Positions 1 through 49,736 of a DNA stretch of 49,736 nucleotides are shown here, piece by piece. A program made the translations under genes and the position numbers. Positions within the stretch are counted from its first letter, which is position 1, and the number at the start of each line of letters is the position of its first letter. The notes under the pieces were generated by a model. It saw only the letters and a program-made list of their open reading frames with translations, had not been told where the DNA came from and searched no databases. This DNA is from a virus: positions 1 to 49,736 of IMG/VR virus record IMGVR_UViG_3300030085_003375; one strand, given 5' to 3'.

Positions 1-338
1 GTTGCTGCCTTGTTTGCTAGGATACCAATATTAACGCTATCGTTAAAAACAGCGTAATGTAAAAGGTAAGATACCACAGTAGTGGACTTGCCAGTCTGTC
101 TTGGCATTTTGCAAATATTGAATCTATTTTCATGGAAGTTGTTAATTAATTTTTCCTGAAAATGATATGGATGGAATTGTGTAAGACCTTCATCAAGAGA
201 AACAATCTTGATGTAGTTGTTTGCAAAATAAACGGGGTCTTCCTTACAACGCAAAAATTCGACGATCTGCTCTTCAGTGAAGTTGATCGGTGTATTTGCT
301 TTTTTTAGATTAGGATTACCAAGATACTGTTCACTCAT
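1..338 (-). CDS. 17: Terminase large subunit gp17, N-terminal part (runs off the window)
   Basis: DNA-packaging ATPase/nuclease of the T4 gp17 family. It translocates concatemeric DNA into the prohead and cuts it. Only the first 112 codons are present; the gene continues past base 1. The Walker A motif PRQTGKST is at residues 79-86 and matches the T4 gp17 form SRQLGKTT. The preceding residues (IKIVSLDEGLTQFHPYHFQ) fit the adenine-binding region that comes before Walker A in this family. The ATG at 338 is 13 bp downstream of the 612-aa gene, so the two are probably cotranscribed with gp16. The C-terminal nuclease domain cannot be judged here. Confidence 0.93.
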   Translation of the reverse strand, partial: MSEQYLGNPNLKKANTPINFTEEQIVEFLRCKEDPVYFANNYIKIVSLDEGLTQFHPYHFQEKLINNFHENRFNICKMPRQTGKSTTVVSYLLHYAVFNDSVNIGILANKAA

Positions 339-352
339 AATAAAAACCTAAT

Positions 353-2191
353 TCAACATTTCCAACGCTTACGTGCTTTGCAGATTTTCTTATCTGGGGT
401 TTTGGTGCAATCGATATTATGCATATCTTTTTGACCCTTAGAACGAGAGCAGAAAGACTTACGTCTTTTTGCATCCTTACTTCCTTTTTTTGGATTACCT
501 GTTACAGCAGTCTGCAACTTTGAACCTGGATTCTCACGCTTGTAAGCATCAACAGATTTCTGACTCATACCATCAACACCGTCTTTACGGTTTGACTTCT
601 GCCAGTCTTCTTTGATTTTTTCGCAACGGTTATAAGTTTTACCGAAGAGTTTTTGGGTTCCTACTTTTTTGTAACCCTTCCAGCACTTTTTTGCTTCACC
701 AAGCATTTTGCTACCGATACCATCAGTTGGTTTCAGTGGTTCTGCTTTGATGATATCTACAGACTCAAATTCCATTGCTTCAAAGTCATCTCTCCAGTTG
801 GAGAACTCATAACCTTCTTTCTTGGTTTTATTGCCCCAATTCTTAGCGCCAACTTTACGACACTTGACTAATGCACCAGATGCATATGCACTTGGCCAAA
901 CAGAATAACGAGACTTGACCTTATGGTAGCAAGCATCTTTCTTGCCTTCCATTTGAACTTCTTCTTTTTTAGTACCTTTTTCTTTTAACTTAGCATCAAT
1001 GTCTTTAAGGGACTTCAAACTTCCATCAAGCATTTTAATTCTATCACCAGGTCTCAGACCACCGCCACCAGAATAACGTCCTTCCAGTTGAGGAACTCTT
1101 CTATCTCCACCAATTGGAGCAGTTTTTCTTTTTTTATCAATAACTTTATCTACCTTTGGTTTTAAAAACTTTTTAGCAAGATATGGCGCAGCAGCGAGTG
1201 CAGCAGCACCAGCAGCAAGACCAAGACCCATGCCTTCATCTAGTTGAAGTTCGTTTCTCCAGTTTGAATAGTTGTCGGTTACCATTTTTGCTTTTCCTTT
1301 TCTATCGGGATTTGGATCTTCTCTACGTTTTTTTGCTGCTCTTCTACTTCTCTCTTTTTTACTCATGTTGGCTCGATCATCAGCATCACGGCAAAATGGT
1401 TTAGTTTTTTGTCCTGGTTGTCTAGCGCATGGTTTTCCATCGTACTTACCACCTGCTTGAACCCAACCACCACCTTTAAACCAGTCGCGGAGTGAGTAAC
1501 CTTTGGACTTAGCAGACTTACCATCACGTTTTCCTTCTTCCATATATCCAGCGGCGGCATCGGTATTGTGCTCCGTATCTGTGATTTTTGCTTGTACCCA
1601 GGCAGGAATATCTCTTTCTTTTGTACCGAGTGCTTTTCTCAACTTTTTAATATTACGCTCAGATTTTTTTAACTGAGATTGTGCCATGGAAATTTCATGG
1701 TCACCTTTCTTTTCTTCTTTCATTGCCTGCTTACGAATAGTAGCAAAGTAAATTTTGGTACCTTCTTCTTTACCATACTGATCGATCATATTCTGCTTCA
1801 TATCAGACTTATCATATTTTTTCTTCAGCATAGTGTCTTTTCTTTTTTGGGCAGAACTCATTGTTGCTTCATTCACTTTCTTTCTACCCTGGCAGTGTGC
1901 TCGTTGAGAGAATCCTTTTGGATTATTACAATCGATGGATTTTTTATACTTTGCACTCCACGATTCCGATACTCCTCCGCCATTAGAGCCCCCATCAGAC
2001 TCCCCATTCCCATTTCCATCGCCATTTGCACCATTTCCATTCCCATTCTTTTTCTTACCCTCAGTTTCGTCTTCTTCTTTTTCTTTACGGAGCCAACCAC
2101 CCATACCAACGACATATCCCATAGGGATTTTCTTACACTTTTTAGAAGCGTAACAATAGTAATATCCTTTTTTACAGGATTTTTTCGCCAT
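353..2191 (-). CDS. 612-aa Lys/Cys-rich modular protein between the terminase subunits
   Basis: Function unknown. The protein is very basic and reads as a string of short Lys- and Cys-containing modules. These are an N-terminal CKKGYYYCYASKKCKK block (6-21), a Gly/Asn spacer (about 46-75), a KSIDCNNPKGFSQRAHC module (84-100), a block with KKYDKSDMKQNMIDQYG (124-140), GGWVQAGGKYDGKPCARQPG (241-260), an Ala/Gly-rich hydrophobic stretch (321-340), CYHKVKSRYSVWPSAYASGA (421-440), CWKGYKKVGTQKLFGK (503-518) and a C-terminal block with SQKSVDAYKRENPGSK (543-558) and paired Cys. I recognise several modules from unrelated marine phage proteins; DUF5872/DUF6321-like labels are my guess. Its ATG overlaps the gp16 stop by 1 bp (TAATG). 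T4 has no gene between 16 and 17. It may be a packaged or DNA-binding protein, but this is inference. Confidence 0.75.
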   Translation of the reverse strand: MAKKSCKKGYYYCYASKKCKKIPMGYVVGMGGWLRKEKEEDETEGKKKNGNGNGANGDGNGNGESDGGSNGGGVSESWSAKYKKSIDCNNPKGFSQRAHCQGRKKVNEATMSSAQKRKDTMLKKKYDKSDMKQNMIDQYGKEEGTKIYFATIRKQAMKEEKKGDHEISMAQSQLKKSERNIKKLRKALGTKERDIPAWVQAKITDTEHNTDAAAGYMEEGKRDGKSAKSKGYSLRDWFKGGGWVQAGGKYDGKPCARQPGQKTKPFCRDADDRANMSKKERSRRAAKKRREDPNPDRKGKAKMVTDNYSNWRNELQLDEGMGLGLAAGAAALAAAPYLAKKFLKPKVDKVIDKKRKTAPIGGDRRVPQLEGRYSGGGGLRPGDRIKMLDGSLKSLKDIDAKLKEKGTKKEEVQMEGKKDACYHKVKSRYSVWPSAYASGALVKCRKVGAKNWGNKTKKEGYEFSNWRDDFEAMEFESVDIIKAEPLKPTDGIGSKMLGEAKKCWKGYKKVGTQKLFGKTYNRCEKIKEDWQKSNRKDGVDGMSQKSVDAYKRENPGSKLQTAVTGNPKKGSKDAKRRKSFCSRSKGQKDMHNIDCTKTPDKKICKARKRWKC

Positions 2192-2622
2192 TATTTGGGA
2201 GTATCTTCTGTATTATTTAGAAAACCTTGTTTGAGTAGTTTCGATAACTCACTTGTTGATCCGACAAACAATGCATTATTTGTAACATTGCTTGGACCTT
2301 TTTTAGTAGTATCTTCTTCTATATCTTTTAGTTTCTTCTGGAGGTCTGCTAATTTATCGGTAGTATCTGCAACTGACTTAATTAATTGACCAGCAACTTC
2401 ATATGCTCTGGGACTTGCACTTTCTCCAGCAAGTTCCATAATACCATTAATTGCTTCCTGACCTTTTTCTATAAGAGAATATAAATTAGCACGAGTATAT
2501 TCATAATCTTTCTTTATATCAGTCTTTTCCTCTTTTGGAGGAACAGGTTTCATTGGTTTTGATTCAACAATGCTACTTTCAATATCAAGTGCGTTGTCAA
2601 TGGACTCATAATTATCGCTCAT
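2191..2622 (-). CDS. 16: Terminase small subunit gp16
   Basis: At 143 aa this is close to T4 gp16 (164 aa). The family recognises DNA and stimulates the gp17 ATPase, usually as a ring oligomer through a central coiled coil. Here residues about 40-105 are helical with heptad-like character (KDYEYTRANLYSLIEKGQEA, then a Lys/Asp-rich helix), flanked by an acidic N-terminus and a Ser/Thr-rich C-terminus. The position directly after gp15 and before gp17 supports the call. The identification rests on position plus helical pattern more than on a diagnostic motif. Confidence 0.85.
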   Translation of the reverse strand: MSDNYESIDNALDIESSIVESKPMKPVPPKEEKTDIKKDYEYTRANLYSLIEKGQEAINGIMELAGESASPRAYEVAGQLIKSVADTTDKLADLQKKLKDIEEDTTKKGPSNVTNNALFVGSTSELSKLLKQGFLNNTEDTPK

Positions 2623-2627
2623 GGTTA

Positions 2628-3473
2628 TTAAATATCAGTTTGTCTAGTTGGGCTATAAGATTTGCCGTCTCCTAAGAACTGCCATTCTTCATCAAATCCA
2701 AAGTCATCTCCAGGTTCGAGGAGAAGATGATCTGCAGAATTGATTACACCATCATCGTTTCTATCAATCTTTGATGTTGGTGTAACTGTGTAACGCATTT
2801 CGCGCTTAGCAGTTTTACGATCAGTGCTGCTATACATATCAACCTGAACCTTACGAATAAGTCCGTCACTACTATCAGCAATGTGACCAAACAGATATGT
2901 TTTTGCTGTAAATCTTAAAGTGTGAATCAGTGCCCTTCTTGTATCGAAGTTTCCTTCATAGTCGTCTTGAAAATTGACTGATTCAAGAATAATGGGAATA
3001 TCTCTTTTTTCTCCAATCGACTCAATTAAGTCAATAGTTAAGTTAAAATGTGGTTGAAAATATGGTAGAATTTGCTCTAAAATTTGAAGAGAATCATCGT
3101 TTAATTTGGACAGAATATTTAATTCAAATCCAATATTATATGGAACAGGCATGAATACTTTCTTTACCTTACTTCCATCATCACAAGTTTTAAAAGTTTG
3201 AACTAAACTAGACTTTCTAGATGGATCATAGTCAATAGAAGTCATTTCAAATGACATTCTAGGCATTGTAATTTGAATTGGTTTATTCAAATCTGCCTGT
3301 TGAGTAATTCTTGCTAAGAATTTTTGACTTGGACCATATGCAAGTGGGACTTTTAAATCTCCAGCAGCATTTCCTGCCTGATCAGTGTGACGAACATGAA
3401 CATCATTGAATAAGGTTCCAAATGCGATGATCGTCTTTCTGATTATTTCGTGATAATAATAATTTCCTAACAT
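2628..3473 (-). CDS. 15: Tail sheath stabiliser / terminator gp15
   Basis: 281 aa, close to T4 gp15 (272 aa). This protein caps the assembled tail tube and sheath and forms the joint to the head neck. The N-terminus MLGNYYYHEIIRKTIIAFGT followed by FNDVHVRH is typical of the family in cyanophages, where the chain begins with a Tyr-rich segment. The gene overlaps the preceding 237-aa gene by 1 bp (TAATG) and lies 5 bp before gp16. This is the T4 order 13-14-15-16-17 with extra genes inserted between 14 and 15. Confidence 0.88.
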   Translation of the reverse strand: MLGNYYYHEIIRKTIIAFGTLFNDVHVRHTDQAGNAAGDLKVPLAYGPSQKFLARITQQADLNKPIQITMPRMSFEMTSIDYDPSRKSSLVQTFKTCDDGSKVKKVFMPVPYNIGFELNILSKLNDDSLQILEQILPYFQPHFNLTIDLIESIGEKRDIPIILESVNFQDDYEGNFDTRRALIHTLRFTAKTYLFGHIADSSDGLIRKVQVDMYSSTDRKTAKREMRYTVTPTSKIDRNDDGVINSADHLLLEPGDDFGFDEEWQFLGDGKSYSPTRQTDI

Positions 3474-4186
3474 TAAAATGTCCCAAACGGATTAGTTTCA
3501 GTGAAATCTAAGAGATTATCTCCAAGAGTTTCAAACTCATCATTCTCGGTATATTTATCATATGTATCATCATGCGAATAAACCTGAACCATCCAAGATG
3601 CGCCAGACTCTGTACCGACAACCATTTCTCCTGGGAAGAATCCTATCGGTATAGTTGAACCTATTGAAACATGAGATACTTTTAAGAGAGCATTTACGTT
3701 ATCCCACTCTCTTACTCTTGCTTCAGCTCTAGACCTTTCACCTCTAACAATCTCATTAAATCTGAAGTTTCCTGAAGCACCAGAAATAATTGCAGGATCT
3801 GCAATCGTAACAGTTGGTTGAGAACTATATCCAAATCCAGGATCCTCAAGAAGGATAGCACTAACAATATCATTACCAACAGTAAATTCGTTGTTTCCTA
3901 CTCTTGTGATAGATGCAATACCGACTGCCGTTGATGCTACTGATACTAATGGGATATATCCAGAACCAGAAGACAGAATTTTAATTGATGTTATTTCACC
4001 ATTAACTATGATTGGATAAAAAGATCCAGCAGTAGTTGGTACTGTAGTCCCTGTTATTGATATTTGTGGAGGATCTGTTGAAGCGTATCCAGTTCCCCCA
4101 TTTGAGATGGTAAACGATTCAATTCCATATGAGGAATTAAAATTTGCTGATATAACTGCTCCCGATCCAGGTACTGTTCTTGCCAT
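3473..4186 (-). CDS. Virion structural protein with Gly-Tyr beta repeats (237 aa)
   Basis: Not a T4 orthologue that I recognise. The first half carries repeats of the form GGTGYASTDPPQISITG (residues about 31-47), SSGSGYIPLVSVAS and DPGFGYSSQPTVTI. These match the repeats in the gp14, gp8, gp10-position and gp7-position proteins of this window. The second half contains RGERSRAEARVREWD and ends ETNPFGTF. A late-type octamer AATAAATA at 4208-4215 lies 22 bp upstream of the ATG and overlaps the stop of the 783-aa gene. It therefore probably heads the unit 237 aa-15-16-612 aa-17. A neck or tail-completion role is inferred from position only. Confidence 0.75.
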   Translation of the reverse strand: MARTVPGSGAVISANFNSSYGIESFTISNGGTGYASTDPPQISITGTTVPTTAGSFYPIIVNGEITSIKILSSGSGYIPLVSVASTAVGIASITRVGNNEFTVGNDIVSAILLEDPGFGYSSQPTVTIADPAIISGASGNFRFNEIVRGERSRAEARVREWDNVNALLKVSHVSIGSTIPIGFFPGEMVVGTESGASWMVQVYSHDDTYDKYTENDEFETLGDNLLDFTETNPFGTF

Positions 4187-4206
4187 TTTATTGGTTTACC
4201 AACGAA

Positions 4207-6558
4207 CTATTTATTTTTCTTTGTTGCCTTTGCATACCGTGTTCTAGAAGTTCTTACATCATTAATAATTTTTAATGCCTTCTGTCTGGTAGTTTGCTTT
4301 TGAACCTTCATATCAATTTTTGGATCTTGTGTAGGAGCATTCTGCATAGTATCTGCACTATGTCTATCTAATCTATTATAATAATCGTGCCTATCACCAT
4401 AGTCCGGATGCCACCCCTGGTTCATTTGTTTTGGTTTTTCATCTGGATACCCCATGATAGCAGGTTTATCCTCATAATCAATTTGTGTTCTTAATTTATT
4501 TTTAATTCTTCTTACAAGAGGATCATTATATGCATCTAAAGTCTCTTGTTCTTTAATGTTACAGTTTAACTCATGCTCCCTTTGGAGACGCTCATTTAAG
4601 ACTGATTGTGTTAAAGTTTCTAATTTTCCTTCTTCATTATACATTTTAACAATATAGTCGTTTCCAACTTTTTTCTTACTCACTATTTGATTTTTAATAC
4701 CCTGACCAAAGTTCTCATATACTTTTGACTCATTATCAGATGCACTACGATCTGTAATATATTCCCAAGCGTGATCTGAAGTTCCTACTGCATCCAGAAT
4801 CATATTCTTTCTCTCTTGAGAGTATCTCGCATTCCAATGGCGATCTTGCTTCTTCCACATAGTATCCTCAAGTCTCTTGAAGGATGTTGGAACTTCTGCT
4901 TTCTTCATTAGACCATCACCAACAGATCTTGTACCAGTTTTATTAACTTTAGGGCGATACTTTATTTTTTCTTGTTTTATTTCTGGAAGAATGTATGGTT
5001 TTTTCAAATTTTTATACTTATTTTCTTTAATAGTAGGTTTAAATGAATATCTAGATTCTCCCATATTTCCACCCATAGGCAATGTTACTTGATAAAACAT
5101 TCCTGGTGCATTATATACTCCACCATGGTTTTCCGCATTACTTAAACCAACTGAGGCGGCAGCAAATCCTGCATAAGTCATAATTGGATTTCCCGATCCT
5201 GCTGTATCTAAAGGGACACCCATAGATGATAAAACTTTTCCAACTGGATTACTTTCCGCCTGTGCAACACTTCCACCTGGTCTAAAGACGTATTCTTTTG
5301 TTAAAACAATATTACCAGTTGCTATAGTTTGATCAATATCAACCTGTACATTATTGTGTAAACTATTATCTAATCCCGCACTCTTATAAATTTGATCATT
5401 TACTGCCCTCTCAATTGTATTTTTTAATGTGTCTTTTTTTATATCTGCTTCGGTAAATTCACCAAGACCTGGAACAGAAACTACTTCGTCACTAAACTCA
5501 CCATTTTGTAGACCACTAATTAGATTATTAATTTCTGGAGTATTTACAGCATTAGAAAGATTTGTGTAGTCTGTTGGGCTTAATGAACTACTTGCATCAA
5601 GTCTATTATCTGGACTAGAACCAGGTCCATTTGGATTTGCCAAAAATTCATTATAATCATTAAGCATGTTTGTGGCAGACTCTAATCCTGTTATCTTACC
5701 CGCCATATTGATTCCTGCAGCAATTCCTTCTTTATTAATAGAAGTGCTTAAAATATCATTTAGAATATTTGATGGTATTCCAAGAAGAGCTGATCTGGCT
5801 TGACTGTTGCCATACCCAATAAGGTCGATAACATCTTTCAGTGCTTGTGATGGATTAGTAAATGGATTTGCAATACCTGGGGGTATATCTGGATCTGGAC
5901 CAAATTTACCTTTAATTACATTGGATATTTCTGGTACTAAAACACGAGCAGCACTAATAATTTGCCCAATCCATCTATCAAATTCATCTTTATCTACACC
6001 AGCACTGGGATCAGTAACGTCCCTATTTGGATTTTCTGAATTTATTTGTTCAAAAACACCAACATAAAAAACTCTATAGTCTGAGACATCTCCATTAATC
6101 AATTTATCTCTATACCATAGAGCTTGTTCTACTGTAAGTTGACTATAACTCGTAAATCCCTCAACATTACCACCAATACCCCAACCACTTACTGTTCCTG
6201 GTATTCTAGCGAGGTTAATTACTTTTCTTGTATCTTTTTGAATATATCCAATAGCACTATAATCACCATCTGGAAAGTAAACACTAACCATTGGTCCTAG
6301 AATGTAACTAGTATCTCCAGGAGGCATTTCAGTTGATGGGTCTCCATTTTCATCAAAAAGACCTGAGGTGTCTTTTCCCAGAAGTGATGGATCATCAGCA
6401 TTTAAATCAAGTTCAACTCTAACTGCAGGCGTAACAATAACTTCATCTGGTTCAATCGTAAAGTATCCAGAAGTATTATTAGTAGGACCTTCCAACAAAT
6501 GAGTGGATCTCAAATGATGCCTAGCTCTAGCAAATTTATTTTCTCTTCCTGCTGGCAT
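4207..6558 (-). CDS. Virion structural protein, 783 aa, unknown function
   Basis: A large protein in the late block between the S8-protease-like protein and the 237-aa protein. The N-terminus (MPAGRENKFARARHHLRSTH) is basic. Residues about 30-250 look like a globular domain with many Pro/Asp turns. The middle is Asn/Ser-rich, with a Gly/Ala-rich hydrophobic stretch around residue 460 (PIMTYAGFAAASVGLSNAEN). The last 250 residues are highly charged, with many Lys/Arg/Tyr, and end KATKKNK. I do not recognise a catalytic motif. A GATAAATA octamer at 6580-6587 is correctly placed for its own late promoter. Assignment as a virion protein is from context. Confidence 0.75.
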   Translation of the reverse strand: MPAGRENKFARARHHLRSTHLLEGPTNNTSGYFTIEPDEVIVTPAVRVELDLNADDPSLLGKDTSGLFDENGDPSTEMPPGDTSYILGPMVSVYFPDGDYSAIGYIQKDTRKVINLARIPGTVSGWGIGGNVEGFTSYSQLTVEQALWYRDKLINGDVSDYRVFYVGVFEQINSENPNRDVTDPSAGVDKDEFDRWIGQIISAARVLVPEISNVIKGKFGPDPDIPPGIANPFTNPSQALKDVIDLIGYGNSQARSALLGIPSNILNDILSTSINKEGIAAGINMAGKITGLESATNMLNDYNEFLANPNGPGSSPDNRLDASSSLSPTDYTNLSNAVNTPEINNLISGLQNGEFSDEVVSVPGLGEFTEADIKKDTLKNTIERAVNDQIYKSAGLDNSLHNNVQVDIDQTIATGNIVLTKEYVFRPGGSVAQAESNPVGKVLSSMGVPLDTAGSGNPIMTYAGFAAASVGLSNAENHGGVYNAPGMFYQVTLPMGGNMGESRYSFKPTIKENKYKNLKKPYILPEIKQEKIKYRPKVNKTGTRSVGDGLMKKAEVPTSFKRLEDTMWKKQDRHWNARYSQERKNMILDAVGTSDHAWEYITDRSASDNESKVYENFGQGIKNQIVSKKKVGNDYIVKMYNEEGKLETLTQSVLNERLQREHELNCNIKEQETLDAYNDPLVRRIKNKLRTQIDYEDKPAIMGYPDEKPKQMNQGWHPDYGDRHDYYNRLDRHSADTMQNAPTQDPKIDMKVQKQTTRQKALKIINDVRTSRTRYAKATKKNK
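4208..4215 (-). promoter_or_regulatory. Late promoter octamer AATAAATA
   Basis: 22 bp upstream of the 237-aa gene; it overlaps the TAG stop of the 783-aa gene. Confidence 0.5.
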
Positions 6559-6579
6559 TATGACGAATAGTTTTTTTAC

Positions 6580-6587
6580 TATTTATC
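6580..6587 (-). promoter_or_regulatory. Late promoter octamer GATAAATA
   Basis: 22 bp upstream of the 783-aa gene, directly after the S8 peptidase stop codon. Confidence 0.5.
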
Positions 6588-8318
6588 TTATCTCTCATAT
6601 CTAGTTGGAGGTTTCCTTGGCCAAATATTTCCACTTGATGGTCTAACAAACCACATTTTATGGGTAGGTGTCATTTGACCACTGTATTCTCTTTCTCTTT
6701 GGAATTTCAAATATACATTAGGTCCTCCCTGCAAAGAGTTTTCATCAGTATAACTTCCACCAGTATCAAGTAGTTGATCCTTACTCCAATATTCATTAAC
6801 ATAATCTTGAACATCATTTGATCCTGAAACCTTTGGACCATCATATCCAGATTGTCCAGATGCTTGAGTTATTTCTGGGTATCTTTCTAAGAGGCAAGCA
6901 ACTACTCCAGTAACCTGCGGACAAGACATACTGGTCCCATTGAGTTTTAGTCTATTATAATTTGAATTTCTTGGATCTGCTACACCACTATTCAATCCAG
7001 ATGACTGAATATTTGTTCCTGGTCCATATACACCAACAGCAGGTCCACAATCACTGAATGATCTTTTAGCATCAACAACTGCAGAGTTTGTTGCACCAAC
7101 AATAATTGTAGTTCCACTAGTTGCTACATAATTTCCTCTATGATATGCAACACCATTCCTATAACTATTATTATATGCTGCATGACCACCATAAAAATTA
7201 TTATAGTCTGGATCACCTGACTTGACTATTTTATACCTTGAATTTCCTGCAGAACTGAAAATGAGTATACCTGCATTCAAACAATCTACTATTGCTGCAG
7301 TTCCACTAGAATTAGTGGAATTATAAGAACCAACCTTTACTTCCCCTGCACCAAAGGCTCCTCCAGTTGTTGTAAAATCCATTACACCATATTGTTCCAA
7401 CTGAGCATCTGTCAGTGGTCCTTCAATTCTGGTTCCCTGATGGTCAATATAATCAACTTTATTAGGATCGGTTTCTGATTGCGGTGGTCGTGATCTGCTA
7501 AGTAGAGCTCCCCAACTATTATTGATAATAGTAGGATTCTGTTTACCAGTTTTTGGATTGACTGGTTTATTTAAATGAAACTGTAAAATATATTCAAATG
7601 TATCTGCTCCACTTGGATCTGGATTGTTGTTATTTACACCATCTCCTCCGAATGGATTGAAGTTGTAGATATTAGCATCTCTTGCCCAACCCTGAGTGTT
7701 TCCAGCAACAGTTCCTGCAACATGATTACCATGATTCTCTGTTGGAATTACACCATAGTCGTAAGTACCAACAGCACCACCAGTAACTTGTGGATTATGT
7801 TGAAACCAATTATATTGAATTACCCTAGAACCACCAGTTCCATCAGAATTAACTGCAAACTCTGGATCATTTGCATCTATAATAGTATCTATAATTACAA
7901 CATCAACATTTCTTCCAGTCTGAGTTACAGTTGCAATACCTGATTGTGATGGAATACCATCAGCACCCCAAGCATATCTATTTTGCCCCTCAGTACATCT
8001 CAATAGACCCCAATTTATGTGAGATGAATTGTTTCCTGCTCCTTTATTAAAAAAATCTGATTGTTGCTCATAGAATGAAACTTTTACCTCTTGATCTAAT
8101 TCTCTTTTACAATCAATACCTTCTACCCTATCATCATTTAGAAGTACTTCTACTTCTTCTTGATTGAGCATATAATGCGTACTTCTACTTGCAGGTTTTC
8201 TTCTGCAACATTCTACACATCTTTCTGGAACTGTGGATGTTCCACCAGAAGTTTCTAAATCATCATATAGTGATTGGAGACACTGATGATCTTTAACGAC
8301 TACAATATATTCTTCCAT
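6588..8318 (-). CDS. Subtilisin-like (S8) serine peptidase-domain protein
   Basis: 576 aa with a complete subtilase triad: Asp144 in VVIIDTIIDA, His196 in ENHGNHVAGT and Ser463 in LNGTSMSCPQV. The oxyanion Asn359 lies in FSSAGNS. The domain spans about residues 95-480. The N-terminal 90 residues (EEYIVVVKDHQCLQSLYDDL) resemble an I9-type inhibitor/propeptide fold, which is inference. A Cys-rich patch CVECCRR is at 34-40. No signal peptide is seen, and it sits among virion genes, so it is likely a particle-associated peptidase acting during assembly or on the host surface. It overlaps the upstream 244-aa gene by 1 bp (TGATG). It is not the T4 prohead protease gp21, which is a different family. 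Confidence 0.9.
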   Translation of the reverse strand: MEEYIVVVKDHQCLQSLYDDLETSGGTSTVPERCVECCRRKPASRSTHYMLNQEEVEVLLNDDRVEGIDCKRELDQEVKVSFYEQQSDFFNKGAGNNSSHINWGLLRCTEGQNRYAWGADGIPSQSGIATVTQTGRNVDVVIIDTIIDANDPEFAVNSDGTGGSRVIQYNWFQHNPQVTGGAVGTYDYGVIPTENHGNHVAGTVAGNTQGWARDANIYNFNPFGGDGVNNNNPDPSGADTFEYILQFHLNKPVNPKTGKQNPTIINNSWGALLSRSRPPQSETDPNKVDYIDHQGTRIEGPLTDAQLEQYGVMDFTTTGGAFGAGEVKVGSYNSTNSSGTAAIVDCLNAGILIFSSAGNSRYKIVKSGDPDYNNFYGGHAAYNNSYRNGVAYHRGNYVATSGTTIIVGATNSAVVDAKRSFSDCGPAVGVYGPGTNIQSSGLNSGVADPRNSNYNRLKLNGTSMSCPQVTGVVACLLERYPEITQASGQSGYDGPKVSGSNDVQDYVNEYWSKDQLLDTGGSYTDENSLQGGPNVYLKFQREREYSGQMTPTHKMWFVRPSSGNIWPRKPPTRYER

Positions 8319-9052
8319 CAGGTTTCTAATTGAAGGATAGTTAGAGTTACTGTAATATTTTGCGTGCTCCCACTCTTATTTACTGCTTTAGCGTAAATCG
8401 TAGTTGTAACAGGATTATCGTCATTAAATCCAATAGTTGCTGGAGTAATTAACTGAGTTTGTGCGCCAGTTGTAATAACTTCAGCAATAACACCGGAACC
8501 GTTTGCTGGATCTGTGTTTATATTTCTACTTGCATCTGCAGTTCTTGTTGTCGGACTTGTATATAGTGTAACCCAAGCAGCAGCAGAAGTTTGAACTTTG
8601 TATAGTGTATATGATTTGAATCCAGCAAATTGAATATCTGCTGCTGCATCATCTGCAATTGAACCTGTTGTCTGCGAGACATCAGTTCTTACTCCAAGTT
8701 GATTACTACCAACAAATGTGGAAGTTACTGTACAAATTCCTGTTGAAGTAATTGAAGATACATCAAGATAATCTCCAAAATTGATAACTCTTGCAGTACC
8801 AATTCCAGTCCCATTATCTTGAATACTTACATCAGCACCAACACCTTCTAGGTTTGATCCATTACCATAAAATGCTGATGCAGTAATGATACCAGCCTGC
8901 ATATTTGGACTACCTGCAAAGATGGTAGTTCCATTTCCAATAGCATTATAAATTTCTTCAAAATTTTTATTAATCTTATCGGCACCAACAATCAACGAAT
9001 CGCCAGTACCATCATTTGGTGTAGTTCCAGTTGATATACCTAATAGTGCCAT
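8318..9052 (-). CDS. Virion structural protein with TGTTPNDGTGD N-terminal motif
   Basis: 244 aa. The N-terminus carries STGTTPNDGTGDSL followed by KINKNFEEIYNAIG, a signature found at the start of many phage fibre and baseplate-attached proteins, where it is thought to anchor the chain to the particle. The rest is Thr/Ser/Gly-rich beta sequence without Cys clusters or catalytic motifs, ending in TVTLTILQLET. A late-type octamer CATAAATA (9072-9079) overlaps the gp14 stop and lies 20 bp upstream of the ATG. It is cotranscribed with the S8 peptidase gene. It may be a small fibre or head-neck decoration protein; the role is inferred. Confidence 0.78.
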   Translation of the reverse strand: MALLGISTGTTPNDGTGDSLIVGADKINKNFEEIYNAIGNGTTIFAGSPNMQAGIITASAFYGNGSNLEGVGADVSIQDNGTGIGTARVINFGDYLDVSSITSTGICTVTSTFVGSNQLGVRTDVSQTTGSIADDAAADIQFAGFKSYTLYKVQTSAAAWVTLYTSPTTRTADASRNINTDPANGSGVIAEVITTGAQTQLITPATIGFNDDNPVTTTIYAKAVNKSGSTQNITVTLTILQLET

Positions 9053-9071
9053 TGTAAAAAATACTTTCTTC

Positions 9072-9079
9072 TATTTATG
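9072..9079 (-). promoter_or_regulatory. Late promoter octamer CATAAATA
   Basis: 20 bp upstream of the 244-aa structural gene; the gp14 TAA stop lies inside it. Confidence 0.55.
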
Positions 9080-10193
9080 AATTCTTATCGAATGTTAATT
9101 CTCTATCAAACGTTATAATCTCCGAATCAAATTGCTCAGAAATATTATATGAGAAATTATCATCAACAGTTGTTACTACATTAACATCAACAGGTGTTGA
9201 ACTGATTGGAGGTCCACTAATCGTTACTGTTGGAGCAGTGCTATAACCAACACCACCGTCAATAACATTAATTCTTATGACGCCAGCACCAGTAGTTCTA
9301 ATGGATGCTGTTGCTGCAGCACCTGCTCCACCACCACCTGTAATTGTAATGGTTGGTGCTACTGTATATCCTGCACCAGCATTTATCAGAAGAATCTTCT
9401 CAAGAGAAGTGACATCACCTTTAGTAGTTAAGAAACCAACTGCTTCAGCATTATCACCAATCCGACCTGTTGGTGAAGGTGCAATATTAATTTTTGGTAC
9501 GGAAGTAAATCCAGAACCATCATTGTTCAAGTGAATTTTGCTGATATATCCACTAGGAACTGTTCCATTAATTTGTGCAACGGCAGTAGCAGTTCTTCCA
9601 ACACCAACCAAATTCAATGTTGTTATAAATCCTTGATCTTGAACAGAAGTATCAACTGTCTCAATAGAGGTATCAAATACCTCATTTTCATATTCAAAGA
9701 GTTCACATTTGAGTTGATAAACGTAGTTCTTACCTAACTGGTAGAAAGGATCTTCGTGCTCAACGTATTTAACTTCAAATAAACGCTCTCCTAATGGGAA
9801 GTATATTACGTCTCCTTCTCTTGGTCTAGTTGATAAAATGATTTCACCAGTTCCAGTTCCATCATCTTCTGCTGCCAAAAATGGAGCGATAAATTCTTCA
9901 AATCTCTCTTTGGAGATTGTAAGCATAAGTTCATCTCTTACACTTACACCAAATTTTGTTAAAATATCTCCTGCACCAGAATATCCATCAAAATTATTAA
10001 TATATGCTTCAATTGAGTAGTTATCATCAAACTTAGAAGTTTGAACCTCTTCGATAATATTCTTAGTATTTACAAATTTTCTGGGAATGTATAATACTTC
10101 TACACCATTAAATTTCAGATGCTCATTGACCAGATCTTGGACTAGTCTCTGTTCACCTGCAGTACCTTGTAAAAAGAAAGGATTAAGAGCCAT
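9075..10193 (-). CDS. 14: Neck protein gp14 with C-terminal Gly-Tyr repeat extension
   Basis: Head-to-tail neck protein of the T4 gp14 family, which with gp13 closes the filled head. At 372 aa it is clearly longer than T4 gp14 (256 aa). The first 190 residues are the conserved part (MALNPFFLQGTAGEQRLVQD, then LVNEHLKFNGVEVLYIPRKF). The extra length is an insert at about residues 205-330 with three Gly-Tyr/Gly-Phe repeats: NDGSGFTSVPKINI, NAGAGYTVAPTITI and DGGVGYSTAPTVTI. A conserved tail (FDSEIITFDRELTFD) follows the insert. Its ATG overlaps the gp13 stop by 1 bp. Confidence 0.88.
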   Translation of the reverse strand: MALNPFFLQGTAGEQRLVQDLVNEHLKFNGVEVLYIPRKFVNTKNIIEEVQTSKFDDNYSIEAYINNFDGYSGAGDILTKFGVSVRDELMLTISKERFEEFIAPFLAAEDDGTGTGEIILSTRPREGDVIYFPLGERLFEVKYVEHEDPFYQLGKNYVYQLKCELFEYENEVFDTSIETVDTSVQDQGFITTLNLVGVGRTATAVAQINGTVPSGYISKIHLNNDGSGFTSVPKINIAPSPTGRIGDNAEAVGFLTTKGDVTSLEKILLINAGAGYTVAPTITITGGGGAGAAATASIRTTGAGVIRINVIDGGVGYSTAPTVTISGPPISSTPVDVNVVTTVDDNFSYNISEQFDSEIITFDRELTFDKNS

Positions 10194-11023
10194 TATCCAA
10201 TAAAATCGAGGGGTGGTAATTCAAACTCAGACATCATTCTTGATCTGATATCTGCTAATTCTGATTCTGCTTGTTGAAGAATTTCTCCTCCATTAAGTTC
10301 AAGACCACCAGGAAGTTTAACTCCTTTAAACTTACTAAGATTTCTTCCCCACTGCCTCTTGATGAGAGCAGTAAGATATAGTTTCATAAAACTATCATTA
10401 TAAATCTGGGTGAATGTTGCTGGATCAAGTGCCCTGTAGCACTCAAGAACAATAAATTCGTCTTTCGGTTGTGAACCCCAGTCAATATCCAGATATAATC
10501 TATCTTGTCTCTTATTAAATCTAATTTGCTTATCTGTAGTCAACAGATGATCAATATCCTCAAGATATGACTTGACCATTGAATACTGAAGCAGTTCAAC
10601 AGAGTTGAAATAATATAAGTCGTTTAGAAATAGTTGATACTTAATGCTGAACATTCCACCAGAGATGGAACTAGTATCAAATTTAAATACTTTTTCAATT
10701 CCTATTACAGAATCTGGAACTTGAATATAGTTTTCAGTTTCATACCAGTTATAAGTTCTATTGGAAGTATCTGTAGCAGTAGTTCCAACAATACCTGTAC
10801 CAGAAGTTCCTTTTGCTCTACCTCTATTTACATCATCTTCGGTGATTTTGTATTTGAGGTACATTTTTTCAACACCATCATAATGACGTTCATTGAAATA
10901 TTGAATAGCATCATCAACTAAGTCATCAATTTGGTCATCGTCCACGTTGATTTCCAACACTGGAGCACCAAGTTGACGTAAACAGTAATCAATCAGTCCT
11001 TGCCTAGTTGATGGTTTTGCCAT
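10193..11023 (-). CDS. 13: Neck protein gp13
   Basis: 276 aa, near the T4 gp13 length (309 aa). With gp14 it forms the neck that seals the head after packaging and receives the tail. The N-terminus MAKPSTRQGLIDYCLRQLGA and the following VLEINVDDDQIDDLVDDAIQ are typical of cyanophage gp13. The C-terminus has a conserved KRQWGRNLSKFKGVKLPGG stretch. The gene is directly followed by gp14, as in T4. No promoter is seen immediately upstream, so it is read through from the unit beginning at the octamer at 13102. Confidence 0.9.
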   Translation of the reverse strand: MAKPSTRQGLIDYCLRQLGAPVLEINVDDDQIDDLVDDAIQYFNERHYDGVEKMYLKYKITEDDVNRGRAKGTSGTGIVGTTATDTSNRTYNWYETENYIQVPDSVIGIEKVFKFDTSSISGGMFSIKYQLFLNDLYYFNSVELLQYSMVKSYLEDIDHLLTTDKQIRFNKRQDRLYLDIDWGSQPKDEFIVLECYRALDPATFTQIYNDSFMKLYLTALIKRQWGRNLSKFKGVKLPGGLELNGGEILQQAESELADIRSRMMSEFELPPLDFIG

Positions 11024-11024
11024 A

Positions 11025-11210
11025 TTACTTTTCTAATTGTGCCTTAAGGTCGGCGTTTTCTTCTAGCAAAGCATCGAGTTGTTCCTTATAATCTTGAGAC
11101 AGAGTTGCTAACTTTGCCTCAAGAAGAACATTTTGATTTGATACTGCTGCTAATTTAGAATTATAAATTTTAATCAGGACATTCACGTCCACTTCAGATT
11201 GGTTTTCCAT
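11025..11210 (-). CDS. Small coiled-coil protein upstream of gp13 (61 aa)
   Basis: Almost the whole chain is predicted helical with a heptad pattern (VLIKIYNSKLAAVSNQNVLL, then LSQDYKEQLDALLEENADLK), so it should form a coiled coil. It is only 1 bp from the gp13 start and 6 bp after the fibre-like gene, which places it in the late neck/fibre unit. It could be a trimerisation factor or chaperone for the neighbouring fibre, playing the part that the wac/fibritin position has in T4, but this is position-based inference. Confidence 0.75.
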   Translation of the reverse strand: MENQSEVDVNVLIKIYNSKLAAVSNQNVLLEAKLATLSQDYKEQLDALLEENADLKAQLEK

Positions 11211-11216
11211 TTAATG

Positions 11217-12845
11217 TCAGAAGGTACCCCCGTCGAGTGTTGAAGTCCAATGGGGTTTGTTAGTATATATGTCGGTAATTGTGTTGGGGACTGAAGCGAG
11301 ATTTGTAATAAATCCGTTCTGACCTTCTCTTCTCAAATTGTCTGAGGTATTAAATGCACCTTCGATTCCAATCAAACTTACGGTTGTTGAACCAGTAACT
11401 CCAGATTCAACAACACCAAAAGCACCGGTGCTATCTTGTCTGATAATATCACCAGCAGAAGCAGTAATTGCTACCGACAATATGAAGTCTTTTTTTGTAA
11501 TTGCAGTTAAGACTTGCTTAGATGTTGAAACTGGTGAAGCAGGTGCATTGGTAGATCTCTGGAGACCAGTATCATCAAAGTAGACAACACCACCAGTAGC
11601 ATAATCACCAGACTGGTAATAGATACCTTTGATATCAAGGAATCCCTTTGTTCCTGTGACGACACTATTAGCAATAGAAGCATCAGGAACATAGGTCCAT
11701 CTTCTACTATCGTCTGCATGAGTTCCGTGGTTATCGGCATCCGCCGCACTGTTGGCGATGGAACTGTCGTCCATACCAAAGAAACCAGTCTTGTTATCAG
11801 CAACACCAGAACCACTGTTGAATGCGAAAGAAATACCTCTATCAGTATTACTATCGTATCCGTGAGTGATAGTTACTTGTGCTGTGGTAGAAATACCAGC
11901 AGTTGTGGCGTTATTAAACGTAATCGTTTTAGCGCCAGTATCATAAGAACTAATTACAGTTGCAGCAGGAATACTAGTACCAGAGAGAGCATCACCAGTA
12001 TTAATACCAACAACAGAATCCAGAGTCAAAGATGTAGCACCAGAATTAGCGTCCGCCATTACGGTTCTGGTACTTGTAACATCACCAATATGGAAAATTG
12101 GATCGTTTAAAGTCTTTGAAGTTGAGTTAACAGTAGTAGTTGTACCATCAACTTGAAGGTTACCTTTAACAATTACGGTACCTTCATTACTGAGACCATC
12201 TGGATATGGATCCAGATACATGATATCACCTGAACCAGATCCAGTAGAGATGATATTGTCGAAAATATTAATATCACCGAATTGAGATGATGCAGTTACC
12301 TGAATATCTGTATTCCAAGTCCATGGAGCTCCAGTTACTTGAACACGATTTGTTCCATCTTCATCGTATTCAATTCTGGCATCATCATCATCACCGAAAG
12401 TAAAGAAAGTATCATCGGGAATGAGTACTTCACCACTTCCATTTGGATCTAACCTAATATCTCCATCAGTATTTGTGGAAGAAATTACATTTCCGTCAAG
12501 TCTTAAGTTATCTACGTTCCACTGGTCAACTTTAAGTGACTCAACACCTCCTAAACCAGAGTTTGGTGAAGGAACTGTAACAGCAACAACACCTCTGTCT
12601 TGGTTTCTGTTATTGGCATTTACCTGATTAGCAATATGCCCTGCAGGATGCTCCATCATGGAGGTGTAGAAGTGACCTCCTATTGGATGGGCATTAGTGC
12701 CGTCGTCTCCGAGGAAAACTCTATCTTTATATTGATTAGTTCCACCAAAACTACCAATACCAGTTACATATCCAAGTTCTCCCCATTGTAATGTCGCTGG
12801 TTTATTAGTACCAGAGGATCTTTTGATCCTAATAATACTTGCCAT
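11217..12845 (-). CDS. Tail fibre-like / neck whisker-position structural protein (542 aa)
   Basis: The N-terminus (MASIIRIKRSSGTNKPATLQ followed by WGELGYVTG) is the cyanophage fibre-protein start I recognise. The middle carries the recurrent KGNLQVDGTTTTVNSTSKTL followed by NDPIFHIGD element, a beta-helical fibre repeat, at about residues 225-260. The remainder is Thr/Ser/Gly/Asp-rich. The C-terminus ends in WTSTLDGGTF, and the preceding 75-aa protein ends in a similar LDINGGNF. The gene lies where T4 has fibre/fibritin genes 12 and wac. Assignment to one particular fibre is not possible from sequence alone. Confidence 0.8.
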   Translation of the reverse strand: MASIIRIKRSSGTNKPATLQWGELGYVTGIGSFGGTNQYKDRVFLGDDGTNAHPIGGHFYTSMMEHPAGHIANQVNANNRNQDRGVVAVTVPSPNSGLGGVESLKVDQWNVDNLRLDGNVISSTNTDGDIRLDPNGSGEVLIPDDTFFTFGDDDDARIEYDEDGTNRVQVTGAPWTWNTDIQVTASSQFGDINIFDNIISTGSGSGDIMYLDPYPDGLSNEGTVIVKGNLQVDGTTTTVNSTSKTLNDPIFHIGDVTSTRTVMADANSGATSLTLDSVVGINTGDALSGTSIPAATVISSYDTGAKTITFNNATTAGISTTAQVTITHGYDSNTDRGISFAFNSGSGVADNKTGFFGMDDSSIANSAADADNHGTHADDSRRWTYVPDASIANSVVTGTKGFLDIKGIYYQSGDYATGGVVYFDDTGLQRSTNAPASPVSTSKQVLTAITKKDFILSVAITASAGDIIRQDSTGAFGVVESGVTGSTTVSLIGIEGAFNTSDNLRREGQNGFITNLASVPNTITDIYTNKPHWTSTLDGGTF

Positions 12846-13073
12846 TTAGAAGTTTCCCCCGTTGATGTCTAAATTCTGAGTTGCACCTGGTGTAAGTTCC
12901 AACGTTGCTTCCCACTTCTGGATGGCACTGTTATAAACCAGAACCATTCCATTCTGCAAATTAGTTGCAGTAACATCACTAAGTTCAGCCAAAGAAAGTC
13001 CTTGGGCACCAGCAAGCGAAGATATTACTTTTACTGCAGGTTGTTGACCTACCCTGACTTTAATATCAGCCAT
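12846..13073 (-). CDS. Small virion protein preceding the fibre gene (75 aa)
   Basis: 75 aa, starting MADIKVRVGQQPAVKVISSL, followed by a LSELSD-like LAELSDVTATNLQNGMVL segment that occurs as a repeat unit in cyanophage fibre proteins. The C-terminal LDINGGNF parallels the end of the next gene's product. It is a candidate fibre-tip or connector subunit. The gene ends directly before the fibre-like gene (adjacent bases). It lies 29 bp downstream of a perfect late octamer TATAAATA at 13102-13109, so it heads the fibre-neck unit. Confidence 0.75.
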   Translation of the reverse strand: MADIKVRVGQQPAVKVISSLAGAQGLSLAELSDVTATNLQNGMVLVYNSAIQKWEATLELTPGATQNLDINGGNF

Positions 13074-13101
13074 TTACGATGATTATCAGGAATCTAGGAA
13101 T

Positions 13102-13109
13102 TATTTATA
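13102..13109 (-). promoter_or_regulatory. Late promoter octamer TATAAATA
   Basis: Perfect match, 29 bp upstream of the 75-aa gene. The stop codon of the 59-aa gene is inside it, and GGAAT...ATTCC arms flank it. Confidence 0.75.
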
Positions 13110-13284
13110 TTCCTTCAAGTCCTAAAGTACCTACAACTTCTTGCTGCTTTAGATAAAGTTTTGCGTATGACTTAGCAATGTCTTTTAACATACTCATAGA
13201 ATCGCAACCATCAATTTCGTTTGCAAGTTTTTGATAGGCGAATTGCTTGGAAAGTGCTCCAAGTTTTATGTCATCTGGGTCCAT
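13105..13284 (-). CDS. Small conserved phage protein (59 aa)
   Basis: 59 codons starting MDPDDIKLGALSKQFAYQKL and ending GLEGI. The chain is predicted helical (CDSMSMLKDIAKSYAKLYLK). It looks like a conserved cyanophage family found next to the gp10-position gene. Its start overlaps the end of the 71-aa gene by 14 bp, in a different frame. Its TAA stop lies inside the late promoter octamer TATAAATA. Function unknown. Confidence 0.75.
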   Translation of the reverse strand: MDPDDIKLGALSKQFAYQKLANEIDGCDSMSMLKDIAKSYAKLYLKQQEVVGTLGLEGI

Positions 13285-13486
13285 TAGTAAGCTCCTTTAG
13301 TAAAGATTTGATTTCGTCAATATCCTTCTTCAGTGTATCAAGTTCTTCCCGTTCTGTCTGCCTCCTTTGTTTCATTTTTTTATATTGCATATAACCGGAA
13401 CTATCAGTATTAATGATAGCACCGGTATTTCTATCTCTAAAGAGATTAGTATGTCCCTCAACGGGAATTAAATCAGAATTTTCCAT
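13271..13486 (-). CDS. Small conserved phage protein with C-terminal coiled coil (71 aa)
   Basis: I take the start at the internal ATG at 13486 (MENSDLIPVEGHTNLFRDRN). The longer reading frame to 13501 would run into the gp10-position stop, and the shorter one leaves a 1-bp gap. Residues about 15-30 (RDRNTGAIINTDSSGYMQY) are followed by a charged helix (EREELDTLKKDIDEIKSLLK). The pattern of a short domain plus a coiled coil is common to a cyanophage family whose N-terminus resembles prohead-core/structural proteins. Function unknown. It is translated together with the giant upstream gene. Confidence 0.75.
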   Translation of the reverse strand: MENSDLIPVEGHTNLFRDRNTGAIINTDSSGYMQYKKMKQRRQTEREELDTLKKDIDEIKSLLKELTNGPR

Positions 13487-13487
13487 A

Positions 13488-16400
13488 TCAAGCAAGAGCA
13501 ATTGCTCTAAAATCTTTTAGTCTAACAGGTGTGGATTCATTTGTCGAAGACATCACAATCTTAATTGCAAATGCGGTAAATTGATCTAAGTTATCAGCAG
13601 TAAATTGATACTCGGAATAACTATTCACATCACTTGTATTTGGTGGGACATAAGCATCTGCTCTTCCACTATTCTTACTTTCATCAATTACCCTATCACC
13701 AAAACCATCTCCATCAGAGTCGAGCATATTATCATATCCTGGGAATGGAATAAATTTTTGTTCGACTCCGCTAGAATCTGCTTTAAAGAGTTTATAGAAT
13801 ACTCTAAAATCAGCATCTTCTTGCCTATTTGCAGCAATGTAAATCTTAAGACTTGTTGCAGGTTGTGATAAAGAAATTCCTTTAGTTACAAACACTGCAC
13901 CATGTGGATCTCCCTCAGAATCATTGCTTCTGGAATCAGTTACATAATCATCTATTGGTTTGTTAGATTTATTTCTTCCAAGAACGAATACTGCATTTTG
14001 AGTATCCATCATTGGAGAAAGATCTTCATTTTCTGTAGCAAAATCAACCCTTAAAGTAAGAGACTTATTGTCGGGAAGTTCAGTCAATCTTTCAGTTTCA
14101 TTGACTTTAGATGCTACCATTCTTGGTGTTTTTAACTGGATTACTTTATTAAGAGTAACGGGTTGGAATCCTTGATCAATGAAAGATACTTCACTACCAC
14201 CAGCACTGGTTCCAGATATGGTTCTAAGAACAGATCTTGTTTTAGTACCTTTTCCTGGAGTAATTGTGTTGAATTGTGGAGTAATTGAACTAAACTGATA
14301 ATTTTGAGAGATTCCAACCGTTTTTCCACCAAATCCTTTTTGGGAAGCAAAATTCAACATTGAAGAACCAGTAGATCTAACAGTTGGTGATTGCAAAGTC
14401 CTATCAAATTCAAGGTGGTAAGAATCAATGTTTGAATTTTCAGTAGTATAATATGTGGAAGGAATATCGTGAGCGGTGTTGATTCTGGTTAGAGAAACAC
14501 CATTAACTTCATATGGTTGAATAGAGTCCCCAACAGAATGAGAAGTTTTTACACTATTACCTAATGCTCTAGTATTAATACTTAGAGAACCTGCAGGGAA
14601 TACTCCAGCAGTAATAGCACTGTAAGAAACAACTTCATTATTCAGTAGTGCATATCCTCTGGAGGTTGTGATTCCTTCAAATTTTTCAAATATTGTAGTG
14701 TCGGCAATGGATACAGTGGTATCAAGATCACCTAAAGCAGAAGTCAAAGTTGTCTTCTTTGTATCTGGTTCAATATCAACAATTTGAATCTTATTATTTC
14801 CACCATGATGAGCATGATTTTGCTGTTTAATTCTAAAGACATTTCCAGAGAACTTATTGGAAATCAAACTTGAAGTTCCATTGACAGTTGCTGAAGAATC
14901 TGTTCTAGTGGCTTCATCATTTGGATCTGTATAGTAATAAACTGCACTTGTGTTAGTAAAGTGCTCACCTTGAACATCAGTTAGATAAAGAGTATCTGGT
15001 GTTGTTGCAATACTATTGATTGTTATCTTAGCATTAGAACCGGTTTTTTGTGCTGCTGTTCCAAGAGTTGAAGTTGTAATACCAACCAATTCACCATCTA
15101 CATATCCAGAACCATTATTTGTAAGAGTTACACTAGAAACTTTACCATCAGCATCGGTATTGATAGTTGCGATTGCTCCAGTTCCTTTTCCATTAATTGA
15201 GAATAATTCAACTCCAGTTATTCCAGTTTGTGATGCAAGATATCCAGTTCCTCCATCAGCAATATCAACTGCTGCAGCAGGAGCACCAAAGTTTTCTACG
15301 AAACCACAAACGTTAGAACCAGATGCACCTTGAATAACCTTTGTTCCAAGAGCAACGGCAGTATTAATAGAACCTGTAAGGGGTAACTTAAGTTTTCTTG
15401 GTAATCCTTCAATTGGATTATCATTTAATACTGCACTATTTGTTCCCTTAGGTGTAATATCACTATTGTACCAGGTCAAAGTACCAGACTTAGCAAACTT
15501 TGCTTTATAAAGTTTGAATGTTAAATCTTGATACTGACTTGCTGTCCAAATAGTACCATTTTGGGATTTGAACAGAGAACCACCAATGTATTGCTTAGTA
15601 ACAACAACATTCTGAACGTTAGGAAGATTTGTGGTTGTAACAGTCTTTTGACCCATAGTCGCTGTCCACATCTCATAAGCATCGGATGATGGTGAAAGAA
15701 TTACAATGGCGTATTCTTTTTCAGCCTCAAGATATACTGGAGATGAGAAACGAATTCTTGTTGGAACAGGTTCAAGTGGATTTGCCGTATTGACGTTAAT
15801 ATCACTTGGATTCAAGGCAACCTGAGTATAATCTTGAACTAAGAAAGAGGTTGGTGTTCCAAGCTCCATTGTTCTAAGTTCAATGAATACCTTTGCTTCA
15901 GGATCTTTGGAAGCAAAATAAAGATCGAATGAAGTTAAGAATGCACCCTGCCCATCAACAGTAAACGATTGTGCAAGAGGATCTCTATGAGGTGCTTTTA
16001 CTTTAACATCAATTTCTGTTTTCTTTCTAGCAGGTTTGGGTGGATTTCTAACAGAAACTCTACTTGTATCCTGAGTGATTACAGTTCCAGAACCACTATA
16101 TGTTCCAAGTGCTTCGGATGCAAATACAGTAGAACCAGGAACAACAACAGTGTTTGGTGGAACCGCAGTAACTTTAACAGTTTTAGTACCACTCTTGACT
16201 CTAGTAGCAGGTTTTGGCTTGCTATTTGGATCTCTGAAGAAGAAGTTAGCAACAATATCACCCCAATTATCAGAGATTAACTCTGCTCTGGTGATTCTTG
16301 CTCTAGCACCTGAGGTTTTTCCAACAACAGTAAAACCTTTTTCAACATATCCAAAATATTTTTGTTGGGTAGAAAGAACTCTAGTACCAAAGTTAATCAG

Positions 16401-19400
16401 TTTAGAAGTTGGAGAATATGCATTACCTGGAGCAGGTCTATTTCTATCGTATGGATCTGCCGAGTATAATTCAGGAAGAACCGCAGGAGAACCTAATCCA
16501 GCACCAATATCTGGTCTTGATTTATCACCAAACTTATGATTTGGTTTTTGAACTCTAATAAATCCAACTTTATTATTATTTGAATCAAAAATATCAGCAT
16601 CTTCAAATACTTTAAAAGTACCAGAAATCATATTGATCTCACAAAGTTTTGGTATAATATCAACTGTCTGACTATCCAGATACAAATAATGCTTAGTAAA
16701 TGGTCTCAGACCATTTGCATTAAAGTAGACATTTCTGGAACGCATCCATGGATCTGCTTCACCAGATACTTTTACATCTTCAACATAATCAAACTCTCTA
16801 GAAGGTCCTTTGAGTTTTGGTTTATATTTGGTTGTGGTTGTAATAGTTGTAGTAGTGTATGCTCTTGTACCTTTTTCGCCTCTACCACCACCTTTCTTGT
16901 AGGTGACATACTCAGTTTTCTTATCTACGTCTTTAGTTGTAGTTGCTTCTTGCTTCCACTTAGCACCAGTAGACTCAGTTCTATGGTCATCAATGTAGAT
17001 AGTTCTTACCCAATTATCAGAAGCAGGATCCAATACCACAGCACCCTGGAAAACAATTACATTGAATGGATTTACATTCTCAACATTAGTTGCGTGTGGT
17101 TGATTTAACCAATCAACTTCAGTATATGCTAAAGTTAGCATATCTCCAGTTTTTTGGATGCTAGGATCTGCAAGTTTTAAGTTTTGACTTAAATCTGCAG
17201 TGTCTGGATTAATCCCTGGATCTAATGAAAGTTCTGCATCCATTGACCAGAAGTCAATTGGTGCTATAGCAGTTGCTCCTTCTTTACTGATATCAATAGT
17301 AGTATATCTTGGATCTGCTAATGACTTATCTCTAAAGTCTGAAACAATAAATCCGCTCTTAAATCTATCAAGACCATTAGCATCTGTAACAGAGAGAGTC
17401 TTTGCGTTCAACTCTAACATTGTGAGGCTTGTAACTTCCTCAAGATTTTCAATTCTATCCTCAAGTTTTCCAATATCACGCATTGTGAATCTTCTATTAT
17501 CTCTTAGAAGAATTTTTGGATCACTATCACTATTATAGAGATATGCTGGATAACTAATTTGTGCAATTTCCATTGCATCATCAGCAAGAACTGGTGATTG
17601 TGGGAAATCAGCAGGTTCTCCCTGAGTAACTTCAACCTCTCCTTGGCGATTAATTGAAATTAAATCAATTCTTGGCAGATAATAACTATATCCAACATAT
17701 GAAGTTTCATTTGGAGCGATGACATACTTGTAAGTGGTTTCATACTGTCTGCTAGAAAAAGCAAATGGAGAAGCAGTTGTAGTAATATCAAAAGACTTTA
17801 CTCTTGGTCTAAAGTCAATTAAATCAGAAACACGAAGACCATTTGGAAGAGTTGGAATATCATTGGTAAATCTATCTGCAGAGTATGAATTTACAGTAAA
17901 TACATCTCCACTATTTCCTGCAGCAATATCATACTTATCAAAGATAATCAGTAGTTTTTTATCTGGAGTTGGAGAACCTGGTCTTCTAACAATTCTAGAG
18001 TAATCACAATATTCATGACGCTGACCCTTATCAAGTCTATAGTTTGCAGTTAAATCCACATAACTTCCTTTTGTTGTGGATTGAACAACTGCTTCAACTG
18101 AAGACTCGCTGAATTTTACAGTTTCACCGACAATAAATGTATTTGTATTTCTTGAAACATATTCAATGGTATTAGAACCCCTATTAACTACTTGAGCAAC
18201 GGCTCTACTTTCTTGTCCGATTATCTTTTCACCAACAATTGCATTAACATCAAGTGATAATCCTGTTGAAAATGTTAACTTATCAAGAACAGGTGCGTTA
18301 GAATCTGTTGATTCATAAACGGCACGGACATTTACAACATCAGGAACATTTAAAGAAATTTCATTATCTTCAATTCTTGTTCCATAATACTTACTAACAG
18401 AAAGACCGTTAAGAGCAGATGATTTTTGTGTTCTAGCAACGGATAATTGCTCACTTCTAATAAAATCTTTTGATTTATTTGTGACTACTTTTTTAGATAA
18501 AGTTGCGACAACAGATACATTTGTATCTGATGCTTTATCGAGACCAGTAAATGAAACAGAATTTCCGTTTGCTCCTAATGTGAACTTTCCTGATGTAAGT
18601 TTATCAGTTGTTCCATCAGAATAGTGGATTGAATATCTTTCTGCATCAAATGCTTCATAGAAAGCACTAGTTATTCCTGCACTTGGATCAATAGCATCTG
18701 CAACAGTAATTTCTAAAGAATTACTAGCAACTGATAAACCATTAATTTGTTTTGAGATGGTCAAGTCGGCACCTGCCAGATCAACTGAAGCAATATTTGC
18801 TACAGGCATTGGTGAGTATAGACCAGTAGAACCAAAATTGATGATTTTAGGAACCATCATCATAAATGTATAGTTTCCGTTGGTATGAGTTGCTCTATAA
18901 ACACCAGGAACTGCTGATGTTGGTGTTGTTAAGGTAATATTTGTCCCATCTGCTGCAATAGCACTAATATCTGCATAAATTGGATCTGCGTTTCCATTCT
19001 GGTACTGAATTGTTCTTCCCAGTTTGATTCCGGTTACACCACTAAAAAATCTTCCGCCAACCTTAGCGGTTCTGGAAGCAGTGCTTCCAGATATATTCAT
19101 TAAATCAGTCTTAGCAAAATTTGCTAATGGTTTTGGACGAAGAACTGTGTTAGCAACAAAATTGGTTTGAAGACTGGTATTTAAAGCATCTGCATCTTGG
19201 AATACACCTTTGATGTCTTCTGTAGTATATACAGTAATATCTTTGATATTTGTTTGGAATTTTACTTCCTCATTAAAAATAACTGGTTCTCCTTTAAGGA
19301 AAGTTCCAGAAGTTTGGTTAATTTGATATACATTAGTACTAGATGAAGCAAGATAACCAGTTGCTCCACTAGAAACTCCTCTAACAAAAGATGATAGAGG

Positions 19401-20903
19401 TACATCTGTTTGACTATATGTGTTAGATAAAGTCAGTTCAGTATACGTTTGTATATCATAGAGATACAAATCCCACTCAGTAGCATCATTTTTGTAACTA
19501 TCATCACTGAGACCATACCAATAAACTCTTGCCTCACCAATTTTGGTAGTAAGACCTGCTGTTGCTGCATCAGCAATTTGGGTTATACCCGTTGCATTTC
19601 TTCTTTCCTTGTAAAGTTCAACAATATTTGTATTGGTTGTATTATTTCCAGTTGTAGCGTCTCCAATATTGATATATGGAGTTCCTGCAACATTATTAAT
19701 CTTTAAGAGACTTCCCATAGTAAATGGGACAACTGATCCTGGAATTCTCTTAGTTGTTCTTGGTTTTGGAACATCTACAACTGTAGATCCAACCAGATCT
19801 ATATCATATCCTCTAACATATGCAGTTCCTGCAGAAACTTTTACAGAAACCAAATCTTTACTTGGAGTATTTCCTTCATCAGTTACTTCATCAGATTTGA
19901 ATAATCCACCGTTTCCAGTTTCATCATTCAAACATTCGGCAGTTTCTACAATGAAATTATCAATAGCATAATCACCGGATTCTTCAAAAGTTCTTTTAGC
20001 AAAATAATCCTTGATTAAATTATATTCTGACTTATTCTGTAACTTCTTAATTTCACCTTCATCTACTCTGACTAACTCTACAAAATTTGTATCATCATTA
20101 TCAGTGAGTTGCTTCTTAGATAATTTAACACTAATTTTTAATCTATCAGCACCTGGTGCAGCATAGTTTGTAAACCCTTTAGCATTATCATTGAGATCTG
20201 GATCTTCATCAGAATTTACAATTTCTTCTACAATATCAAAACCAACTCTAAAGGATGGTTCATTATTATATGGATCTAAAACAATTTGGGAATCTTGAAC
20301 ATCAACAAAGGTTCCTCTAATGAAATAGACTCCATTTGCAACACCAACAGCATATCCTGTTGATGTTGAATTAACGGAAGTTGTTGTAAATACAGTATCT
20401 CCCGTAACAAGAGTTGTATTACCGTAACTTACATTTTCTTGAAGAATTAAAACTTCTCCATCCACAAATTCTACACTTTCTCCATCAGATGCACCATCAC
20501 GGTACTTGACGAATAAAGTAATTTCCTCAACACCCAGAGTTGGTGGGAGTAAGTACCCCTTAATTGTACCAACAACCTCAGAATCTTGACCCTTTACTTT
20601 AGTACCTTTACCAGAAACAATAGAATCCAGATATACACTAATATCAATACCTAAGTGATCTGGATTTACTTTTAATGTAGTAAAAGCATTATCGCACGTA
20701 ATTCCTCCAGGAATTACCATAGAACCCTCTTTGAACATGTGAGTGCCAAAGGATTCTATCTGGTTCTGTAAAATTGACTGGAGACCAGTTAATTCTCTTG
20801 CCTGAACAGGATACCCAGGTTTGAATAAGACCTTATAATAGTTATCACCTTTATCAAAATCATCATAATAAGGGCTTACGTTGAGGTTAGTCTTCTGTGG
20901 CAT
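13488..20903 (-). CDS. Giant baseplate/tail protein at the gp10 position (2,471 aa, DUF4815-like N-terminus)
   Basis: The N-terminus (LNVSPYYDDFDKGDNYYKVL, then FKPGYPVQARELTGLQSILQ and FGTHMFKEGSMVIPGG) is the DUF4815-type domain of cyanophage baseplate proteins. T4 gp10 has 602 aa, so this is about four times longer. The interior holds a Lys/Thr low-complexity stretch near residue 1,350 (TTTTITTTTKYKPK), a jelly-roll-like region around 1,650-1,800, and Gly-Tyr repeats near 1,890-1,950 (DGGTGYLAS, NNGSGYVDGE). Near the end is DSDGDGFGDRVIDES, a calcium-loop-like Asp-rich motif. It probably combines baseplate attachment with host-binding domains. It starts 4 bp after gp8 and shares its promoter. 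Confidence 0.82.
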   Translation of the reverse strand: MPQKTNLNVSPYYDDFDKGDNYYKVLFKPGYPVQARELTGLQSILQNQIESFGTHMFKEGSMVIPGGITCDNAFTTLKVNPDHLGIDISVYLDSIVSGKGTKVKGQDSEVVGTIKGYLLPPTLGVEEITLFVKYRDGASDGESVEFVDGEVLILQENVSYGNTTLVTGDTVFTTTSVNSTSTGYAVGVANGVYFIRGTFVDVQDSQIVLDPYNNEPSFRVGFDIVEEIVNSDEDPDLNDNAKGFTNYAAPGADRLKISVKLSKKQLTDNDDTNFVELVRVDEGEIKKLQNKSEYNLIKDYFAKRTFEESGDYAIDNFIVETAECLNDETGNGGLFKSDEVTDEGNTPSKDLVSVKVSAGTAYVRGYDIDLVGSTVVDVPKPRTTKRIPGSVVPFTMGSLLKINNVAGTPYINIGDATTGNNTTNTNIVELYKERRNATGITQIADAATAGLTTKIGEARVYWYGLSDDSYKNDATEWDLYLYDIQTYTELTLSNTYSQTDVPLSSFVRGVSSGATGYLASSSTNVYQINQTSGTFLKGEPVIFNEEVKFQTNIKDITVYTTEDIKGVFQDADALNTSLQTNFVANTVLRPKPLANFAKTDLMNISGSTASRTAKVGGRFFSGVTGIKLGRTIQYQNGNADPIYADISAIAADGTNITLTTPTSAVPGVYRATHTNGNYTFMMMVPKIINFGSTGLYSPMPVANIASVDLAGADLTISKQINGLSVASNSLEITVADAIDPSAGITSAFYEAFDAERYSIHYSDGTTDKLTSGKFTLGANGNSVSFTGLDKASDTNVSVVATLSKKVVTNKSKDFIRSEQLSVARTQKSSALNGLSVSKYYGTRIEDNEISLNVPDVVNVRAVYESTDSNAPVLDKLTFSTGLSLDVNAIVGEKIIGQESRAVAQVVNRGSNTIEYVSRNTNTFIVGETVKFSESSVEAVVQSTTKGSYVDLTANYRLDKGQRHEYCDYSRIVRRPGSPTPDKKLLIIFDKYDIAAGNSGDVFTVNSYSADRFTNDIPTLPNGLRVSDLIDFRPRVKSFDITTTASPFAFSSRQYETTYKYVIAPNETSYVGYSYYLPRIDLISINRQGEVEVTQGEPADFPQSPVLADDAMEIAQISYPAYLYNSDSDPKILLRDNRRFTMRDIGKLEDRIENLEEVTSLTMLELNAKTLSVTDANGLDRFKSGFIVSDFRDKSLADPRYTTIDISKEGATAIAPIDFWSMDAELSLDPGINPDTADLSQNLKLADPSIQKTGDMLTLAYTEVDWLNQPHATNVENVNPFNVIVFQGAVVLDPASDNWVRTIYIDDHRTESTGAKWKQEATTTKDVDKKTEYVTYKKGGGRGEKGTRAYTTTTITTTTKYKPKLKGPSREFDYVEDVKVSGEADPWMRSRNVYFNANGLRPFTKHYLYLDSQTVDIIPKLCEINMISGTFKVFEDADIFDSNNNKVGFIRVQKPNHKFGDKSRPDIGAGLGSPAVLPELYSADPYDRNRPAPGNAYSPTSKLINFGTRVLSTQQKYFGYVEKGFTVVGKTSGARARITRAELISDNWGDIVANFFFRDPNSKPKPATRVKSGTKTVKVTAVPPNTVVVPGSTVFASEALGTYSGSGTVITQDTSRVSVRNPPKPARKKTEIDVKVKAPHRDPLAQSFTVDGQGAFLTSFDLYFASKDPEAKVFIELRTMELGTPTSFLVQDYTQVALNPSDINVNTANPLEPVPTRIRFSSPVYLEAEKEYAIVILSPSSDAYEMWTATMGQKTVTTTNLPNVQNVVVTKQYIGGSLFKSQNGTIWTASQYQDLTFKLYKAKFAKSGTLTWYNSDITPKGTNSAVLNDNPIEGLPRKLKLPLTGSINTAVALGTKVIQGASGSNVCGFVENFGAPAAAVDIADGGTGYLASQTGITGVELFSINGKGTGAIATINTDADGKVSSVTLTNNGSGYVDGELVGITTSTLGTAAQKTGSNAKITINSIATTPDTLYLTDVQGEHFTNTSAVYYYTDPNDEATRTDSSATVNGTSSLISNKFSGNVFRIKQQNHAHHGGNNKIQIVDIEPDTKKTTLTSALGDLDTTVSIADTTIFEKFEGITTSRGYALLNNEVVSYSAITAGVFPAGSLSINTRALGNSVKTSHSVGDSIQPYEVNGVSLTRINTAHDIPSTYYTTENSNIDSYHLEFDRTLQSPTVRSTGSSMLNFASQKGFGGKTVGISQNYQFSSITPQFNTITPGKGTKTRSVLRTISGTSAGGSEVSFIDQGFQPVTLNKVIQLKTPRMVASKVNETERLTELPDNKSLTLRVDFATENEDLSPMMDTQNAVFVLGRNKSNKPIDDYVTDSRSNDSEGDPHGAVFVTKGISLSQPATSLKIYIAANRQEDADFRVFYKLFKADSSGVEQKFIPFPGYDNMLDSDGDGFGDRVIDESKNSGRADAYVPPNTSDVNSYSEYQFTADNLDQFTAFAIKIVMSSTNESTPVRLKDFRAIALA

Positions 20904-20906
20904 TTT

Positions 20907-22466
20907 TTAGAATTCCAGTATAATTTTTAAATCTTCTTTTTGGCGTGCGTTTCTAGCAATACTTGCTCTGTTATCAAGATAGATAACTTCTCCCGACCCT
21001 TTATTTATCTCAGGTACAGCCATACCTCCTGTGAAATCAACTCCAAGATTAATTAACTTAGTACCTGTTGGATTTGTAGTTATACCTGCAAACGCAGTAT
21101 CAATGGAAGCGGAGAATGATGAAGTTTGTCCAGAAATTTGGTTTGCTGATGATTCAAAAGGATATGGTTTTCCATTTGTAGAAATACCAGTATAATCTTG
21201 AGTATCAAAAGTTGTTTGATTTAAGAACAAAGATCTATCTACAAAATACTTCAGAACTTTTGTTTCTGAATCATAGGATGCAACATATCCATATGCTTTT
21301 CCTACTCCATTAGCAACAATTTGTTGAATTTTTTCACCAACCTTTGGTGTTCCAACAATTGTGGAAAATTTCACTGAATTTAATCCACTAAAAGTATTTT
21401 CTTGATATACATCATTTGTTCCAACTTTTGTTGGATTTTTTACAATTGATACTTGAGCAAAACTTGTATCAACTGGGAAATCTTTAGTAGAATCATCAAA
21501 TCTTGCATATGCAAGAACTTTATCGGTTCCTAATTCACTATAAACATTAAATCCATGTCCCTTTGATGGTGGAATAACAGGTACTAAATTTGCACTGGTT
21601 CCAGTTGTATTTGAATTGATAGAACCCAAATCAACTAATGCATAACTATAATCTTTTCCACCAGACGTAACTACTGTGTTAGTAATTTTTCCACCAACAA
21701 CATCAACTCTAACTTTTCCGCCAGTACCATCACCAATTATATCTACTTCTTGTCCAAGACCATTAGCATAATTTGCTCCAGAATCTTGAATGAAAACTGT
21801 TTTAATTTGATTTTCATTTACTGAAGAATCACCTGCTTCTCTAACAGTTCTTATTTGAGAATCATTTGTAGTTTCCCAATTGTTTGGTACTGTAATATAT
21901 TCTGTAGAGTCAAATTTGATAATATCACTTGGACTAATAGTAAAGAGATATTTCCAAATATATCCATCCCCACTATCACCTGCTCTAGATGGTTCTAAAT
22001 CTGTAAAAGTTGGTTCATCTTGGGATACATTTCCTTTTACATTATCTCCACTTGAACCATTTTCTATACAAATATAAACCCTATAGTCGGAATTAATTAC
22101 ATAATAATTTGCATCATACAATCTAGATGCATTTGTTATAGGAGATGGATTTACAATACTATAATCATCTCGATACATTTCGTATCGACTTCCTGCAGTC
22201 CAATCAATCCTTCTTACAAGTCTTCTAATATTTGAAGCTGTAATTTTCTTACCATATAATACTACATCGCCAGAGTGACTATTATATGATTGATTATCAA
22301 TAGGTGCTGGTGGATTGGTATTCCACGTATTACTTCTCCCATATCCAACGATGGTTGGATTAGGAAGACCCACAGTAATATAATATGAGTTAGAAGAATT
22401 CTCGACTGACTCTACAAAATTACTGGCATTCAGAATTCTAAATTGATCAGTAACGAGTGCTGACAT
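20907..22466 (-). CDS. 8: Baseplate wedge protein gp8
   Basis: 519 aa, compared with 334 for T4 gp8. The conserved N-terminal part (MSALVTDQFRILNASNFVES) is followed by RSNTWNTNPPAPIDN, SRLYDANYYVINSDYRVYIC and GYIWKYLFTISPSDIIKF, all recognisable as the gp8 core of T4-like phages. The extra length is an insert from about residue 215 onward with Gly-rich repeats (QDSGANYANGLGQEVDI, TSGGKDYSYALVDL). It sits between the gp7-position and gp10-position genes as in T4. An AATAAATA octamer at 22484-22491 overlaps the upstream stop and lies 18 bp before the ATG, so it probably has its own late promoter. Confidence 0.9.
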   Translation of the reverse strand: MSALVTDQFRILNASNFVESVENSSNSYYITVGLPNPTIVGYGRSNTWNTNPPAPIDNQSYNSHSGDVVLYGKKITASNIRRLVRRIDWTAGSRYEMYRDDYSIVNPSPITNASRLYDANYYVINSDYRVYICIENGSSGDNVKGNVSQDEPTFTDLEPSRAGDSGDGYIWKYLFTISPSDIIKFDSTEYITVPNNWETTNDSQIRTVREAGDSSVNENQIKTVFIQDSGANYANGLGQEVDIIGDGTGGKVRVDVVGGKITNTVVTSGGKDYSYALVDLGSINSNTTGTSANLVPVIPPSKGHGFNVYSELGTDKVLAYARFDDSTKDFPVDTSFAQVSIVKNPTKVGTNDVYQENTFSGLNSVKFSTIVGTPKVGEKIQQIVANGVGKAYGYVASYDSETKVLKYFVDRSLFLNQTTFDTQDYTGISTNGKPYPFESSANQISGQTSSFSASIDTAFAGITTNPTGTKLINLGVDFTGGMAVPEINKGSGEVIYLDNRASIARNARQKEDLKIILEF

Positions 22467-22483
22467 TGTTATCTTTTTTTATG

Positions 22484-22491
22484 TATTTATT
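22484..22491 (-). promoter_or_regulatory. Late promoter octamer AATAAATA
   Basis: 18 bp upstream of gp8; overlaps the stop of the giant gp7-position gene. Confidence 0.5.
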
Positions 22492-25400
22492 ATGGATAGA
22501 ATGGTAAAATGTTATCAACAATAATATCTGGATCAGCAAGTGGTTTTCTAGAACGAACGGCTCCAGTCTTGCCTTCACCAAAGTCACCTCTTCTTTGAAT
22601 AGTTGGGAATGTTGATAAACCAGAATCTACAGTTAATCCAGTAACACCAATTGAAATTGGTGATGTTCTTTCGTCAAAATTGTATATTCTGCCCCAAGAA
22701 ATAGTTCCAAGAGAAGTTGTAAGTCCTGCATTATACTCATCAAAGTTTCCTGTAGAAGTAATTCCAGTCAAATTACTTCCACTATGTACATTACAAATAA
22801 TTTCACCATTAGCAGCAAGACTGGTTATAGAATCAACAATATAAATGTTATCGAGGAATGTAGTTCCAATACCAACCACAGCAGCATCTGTATCATTGAC
22901 GGAAATTACACCATCACCAACAGATGTATTGAAAATCATAACAGGATATCCTGCAACTAAATCTAAAGCATCAGGTGCTAATTGTGCTTCTCCATTTCTA
23001 CCATAATCTTGTAATGCTGCAAAATTAAATTTAATCGCTGACTGACCACCGCTACCTGTGGTTGGACTAATTCCTGTAATAATTCCACTAAATCCTTGAA
23101 CATTTAAAACATCAGTTATAATTTCGTAATTTGGATTTGGTACTTCAGAAATAACATTTGGTACATTTGTCGATGTATATCCAAGACCAGGATTTGTTAA
23201 AGTTACTGAGGTAATAACTCCTCCTGCACCTACAGTTGCTGTTGCAGATGCCGTAGTACCAATTCCAACACCAACAATCTTTGGTGCAGCAAATTTAACA
23301 TCAATTGTTGATGTAGTATATCCAAATCCGGGATTTGAAATATTAATAGCAGAAATTGATCCACTATTATTAACAGTTGCAGTAAATTCTGCAGCAATTG
23401 GTTCTTGGTGTGGAATCATAAATGCATCAAAATCAAATGTGTTGACGTTTAAATCGTAGATGATTTCGTCATAATCAAAGAACTGAGCATTATCAACAAA
23501 GATTTGTGTGGAATCAGCATTTACATCACCAATAATCTTTGCTGTTGGGAATACTTTTGGTTCTATAGATGATCTTGTCTTGTAGATAATATCACCTTTC
23601 ACATACTTATCTTGTTTCTGCTTAGTCCAATCGAATGGTCTGAAGATATCTTGATCGATTCCTGGACCAGTATAAATTGGTGTTTCAACAATATCAGAAC
23701 CAGAAATTTCAGCAATAGGTCTCTGAAGAAGCTGATCGACAGTTTCTTGGAATTCTGGATGCTTCTTAACAAATAAATCGTCACCAACTTTTAAAGTTTC
23801 GGTAACAGTTACGATCGAAACATCAACACCTTGCTGACCAACATAGAAGAATATATCTACCTTATCGTGTACTTTAGGTGGTTCGGTGAATATGAATGAT
23901 GTTCCTCCAGTGAAGTTATAGGCATATCCAGGTTTTTGTAAAACACCATTGATAAAAATGACCAAGACCGCATCAAGATCAATAGCACTTGATAAAGCAC
24001 TGTTTGGATCGAGTTCAAAACTCAAAAGTTCACCATTATAGAATAATGGGAATCTCTTTCTAGTTCCATCTTGATAACCTTTAACATTATCAATGTAGTC
24101 CATCTCACCAAAAGACCATGCTGAGAAGAAATCATTAAAAACTTGAGTGATTTCAATTTGGAAATCTTCAATGGGACTGGTATAGTCTTTAGCAGTTACA
24201 AGACCAGCAACTTTAACAATATCACCAACTTGGAATCCATATCCATTTCTAACAATTTTAAATGAATCAACAGAGAACAGGGTACTACCAATACCAACAC
24301 TAGTTCCACCAGCACCAACAGTGAGATTTAATAAGAGATTCTTTCCAGTTTCTGTTGTAGCACCAACACCCAGACGAGAAACACCAACAACTGGCATATT
24401 CTCATATATTGGTTCGGGAATTTCAATTGAAGGATTAACATATCCAGAACCACCATCAACAATCTGGAATGCTAATGTTCCACCAGCACCAACGGTTGCT
24501 GATATCTGTGCTCCAGTACCTGCTCCACCACCAGGACCAACATTGACTGTAATTGTATTATCAGTATATGAGGTGATAGTGAGATTTTGACCAGATGCTG
24601 GATCGGTCGATCTTGGATATGGTTGCTCCGTAAAGAAGTCATCATCAGAACATCTAAAAATTAAAGAGTCATCTGCAATGGTAATAGTATTGCTAGTAGT
24701 AAGACCATGATCTTCCATAGTCAGTTGCAAATCACCTGTATGAGAGGTATATTTTGCTCTAGATGGTGTAAACTGGGCACCTGTATTTGCTGTAACTCCA
24801 TTGGTTACAGATCTTTCAAATCTATGTTCATAAGCAATATCGGTTACAGCAATAGAAACTGGTCCTCTATAACCAGATCCAATATTAAGTGAATAATGTC
24901 TGTAAATTTCACCACCAGTATTGTAGTGATGTGTAATTGTACTAGTTCCAACTAAAACATTTAATTTTGTTGCAGAGACAATATCGTAGATATCAAGAGA
25001 ACGATCATGATCTGGGAATATAGTTGTTGTAATTCCACTATATGCTGGAGTGCATGTAAAGTGTAGTCCTACCAGTTTTACAGAATCTCCAGTTCTGAGA
25101 TTATGAGAATCTGATGTTTCAATTTCAAGAATACCAGAATTCTTATTATAGGATGCTGTAGTAATTGAAACTGGATTTGTCCAAGTATTAATTCCAACAA
25201 TACCACTAATACTCTTTCCGGCACCAATTTCTGCCTTAACTTTTGCTCCAACAAGTGGTGCGTAACCAAGACCAGGTGTTGAACCTACAGAAACTACTAA
25301 TCCACCTCTTGGAATTTGATTTTGGTTGATATCAAATTCTGATTGAATGGAGGAACCATTTATAGAAGTAATTCCTGTAAATACCACGCTAGATATTCCT

Positions 25401-28400
25401 GCTGTAGTATCATTTTCAAAGAGATAATTATTACCAGCGTTGTTTTCTGTGGTAGGTGTTTGGAATACTCCATTGATGAATAGAATTCCGTTACCTGGTT
25501 GAACACCGGTAGTATTGATTCCTTCAATAGTTGTTGTGTATGTTTTAGCAATACCTGTAAAACTATCAGAGATATCATCGAAAAGCATATTTGTATCATA
25601 ATCAGATCTCAAGAATGTTCTACCAGAATATTCTGCTTTTACATATGGAAGATTTGATTCATTTCTTCTTGCTCTAGTATTTCCCTTTGGAGGATCAATA
25701 AAGTATACTTGATTATCAACAATATTGATTGAACCCCTAAAGATTTGCACATTAGAACCGTCTGTATGGGAGGTAGATGCTGTTCCAGCAACACCTCTTA
25801 CTACAGATACTGTTGGGTGTGTAGCTGCCGCTCCAGAAGCGATAATACCGTTGATAGGACCAAGTATTTGACCATTTGCATTAGTACTAAGACCAACTTC
25901 AACAACCTTCATATATTCATCATCAATTTTTAAGATATCTCTTGGTTGAATGGATGAAATTCCACTAAGATTGAAAGTTGCAATTCCAACATTAATTCCA
26001 CCATTATTATGTAAAAGTTGATGGTTAATTGGTGTAAATGTAATTGGTTGTTGAACAATACCATCAAGTGCGATAACTGTCTTGGTTAGTTTCTTTGTAA
26101 AATCAAGCTTATGTGCATTACCAAGTCCAGGATCAGTAAAGGTTACAAATATTCCGGCAAGAGCATATTCTCTCTTAGTTGCAAGTTGAAAACTATCTGG
26201 AGTAATAGCGATTGGATAAACTTTGTCTGGAAGTTTGTCTGTAACAATGCCTGCATAATTTTCAGTCGTACCAATACCCATTGCAGTTTGTCCAATTCCT
26301 TCAAAAGTTGAAGTTGGTTTATAAACCAATTCTTCACCAGTATTAAAGAAATGATTTGGATATGTGAATACGCCGGTTTCGTAATTAATTTTTGTAGTAT
26401 CTGATGGATTGAATGCCTTTGAATAAATTGGATGTCCTTGATACTTCAAGTCAAAATTAACTCTATTTGCTCTGAGACCGTTTAGACCATCAAAAGCACT
26501 GAGGAACACTAACTGGTTTGAAGGTCCATATGAGAGAGGACCTGGTTGATTATCAAAATCACTTTCTCTATAGAGAACTTCATTAAATGCCTGTGCCTCA
26601 ACGTCATATCCAGCATCTGGATAAAAATTCAGATAGAAATCATTACCATTGATTTCTCCACCAAATGTTCCCAAACCAGAAGTATTATTAACTGGAGCAA
26701 ATGGACCAGGAGTAACATGAGTTTCCATCTCCTGCTCATTTGACATAATAGTAACTTGATGAATTGCGGATGTTTCTCCAGCAGAAACGCGCACAATAGA
26801 AGATGATGCTGAAATATTAGTAATATCAAAAGTACCAAGTCTTACAGCAGTTGAACCAAATCCTACTGTGGACTCAAGTCTTGCACTTCTCTCAGTTCCA
26901 TCTGGTTGTCCGCTAAGTAGGAAACGATATGTTCCAATACCAGAAGTAGTTGTTCCAAATCCAACAACATTAGAACGAACATCATATGGTGAAAGTGATT
27001 CTCCAGAATTGTAGGCGGTTAAGGATACAATTCCTACATTTGAATCGTAGACTGCACTAACAATACCGGTTTGGACTGCACTATATGAAAGATTGGTAGT
27101 ATCAAAATAATATTCATTCACATAAGTGTCGTTACCATCAAAACCAACAGTTGCTTCAATATAGTTTACATTAGCATTAAATCTATCAATAATTTCAATA
27201 TTAGCAAAAGCACCATTGAAATCATTTATATTAAACTGTGCAATTGTTTTAGTTGTTGGAGTTCCAAGAGTATCTCCAATAGAAATAAAGGAAGAAGTAA
27301 GATCAACTGAACCAATTTCTTCAGTACCGATTCCAGTAACATTTGGCTGAAGTGCTTGATATAAGTAAGTTTTCTTTAAAACTTTAATATCATGGTCAGT
27401 ATTATATGGATCTATTGGGTCAAAGAAGAGAACTTTTCTTCCAGTATCACTAATTTCTGCTCTGAAAGAACCAAGTTTTCTATTACTATAAGTTGAATAT
27501 TTCTCAAATAAGAATATATTCAATGCAGTAGACTGAACAACAAGTTCAGATACTTGAATATCTGAAGTATCTACATCAATAATTTGAATTAGATATCTAA
27601 CATGATTGTCTATGAAATCTATTTCTTCAATTTCTGTAAATATATCTTGGAATCCTTTACTGGAGAATTGATTACTAATATCATCATGAATCAGAACTCT
27701 ATTAGTTTTACACTCAGTGAAATCGGTAAGTTTTCTATTTTGAATTTGTAATGTATTAGATTCCAGAAAACTTCCAATTCCACTTTGTCTTGGAGATTCA
27801 TCAATAGCATTATCAAAATTATTAATAGTATCAACTCTTCTTTCGGAAACAACATCTAAAACAACAATAGATGTTGTTGTTCCACCCAATCCAACAGAAA
27901 GATCTGCTGAAGATGTGATACCAACATCAGCAAAGTTCTTAAGACCTGCAGGGTGAACAACACTATTAACTGGAGTGGAGAATTGATCCCAAGATATTGG
28001 ACTCTTAACTGAATATGAAAGGTTTTGATAGTAATCATTATCAGAAGTTACTTGATAGTCTTCACTAATTTTTCCAATATCATTTCTCCAACCAATATCA
28101 ACTTTGGATGAATAATCAATATTGAAGTTTGCCTTTTGACGTTCAACTTCAGTAACATCTGCAATAGTTCCACTAACAATTCCTTTAATTTTGGAACCCT
28201 TGATTAAATCATAATCACCTTTGATCTTAATGTAGTCATCTCTAACAAGAGAAACAGAAAGATCTGTTTCAAAGAATCCTGTCCCAGTATCAACAAATAA
28301 TTGCTCATTAATAGAGAACTTAGATCTCTGCTGAATTACATTAATTACTGGATAATCTTTACTGTTTATAATTGTTGCATATCCATCTTGATATGTTTTA

Positions 28401-31400
28401 GCAATTCCAGGATTAGTTGATAATCCAATACCACCATCACCAACCAATTCGAAAGTAAGAGTGGCTGGACTTGTGTTATTGTATGATAATACTTTGAAAA
28501 ACTTATATCCATAATCTTCAGAGTTGTATCCAGTTCCTGATGTTTCCATCTGAATACCTTCAACAAAAACATCATCTCCAGCTTCAAATGGTGGTGAAGT
28601 AAATCCTAAGATGGGTGTTGTTAATGTACAAGTTGCAATTCCAGAAGAACCGGTAATCATCGAACCAATTCCTACACCATTAGAATTATTGATAGCAACT
28701 ATTCTGTGTGGTTCTGATTCTAAACCAAATAATGGGGCAATTTGTACTACTTCTGAGATTGCTCCATTTGGTGCTTTTGCAATCAATGATGTTGTATCTA
28801 CAACTTTATTGCTAGTATCATTCCACAGGATTAAATTTGGATCAGTTAAGTACTTTGCTCCACCAAACTCTATAACATTCTCTTGAATTGTATCGAGATT
28901 ATCAACACTTACAATTGGTGGAACAATTGCTTCAGGTCTTAATGTTTTATCTGATGGATAATCATAACCAAAATTCCTAAATCTCAACTTCTTAATTCTA
29001 CCAATAGATGATGAATCTACTGCAATATTTGCATTTTCACCATCAACAGATGTTACATCTTTGAATTTTGGAAGTCTTTCAAAATTAAATCCTTCCGAAA
29101 TAATATTTACTTTACCAATACCACCATTGAGAGTATTTGCAGATGTAGTTGTATACTCTAAGGTATCACAATCAGTATCTTTATAGTTAAGTACTGTTGG
29201 AAGAGCTGATGGTGAAATATTAAACGTGGTAGTACCTACACCGAATACTTCATATGTTCCGTTATACTTACTATCAACATAATTAATTTCCGAATAACTA
29301 ATTACATCTTTATCTGCAGTACTAATATATCCACTCTTCTCTAAAGTATAAAATAATTTTGTTGGAATATTATCAGAGTAATTAATAGTTAATGAAGCAT
29401 TTCCTACTGTTCCAAGACCAACAGTACCGACACCAACCACATTAAAATCTCTGCTATCATTTGAAGAATTGTATTCGTTAATAAATTCTTTTTCTCTGTA
29501 GATTCTTAAGTTATATCCATAGAGAGATGTATCATTTAAGTTAAACTTTAGATCACTGTTTTTTACAACATCAATTTTTGGATTGATTAAGGAAAATCTG
29601 TGATTTGTATCTCCAGTTCCAACAATATTGACTTCTGTTTGAGTTTCGGAATTACTATTATATAAAGTCTCTGCAAGTTTAAAATCATCACTAGTAACTC
29701 TAATTACATAGTAAGAACCTACACTGAGACCAGAAGCAGATTCATCACTTTCATAATAAACCTTATCACCAGTTTCATAACCGTGATTCGATATTGTGAT
29801 CGTATTAGTAGATGTATCAATAGATGATGATGTTATTCCTGTTGGATTTACTAATATTTTTTTCTCGGTCTCATTGAATTCTAGAGATATTTCACTGTTT
29901 CCTAAACCAACAGTAGTATTTGGAACTACTTTTAGTTTGATGGAATCGCCATTTTCCAATCCATGAGTAGCACCACAACTTACCAAAGTCGTAATCTTAC
30001 TTACAGTACCAGTTACTTGTTCTTTATCAGTTTTCAGTAAATATTCGGCATCATCGGTACCATCACTATAGAAGAATAATCCATCACCTGCTGTAGTTAA
30101 TCCAACTTGAGTTGTTAAACCAATATAATTTCTTCCTTTATTAATTACATATACATCAGACGTTCTGGTAAACTGATCTGGGATAAAGAATGTATTTGTA
30201 TTTGTATTGTCGTTACCAACAATTAAAGAATCTACTCCAGGTTGGGAAGATTTTGTGAAAATGAGTTTATCACCAGTTTTGAATGGGTGATTTGGGAGAT
30301 ATATTTGACGGGTTGGAATAGAAACAGTTTCGCTTACAATACCAACATAGAAAGATTTTTCAACTGCACCACCTGCTGTTGTACCAACACCAACAGAATC
30401 TTTAGTATTAAAATAAACTAAATCATCGCGAGATGATGTGAATTTTTTAGTTTTAATTGGTAAGGTTAATCTATCTTCTGCTAATTGTAATTTACTACCA
30501 AAAGTATGAGCAAAACCTGCAGAGTTATGTCTCTTAACTCTAAGGACACCATTTCCAAAATCATTTAATACGGTAACGTTTTCAGTTCCAAGAGAAGATA
30601 TAATTTTTATTGAATTACCAATCGATACAGTATTCAGTTTATTTCCAATGATAATGTCCTCATACTTTCCTCCAGGAGTAGAAGTATATGCGGACATTGT
30701 TGCTCCAAGAGAAACTGTTTCAGTATTGAATCCTACCTTAACAGATCCACTGAGAGAAGTAATAGATGTAGAAGTTCCACTCACTAAAACGGTATCATTG
30801 TTTAATACATCAAAACCTTCGCGATAGTATGCAGATATTTGACCTTCTCTATCCCATACAAACACAGAATTTTGATATGATTGTAAGGTGGTATCTAATG
30901 CAGTTATTGCGGCACCAACTATTTCCGAAACTTCTGCTCTAAGACCAGTTCCATTTGTTCCCTCTTGATCAAAATTAACTCTATCGCCAATCTTGTATCC
31001 AGAACCACCTTCAATAACCTTTACAGAATCTACAACTCCTTGAGTTACAGAATCAATAACACTCAGTTGATCATATTGCTCATATCCCTCATTGATAAAG
31101 TCATAATCCGCCTTAGATTTATTAGCGTTATATGGGAATGTATTTCTAGAAAGATCTGAATTATTGAAATCAAATGTATGATCTAAAGTAGAGTTGCCAT
31201 CTACAAGTTGATTTTTGAAGGTATCACCAACAAAGTATGGGTATGATGGTTCAAATTTTGGAGATGTTAAACTAGTAGTAACACCAGCAAAATATGCATA
31301 AACACCATTTGGAAATTCTGGTGTTTTGCAAAATCTACCATTATGCTTGTCTAAGTCACCATTATCAGCATATCGATAGTCATCATTGAAGAATCCTACG

Positions 31401-34400
31401 GTAAAGTTTGGTCTATCTTGTACTGTTGATGAATCTAATTCATATCCAGTCTTTAGAAGCTTTACACTAGACTGAATATCTTGTGGATCTTTATAACCAT
31501 AAGGACCATAAATTGGATTTCCATCATATGACCATCCAATAATTGGAGAATGTCCACCATCTAAAGATTCATAATTTTCTGCTAAATCTTGAGAATATCC
31601 AAAGACTCCGTAAATCAAAGAATTTTGCTTCTCATTTTTGTAGAGATTTGAAAATATCTTAGTGCTCTTTGATTTAGAATGCTCACCAAATCTTTGGGCA
31701 TCATTTACTGTGAGGTCTCTAACTCTAGTATCAAATTTAGCACCAAGTCCTCTATTCTTAATAAAAATACTAGTTGAATTTGCACTGTAACCAATACCAG
31801 AATTAATTACAATAACATCATCAAGTGATCCATTGACCATAACGGGTCTTAAAATTGCACCAGTTCCAGATACATCATCAATAGTTAATTCTGGTGTGGA
31901 ATTATAATTTGATCCTCCACTAAGAACTTGAACTTCAATAATTCTTCCATTATTAATAATTGGTGCAACTTGTGCCCTTTCACCAACTTCAATATTTACT
32001 AGAGGTTTCTTATGAAGGTTTAGATTTGTGGATCCATAACCAGTTCCATTTTCATAAAGATAAACATTGGTAATTTCTCCAGTTACTGTTGGAGTAAATG
32101 TAAATGAACCCGTAGTTCCTGCAAATGAAACATTTGCTTCTACTAAAATTGGTGGATATTGGAAAATATGATATCCACTACCAACATTGGTTAAATCAAC
32201 ATGCTTATTTCTTACTACATCAGTTGTTATTGTTCCACCAATTCCAACATTAACAAGTCTAAATTTATGAGAATCTAGTTTTTCAATAGAATATCTATTT
32301 TGTGTGTTCAATCCACCAACTACACTACCTGTGGTGGAATACTCTACGATTTCTCCAGTTTCAAAACCATGATTTTCGAAAGAAACTGTATTATACTCGG
32401 TTGATATTCCAGAAGATTTGACTCTTAACTTTCTGTAAGTATATCCAGAACCAGAATTTAAAACTTTAATCTCTCTGATATTATTTTTAGAAAGAGTTCT
32501 AAATTTGTGAATGCCACTAGCATTAGTTGCTGTAGAAAATCCAATCGTATTGATACCAGTATTACCATTGAGTGCATCAGATTCACTCGCAAATAACTTA
32601 ATTGTTTTAGGATTTACAACATTGACTACATATTCATCACCACTAACCAAAGTTCCTGTTGTAAAATTGTTTATATCATAAGCATTACCAATATTAATTG
32701 GATTATTTCCATTTTGATTGTAAATCAGATGTTGTCCATCAATAAGATTATGTGGTTCAATGAAAGTAATAGTTTCATCGACAATATCAACACCACCACC
32801 AAGACTTAATGGGCGACTATCAAATTTAAGTTCTCTAAATCTAGTACCAGTAACTGGTTGCAAATTACATCCAGAACCATTACCACCAGTTAAACTTACA
32901 GAAATAACTTCATCAACATCAAATTCTTGTGGGTCTACAACAACAGATTTTACAGTTCCAGATACTACTGGTTCTCCGTAAGCAGTAGTTCCTGCTCCTG
33001 CCGATATTTTGATAACTGGTGGATTAATTACATCATAATCTTTACCACCATTCAAAACAGTTAATTCTTCTAACGGACCATAGTAAATTCTATCTCTAGA
33101 ATTTGGACTAGAGATTTCTACACCATCAATAAGTAAACCAACATTTGAAACAGTTCTATCTACCCTTTCACCAGATGATAATGATTGTTTTAGAGGGAAT
33201 CTTCTAAGAATGTTATTTGAAGATAGATATCTATTTTCATGTCTCTTTAATGTGAATATATGTTCACCACCATCAGTATTTGGGGCAAATCTTACAAAAT
33301 CACTAGTAGATACTAAAGAATTTGATACATAAAGTTTAATTTCATTTGGATTTACCAACTCAACAAAATATGTTTCTCCAGAAACCAATCCAGAAAGTTG
33401 ATTAGTGGCGGTATATCTTACCTCATCACCATTGATAAATCTTACTGAACTTGGAAATTTGATTGTTGAGTATGTTTGATAAAAACTACTATATCCACCA
33501 AGATTGGAATCTTCACCATTAGGAATAATTGATTCTACAATTTCGTCTTTAATATCATATCCAGGTAAAGAATGTGATGCAACATAACCAAATTTTCCAG
33601 CACTATCAGTATATACATTCAATGCATTAGCAATATAGACATTATCACCAAGATTGATGATAACACCAGAACTAGTTGATTTAACTAAATTTCTTCTAAT
33701 ACTATAGTCAACATTTACTTGAGATACAAACTGACCTAAGTTTGTTAATACAATCTCTTTTAATTGAGAGTTAATATTATCAACAACAGCACCTGAGTGT
33801 ACTACTTTAGCACCAACAAGTATATCTACAGAATCTCCAACCTTCAACGAAGATTTATCAATATCAGAATATAATGTAAATGTTGAAGCCTGAATTGATT
33901 CAACATCATATCTTGAACTTGTATTATAAACCCAAGAATTAGCAAAAACTTGCTTATAAGTTTTATCACCTTCTGGATTTAAAATTGTCTCACCAATATT
34001 CTTTACATATATTTCTTCATCCTCTTCCATGAGGTTGATATCAGATATTGGATTGAATCCTGAAAGAACTCCTGTTATACGAAGATCAACTCTTTTCTCA
34101 ACATCACCATTTTCATATCCAAAAATAGATTCATTCTGTCTAATTCCTTCCCCCAAAGGAATAGATTCTACAATACCACTACAACCAAAGAATTGATTAA
34201 TACTTTTTGATGTATAGTTGATGGTATTGCCATTTGATATAACTGTACCCGTTTGCCCAAATCCAATAGTAGAGTCAACACTAATTACCGAAGCACCTGG
34301 AGAAACTTCTTCTAATACTCTAGAAAATCCAGGTACTTCAAAGGTGCCTTCTACCAAATCTCTATCATTATATCCAACAAAGATACCAAGCTTGTAGAAA

Positions 34401-35272
34401 GATTGATTATTCCTTGTAAAGATTTCTACATCAGAAACTGAAGCATTAGTATTCAAATCGTTGGATCTGAAAATTGTTTGTCCTTCCAGTTTAAAGGGAT
34501 CACCAGAAATACTTTCAGCAACAATTATTTCTCTTCTAATGTAATCGGCAGAAGAGGGTTTGATAAGTCTTGTCTCAAGATCAATGACCTCTGCCTGTAC
34601 GCCATACAGTACTTTAAATAAGATTCTTATCGATTCGGCAATACCTTTCGATTGATAAAAGTCTCTAGCACGCTTGATAAAATTACCAACGTCAAGATCA
34701 TCAACAAATTTTTGATCTTCTAACCCTGGAGTGAAGGTTTTCTTTAATTTTCTATAAAATTCTTGTAAAAATAGAGCACTTAAGTTCTGAATATCAGCGT
34801 TCTCATTGTGAGACTGTGCTTTAGTCTCTTCAAAAATGACACTTTGGCGATTTGTATTGCTAAAATATGCTCTAGTGGTGTCATCATATCCAGTAATACC
34901 ACTAAATCCACGAACACACCCTACAAAAGTAGTGTCTGTCTTTGATGTGTACGTAATGATTTCATCACCGATCTTCAAAAGACCATAATCATCAGGAAAT
35001 CCTTTAGTAGATGCTACAGTAATTGTAGTATCGGATGCACTAATATTCGCAGAGAGTGTTGTTTTACCGACAACAACTTCTGGAACAAGATTATCTACTT
35101 TTAAATAGTTACTTAAGTTATCAACAAGGTCAACATTACCTCCCTGATACTCTTGAGAGATATAATATTGTTTGAAAAAATCTACTGCCTTAGGGAAATC
35201 GGCAACTAAAAATTCGGGAAGTTGGCTCTCAATAATTTTATTGAGTTGCACTTTCTTCTCAAAATTGGACAT
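22490..35272 (-). CDS. Giant gp7-position baseplate protein (4,260 aa)
   Basis: A 12.8-kb gene between gp6 and gp8, where T4 encodes gp7 (1,032 aa). The N-terminal 250 residues (KVQLNKIIESQLPEFLVADF, SIRILFKVLYGVQAEVIDLE) are the conserved wedge part. Residues about 67-125 hold a DTTITVASTKGF...GDEIITYT module that recurs near 330-360. About residues 1,235-1,330 resemble a YHYH-type domain (GWSYDGNPIYGPYGY ... LDKHNGRFCKTPEFPNG). The rest is a long series of beta modules with GSGY/GTGY repeats and LETGDxVxYxT-like strands. The last 100 residues (NFAALQDYGRNGEAQLAP) look like a separate cap. It probably forms the wedge plus extended baseplate arms. Confidence 0.85.
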   Translation of the reverse strand: MSNFEKKVQLNKIIESQLPEFLVADFPKAVDFFKQYYISQEYQGGNVDLVDNLSNYLKVDNLVPEVVVGKTTLSANISASDTTITVASTKGFPDDYGLLKIGDEIITYTSKTDTTFVGCVRGFSGITGYDDTTRAYFSNTNRQSVIFEETKAQSHNENADIQNLSALFLQEFYRKLKKTFTPGLEDQKFVDDLDVGNFIKRARDFYQSKGIAESIRILFKVLYGVQAEVIDLETRLIKPSSADYIRREIIVAESISGDPFKLEGQTIFRSNDLNTNASVSDVEIFTRNNQSFYKLGIFVGYNDRDLVEGTFEVPGFSRVLEEVSPGASVISVDSTIGFGQTGTVISNGNTINYTSKSINQFFGCSGIVESIPLGEGIRQNESIFGYENGDVEKRVDLRITGVLSGFNPISDINLMEEDEEIYVKNIGETILNPEGDKTYKQVFANSWVYNTSSRYDVESIQASTFTLYSDIDKSSLKVGDSVDILVGAKVVHSGAVVDNINSQLKEIVLTNLGQFVSQVNVDYSIRRNLVKSTSSGVIINLGDNVYIANALNVYTDSAGKFGYVASHSLPGYDIKDEIVESIIPNGEDSNLGGYSSFYQTYSTIKFPSSVRFINGDEVRYTATNQLSGLVSGETYFVELVNPNEIKLYVSNSLVSTSDFVRFAPNTDGGEHIFTLKRHENRYLSSNNILRRFPLKQSLSSGERVDRTVSNVGLLIDGVEISSPNSRDRIYYGPLEELTVLNGGKDYDVINPPVIKISAGAGTTAYGEPVVSGTVKSVVVDPQEFDVDEVISVSLTGGNGSGCNLQPVTGTRFRELKFDSRPLSLGGGVDIVDETITFIEPHNLIDGQHLIYNQNGNNPINIGNAYDINNFTTGTLVSGDEYVVNVVNPKTIKLFASESDALNGNTGINTIGFSTATNASGIHKFRTLSKNNIREIKVLNSGSGYTYRKLRVKSSGISTEYNTVSFENHGFETGEIVEYSTTGSVVGGLNTQNRYSIEKLDSHKFRLVNVGIGGTITTDVVRNKHVDLTNVGSGYHIFQYPPILVEANVSFAGTTGSFTFTPTVTGEITNVYLYENGTGYGSTNLNLHKKPLVNIEVGERAQVAPIINNGRIIEVQVLSGGSNYNSTPELTIDDVSGTGAILRPVMVNGSLDDVIVINSGIGYSANSTSIFIKNRGLGAKFDTRVRDLTVNDAQRFGEHSKSKSTKIFSNLYKNEKQNSLIYGVFGYSQDLAENYESLDGGHSPIIGWSYDGNPIYGPYGYKDPQDIQSSVKLLKTGYELDSSTVQDRPNFTVGFFNDDYRYADNGDLDKHNGRFCKTPEFPNGVYAYFAGVTTSLTSPKFEPSYPYFVGDTFKNQLVDGNSTLDHTFDFNNSDLSRNTFPYNANKSKADYDFINEGYEQYDQLSVIDSVTQGVVDSVKVIEGGSGYKIGDRVNFDQEGTNGTGLRAEVSEIVGAAITALDTTLQSYQNSVFVWDREGQISAYYREGFDVLNNDTVLVSGTSTSITSLSGSVKVGFNTETVSLGATMSAYTSTPGGKYEDIIIGNKLNTVSIGNSIKIISSLGTENVTVLNDFGNGVLRVKRHNSAGFAHTFGSKLQLAEDRLTLPIKTKKFTSSRDDLVYFNTKDSVGVGTTAGGAVEKSFYVGIVSETVSIPTRQIYLPNHPFKTGDKLIFTKSSQPGVDSLIVGNDNTNTNTFFIPDQFTRTSDVYVINKGRNYIGLTTQVGLTTAGDGLFFYSDGTDDAEYLLKTDKEQVTGTVSKITTLVSCGATHGLENGDSIKLKVVPNTTVGLGNSEISLEFNETEKKILVNPTGITSSSIDTSTNTITISNHGYETGDKVYYESDESASGLSVGSYYVIRVTSDDFKLAETLYNSNSETQTEVNIVGTGDTNHRFSLINPKIDVVKNSDLKFNLNDTSLYGYNLRIYREKEFINEYNSSNDSRDFNVVGVGTVGLGTVGNASLTINYSDNIPTKLFYTLEKSGYISTADKDVISYSEINYVDSKYNGTYEVFGVGTTTFNISPSALPTVLNYKDTDCDTLEYTTTSANTLNGGIGKVNIISEGFNFERLPKFKDVTSVDGENANIAVDSSSIGRIKKLRFRNFGYDYPSDKTLRPEAIVPPIVSVDNLDTIQENVIEFGGAKYLTDPNLILWNDTSNKVVDTTSLIAKAPNGAISEVVQIAPLFGLESEPHRIVAINNSNGVGIGSMITGSSGIATCTLTTPILGFTSPPFEAGDDVFVEGIQMETSGTGYNSEDYGYKFFKVLSYNNTSPATLTFELVGDGGIGLSTNPGIAKTYQDGYATIINSKDYPVINVIQQRSKFSINEQLFVDTGTGFFETDLSVSLVRDDYIKIKGDYDLIKGSKIKGIVSGTIADVTEVERQKANFNIDYSSKVDIGWRNDIGKISEDYQVTSDNDYYQNLSYSVKSPISWDQFSTPVNSVVHPAGLKNFADVGITSSADLSVGLGGTTTSIVVLDVVSERRVDTINNFDNAIDESPRQSGIGSFLESNTLQIQNRKLTDFTECKTNRVLIHDDISNQFSSKGFQDIFTEIEEIDFIDNHVRYLIQIIDVDTSDIQVSELVVQSTALNIFLFEKYSTYSNRKLGSFRAEISDTGRKVLFFDPIDPYNTDHDIKVLKKTYLYQALQPNVTGIGTEEIGSVDLTSSFISIGDTLGTPTTKTIAQFNINDFNGAFANIEIIDRFNANVNYIEATVGFDGNDTYVNEYYFDTTNLSYSAVQTGIVSAVYDSNVGIVSLTAYNSGESLSPYDVRSNVVGFGTTTSGIGTYRFLLSGQPDGTERSARLESTVGFGSTAVRLGTFDITNISASSSIVRVSAGETSAIHQVTIMSNEQEMETHVTPGPFAPVNNTSGLGTFGGEINGNDFYLNFYPDAGYDVEAQAFNEVLYRESDFDNQPGPLSYGPSNQLVFLSAFDGLNGLRANRVNFDLKYQGHPIYSKAFNPSDTTKINYETGVFTYPNHFFNTGEELVYKPTSTFEGIGQTAMGIGTTENYAGIVTDKLPDKVYPIAITPDSFQLATKREYALAGIFVTFTDPGLGNAHKLDFTKKLTKTVIALDGIVQQPITFTPINHQLLHNNGGINVGIATFNLSGISSIQPRDILKIDDEYMKVVEVGLSTNANGQILGPINGIIASGAAATHPTVSVVRGVAGTASTSHTDGSNVQIFRGSINIVDNQVYFIDPPKGNTRARRNESNLPYVKAEYSGRTFLRSDYDTNMLFDDISDSFTGIAKTYTTTIEGINTTGVQPGNGILFINGVFQTPTTENNAGNNYLFENDTTAGISSVVFTGITSINGSSIQSEFDINQNQIPRGGLVVSVGSTPGLGYAPLVGAKVKAEIGAGKSISGIVGINTWTNPVSITTASYNKNSGILEIETSDSHNLRTGDSVKLVGLHFTCTPAYSGITTTIFPDHDRSLDIYDIVSATKLNVLVGTSTITHHYNTGGEIYRHYSLNIGSGYRGPVSIAVTDIAYEHRFERSVTNGVTANTGAQFTPSRAKYTSHTGDLQLTMEDHGLTTSNTITIADDSLIFRCSDDDFFTEQPYPRSTDPASGQNLTITSYTDNTITVNVGPGGGAGTGAQISATVGAGGTLAFQIVDGGSGYVNPSIEIPEPIYENMPVVGVSRLGVGATTETGKNLLLNLTVGAGGTSVGIGSTLFSVDSFKIVRNGYGFQVGDIVKVAGLVTAKDYTSPIEDFQIEITQVFNDFFSAWSFGEMDYIDNVKGYQDGTRKRFPLFYNGELLSFELDPNSALSSAIDLDAVLVIFINGVLQKPGYAYNFTGGTSFIFTEPPKVHDKVDIFFYVGQQGVDVSIVTVTETLKVGDDLFVKKHPEFQETVDQLLQRPIAEISGSDIVETPIYTGPGIDQDIFRPFDWTKQKQDKYVKGDIIYKTRSSIEPKVFPTAKIIGDVNADSTQIFVDNAQFFDYDEIIYDLNVNTFDFDAFMIPHQEPIAAEFTATVNNSGSISAINISNPGFGYTTSTIDVKFAAPKIVGVGIGTTASATATVGAGGVITSVTLTNPGLGYTSTNVPNVISEVPNPNYEIITDVLNVQGFSGIITGISPTTGSGGQSAIKFNFAALQDYGRNGEAQLAPDALDLVAGYPVMIFNTSVGDGVISVNDTDAAVVGIGTTFLDNIYIVDSITSLAANGEIICNVHSGSNLTGITSTGNFDEYNAGLTTSLGTISWGRIYNFDERTSPISIGVTGLTVDSGLSTFPTIQRRGDFGEGKTGAVRSRKPLADPDIIVDNILPFYP

Positions 35273-35275
35273 ATC

Positions 35276-37252
35276 TTATTTCCTCGGTAATGCTCCGTTT
35301 GAATAACTTGAAGTATAGTAATCTCTTGTAAATGAGACTCCAGAAATATCTTCACCAGATGAGATAACATCTTTAACCATATTTATTCCACTATTTGGAA
35401 TGTCAAATGACAGATATAAGTCTTTAAGACCAACAACATCATTTGATTCTGGGAATGCCTGTATTTCAATAATATCGTTTGGTCTGGATGTTTCAGTTAT
35501 ATTCACAGTATTAAGGATGATTTCTCCTTTTTTATAATCTACTGTTCCTGCCTCTTTTGCAACAACAACCCTATTACCATCAGAATCAAGCTTAACTATA
35601 GAAAGAATACCTGTCTCAATATCAAGTGTCTGTGGTCTATCAAGGAACACTTGAGTTGCTTGATCAGCACTATCTGTTCTATCAATTTCAGTACCAATAA
35701 CAGGAGCATCTGTAAGGTATACGACCGAAGATTCTCCAGCAATCTTAAATCCTGTAGACTTGATATTGAGTCCATTTGGATTTACATGGAACCTATTACC
35801 AAAACATAACTCATATTGTGCGAATTGGTTCTTAAGAACCTTCATATCTCTTCTAATTCTTACTTTTGTAATGTTAGAAGTAATAGAATCTTCAACTCTA
35901 TCAATTAATTGTAAGACTTTACTATACTTAAATCGACCACCAAAACGATTCATATCAACATCTTTAGAATACCTGGTTAGGGCATCTACAACATTTGTTC
36001 TAAGACCGTCTACATTAGAAACTTTTGAGGTATCATAGTAAATTGTAGAGTCAATCTCAACATAAAGAATTTTCAAATCAATAATGCTTTGATTGATTCC
36101 TGCAATTGAATATTGTTTTAACTTATTCAATATATTCTGTTTATCAAAATCTGAAACATATGTTCCATTCTTAGGTTTGATACTAATTTGTACCGTTCCA
36201 AATTTTGGTGGGGACAATTCTTCACCACCAACAACAGCAACCGATTCTGTGCTTGGATAAATCGATTGAATAATTGCTTCGTAGTCTCTAGCAGTAACCG
36301 CTCTGTATTGCGCTGAATACATTCTAGGAGCGTAGTACTTAATAGACGATATATTCTCTATTTCTCCACCATTAATCGCCTTCTGGACGGTTGTAATGGG
36401 CACTGAGGCACTAGGAATAAGTCTGATTCCACCATCATCTACAAAATTACCTTGGAAATCAAATAATGATGGTCCATTACCTGCTTCACCATCAGTTACA
36501 ATATACCGAACAGTTACAACAGCATTATTTTCTAACTTTTTACCAAAATATCCATCACCAAACAAGAGTTCATACTTCTCTTCTTGTACTTCTTGGATTA
36601 AGAAGATTTCAGATCCCTTATTAATGTTTAAAATGTTATCAACGACGTGATATTCTCGACCCAAACCAGTATCATTGATACCTTTTACATATACTCTGAT
36701 AGTTGAAGTATCAATATTTGGATTATCAAGAATAAAACGCTGATCTTGTACAGTATTAACTAAAAATTGTGTTGTAAGGAACGACCCTTGAAAGATTTCA
36801 ATTGGTTTTTCAGTCGTTCCAAACTGTGCTACACCATCTACTACTGATGCACTAATATTTTCTGGTACTGAAAAACGATATGATGTGTTATCTACTGCAC
36901 CAATACACACCAAACCCGCCTCAAGACTGATGAATTGACCACTTGTGGTGGTTGGTACCGAAAAAGTAACGTTTGCCCTTGCTGCCGTTTTAGAACGTGG
37001 TACATAACCAATGTTTCTTGCTAATGAAACCACATTTTCACGTACTGTAGCACCATCCAGGAAGGATTCATTGACTACAAGGTTTGCATTAAATGCATTA
37101 ATGTAGGTATTATAAGCAAGAGTGTCGATTAAGACAGAAAAATTAGATCCCTCAAAGTCAAAATCCGTGAAATTTGAGTTAGCACGGAGATAATCTTTGA
37201 TTTGGACCTTAATTTGATCAAAATCTAAGTTAGTAAATTGAGTAAAAGGCAT
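35276..37252 (-). CDS. 6: Baseplate wedge protein gp6
   Basis: 658 aa, almost identical in length to T4 gp6 (660 aa). Baseplate_J-type protein forming the inner wedge ring. The N-terminus MPFTQFTNLDFDQIKVQIKD is followed by LRANSNFTDFDFEGSNFSVL and IDTLAYNTYINAFNANLVVN, all typical of the family. The central part has the conserved APRMYSAQYRAVTARDYEAI motif (residues about 310-330). It lies 3 bp after gp25 and 3 bp before the gp7-position gene, the normal T4-like order. Confidence 0.95.
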   Translation of the reverse strand: MPFTQFTNLDFDQIKVQIKDYLRANSNFTDFDFEGSNFSVLIDTLAYNTYINAFNANLVVNESFLDGATVRENVVSLARNIGYVPRSKTAARANVTFSVPTTTSGQFISLEAGLVCIGAVDNTSYRFSVPENISASVVDGVAQFGTTEKPIEIFQGSFLTTQFLVNTVQDQRFILDNPNIDTSTIRVYVKGINDTGLGREYHVVDNILNINKGSEIFLIQEVQEEKYELLFGDGYFGKKLENNAVVTVRYIVTDGEAGNGPSLFDFQGNFVDDGGIRLIPSASVPITTVQKAINGGEIENISSIKYYAPRMYSAQYRAVTARDYEAIIQSIYPSTESVAVVGGEELSPPKFGTVQISIKPKNGTYVSDFDKQNILNKLKQYSIAGINQSIIDLKILYVEIDSTIYYDTSKVSNVDGLRTNVVDALTRYSKDVDMNRFGGRFKYSKVLQLIDRVEDSITSNITKVRIRRDMKVLKNQFAQYELCFGNRFHVNPNGLNIKSTGFKIAGESSVVYLTDAPVIGTEIDRTDSADQATQVFLDRPQTLDIETGILSIVKLDSDGNRVVVAKEAGTVDYKKGEIILNTVNITETSRPNDIIEIQAFPESNDVVGLKDLYLSFDIPNSGINMVKDVISSGEDISGVSFTRDYYTSSYSNGALPRK

Positions 37253-37255
37253 TTT

Positions 37256-37657
37256 TTATCGCGTTGTCTCCAAAATAAAGGAGAAGGCTTGAGGTGGAAA
37301 ATCTGAACCAACGATATCAAAGAAAACTTTTACATCAAAACTATTATTATCAGGTTGAGGATCAACTTGAACCTTTAAATTTTCAATTCGATCCTCATAA
37401 AATTCAACTGTATTCTTAATTTGGTCTTGAATTACGGTAGCAGTACCATAATCAATGAATTCAAAGAGGGAACCACGAATATCAGTGCCTAATGTAGAGT
37501 TAAAGAATCGTTCAGTTGGTATTGTTTCAACTAAATTACGTACAGATCGAACGATTGCACGTTGATTAATTAAAACAGGAAGGTCCTTCGTCACAGGATG
37601 TGGATCGAAGGCAAAACTAATATCTTTAAATGCTCTAGAAACCCTCTGAGAAGACAT
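37256..37657 (-). CDS. 25: Baseplate wedge protein gp25
   Basis: 133 aa, compared with 132 in T4. Small wedge protein with a lysozyme-like fold family name (gpW/gp25) that helps start sheath polymerisation from the baseplate. Recognisable motifs are RAFKDISFAFDPHPVTKDLP and INQRAIVRSVRNLVETIPTE, with the expected EIL/E-type core RFFNSTLGTDIRGSLFE. A perfect late promoter octamer at 37682-37689 lies 25 bp upstream, so gp25 heads the unit 25-6-giant protein. Confidence 0.96.
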   Translation of the reverse strand: MSSQRVSRAFKDISFAFDPHPVTKDLPVLINQRAIVRSVRNLVETIPTERFFNSTLGTDIRGSLFEFIDYGTATVIQDQIKNTVEFYEDRIENLKVQVDPQPDNNSFDVKVFFDIVGSDFPPQAFSFILETTR

Positions 37658-37681
37658 CGTGTGGGTAGATTTTTATGAAAT

Positions 37682-37689
37682 TATTTATA
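37682..37689 (-). promoter_or_regulatory. Late promoter octamer TATAAATA
   Basis: Perfect match, 25 bp upstream of gp25 and 4 bp after the stop of the 52-aa gene. Confidence 0.8.
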
Positions 37690-37692
37690 CCC

Positions 37693-37851
37693 TCATTCCT
37701 GATTTTGTTCTTCATTTTGTTCTTCTTCCGTCAATTCTTCGGGATCATCATTTGTTTTATGAGGCATTGACCAATAATCAGTAATTAAACTTCTAGTACC
37801 ATATGTTTGGAACATATAGTCTTTGTCTCTATCGACAGGTGAATTGCCCAT
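37693..37851 (-). CDS. Small acidic protein upstream of gp25 (52 aa)
   Basis: A 52-codon frame starting MGNSPVDRDKDYMFQTYGTR, with a well-placed AGGAG seven bases before the ATG. The C-terminal half is strongly acidic (PEELTEEEQNEEQNQE). I do not recognise a function. It sits between the 226-aa gene and the gp25 late promoter, in the same direction, and the reading frame plus the strong ribosome-binding site support it as a real gene. Confidence 0.65.
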   Translation of the reverse strand: MGNSPVDRDKDYMFQTYGTRSLITDYWSMPHKTNDDPEELTEEEQNEEQNQE

Positions 37852-37892
37852 TGTGCTCCTGATTGTGTGAATCAGAACTTTTATAGGGGTTT

Positions 37893-38573
37893 CTATCCCT
37901 CATCGGTATTTATTTTCTCCTCCTCTTCCCGTTCTTTCGCAGTCTTCCAATGGTATTCATCTTCACGACCCATACCAAGGCGTTCAAATCCATTTTCAAC
38001 AGAATAATATTGAGTTGATACCTTAAAATCTGGCGTTTTAGGATCAACAGGAGTCAAACTATTATCAAAGATACGTAAACGGTTATTAGGATAGAGAGCG
38101 TACTGTCCATTCTCCAGTTCAATTAAGTTATGAGACTTATGTTCTGCTGGATTTTCACTGGTTGCCCAATCAACATAATCTGGATCGTGATGATAATTAT
38201 CGATTGTACAAACGTAAGTACCTTTTTGCATACCGTGGTCTCTAGTATAGCATTCAAAATCCATTGAGCCAATGAATTTTTTATCAACTGATACAACACC
38301 ATAGTCCATACAATTCCAGAATTGTAAGTTAGGTAAGTTCATATCAGGTGTTGGTGTTTCTGGGTCTGATACAAAAGCACTAATCGGCAATTTATCATAC
38401 ATTGCCGCATATTCTGGTAAGTAGGTTTCAAAATAAAAAGCGCGTCCAGGTATGGATTTAACCGATACCCAAACGCCCTTTACAAATTCACCATGACCAA
38501 ATTGATGATCAGTCAAATATTCTTTACGAACCCATACTTCCATTGAAGGAAGGTTAGCAATCAAACAAGCCAT
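37893..38573 (-). CDS. Conserved hypothetical phage protein (226 aa)
   Basis: 226 aa, starting MACLIANLPSMEVWVRKEYL. It contains an aromatic, charged core (GHGEFVKGVWVSVKSIPGRA, then FYFETYLPEYAAMYDKLPIS; later NLPNLQFWNCMDYGVVSVDK). The C-terminus is a charged tail (EDEYHWKTAKEREEEEKIN). It resembles a protein that I associate with T4-like cyanophages, encoded near gp25. There is no signal peptide, membrane segment or catalytic motif that I can name. The gene precedes the late block and could belong to it or to the small-gene group beside it. Confidence 0.75.
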   Translation of the reverse strand: MACLIANLPSMEVWVRKEYLTDHQFGHGEFVKGVWVSVKSIPGRAFYFETYLPEYAAMYDKLPISAFVSDPETPTPDMNLPNLQFWNCMDYGVVSVDKKFIGSMDFECYTRDHGMQKGTYVCTIDNYHHDPDYVDWATSENPAEHKSHNLIELENGQYALYPNNRLRIFDNSLTPVDPKTPDFKVSTQYYSVENGFERLGMGREDEYHWKTAKEREEEEKINTDEG

Positions 38574-38622
38574 ACATTTGTTTACATTCTAACCTTATGT
38601 ATCAATCATCGGCACCCGGTAT

Positions 38623-38769
38623 TCACCGCCCTTGACCACGATAACGCTTCTTAGCACTATTGCGAGAAGAAGCGGCATACTTCGTGTTTTTTCCGGACCC
38701 TTGACGAGTCTTCTTGGGATTAGACTCAATAAAAGTTCCACCATTCAAACCAATCTTAGAACGCGCCAT
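38623..38769 (-). CDS. Very basic 48-aa protein
   Basis: A 48-codon frame: MARSKIGLNGGTFIESNPKK followed by TRQGSGKNTKYAASSRNSAK and KRYRGQGR. It has no acidic residue except one Glu and about 13 Lys/Arg, so nucleic-acid binding is likely but not shown. It begins 6 bp after the 55-aa gene stop and looks like a member of a short cyanophage family. It is too short for automatic calling at common cut-offs. Confidence 0.7.
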   Translation of the reverse strand: MARSKIGLNGGTFIESNPKKTRQGSGKNTKYAASSRNSAKKRYRGQGR

Positions 38770-38775
38770 AATAAC

Positions 38776-38943
38776 TTAGTCTTCCTTAGTAATAGTTGTA
38801 ATTAATTCCGATGGATTCGGAGACCCAGAAGAGTAAAAATCCTCCGCTAGGTCTGCTAGTTTATCAAAGTATTCCTCTTGGGTCAAGCCCTCAAAAAGTA
38901 CTTGACCATTATGAGAAATTGTATAGAGTTCCCGCGCACTCAT
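38776..38943 (-). CDS. Small conserved protein coupled to the glycosyltransferase (55 aa)
   Basis: 55 codons starting MSARELYTISHNGQVLFEGL, followed by TQEEYFDKLADLAEDFYSSG, with an acidic helical middle. Its ATG overlaps the TGA of the 251-aa gene (TGATG), implying translational coupling. Function unknown. The pattern of a short beta hairpin (YTISHNGQVLFEGL) plus an acidic helix is seen in several small cyanophage proteins. Confidence 0.72.
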   Translation of the reverse strand: MSARELYTISHNGQVLFEGLTQEEYFDKLADLAEDFYSSGSPNPSELITTITKED

Positions 38944-39698
38944 CAGATAACGCGAGTCTTTTCGTGACCAACTCTGATACGAGGGTCACACCAAATCTCA
39001 AATCCTGCTTCCTTCGCATCAAGACAGAAGGATACATCTTCTCCACACATGTCTTGTACTTCACCAGATTCAAAGACTTGCATCTTAGGTGCAAACCAAG
39101 GATACTTAATGTCCTCATGTTCAAAGACACCATTCTTAATCAGCAACCATCCAAATCCTGCATAGTCAACCGTAAATGGTTTCTTACGTTTTGCAATGCT
39201 ATCCAAGGTTTCATGATTCATTACACCACCATTGGAACGGAAATCTTCTTCTTCCATCCAATGTGCAACAGATGTCGTCTGACCATCTTCAGTACAATAC
39301 CATCCAGATGCAATGTCCTTATCCATCAATACCAATTGATAAAAACGCTCTACGTTAAAAACAATATCACTATCAATCCACAATTGATAATCATATTGCA
39401 ACTTACCATCCCATGGTTTCTGATCTGGTCCACGCAATACATTAGCACCTAAACACTTACAACGTGCAAAGTTCACCATAGACGAATAGTCTTGTGAAAT
39501 CTGAATACTAGCACCTGCTTGTACAAGATCAAAACAAAGTTGTACAAAATTCTTCAAATACGTATATGATACTCCTCTTCCAGGTAGACAGAAGACTACT
39601 GTCTTACCTTTGATCATCTCTTTTGCTTTATCATAATCCCACTCTGATTCTTTTGTAACAGTGGGTGTTTTTGCTTTTACTGTAAATCCTTTTGCCAT
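38943..39698 (-). CDS. Glycosyltransferase-like protein with DxD motif (251 aa)
   Basis: Rossmann/GT-A-like pattern: KTVVFCLPGRGVSYTYLKNF near residue 32, NFARCKCLGANVLRG near residue 78, and a DxD metal/nucleotide-sugar motif in YQLWIDSDIVF (about 105-115). The C-terminus has GEDVSFCLDAKEAGFEIWCD followed by PRIRVGH, as in GT-A transferases that act on hexoses. It may modify phage or host glycans; no substrate is implied by the sequence. A good sigma70-type promoter, TGGACA-17 bp-TATAAT (39737-39765), lies 39 bp upstream, so it is probably transcribed early or middle, apart from the late block. Confidence 0.75.
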   Translation of the reverse strand: MAKGFTVKAKTPTVTKESEWDYDKAKEMIKGKTVVFCLPGRGVSYTYLKNFVQLCFDLVQAGASIQISQDYSSMVNFARCKCLGANVLRGPDQKPWDGKLQYDYQLWIDSDIVFNVERFYQLVLMDKDIASGWYCTEDGQTTSVAHWMEEEDFRSNGGVMNHETLDSIAKRKKPFTVDYAGFGWLLIKNGVFEHEDIKYPWFAPKMQVFESGEVQDMCGEDVSFCLDAKEAGFEIWCDPRIRVGHEKTRVI

Positions 39699-39736
39699 AA
39701 TTAGGTCAAGTTTGAATGTGAATCGATTCAGTAGTA

Positions 39737-39765
39737 ATTATACTATGAGATGGACCTTATGTCCA
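39737..39765 (-). promoter_or_regulatory. Sigma70-type promoter of the glycosyltransferase gene
   Basis: On the minus strand a TGGACA -35 box (39760-39765) and a perfect TATAAT -10 box (39737-39742) are separated by exactly 17 bp. A GGAC-ATAAG-GTCC inverted repeat (39752-39764) overlaps the -35 box and could be an operator. The promoter starts directly after the stop codon of the AbrB-like gene. Confidence 0.6.
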
Positions 39766-39936
39766 CTAATCAAGTTCGGTTACTACGATACAACCGTTCT
39801 CTACTTCCATATTAACTTCAGTACCCTCATACCATCCGAATTCACTGATAATCCACTCAGGTACTTTGATAACATATTCCCCTGTTACAGGATCAACCTC
39901 TACAGTCGAAAAATTTTCTCCGGGATTTTTTTGCAT
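39766..39936 (-). CDS. AbrB/SpoVT-like swapped-hairpin protein (56 aa)
   Basis: 56 codons starting MQKNPGENFSTVEVDPVTGE. The core VTGEYVIKVPEWIISEFGWY followed by EGTEVNMEVENGCIVVTE has the AbrB/MazE pattern: a short strand, an I-P-x-hydrophobic turn, an EG-x-x-hydrophobic strand and a final VV strand. AbrB-like proteins bind DNA as dimers, as transcription regulators or antitoxins. No toxin gene is next to it, so a phage regulator is more likely than an antitoxin. The ribosome-binding site is weak (GAAG six bases before the ATG). Confidence 0.7.
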   Translation of the reverse strand: MQKNPGENFSTVEVDPVTGEYVIKVPEWIISEFGWYEGTEVNMEVENGCIVVTELD

Positions 39937-39978
39937 ATCTTCGAAATCACTTTTGTTTTATCTATTACTTTTTAATAT

Positions 39979-40638
39979 TCAACCTTTCTTTTTTTTCTGA
40001 TACACCCATTTACCATTTTCTTTTATAAACGTTCCAGGTTTTCCATTTACTTTCCTTGTTGTAATACTTCCATCAGGTAAGGTATTCCATGAACTCCCCT
40101 TTAATCCTTTATTCCATGGAGGTTTATCACTGGGAATTAAAATCCATTCACCATCTTTCTTGATATACTTTGTTGGATTTCGTTTACATCCATCAGGATG
40201 TGTAGTATTTCGATTATGAATTTTGATTGAACCTTCTGGTAAAGTATGAGATGCTTCCTGCATATTTTCCTTATGTGTTCCCCACCTTAGATTAGTATAA
40301 TGATTACACCTATTACCTTTATCACCATGTAATACTTCAGTGTATCCTTCTGGATTAGGAATAAACGTCTCTGCTACTAATCTATGATTACATTCTTTAA
40401 TCTGCTTTAACCACTTCCCATTCTCATCCCGTAGTGTAATATTAACAGCATGATATTGCTTCTCTGGATACTTCGCATGTCCACGTAATGCTGGTTTCAA
40501 ATATACTAACCCATACTCATTAATCGGCATACGCTCCCCTTTACTTAAAGGTTCCCTATAAGCATCACCATCCTCAGTAATGTAATACCCAGGATACTTT
40601 GTTTCTCTTATATTACTAGGTAAATCTCTACAGGGCAT
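39979..40638 (-). CDS. HNH homing endonuclease with tandem C-terminal DNA-binding repeats
   Basis: 219 aa. The N-terminal part (YPGYYITEDGDAYREPLSKG) is a NUMOD4-like element. The HNH core is at residues about 84-130: ECNHRLVAETFIPNPEGYTE, then VLHGDKGNRCNHYTNLRWGT and HKENMQEA, with the catalytic His in VLHGDKGN and Asn in the CNHYTNLRW part. The C-terminal 75 residues contain two copies of a LPDGSI...IKENGKWVY unit (LPEGSIKIHNRN ... KKDGEWIL and LPDGSITTRKVN ... KENGKWVY), probably DNA-binding modules. It is a free-standing mobile endonuclease at the border of the G+C-richer island. SD GGAG lies 10 bases before the ATG. Confidence 0.88.
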   Translation of the reverse strand: MPCRDLPSNIRETKYPGYYITEDGDAYREPLSKGERMPINEYGLVYLKPALRGHAKYPEKQYHAVNITLRDENGKWLKQIKECNHRLVAETFIPNPEGYTEVLHGDKGNRCNHYTNLRWGTHKENMQEASHTLPEGSIKIHNRNTTHPDGCKRNPTKYIKKDGEWILIPSDKPPWNKGLKGSSWNTLPDGSITTRKVNGKPGTFIKENGKWVYQKKKKG

Positions 40639-40829
40639 AAAATTTTACTCCGGAATTTTTTTTAAACAGAGGTTTTATAAAAGTATTTTAGCATAAGATC
40701 TTATGCCTGTCCGTAACACTTTGTAGACTCCAGGGACCCATGCGATTTATATACGGGGGGACGCCACACGCGCCACGGCGCAACGCCCCCACCAAGGGGG
40801 GCACTGCCTATCACGAACCCACGCTGTGG
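40639..40829. other. Intergenic stretch at the island border: palindrome, hairpin, weak late-promoter match
   Basis: No gene seen. It contains a perfect 16-bp palindrome (40691-40706), a TATAAATC octamer on the minus strand (40744-40751) 106 bp before the HNH start, and a GCCCCC/GGGGGC hairpin with a 6-nt loop (40784-40801). Base composition switches here from A+T-rich to G+C-rich. Confidence 0.6.
40691..40706. repeat. Perfect 16-bp palindrome GCATAAGATCTTATGC
   Basis: A perfect self-complementary 16-mer lies between the HNH gene and the G+C-rich island, 53 bp upstream of the HNH start. It could be a regulator binding site, a processing hairpin or part of an endonuclease recognition site; no evidence decides between these. 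Confidence 0.6.
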
Positions 40830-41069
40830 TCAACTGCCGAACACCAGGTCGGCAATCAGTGCGCCGATGAGGTCACAGCGCCAGGTCTCCAACTCACCCA
40901 GGTCGATGCGCTCACCACACAGGTGGGCATAATCCTGAGCGAACTGTGGCAGGAAGTTCAGGTCCTGGTCAGCATCCCAAACGAATTGGACTGCCTCACT
41001 CCAGGAGATGGTGCCGTTAGCGTCAGCGGTTGGAAAGGTCATCGGGTTGTTTGTTGTTGCACGAATCAT
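40830..41069 (-). CDS. Small protein in the G+C-rich island (79 aa)
   Basis: I take the start at the ATG at 41069 (MIRATTNNPMTFPTADANGT). The open frame extends upstream to 41273 but there overlaps the next gene and reads like a shadow. From 41069 the gap to the previous stop is only 13 bp, as expected in an operon. The product is acidic (VQFVWDADQDLNFLPQFAQD) with FAQDYAHLCGERIDLGELE and a hydrophobic C-terminus (DLIGALIADLVFGS). Function unknown. Confidence 0.65.
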   Translation of the reverse strand: MIRATTNNPMTFPTADANGTISWSEAVQFVWDADQDLNFLPQFAQDYAHLCGERIDLGELETWRCDLIGALIADLVFGS

Positions 41070-41082
41070 ACCACGAAACGGG

Positions 41083-41421
41083 TCAGAGACCCAGGCGGTC
41101 GCGGGCAGCGGCGATGCGGTCTGCCTTTGCCTGTGCCTGCTGACGGCGGGCGTTGGCATCCTTATCACCAACCCACTGACGACCCAACCCAGTGACGCGG
41201 GTGATGGTGCCGCCCTTACCTGCTCCAGTAGCGTGGGAAGCAGTCTGACCATCCACGCCACGAACGGAACCAACGCCAGTCATGTGACCATAAGCGTCGG
41301 TGCGCTGCATCGTCTCACCCTTACGGGGTCCACGGGTGCGGAGACGCTTGACGGAAACTTCCTTACCTTTAGCGTTGAGGTCGGCGGCGATGGAGAGGAG
41401 GTTGGAAGCGGAAGCGTTCAT
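41083..41421 (-). CDS. Basic protein in the G+C-rich island (112 aa)
   Basis: 112 aa, strongly basic, starting MNASASNLLSIAADLNAKGK. It contains RLRTRGPRKGETMQRTDAYG and GAGKGGTITRVTGLGRQWVG, and the C-terminus is helical (DANARRQQAQAKADRIAAAR). Many Gly/Arg residues and few acidic ones fit a nucleic-acid-binding role, but no family is recognised. An AAGGA ribosome-binding site lies about 10 bp before the ATG, behind a possible -10 (TATCTT or TATAAG near 41440-41450). Confidence 0.65.
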   Translation of the reverse strand: MNASASNLLSIAADLNAKGKEVSVKRLRTRGPRKGETMQRTDAYGHMTGVGSVRGVDGQTASHATGAGKGGTITRVTGLGRQWVGDKDANARRQQAQAKADRIAAARDRLGL

Positions 41422-41500
41422 GCGGTTGTGTTCCTTTGACCCTTATAAGATACAGGAGAACGGGTGCCGGTGCCGAATCAGTGGACAGTCCCCCAACTGG

Positions 41501-42253
41501 TCAGAAGGTCAACTCCTTAACGTCGGATGCCGTGCTAACCAGGTTGTCCACGCGGTCCTGCTGCAACTTCAGAACGATTTGAGAATTGCGGTTCGCTTTG
41601 CTCAACCCCAGAAATGCTTTGATGCCGTTGTTGCTGGTCACTCGGATGCGGAGTCCACAATCCACAGTGTCGTCGCCTTTGACCAGCACAACCTTACGGG
41701 AGGTCATCCCACGACCAGCAATCAGGCGGGCGGTGTATCCGTCATTCAGCAGGCGGGCAACCTGAAGGGCGTCATGGTCACACACATAGCAGCGGCGGGC
41801 ATTGGTATCCGTCACCGCCATCACCATCCCATGGTTTGCAGTTACCACCTGCTCACGAACCCAGGCAGTCAGAGCATCAGCAGTGATGGCATCCAGGGCA
41901 TCAGAGCAAACCTCATTCAGCAGGTCACGGGTCTCCTCTACCATGGCGGTGCGCTGCTCTTTATCCCACCCACGGGCAGCAGTGATGAAAGCGCGGAAGT
42001 CGTCAAAGCGGGCGGAGTCCAGCAGGTCATCGGTTTTGGAAGTGTTGACCCAATCAAAGGATCCGTTCTTCAGTCCTGCCTTATGTTTGATGCTGATAGG
42101 GGTAGCACCCGCCATGGCGTCTGCTTTGTGCTTGGTACCGCCCAGGTGAGTCACGGTTTCGGTGAACAGGTTGGAAGTGTTGAGCAGAGCGATGGTGTCG
42201 TGCTCATTAGCAACGCCTTCGTGATGAACTGAACCGTTGGTTTGGAATCCCAT
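41501..42253 (-). CDS. Conserved phage protein, possible PD-(D/E)XK nuclease-like fold (250 aa)
   Basis: Starts MGFQTNGSVHHEGVANEHDT. The order Glu17 (ANEHDTIALLN), Asp45 in GGTKHKADAMAG and Ser54-Ile-Lys56 in PISIKHK fits the spacing of PD-(D/E)XK-type nuclease sites, although the third motif has Ser instead of Asp/Glu. This is followed by LKNGSFDWVNTS. The middle is helical (EQRTAMVEETRDLLNEVCSD) and the C-terminus has RCYVCDHDALQVA and KVVLVKGDDTVDCG. I recall similar proteins in T4-like cyanophages. Nuclease activity is a hypothesis. It has its own promoter and a 5' hairpin, and it is flanked by two inverted copies of a GTGGACAGT...AACTGGTCA element. Confidence 0.72.
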   Translation of the reverse strand: MGFQTNGSVHHEGVANEHDTIALLNTSNLFTETVTHLGGTKHKADAMAGATPISIKHKAGLKNGSFDWVNTSKTDDLLDSARFDDFRAFITAARGWDKEQRTAMVEETRDLLNEVCSDALDAITADALTAWVREQVVTANHGMVMAVTDTNARRCYVCDHDALQVARLLNDGYTARLIAGRGMTSRKVVLVKGDDTVDCGLRIRVTSNNGIKAFLGLSKANRNSQIVLKLQQDRVDNLVSTASDVKELTF

Positions 42254-42261
42254 TTAAGAAG

Positions 42262-42278
42262 CGGGTGAGCGCCACCCG
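42262..42278 (-). promoter_or_regulatory. 5' leader hairpin of the 250-aa gene
   Basis: CGGGTG-GCGCT-CACCCG on the minus strand, a perfect 6-bp stem with a 5-nt loop. It lies between the -10 box and the ATG (start at 42253), so it would be in the 5' untranslated RNA close to the ribosome-binding region. Confidence 0.5.
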
Positions 42279-42292
42279 TCTGAACTGAAAGT

Positions 42293-42332
42293 ACAATAAG
42301 CGAAAGCAGGGGTCAGGTCAAGCGTTTTGACC
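42293..42332 (-). promoter_or_regulatory. Sigma70-type promoter of the 250-aa gene, -35 inside an inverted repeat
   Basis: TTGACC (42316-42321) and TATTGT (42293-42298) with a 17-bp spacer on the minus strand. The -35 box forms one arm of the inverted repeat GGTCAA-AACGC-TTGACC (42316-42332), a likely operator shape. Confidence 0.6.
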
Positions 42333-42419
42333 AGTTCCCCTACTGTCCACCCTTCCCCCTTTGGTTTTTTAAAGCGTGCTAGGATGGAGGCAGAGCCTAT
42401 GGGCAGCCGCCCTGGGTAT

Positions 42420-42442
42420 AAAAAAAGAGGGACGATTGTCCC
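42420..42442 (-). terminator. Rho-independent terminator of the ArdA-like gene
   Basis: Minus-strand hairpin GGGAC-AATC-GTCCC (42429-42442) followed by a T-rich run TCTTTTTTT. It lies 13 bp after the stop codon of the ArdA-like gene. Confidence 0.75.
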
Positions 42443-42454
42443 CCTTAAGTGTTA

Positions 42455-42922
42455 TCAGAAGTGACGGGAAAAAATGTAACCGTCCTGCTCATCATAATCG
42501 TAGCAGAGTTGATTCCAGGTTGCTTCCCAATCAACACAAACAAAGGAAGGAATGTCAAGGCAGTAGCAATCAGTGGTCAACTGTTCTGCAAACTCTGCAC
42601 CAGACATTTCGCCTTGGTAAGCATCAGTGAAGGACTCAAGATTCTCCTCTCCGTAGAGTTCAATGAATGCCTTAATTGCGTCGGCATCATAATCTTCAAG
42701 GAGTTCAGTCAGGATCTCATTTTGCTCGGGATATTCACCCAGCATTTCTTCCTTCTCAACTGCAGCGGTAGTTACACCGCGTGCCTCAAGGATTGCCTCA
42801 TAAAATGCAGTGAATGCAGGTTTGCCGTTCTCACGAACATAACCGCATGCCAGGCACTGCTCCGTGCGGGAAGCGGTTTCCATGGTCTTGATAGCGGAGA
42901 GGAGTTCGGTTCCTTTGAGCAT
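42455..42922 (-). CDS. ArdA-like antirestriction-domain protein (155 aa)
   Basis: Start taken at 42922 (MLKGTELLSAIKTMETASRT). A longer frame to 43027 would overlap the neighbouring gene. Residues about 84-155 match the ArdA C-terminal pattern: FIELYGEENLESFTDAYQGE, then SGAEFAEQL (Y-x-G-x-x-S-x-x-E/F-A), CVDWEATWNQLCYDYD and GYIFSRHF, with the many acidic residues expected for a DNA mimic. ArdA proteins inhibit type I restriction enzymes. The first 80 residues (EQCLACGYVRENGKPAFTAF) are not ArdA-like and are also acidic. A TATAAT -10 box is 31 bp upstream (42953-42958) and a terminator follows, so it is a single-gene transcript. Confidence 0.72.
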   Translation of the reverse strand: MLKGTELLSAIKTMETASRTEQCLACGYVRENGKPAFTAFYEAILEARGVTTAAVEKEEMLGEYPEQNEILTELLEDYDADAIKAFIELYGEENLESFTDAYQGEMSGAEFAEQLTTDCYCLDIPSFVCVDWEATWNQLCYDYDEQDGYIFSRHF

Positions 42923-42952
42923 TGTGTGAAGTGGTTTGTTTGGTATGTGAAA

Positions 42953-42958
42953 ATTATA
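42953..42958 (-). promoter_or_regulatory. -10 box TATAAT of the ArdA-like gene
   Basis: Perfect TATAAT on the minus strand, 31 bp upstream of the ATG at 42922. I see no good -35 box 16-18 bp further upstream, so activator dependence or a phage-modified polymerase is possible. Confidence 0.5.
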
Positions 42959-42971
42959 AGGGGTCAGCGCG

Positions 42972-43148
42972 TCAGTCGCGGTCGCTGATGTGCCAGATTC
43001 CCCACTGTCCACCGTTGAGGTCTTCATCGGTCAGGGAGCGGCGCAGTTCACGCTCACGCTTCTCCTGCTCCATCACCTGCAAGGCGATGGCGGAGAGTTT
43101 AGGATTGCTGGCGTAGATGCCGTTGGAATCGAATTGGATTTTGTTCAT
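42972..43148 (-). CDS. Small protein with its own promoter (58 aa)
   Basis: 58 codons starting MNKIQFDSNGIYASNPKLSA, then a charged helix (ALQVMEQEKRERELRRSLTD) and a Trp-containing end (NGGQWGIWHISDRD). Function unknown. A good promoter (TTGACT-17-TATCTT) precedes it. Codons are G/C-ending, unlike the virion genes. Its 3' end encodes the GGTGGACAGT sequence that recurs between genes in this island. Confidence 0.7.
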   Translation of the reverse strand: MNKIQFDSNGIYASNPKLSAIALQVMEQEKRERELRRSLTDEDLNGGQWGIWHISDRD

Positions 43149-43154
43149 GTCCGG

Positions 43155-43183
43155 AAGATAGGATGGATTCAGAGGAAAGTCAA
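43155..43183 (-). promoter_or_regulatory. Sigma70-type promoter of the 58-aa gene
   Basis: TTGACT (43178-43183) and TATCTT (43155-43160) on the minus strand with exactly 17 bp between them; the ATG follows 7 bp after the -10 box, so the transcript would have almost no leader. A GACGGT-CGGGGA-ACCGTC hairpin (43193-43210) lies just upstream and includes the end of the preceding gene. Confidence 0.6.
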
Positions 43184-43208
43184 TAGGTTGGGGACGGTTC
43201 CCCGACCG

Positions 43209-43421
43209 TCACACATAATGCTTAGCGACGGCGATGAGTTGCGAGTCTTCAACGCAACGGGGGAGGGGGGAGCACTCCCAACGGTGGTAGGTCTTCCCTT
43301 CGGACCCTTCGTTCATGATGTCCTGAATCAGGTTGCCTGAGCAGGCAGGCACGACCTGGGTGCCTGTGTAGGAACCACCGAAGGCGGTGGAGAGGATTTC
43401 AATCGCTTGTGTTTTGTTCAT
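43209..43421 (-). CDS. Small protein in the G+C-rich island (70 aa)
   Basis: 70 aa starting MNKTQAIEILSTAFGGSYTG. It contains two Cys (VVPACSGNLIQDI, WECSPLPRCVEDS gives further Cys) and ends SQLIAVAKHYV. No family is recognised. Upstream, an inverted repeat GGCACAG...CTGTGCC (43433-43469) spans the expected promoter region. Confidence 0.65.
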   Translation of the reverse strand: MNKTQAIEILSTAFGGSYTGTQVVPACSGNLIQDIMNEGSEGKTYHRWECSPLPRCVEDSQLIAVAKHYV

Positions 43422-43432
43422 ACAGGTATGAT

Positions 43433-43469
43433 GGCACAGAATCGGGCGAATTGCAACCGGTCCTGTGCC
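43433..43469. repeat. Inverted repeat GGCACAG / CTGTGCC upstream of the 70-aa gene
   Basis: 7-bp perfect arms separated by 23 bp, starting 12 bp upstream of the ATG at 43421. The interior contains TTGCAA on the minus strand, a possible weak -35 box. Part of the promoter-linked inverted repeats of this region. Confidence 0.5.
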
Positions 43470-43514
43470 ACTCCGTCAACTGGAGCGAAGCGGCTAACCT
43501 GGGTAACATTTTCC

Positions 43515-43649
43515 TCAGAAATCTGTGTCCCCATTGATATACTTTTCCACGTCAAATTTCTCTTCTTTTTCCCATTCTTCCTTGTATTCGATCACATCAT
43601 AAATTTCACCCTGAGAATCATTGATTTCAGACCAGAGTTCATCAAACAT
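43515..43649 (-). CDS. Small acidic protein (44 aa) with palindromic ribosome-binding site
   Basis: 44 codons starting MFDELWSEINDSQGEIYDVI, followed by EYKEEWEKEEKFDVEKYI; about 15 acidic residues. No family recognised. The ribosome-binding site AGGAAAG lies in the 11-bp palindrome GGAAAGTTTCC, one base before the ATG, exactly as at the 110-aa gene. TATTGT 26 bp upstream is a possible -10 box. Confidence 0.62.
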   Translation of the reverse strand: MFDELWSEINDSQGEIYDVIEYKEEWEKEEKFDVEKYINGDTDF

Positions 43650-43650
43650 C

Positions 43651-43661
43651 GGAAACTTTCC
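43651..43661 (-). promoter_or_regulatory. Palindromic ribosome-binding site GGAAAGTTTCC (44-aa gene)
   Basis: GGAAA-G-TTTCC ends one base before the ATG at 43649 and contains the Shine-Dalgarno sequence. The same 11-mer at the same distance precedes the 110-aa gene. In RNA it could fold over the ribosome-binding site, or in DNA it could bind a repressor. Confidence 0.55.
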
Positions 43662-43674
43662 TGAGGACTTAAGT

Positions 43675-43680
43675 ACAATA
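43675..43680 (-). promoter_or_regulatory. Possible -10 box TATTGT of the 44-aa gene
   Basis: TATTGT on the minus strand, 26 bp upstream of the ATG, the same hexamer as at the 250-aa and 110-aa genes. No matching -35 box, but a perfect palindrome GAGCAC-A-GTGCTC (43690-43702) lies where an operator or activator site would be. Confidence 0.4.
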
Positions 43681-43689
43681 CATGATTTT

Positions 43690-43732
43690 GAGCACTGTGC
43701 TCATTTACTGTGCCACTAAAACATGTGGCACA
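43690..43732. repeat. Two adjacent inverted repeats: GAGCACAGTGCTC and TGTGCCAC-8-GTGGCACA
   Basis: A perfect 13-bp palindrome (43690-43702) is followed by 8-bp perfect arms with an 8-nt loop (43709-43732), between the 110-aa gene stop and the 44-aa gene. The second could be a terminator stem without a T-run, the first an operator. Confidence 0.55.
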
Positions 43733-43740
43733 TATTCTTA

Positions 43741-44073
43741 TCAACCCAGACGCATTGATGAAAAGAATGGAACAGTGGTGAGACCTTGCACGGTGTTCAT
43801 AGAAACAAACCAATTAAAGTTCTTTTGAAACACACAATCACCATCTTCACCATGCTCCGCCAGAATAGCATTAAGACGGGATTTTGTAGTCAGTGATTGA
43901 AACCCACCGTCAAAAAGACGAATGAAAGTTTCACCAATCTCAGCAATCTTATTGCCGTGAAGACGAACAACAGAGAGGTTTTCTTCTTCGTTAAAGTGAA
44001 CAGAAGTGTTACCAGATTGCCAGTTGATGCTGTTAGCGATGGCGGTGTTCATTGCCTGTTCAATCTTCCGCAT
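43741..44073 (-). CDS. Conserved phage protein (110 aa), SGNT...LHGN...TTKSRLNA type
   Basis: Start taken at 44073 (MRKIEQAMNTAIANSINWQS), not the upstream ATG at 44145, because the palindromic ribosome-binding site GGAAAGTTTCC sits one base before it. The motif series NWQSGNTSVHFN, VVRLHGNKIAEI, FDGGFQSLTTKSRLNA and DCVFQKNFNWFV identifies a small family I know from many cyanophages and other tailed phages. No function is established as far as I know; it is expected to be early. Possible -10 box TATTGT at 44099-44104. Confidence 0.78.
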   Translation of the reverse strand: MRKIEQAMNTAIANSINWQSGNTSVHFNEEENLSVVRLHGNKIAEIGETFIRLFDGGFQSLTTKSRLNAILAEHGEDGDCVFQKNFNWFVSMNTVQGLTTVPFFSSMRLG

Positions 44074-44074
44074 T

Positions 44075-44085
44075 GGAAACTTTCC
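44075..44085 (-). promoter_or_regulatory. Palindromic ribosome-binding site GGAAAGTTTCC (110-aa gene)
   Basis: Second copy of the 11-bp palindrome, again one base before the start codon and containing the Shine-Dalgarno AGGAAAG. Flanking bases (TCAGGAAAGTTTCCRATG) are also shared with the copy at 43651. Confidence 0.55.
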
Positions 44086-44131
44086 TGACGACCCATTAAC
44101 AATACACCAAACCCGCCCCCTGTGTGGCAAT

Positions 44132-44156
44132 GGTGGACACTGCACAAAGTGGCATA
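44132..44156 (+). repeat. Direct repeat copy 1 (GGTGGACA...AAGTGGCATA)
   Basis: 25 bp, 22 of 25 identical to the copy at 44291-44315 in the same orientation, with the mismatches near the centre. It shares the GGTGGACA core with other intergenic elements in the 41.4-49.5 kb region. Confidence 0.6.
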
Positions 44157-44268
44157 CGAATCTCCCACGGGTACGGATTCGGTGGTATCTTATAAGAAAT
44201 CAGACGAGGGGCGGGGTAGCCCTGTAGACGAAAATACATCGCCACCGCTCCTGCCTTCCGGTAATCAT

Positions 44269-44295
44269 AAAAAAACCACCCCTAAGAAGAGGTGG
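44269..44295 (-). terminator. Rho-independent terminator after the 50-aa gene
   Basis: Minus-strand stem CCACCTCT-TCTT-AGGGGTGG (8 pairs including one G-T) followed by seven T. It lies 26 bp after the stop of the 50-aa acidic gene. Confidence 0.8.
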
Positions 44296-44315
44296 ACAAT
44301 TCACGAAGTGGCATA
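44291..44315 (+). repeat. Direct repeat copy 2 (GGTGGACA...AAGTGGCATA)
   Basis: Second copy of the 25-bp repeat. Its first bases overlap one arm of the terminator stem, so one copy may have provided the stem sequence. Confidence 0.6.
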
Positions 44316-44320
44316 TAACA

Positions 44321-44473
44321 TCACCATAAGTCAACTTCCTTGGTGGTAACATACACTGACTCATCACCTTCTAGACTTAGAATATCATTCCAATCGAATG
44401 ATTCTAGGTCTAAATCATCATAACACTCAATATCTAATGTAACACGAACCGTGCGCTTTGTATGTGTTAACAT
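44321..44473 (-). CDS. Small acidic protein (50 aa)
   Basis: 50 codons starting MLTHTKRTVRVTLDIECYDD, followed by LDLESFDWNDILSLEGDESV. The pattern of a beta-strand followed by acidic LDLE/LEGDE segments matches a small cyanophage family I recognise but cannot name. It has an extended -10 promoter (TGATATAAT at 44503-44511) 30 bp upstream, no clear Shine-Dalgarno sequence, and a strong terminator behind it, so it is a single-gene transcript. Confidence 0.68.
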   Translation of the reverse strand: MLTHTKRTVRVTLDIECYDDLDLESFDWNDILSLEGDESVYVTTKEVDLW

Positions 44474-44502
44474 GGCGGGCGAGATGTGTGTATGTGTACT
44501 AG

Positions 44503-44511
44503 ATTATATCA
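44503..44511 (-). promoter_or_regulatory. Extended -10 promoter TGATATAAT overlapping a stop codon
   Basis: TGATATAAT on the minus strand, with TG-N before a perfect TATAAT. The TGA is the stop codon of the Asp/Tyr-rich frame. The same arrangement occurs at 47861-47869. Confidence 0.6.
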
Positions 44512-44694
44512 CGCATAATGCTTATACGCAAGCGCATCATAATCTTGCGCATCGCGTGCATATTCCTCGTCGAGATCCTCATCTAGATGTGTAGATGCGT
44601 TCGCGAATGATTGCACCCACATATCATATGTCTCGTCGAGATCATGTGCATAATCATGCGTATATGTATAGTCGAGATCGTAATCGTCGTACAT
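44509..44694 (-). CDS. Asp/Tyr-rich peptide partly encoded by the CTCGTCGAG repeats (61 aa)
   Basis: 61 codons starting MYDDYDLDYTYTHDYAHDLD, then ETYDMWVQSFANASTHLDED and LDEEYARDAQDYDALAYKHY. Asp and Tyr together make up close to half of it. The repeat unit read on the minus strand (ATCTCGACGAG) encodes D-L-D-E. A GAGG ribosome-binding site, itself made of a repeat unit, sits four bases before the ATG. It is strongly acidic, so a DNA-mimic-like role is conceivable but unsupported. It could also be a chance frame through the repeat array. Confidence 0.5.
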   Translation of the reverse strand: MYDDYDLDYTYTHDYAHDLDETYDMWVQSFANASTHLDEDLDEEYARDAQDYDALAYKHYA

Positions 44695-44825
44695 AATCCT
44701 CGTCGAGATTCTTGTGTATTGTAGCAGATATATCGTCGAGATGCAAGTCTAGTCGAGATTGTATTCTCGTCTAGCTATAAGTCTCGTCGAGATTCATAAC
44801 GTTTATTTATAAAACTCGTCGAGAA
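44566..44825. repeat. Array of about ten CTCGTCGAGAT units, spacing near multiples of 16-17 bp
   Basis: Near-palindromic units (CTCG-T-CGAG core, usually followed by AT or ATT) begin at 44566, 44632, 44668 (degenerate), 44683 (degenerate), 44699, 44732, 44749, 44766 (CTCGTCTAG), 44783 and 44815. Distances are 66, 36, 15, 16, 33, 17, 17, 17 and 32 bp, most close to 16-17 bp or a multiple. The array spans the end of the Asp/Tyr-rich frame and the non-coding DNA upstream of it. The shape is that of an iteron or multi-site operator, not of a CRISPR. Confidence 0.75.
44804..44811 (-). promoter_or_regulatory. Late-type octamer TATAAATA inside the repeat array
   Basis: Perfect T4-type late -10 octamer between two repeat units, pointing towards the Asp/Tyr-rich frame, 110 bp upstream of its start. 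The distance is larger than at the other late promoters (18-29 bp), so its use is uncertain. Confidence 0.45.
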
Positions 44826-44863
44826 AATGTGTGGGTTCTCTGATTTTTCGCCGTCCCTGGGGG

Positions 44864-44917
44864 TTGACGAACTGCGCGTCTTATGATACGCTCGCTAAAC
44901 TCACAACACCCAGGAGG
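44864..44917 (+). promoter_or_regulatory. Orphan plus-strand promoter and Shine-Dalgarno sequence
   Basis: TTGACG (44864-44869), 17 bp, TACGCT (44887-44892; TATGAT overlaps at 44882-44887) and AGGAGG (44912-44917), then TTTCTACACATAATAA with no start codon. It is the only promoter-plus-ribosome-site pattern I see on the plus strand and may be the remnant of a lost gene. Confidence 0.35.
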
Positions 44918-45024
44918 TTTCTACACATAATAACCACGAAGTTACTCTGTAGATACTCCCCAGCAACTCCCCAGTTACTTTAACAATAAAAAAGCAGTTT
45001 TATATTTATTTGTATATTAAAAAC

Positions 45025-45219
45025 CTATTTTTTAATCTCTTTTGTATCAACGGATACACATTCTACTGGATTCCAATGCCTAACCACCCCAGACACAATG
45101 AAGGAGTTAGTAATCATATAACCCAACAAAATAAGGGTACGAATAACAGCAACTGCATCTGCTTCTCTGTTACTCTTACCCTCTTTTGTACCTAATGCTT
45201 TACACCAAATCTTCCACAT
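45025..45219 (-). CDS. Small membrane protein (64 aa)
   Basis: 64 aa starting MWKIWCKALGTKEGKSNREA with one hydrophobic segment (VAVIRTLILLGYMITNSFIV, residues about 23-42), so probably a single-pass membrane protein. The pattern WCKALG...READ...IRT...YMITNSFIVSGVVRHW matches a small cyanophage family I recognise. It begins 3 bp after the 216-aa gene stop and is probably cotranscribed with it. Confidence 0.72.
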   Translation of the reverse strand: MWKIWCKALGTKEGKSNREADAVAVIRTLILLGYMITNSFIVSGVVRHWNPVECVSVDTKEIKK

Positions 45220-45222
45220 TCA

Positions 45223-45873
45223 CTATGCCAATCCTTTCTTACTCTTCAATATATCTAATGGTTTCTTTGGTTTAGGATCTTGCAACTGTTTGTACTGGTA
45301 GAGTAACTTAGCATCCTTATGCTTATTCTCTTCCCTTATAGGTCTCTCTGCAATCCCTTCTTTGTTTCTACCATAATCTAAAATATCCTTCTCAGTTTGT
45401 TGTGTCTTTCTATTCTTCTTTGCTTTCCCTACCTTCTTCATTAAATCAGCAACTCTTGCTTTCTCACTATCAGACAATCCTGTCTCCCTATTAGTAATCG
45501 CTAAGGTATTACCTTTTCTCAATGAATCAATAACTTGGTTCGCTGCTCTCTCTAACCTAGGGTCAACCTTTTCCCTATCAGGTTTCTTAGCAGTAGGAAC
45601 ATTCTCTGCATTTGGTTTACTTACAGGAGTGTTTTCCCGTGCTCTACGTTGTGCCTCTGCTCTTCTATCTTCACGCGCTTGTCTTCTCTGTGCTTCTCCT
45701 GGTGTTAATCTTCCTCCCCTTTGTCTTGCCTTGAATCTATCACTAGCATCAGACTTCATCATCCCTTTCAGGATATTAGCGCCCGCACCTAAAGCAGGTA
45801 TTACATATGGCGCTGCTTTTAATGCAGGCAATGCTAACACCGCTGCTTCATTGAACTTCTTATATGTCTTCAT
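45223..45873 (-). CDS. Basic protein with hydrophobic N-terminus (216 aa)
   Basis: Starts MKTYKKFNEAAVLALPALKA with an Ala/Pro-rich hydrophobic segment (APYVIPALGAGANILKGMM), then a strongly basic part (GEAQRRQAREDRRAEAQRRA) and Lys-rich helices. It resembles small virion-associated or core proteins of cyanophages that start MKT/YxxF. The hydrophobic segment recalls the one in the 612-aa protein. A TCTAAATA octamer 47 bp upstream could be a weak late promoter. Function unknown. Confidence 0.68.
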   Translation of the reverse strand: MKTYKKFNEAAVLALPALKAAPYVIPALGAGANILKGMMKSDASDRFKARQRGGRLTPGEAQRRQAREDRRAEAQRRARENTPVSKPNAENVPTAKKPDREKVDPRLERAANQVIDSLRKGNTLAITNRETGLSDSEKARVADLMKKVGKAKKNRKTQQTEKDILDYGRNKEGIAERPIREENKHKDAKLLYQYKQLQDPKPKKPLDILKSKKGLA

Positions 45874-45919
45874 AGGTGGAAAATTAGGGCGCTACCCAAC
45901 TCGTAAGAAACCTCGGAAG

Positions 45920-45927
45920 TATTTAGA
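45920..45927 (-). promoter_or_regulatory. Weak late-type octamer TCTAAATA upstream of the 216-aa gene
   Basis: Seven of eight bases match TATAAATA, 47 bp before the ATG at 45873 and just after the stop of the 119-aa gene. Confidence 0.35.
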
Positions 45928-45929
45928 AA

Positions 45930-46289
45930 TTACTGAGGATCTGAGTATCTACCTTTTTGAGACTTGTAAGAGTCAATGTCTACTGGATCTCTCCTATTCT
46001 TGATGTATTGGAGTTCTTCCCAATACTGAGGATAACAAACAACTAAACAATGAATCTTCTTGTGCTTTTCATTCTTTGTGTACTCACACTTGGGTTTATC
46101 CTTTACAGAAACTTCAATCGTGATGTAATGCTCACTGTAGAAATAAACCCACCCTTCTGTAACTCTTCCTAGTGAATCAACCCACCTTACATAATCATCA
46201 ACTCTAGGTGAATAAGAGTTGTTCAAGGGGGTTGAAGTTGAGTTGCATTGCTGTGTAGGGGGTGGTGTTACTGAAGTCAACTGGATCAC
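45930..46289 (-). CDS. Conserved small phage protein (119 aa), SH3-like
   Basis: 119 aa. The core RVDDYVRWVDSLGRVTEGWV is followed by YFYSEHYITIEVSVKDKPKC and EYTKNEKHKKIHCLVVCYPQ, a pattern I recognise from T4-like cyanophages; the strand order suggests a small beta-barrel (SH3-like) fold, which is inference. The first 28 residues (MIQLTSVTPPPTQQCNST) are low-complexity and overlap the end of the next upstream gene by 86 bp in another frame. The start may be later, but no nearer ATG exists before DDYVRW. Confidence 0.72.
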   Translation of the reverse strand: MIQLTSVTPPPTQQCNSTSTPLNNSYSPRVDDYVRWVDSLGRVTEGWVYFYSEHYITIEVSVKDKPKCEYTKNEKHKKIHCLVVCYPQYWEELQYIKNRRDPVDIDSYKSQKGRYSDPQ

Positions 46290-46527
46290 CTACTTTGTTT
46301 GAATTGATTGGGGCGTAGTATTGTTGTTTCTTTGGATTGTAGAATCCCCAGATACAACGAACATCATTACCATCATTGTAAACAAACCCAGGGTTGCATA
46401 CAGTCCAAATTGCAAGAATAGAAGCGTTCTTGCGAACGACCTCGTATCTGTATCCTTTTGGTGCATCATGGTTGAACTCAATTTCTTTCAGGGACGGCAC
46501 GGAGTCTGCTTGGATTCTTTTCATCAT
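46204..46527 (-). CDS. Conserved small phage protein (107 aa)
   Basis: Start taken at the ATG at 46527; a TTG six bases upstream gives a longer frame. The sequence continues MKRIQADSVPSLKEIEFNHD, has WGFYNPKKQQYYAPINSNKV near residue 63, and ends SNTTPYTAMQLNFNPLEQLL. The C-terminal motif is shared with a cyanophage family I recognise. It overlaps the 57-aa gene by 50 bp and the 119-aa gene by 86 bp in other frames, so translation of the three is probably coupled. Function unknown. Confidence 0.7.
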   Translation of the reverse strand: MMKRIQADSVPSLKEIEFNHDAPKGYRYEVVRKNASILAIWTVCNPGFVYNDGNDVRCIWGFYNPKKQQYYAPINSNKVGDPVDFSNTTPYTAMQLNFNPLEQLLFT

Positions 46528-46651
46528 GATCAATCAACCATTGTAGAGTTTCTTTTGTTTTCTCTTTATCCATTCCTTGGAAACGTTCATCAACCAATGT
46601 CCATCCACTGGTGCATAACTCTTCAATTCGATAAGTGCGTTCGTCAGTCAT
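46478..46651 (-). CDS. Conserved small phage protein (57 aa)
   Basis: 57 codons starting MTDERTYRIEELCTSGWTLV, followed by DERFQGMDKEKTKETLQWLI and ending NPSRLRAVPERN. The motif YRIEELCTSGW...L...KE...L...G.NP.RLR.V is typical of a small cyanophage family. It shares ATGA with the stop of the 67-aa gene and overlaps the following gene by 50 bp. Confidence 0.75.
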   Translation of the reverse strand: MTDERTYRIEELCTSGWTLVDERFQGMDKEKTKETLQWLIDHDEKNPSRLRAVPERN

Positions 46652-46851
46652 TCTTCCACTACCTTGATTTTACATGGATTGTAATGTGGTGCTCCGTCAA
46701 TACCACCGTGACTAATTAAATACTCTCTTCGTTCTTGTGCTGCTTGTTCATTTAATCCAGTTTCAACATCTGTCCAACGTGGGTCAGTTACATTAGGAAC
46801 TCCATCATTGCAGTTCACATTGTTAGGTAAACTGATAATTTTGTACGGCAT
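46648..46851 (-). CDS. Small phage protein (67 aa)
   Basis: Starts MPYKIISLPNNVNCNDGVPN and contains DVETGLNEQAAQERREYLIS. Good AAGGAG ribosome-binding site eight bases before the ATG. Its TGA overlaps the next ATG (ATGA). Function unknown; looks conserved among cyanophages. Confidence 0.7.
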   Translation of the reverse strand: MPYKIISLPNNVNCNDGVPNVTDPRWTDVETGLNEQAAQERREYLISHGGIDGAPHYNPCKIKVVEE

Positions 46852-46861
46852 TTAATTCTCC

Positions 46862-47095
46862 TTAAGTTGTAAAAGCGTCGATAATAGCAGACTCATACTC
46901 ATCTACCAAAGCAAACTTTTGAGCCTTTAGTATATTAGGCATGATACGATCTTCATACCCAGGGTGATTTAATCCTTCTTCTTCAGCACACAATTCAAAT
47001 GCTTCAGCGTCAGATCCAGCAATCAAGTTTACAACTCCACCATATTCAGATTGTGGAAACGGCACCCAGTAATCAACAATGTAAAGTGTTTTCAT
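46862..47095 (-). CDS. Small phage protein (77 aa)
   Basis: Starts MKTLYIVDYWVPFPQSEYGG, with an acidic helical part (AGSDAEAFELCAEEEGLNHP). A beta-alpha pattern without a catalytic motif, of the kind seen in small cyanophage early proteins. Its ATG overlaps the stop of the 61-aa gene (ATGA). Confidence 0.72.
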   Translation of the reverse strand: MKTLYIVDYWVPFPQSEYGGVVNLIAGSDAEAFELCAEEEGLNHPGYEDRIMPNILKAQKFALVDEYESAIIDAFTT

Positions 47096-47277
47096 TCCTC
47101 TGTTTGAGTTGGTTTAATTTTATCAGCGATTGTGAGATTAGTCAACTGTCGCTCAAGTTCATAAAACACTGGGTTCAGGTGCATAAACATGTACTGTCTA
47201 TACTCATTGTCTTTAATCAACTCAATGATGTTTTCAACTTGATACTTTGCTAGGATTAACTTTGTGATGTCATCCAT
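47092..47277 (-). CDS. Small helical phage protein (61 aa)
   Basis: Starts MDDITKLILAKYQVENIIEL and continues IKDNEYRQYMFMHLNPVFYE. The pattern is all-helical with NEYRQYMFMHL, which I recognise as a conserved cyanophage element. Overlaps the 53-aa gene by 8 bp. Function unknown. Confidence 0.72.
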   Translation of the reverse strand: MDDITKLILAKYQVENIIELIKDNEYRQYMFMHLNPVFYELERQLTNLTIADKIKPTQTEE

Positions 47278-47431
47278 GACGCAATCGGTCCTCGTACATT
47301 TTTATCTTATCCATCAATTTATAATGGTTGACGCTTGGGGCAATAGATTCGCGACCTTGAGCAATAGTATAAGAACTGGTAGAACGTAAAACATGATTCA
47401 AATACTTCAATTCTTCAGCATCAAAATTCAT
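47270..47431 (-). CDS. Small helical phage protein (53 aa)
   Basis: 53 codons starting MNFDAEELKYLNHVLRSTSS, then APSVNHYKLMDKIKMYEDRL. It contains the HYKLMDKIK helix and is overlapped at both ends by neighbouring genes (4 and 8 bp), as expected of a real member of the packed cluster. Function unknown. Confidence 0.68.
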   Translation of the reverse strand: MNFDAEELKYLNHVLRSTSSYTIAQGRESIAPSVNHYKLMDKIKMYEDRLRHG

Positions 47432-47649
47432 TGCACAAACTCCTCCAAATAATAATCAACAGTCACTTCAAGTTCTGCTGCTTTACGCTCATAGAACTCA
47501 TCCTTATATCTCTCCGCTTCTTTCCACTTTTGATGCGAATCAATCTCCGTTTCTGCATGTTGCATGAAATCATCAAATGCTTTGATGAATTGCTCAATGT
47601 CTTGGTCGTTCATGTAAAGTTCAGAAAGAGGGTTCACAGATTGGGTCAT
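47428..47649 (-). CDS. Small acidic helical phage protein (73 aa)
   Basis: Start taken at 47649 (MTQSVNPLSELYMNDQDIEQ) because GGAG lies six bases upstream; the longer frame to 47685 has no such site. It continues with charged helices (FIKAFDDFMQHAETEIDSHQ, then KWKEAERYKDEFYERKAAEL). It overlaps the upstream 70-aa gene by 29 bp. Function unknown. Confidence 0.68.
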   Translation of the reverse strand: MTQSVNPLSELYMNDQDIEQFIKAFDDFMQHAETEIDSHQKWKEAERYKDEFYERKAAELEVTVDYYLEEFVQ

Positions 47650-47833
47650 TTTCAACTCCACAAATTGAGTCATCCATTTCATCATAGATCTCCTTCAGTC
47701 GATTGTAAAGTGAAGGAGCACTGCCGTAATGTTTGGCAATCATGTTCTCATCTCCAAACTCTAATAGTTGTAGAGCAGAAAGTAAAACTCCAATCTCTTG
47801 GACATTCAATGATACTTTCTTTTCCTGAGTCAT
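47621..47833 (-). CDS. Small conserved helical protein with own promoter (70 aa)
   Basis: Starts MTQEKKVSLNVQEIGVLLSA and continues LQLLEFGDENMIAKHYGSAP with SLYNRLKEIYDEMDDS. The VSLNVQEIxVLLSALQxLE and GSxPSLYNRLK motifs are those of a small cyanophage family. The extended -10 promoter at 47861-47869 lies 28 bp upstream, so it begins a transcript running into the packed cluster. Function unknown. Confidence 0.75.
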   Translation of the reverse strand: MTQEKKVSLNVQEIGVLLSALQLLEFGDENMIAKHYGSAPSLYNRLKEIYDEMDDSICGVENDPICEPSF

Positions 47834-47860
47834 CTTACTTACTTAAACTCTACAACTCTA

Positions 47861-47869
47861 ATTATATCA
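47861..47869 (-). promoter_or_regulatory. Extended -10 promoter TGATATAAT overlapping a stop codon
   Basis: The TGA of this TGATATAAT is the stop of the preceding gene. It is followed by TAGAG and the ATG at 47833. It is nearly the same 14-bp arrangement (GTGATATAATYTAG-like) as at 44503-44511. Confidence 0.65.
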
Positions 47870-48043
47870 CATCAATCGCTGCAAGTCTTCCACCGCACCT
47901 TGCATTGCTGACCGTGCAAATCCTGTTGCGTAGGGCCAACCTTCATCCTCTTTCTCTGGTGCAGTGTGACACACATTGATCGCATCTTGCAAACGTCCGA
48001 TGATAAGGTCAAGTTCCTGCTTGGTCACATTCATCTCACACAT
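47867..48043 (-). CDS. Small phage protein (58 aa)
   Basis: Starts MCEMNVTKQELDLIIGRLQD; a second ATG three codons later is also possible. The first is preferred because GGAG lies ten bases upstream and a short overlap with the preceding gene results. It continues GWPYATGFARSAMQGAVEDL. Two helices joined by a Tyr/Gly-rich turn. I recognise the family but know no function. Confidence 0.7.
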   Translation of the reverse strand: MCEMNVTKQELDLIIGRLQDAINVCHTAPEKEDEGWPYATGFARSAMQGAVEDLQRLM

Positions 48044-48188
48044 TGATCAGTTGCTCCTGTTGTTGACGAAGAAAAGAAATGGTTTCGTTGATGTCGTTGA
48101 CTTCTTGGAGAAGTTTCAACTTACGTTTGGACAATTCAATGATACTCTTATCAAGTTCACCGATACGAAGTTCGCGTTGTGGAGTCAT
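48036..48188 (-). CDS. Small coiled-coil protein (50 aa)
   Basis: 50 codons starting MTPQRELRIGELDKSIIELS and continuing KRKLKLLQEVNDINETISFL, a clear heptad coiled coil. It overlaps the next gene by 8 bp. Probably oligomeric; function unknown. Confidence 0.68.
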   Translation of the reverse strand: MTPQRELRIGELDKSIIELSKRKLKLLQEVNDINETISFLRQQQEQLINV

Positions 48189-48191
48189 GAT

Positions 48192-48488
48192 TCAATCAAA
48201 AGACCATGCGTCATATTCTTGTTGCATTACTATATGCTGCTCCTCAGTTACTTCATCCACACACTCTTGAATCACAGCGTAAATGTGATCAATGTTCCCG
48301 ACTTCATCAAAGATACGCTCAATGACTTCAGGATCTTCTACATTGTTTTCATAATCAATCTCACCATCTTCATCCTTCAAATGACAATCGTGCTTGGTGT
48401 AAATCCACGCGGCACAATCTGCATCTTCACCCTGTTGTTCAATCAGTTTGTTGACTCGCTCTTGAAGTTGTTTGAGAGTGTAGTTCAT
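48192..48488 (-). CDS. Conserved acidic phage protein (98 aa)
   Basis: Starts MNYTLKQLQERVNKLIEQQG and contains CAAWIYTKHDCHLKDEDGEI and RIFDEVGNIDHIYAVIQECV, with the Cys/Tyr/Asp pattern GEDADCAAWIYTKxD known to me from cyanophages. Acidic overall. Stop shared with the next gene's start region. Function unknown. Confidence 0.75.
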   Translation of the reverse strand: MNYTLKQLQERVNKLIEQQGEDADCAAWIYTKHDCHLKDEDGEIDYENNVEDPEVIERIFDEVGNIDHIYAVIQECVDEVTEEQHIVMQQEYDAWSFD

Positions 48489-48676
48489 CAGTTGGCGGGA
48501 GTGATTTCGTACTCAGTGAAGTTTGGGTATTGTTGTTCTACCCACTTGGACAACTTTGCGTTCTGTGCTTTAACTCCTTTGGATGTTTTTGGTGTGGTGG
48601 GCATTGTCTTGTAAAAAGAACAAATGCCCTCATCAGTTGTTACATTGATGATGTAAGTTGCTGCTGTTGTCTCCAT
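48488..48676 (-). CDS. Small phage protein (62 aa)
   Basis: ATG at 48676 chosen (METTAATYIINVTTDEGICS); a TTG precedes it in frame. It has a beta-rich N-terminus and a helical middle (TSKGVKAQNAKLSKWVEQQY). Overlaps the neighbour by 1 bp (TGATG), so translation is coupled. Function unknown. Confidence 0.68.
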   Translation of the reverse strand: METTAATYIINVTTDEGICSFYKTMPTTPKTSKGVKAQNAKLSKWVEQQYPNFTEYEITPAN

Positions 48677-48918
48677 CAAACAAGTGCCTCCATTCTGATA
48701 CCTTGCTCAGCAAATGCGTCAGCGACGAGACCACATAGAGCATTGACTTCAAAGTCACTCATCTCCCATAGTTCGCCAACAATCTCAATCTGCTCCTGAA
48801 TGTTTTCGGAAACAGTCAGCATTGCGGTGATTTGTTCTTGATTCATGTCAACAGAAGAAGTCATTTCGTTTTCCCAGAAGTCAACCCAGTCAGCAGTAGT
48901 TGCAGCAGTGATGGTCAT
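48676..48918 (-). CDS. Small acidic phage protein (80 aa)
   Basis: Starts MTITAATTADWVDFWENEMT and continues DMNQEQITAMLTVSENIQEQ and EIVGELWEMSDFEVNALCGL. Mainly helical and very acidic. Its ATG overlaps the stop of the 61-aa gene. Function unknown. Confidence 0.68.
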   Translation of the reverse strand: MTITAATTADWVDFWENEMTSSVDMNQEQITAMLTVSENIQEQIEIVGELWEMSDFEVNALCGLVADAFAEQGIRMEALV

Positions 48919-49103
48919 TAGTAGTGTGCCTCAGAGGTGTCAAGTTGGTCAGACCATTTTGCAATGGCGTTGTAGCACTTGCTGTAGTCTACGAAGTCGG
49001 GACCAAACTCATAGAGGAAGTGAAAAGCATAATTGATGCGATTCTCAGGGATGGAAAGGTGATGGTCACGGTCGGCGCGGACTTCCTGAATCGTGCGGGT
49101 CAT
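48918..49103 (-). CDS. Small phage protein with strong promoter (61 aa)
   Basis: Starts MTRTIQEVRADRDHHLSIPE and continues YAFHFLYEFGPDFVDYSKCY. An AAGGAG ribosome-binding site eight bases upstream and a perfect TATAAT 24 bp upstream mark it as the head of a unit covering the 61-, 80-, 62- and 98-aa genes. Function unknown. Confidence 0.75.
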   Translation of the reverse strand: MTRTIQEVRADRDHHLSIPENRINYAFHFLYEFGPDFVDYSKCYNAIAKWSDQLDTSEAHY

Positions 49104-49126
49104 GCTCTCCTTTGCTTGTTGAACAT

Positions 49127-49161
49127 ATTATAGGGCATGGGAGGGGCAGTGGAACCCCTCC
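49127..49161 (-). promoter_or_regulatory. TATAAT promoter with upstream perfect hairpin
   Basis: TATAAT (49127-49132) is preceded on the minus strand by GGAGGGG-TTCCACTG-CCCCTCC, a perfect 7-bp stem (49140-49161), in place of a recognisable -35 box. The hairpin could end the upstream transcript or bind a regulator. Confidence 0.55.
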
Positions 49162-49173
49162 TGTACCACTTAC

Positions 49174-49404
49174 TCAACCGGCACTCCCCAGAAGGTTAGG
49201 AGCCCATGCGGTGATATACTCCTCGGGAGCACCTTCCACACAGGTGTAAGTATCCAACCACTCTGCATATTCTTCATACAATGCACGAACATTCTCTTTA
49301 TCTTCTTCTGTACCCATTTCAGTGTAGGTTCCTGCAAGTTCAAAAATATGTTCACACTGATTCTCAATCATTTCAACTCGTTGGTCGTCGGTGAACTCAA
49401 TCAT
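49174..49404 (-). CDS. Small acidic phage protein with own promoter (76 aa)
   Basis: Starts MIEFTDDQRVEMIENQCEHI and continues ELAGTYTEMGTEEDKENVRA, all helical and strongly acidic, ending AWAPNLLGSAG. GAGG lies six bases before the ATG and TATAAT (49431-49436) 27 bp before it. Function unknown. Confidence 0.72.
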   Translation of the reverse strand: MIEFTDDQRVEMIENQCEHIFELAGTYTEMGTEEDKENVRALYEEYAEWLDTYTCVEGAPEEYITAWAPNLLGSAG

Positions 49405-49430
49405 GAAACCTCTCTGTTGATTACTTTGTA

Positions 49431-49436
49431 ATTATA
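49431..49436 (-). promoter_or_regulatory. -10 box TATAAT of the 76-aa gene
   Basis: Perfect TATAAT preceded by GGGCGAACGCCC (inverted repeat GGGCG-AA-CGCCC), with no clear -35 box. Confidence 0.55.
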
Positions 49437-49460
49437 GCGTAGGGCGTTCGCCCTGGTGGA

Positions 49461-49736
49461 TTAGGTGGACAGTTTCTGGAACCGTCCACTGCTAAAATTT
49501 ACAGCACTGAACACCTGCCTATCAACTAATTTCATCATGCCGTAAGTATTGCTCCTTACATAACCCTCACCATCAACAATAATCCCACTAATGACTGCTC
49601 TAGGACCATTATTAGCACAGATAGACAACATATCCATCTTAATCGTGTGGATTAACTTCCAAAAACGCATTAAGTTCACGTCACAGTCGGCAGCGATGGC
49701 GAGTGCCTCTGGGTCCAGGACAGCATTGATTTTTAA
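49461..49736 (-). CDS. Conserved hypothetical protein, 5' end outside the window
   Basis: The frame is open from the window edge to the TAA at 49461, at least 91 codons. The visible part reads DPEALAIAADCDVNLMRFWK, LIHTIKMDMLSICANNGPRA, then GIIVDGEGYVRSNTYGMMKL and VDRQVFSAVNFSSGRFQK. It has a helical part with Trp/Arg and a beta hairpin with Asp-Gly turns. An internal ATG at 49679 is possible, but the upstream frame reads as coding. The 3' end forms a GTGGAC...GTCCAC inverted repeat. Function unknown. Confidence 0.65.
   Translation of the reverse strand, partial: LKINAVLDPEALAIAADCDVNLMRFWKLIHTIKMDMLSICANNGPRAVISGIIVDGEGYVRSNTYGMMKLVDRQVFSAVNFSSGRFQKLST

Follow-up and report, generated by a model that had tools for sequence, protein, structure and literature searches.

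A conserved array of palindromic sites around the promoter of a small acidic gene in T4-like cyanophages

What might be the role of a short palindrome that is repeated on and around the start of a small gene in a T4-like cyanophage? The window (the whole stretch of DNA that was analyzed) is a 49.7-kb virus fragment of such a phage, and the genes around the array, including the gene itself (P0001), lie on its minus strand. In the ocean, T4-like cyanophages rank among the most abundant viruses, and they are treated as lytic viruses whose early genes are simply on. The array resembles an on/off switch of an undescribed kind, in viruses that are believed to have none, and its conservation on an unstudied gene, both in the Prochlorococcus phage P-SSM2 and across hundreds of environmental genomes, hints at an overlooked regulator. 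Our literature search returned no description of the array, no paper joining CTCGACGAG with cyanophage, and none naming PSSM2_098, the gene that occupies the place of P0001 in P-SSM2 behind the same promoter.

Sites and promoters in the window

An earlier note on this DNA had described ten repeat units. We count eight sites of the 9-bp core CTCGWCGAG within 44566-44823, with exact copies (CTCGTCGAG) at 44566, 44632, 44699, 44783 and 44815 and one-mismatch copies at 44732, 44749 and 44766; the other two units, at 44668 and 44683, were dropped because they carry two or more mismatches. Two of the sites are inside the P0001 ORF and six are upstream of its ATG, reaching as far as 44823. When a single mismatch is tolerated the window has 11 matches, compared with 2.37 +/- 1.61 in shuffles (largest 7), and every exact copy found in the window (5/5) belongs to the array. 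The observation that the window has no further copy holds, TCGTCGAG and CTCGACGA being absent outside the array. Both nearby elements reported earlier, a late octamer TATAAATA (minus strand, 44811-44804) and an extended -10 TGCTACAAT (minus strand, 44726-44718), are present. The features of the region are as follows, with site positions given relative to the P0001 ATG.

44864..44892, plus strand: conserved sigma-70-like element TTGACG-17-TACGCT, divergent, reading away from P0001
44815..44823, minus strand: operator-like site, exact CTCGACGAG, at -129; the most upstream, 5' of the late octamer
44804..44811, minus strand: T4-type late promoter octamer, read in the sequence
44783..44791, minus strand: operator-like site, exact CTCGACGAG, at -97
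44766..44774, minus strand: operator-like site CTAGACGAG, at -80; allowed variant CTMGWCKAG
44749..44757, minus strand: operator-like site CTCGACTAG, at -63; allowed variant
44741..44746, minus strand: P1 -35 hexamer TTGCAT
44732..44740, minus strand: spacer operator-like site CTCGACGAT, one mismatch, between the P1 -35 and -10
44718..44726, minus strand: P1 extended -10, TGC-TACAAT
44699..44707, minus strand: leader operator-like site, exact CTCGACGAG, at -13, downstream of the inferred transcript start and ahead of the ATG
44509..44694 (coding 44512-44694), minus strand: P0001 gene, acidic Asp/Tyr-rich 61-aa protein, MYDDYDLDYTY...LAYKHYA
44632..44640, minus strand: in-gene operator-like site, exact CTCGACGAG, at +54; Leu-Asp-Glu in frame
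44566..44574, minus strand: in-gene operator-like site, exact CTCGACGAG, at +120; Leu-Asp-Glu in frame
44503..44531, minus strand: promoter P2 of the next gene, TTGCGT-17-TATAAT, read in the sequence, overlapping the P0001 3' end
44321..44473, minus strand: P0002 gene, 50 aa, conserved cyanophage protein (phrog_12516)
39766..39936, minus strand: AbrB/MazE-fold protein, 56 aa (phrog_661), conserved in many cyanophages

Conservation of the array and of P0001

The array is carried by many viruses of ocean and lake cyanobacteria, and the first related records were S-SRM01, AG-345-L05, S-SKS1 and S-T4. Scanning IMG/VR with protein alignments identified 481 (P0002) and 409 (P0001) related places, from which the best 80 each were kept; removal of loci more than 90% alike gave 96 non-redundant loci. 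The 22,080 bp upstream of P0001 in these loci contain 264 exact sites (dinucleotide shuffles: mean 0.5, maximum 3) and the P0001 ORFs contain 128 (shuffle mean 0.35), with merely 43 in the remaining 551 kb. The motif scan of the window and related cyanophages that was proposed earlier places the motif well above shuffle background and clustered at the P0001 locus. Locus selection was partly via the motif or motif-encoded peptides, but the P0002-only subset, fetched without the motif, is free of that bias, and at least two upstream sites are found in 30 of its 33 non-redundant loci. At 70% identity the 96 loci collapse to 21 clusters, 16 of which have at least two upstream sites; the loci are therefore related and their counts are not independent events. 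Judging from these comparisons the array is conserved in T4-like cyanophages, P-SSM2 among them, and its place is always on the P0001-P0002 gene pair. S-SKS1 has kept both genes with two sites only, and Sf-CH5 has kept a P0001-like gene with zero array sites. A two-site DNA pattern scan of IMG/VR returned many high-GC chance matches and was used solely after a GC filter. Bacterial and archaeal genomes were scanned for three sites; among the low-GC matches listed, most were repeats resembling coding repeats, and the others were one chance tandem repeat and one contig filed under Rhodobacteraceae, described below.

Most near-complete genomes have essentially all of their sites at the P0001 locus. 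For IMG/VR genomes of 231, 234, 205 and 146 kb, 5/5, 6/6, 10/11 and 6/6 sites respectively are at or within 2 kb of this locus, and in P-SSM2 four of six sites are at the locus in the P0001 position. S-SRM01 has 13 of its 15 CTMGWCKAG matches within 5.5 kb of its 240.8 kb, in three clusters, and some IMG/VR genomes similarly have two or three clusters. The array-less Sf-CH5, SynMITS9220M01, DSL-LC03, S-CAM7 and ACG-2014f show scattered matches and no cluster.

P0001 is unannotated in S-T4 and S-SRM01, and Pfam and PHROG scans gave no family match for it. Its start and end are kept across loci, where the encoded protein has a mean length of 54 aa and a mean net charge of -14. The pN/pS ratio of 0.41 (0.43 with motif codons removed) argues that P0001 is a real gene under purifying selection. 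The array is not confined to noncoding DNA: two sites are in frame within this gene. Leu-Asp-Glu is written CTCGACGAG in 125 of 165 instances in P0001, whereas the other, longer ORFs of these phages use this spelling in 1 of 53, and codon use predicts approximately 0.5% for it. On this silent-site evidence, the DNA motif in P0001 is selected beyond the peptide.

The array could in principle have arisen as a coding repeat of Asp-Leu-Asp-Glu that spread upstream of the gene, given that at least two sites in P0001 encode LDE in frame. However, the 264 exact sites upstream of the gene refute this, and most LDE instances use one rare codon string; the upstream sites bear out the initial doubt about mere coding repetition.

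Promoter placement, symmetry and spacing of the sites

In 77 of the 96 loci a site follows directly behind the -35, its start 16-17 bp ahead of the -10 hexamer, which puts it inside the 17-bp spacer of a sigma-70 promoter. The promoter logo over the 96 loci is TTGCAT/TTGACA-17-TATAAT, with the hexamers at 16-18 bp, in front of P0001. Measured from the ATG, the sites fall into position classes near -150, -118, -86, -53, -12, +48/54 and +87. The -53 class is the spacer site, which in the window gives TTGCAT-CTCGACGATATATCTGC-TACAAT, and members of the -12 class are found downstream of the expected transcript start, ahead of the ATG. The layout recurs in P-SSM2 as TTGACA-ATCTCGACTAGATCTGG-TATAAT, where the sites have diverged and the conserved palindrome again overlaps the core promoter.

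Given this arrangement, the array is probably a multi-operator control region at which a dimeric protein would repress P0001, a putative early gene, with P0002 behind it. Of the three functions initially offered (iteron, centromere-like site or operator), operator is the best match, since a site is held at a fixed position within the sigma-70 promoter spacer; an iteron or origin is kept as a rival, and no evidence was found for a centromere. Alternatively, the sites may bind an activator or a bending or architectural protein that switches the promoter on. The upstream sites at approximately -86, -118 and -150, with their roughly 32-bp spacing, do resemble activator arrays, and the -35 is often TTGCAT, which is weaker than the consensus. 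We consider an activator quite improbable, however, as a site between the -35 and -10 and another downstream of the transcript start are repressor positions, and many loci have the full-consensus TTGACA-17-TATAAT, which should need no activator.

The consensus is the palindrome AATCTCGWCGAGATT, and its oriented logo is symmetric. The allowed variation is C to A at core position 3 and the mirror G to T at position 7, and the central base is A or T in 366 of 373 sites. The strand sense of the central base is set by position, with the leader site one way in 79 of 80 examples and the spacer site mostly opposite. A symmetric dimer need not produce such a position-fixed bias, which counts against the operator reading. 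The same bias could suit sites that act in RNA, as transcript hairpins or protein sites, since the leader site belongs to the 5' untranslated region, where its sense is fixed, and CUC/GAG could form a small stem. However, the spacer site is mostly opposite in sense and the majority of sites are upstream of the P1 transcript start. Additionally, one-sided changes that break the stem outnumber two-sided changes 93 to 12, with about 9 two-sided changes expected if the two sides were independent. On this excess an RNA hairpin was rejected, and together with the location of most sites upstream of the transcript it makes an RNA element of any kind very unlikely.

Neighboring sites in the 96 loci are mostly 31-34 or 39-43 bp apart, approximately three or four helical turns. 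The 16-17 bp phase first proposed for the array applies to 44732-44783 (17, 17, 17) but not to the related loci, and the 17-bp step is confined to close relatives of the window. The distance from the spacer site to the leader site is bimodal (31-35 bp in 17 loci and 38-44 bp in 60 loci), and the two peaks are about one helical turn apart. When the spacings as a whole were tested for a helical period, 10.5 bp did not stand out, since a single wide 32-bp peak dominates them, and only the two-peak spacer-to-leader distances argue for helical phasing. An A/T-centered palindrome that sits in a promoter spacer and is repeated at approximately three and four helical turns is, we infer, the signature of a dimeric protein that would block polymerase.

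Two further promoter elements adjoin the array. The P2 spacer is without an operator, and the P2 layout is shared by most loci. P2 overlaps the last P0001 codons, which places the conserved LAYRHYA end under a double constraint, from the protein and from the promoter. A divergent sigma-70-like element, TTGACA-AACTGCGCGTCTTATGN-TACGCT, is single-copy and highly conserved in 81 of the 96 related loci; parts of it also occur in the array-less Sf-CH5 and SynMITS9220M01 and in P-SSM2.

Candidate mechanism, known systems and binding partner

The suggestion that this is a multi-site protein-binding array is backed by the conservation of the sites, their palindromic symmetry, their clustering at a single locus and the selection on silent positions. 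In the mechanism that we propose, a dimeric DNA-binding protein, most likely encoded by the phage, would occupy five to eight copies of the palindrome AATCTCGWCGAGATT, spread between roughly -150 and +90 relative to the start codon, with AATCTCGACGAGATT as its candidate target DNA. Occupancy of the 17-bp spacer between the -35 and -10 would block the host RNA polymerase, the leader and in-gene sites could add a roadblock, and the upstream sites could raise occupancy through same-face contacts. The likely outcome would be that a strong early promoter is repressed, or shut off by autoregulation, shortly after infection.

A broader proposal, which we advance tentatively and regard as doubtful, is that obligately lytic T4-like cyanophages have a dedicated switch in which a phage repressor and a cooperative palindromic operator array, at one locus per genome, control how much of a DNA-mimic-like early protein is made and might also provide superinfection immunity or a paused infection. 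In a variant of this proposal the same nucleoprotein array would double as an early origin. The array is a ready-made bait for its binding protein, and P-SSM2 with its Prochlorococcus host is a practical test system.

Among known systems, the closest in its working appears to be the Aca-repressed early promoter of anti-CRISPR (acr-aca) operons, where an inverted repeat is always present in the core promoter and sometimes a second one is present outside it (PMC9410906). Both there and here a strong sigma-70 phage promoter precedes small genes, early in the one and putatively early in the other, and a conserved inverted repeat in the core promoter is accompanied by extra copies upstream or downstream (PMC9410906). 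A gene for a 190-aa ArdA-like protein (42455-43027, minus strand), which matches a PHROG of anti-restriction proteins (phrog_36653, E=4e-16), is located approximately 1.5 kb downstream in the window, beyond the gene pair. However, the array has five to eight sites, several of them in the gene, rather than one or two, and no aca or other helix-turn-helix gene was found in its operon; given the greater number of sites and the lack of an aca gene, we do not file it as a member of this class.

The stoperators of cluster A phages (L5, TipsytheTRex) are 13-bp asymmetric sites that occur genome-wide and strictly oriented in temperate phages (PMC9283540). The array resembles them in that a short site recurs many times around a promoter and also has promoterless intergenic copies. 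In contrast, the array sites are palindromic, with a symmetric logo and both senses of the central base occurring, rather than asymmetric and in a single orientation, and they are confined to a single locus or a small number of nearby clusters, in T4-like phages that are lytic. Extra palindrome clusters with no visible promoter are found between small early genes in S-SRM01 (L137 4143-4252 and 6909-7005) and in the loci L109, L117 and L093. By analogy these may be stoperator-like roadblocks, which is one possibility.

An origin-like iteron site akin to T4 oriE, at which an initiator would act on the repeats and the nearby promoter would supply the primer, is the iteron rival mentioned above. 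T4 oriE is a cluster of 12-nt direct repeats, of unproven role, with an early promoter (PMC3016281), and the array likewise combines short repeats with an early-type promoter in a T4-like genome (PMC3016281). Nearly all sites are at one locus per genome, as the 231-, 234- and 205-kb genomes illustrate, divergent promoter elements flank the array, and the locus is 5-10 kb upstream of the baseplate genes gp25-gp6. In the T4 gene order oriE is located upstream of gene 6, and so is the array. Nevertheless, the array consists of palindromes, one of them fixed in a promoter spacer, rather than 12-nt direct repeats, and this tight placement is explained by transcription control and not by replication. 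S-SRM01 shows no GC-skew sign change at the array, although T4-like phages replicate mainly by recombination and such a switch may not be expected of them. The gene pair includes no replication gene, and S-SRM01 and some IMG/VR genomes have more than one cluster. We therefore regard an origin as unlikely and favor an operator array.

The earlier note had named the AbrB-like protein at 39766-39936 as a possible partner of the array. This protein is nearby and of 56 aa, and it has the predicted swapped-hairpin fold of AbrB/MazE (against MazE 1mvf_D, probability 0.98 and TM 0.87 by target, although the Foldseek E-values are weak at 0.2-0.6). It is present in all array-bearing phages with enough sequence (the window, G001-G006, G008, S-SRM01, S-T4, S-SKS1, AG-345-F15 and P-SSM2), but also in the array-less S-CAM7, ACG-2014f and Sf-CH5. 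Additionally, it is acidic and, unlike AbrB/MazE, is without the usual basic contact residues, including the arginines. We consider it a weak candidate for the binder.

Phyletic profiling of seven array-bearing and five array-less genomes identified no array-specific protein with a recognizable DNA-binding domain, a comparison that would miss a regulator of novel or divergent fold. This negative result counts against the operator reading, as do the promoterless extra clusters, the two-site S-SKS1 locus and the siteless Sf-CH5 gene. A DUF7294 protein occurs in 7/7 array-bearing and 1/5 array-less genomes; it is no clear regulator candidate. Pfam and PHROG scans of the gene pair and its conserved neighbors showed no HTH, and Rfam and tRNA scans of the array region gave nothing convincing. 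P0002 was considered as an autoregulator and rejected: it has no confident fold (pLDDT 75, pTM 0.41) and no PDB match, and its family is also found in array-less phages. Across 116 cyanobacterial genomes the 13-bp palindrome showed no enrichment; it was accordingly rejected as a host regulon motif, and the host is an unlikely source of the binding protein. This result also bears on the idea that the array is a decoy titrating a host regulator. The many sites in one place and the strong acidity of P0001, a trait of some host-takeover proteins, would suit a decoy, but the promoter-spacer placement would be left unexplained, and we judge a decoy to be extremely unlikely.

Three other records have unusual arrangements of the site. 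In AG-345-F15 (L140 2260-2410), several direct repeats TTCGTGTT occur among the palindromic sites upstream of the P0001 homologue. RGAJ01000223.1 (L361), which is filed under a Rhodobacteraceae MAG, resembles cyanophage DNA and contains a 24-bp tandem array of the site. Finally, S-T4 (MH412654.1) carries the array twice, at 2748-2933 and 174317-174502, with identical spacing and approximately 171.6 kb apart, and this duplication suggests that the 181-kb record has repeated ends.
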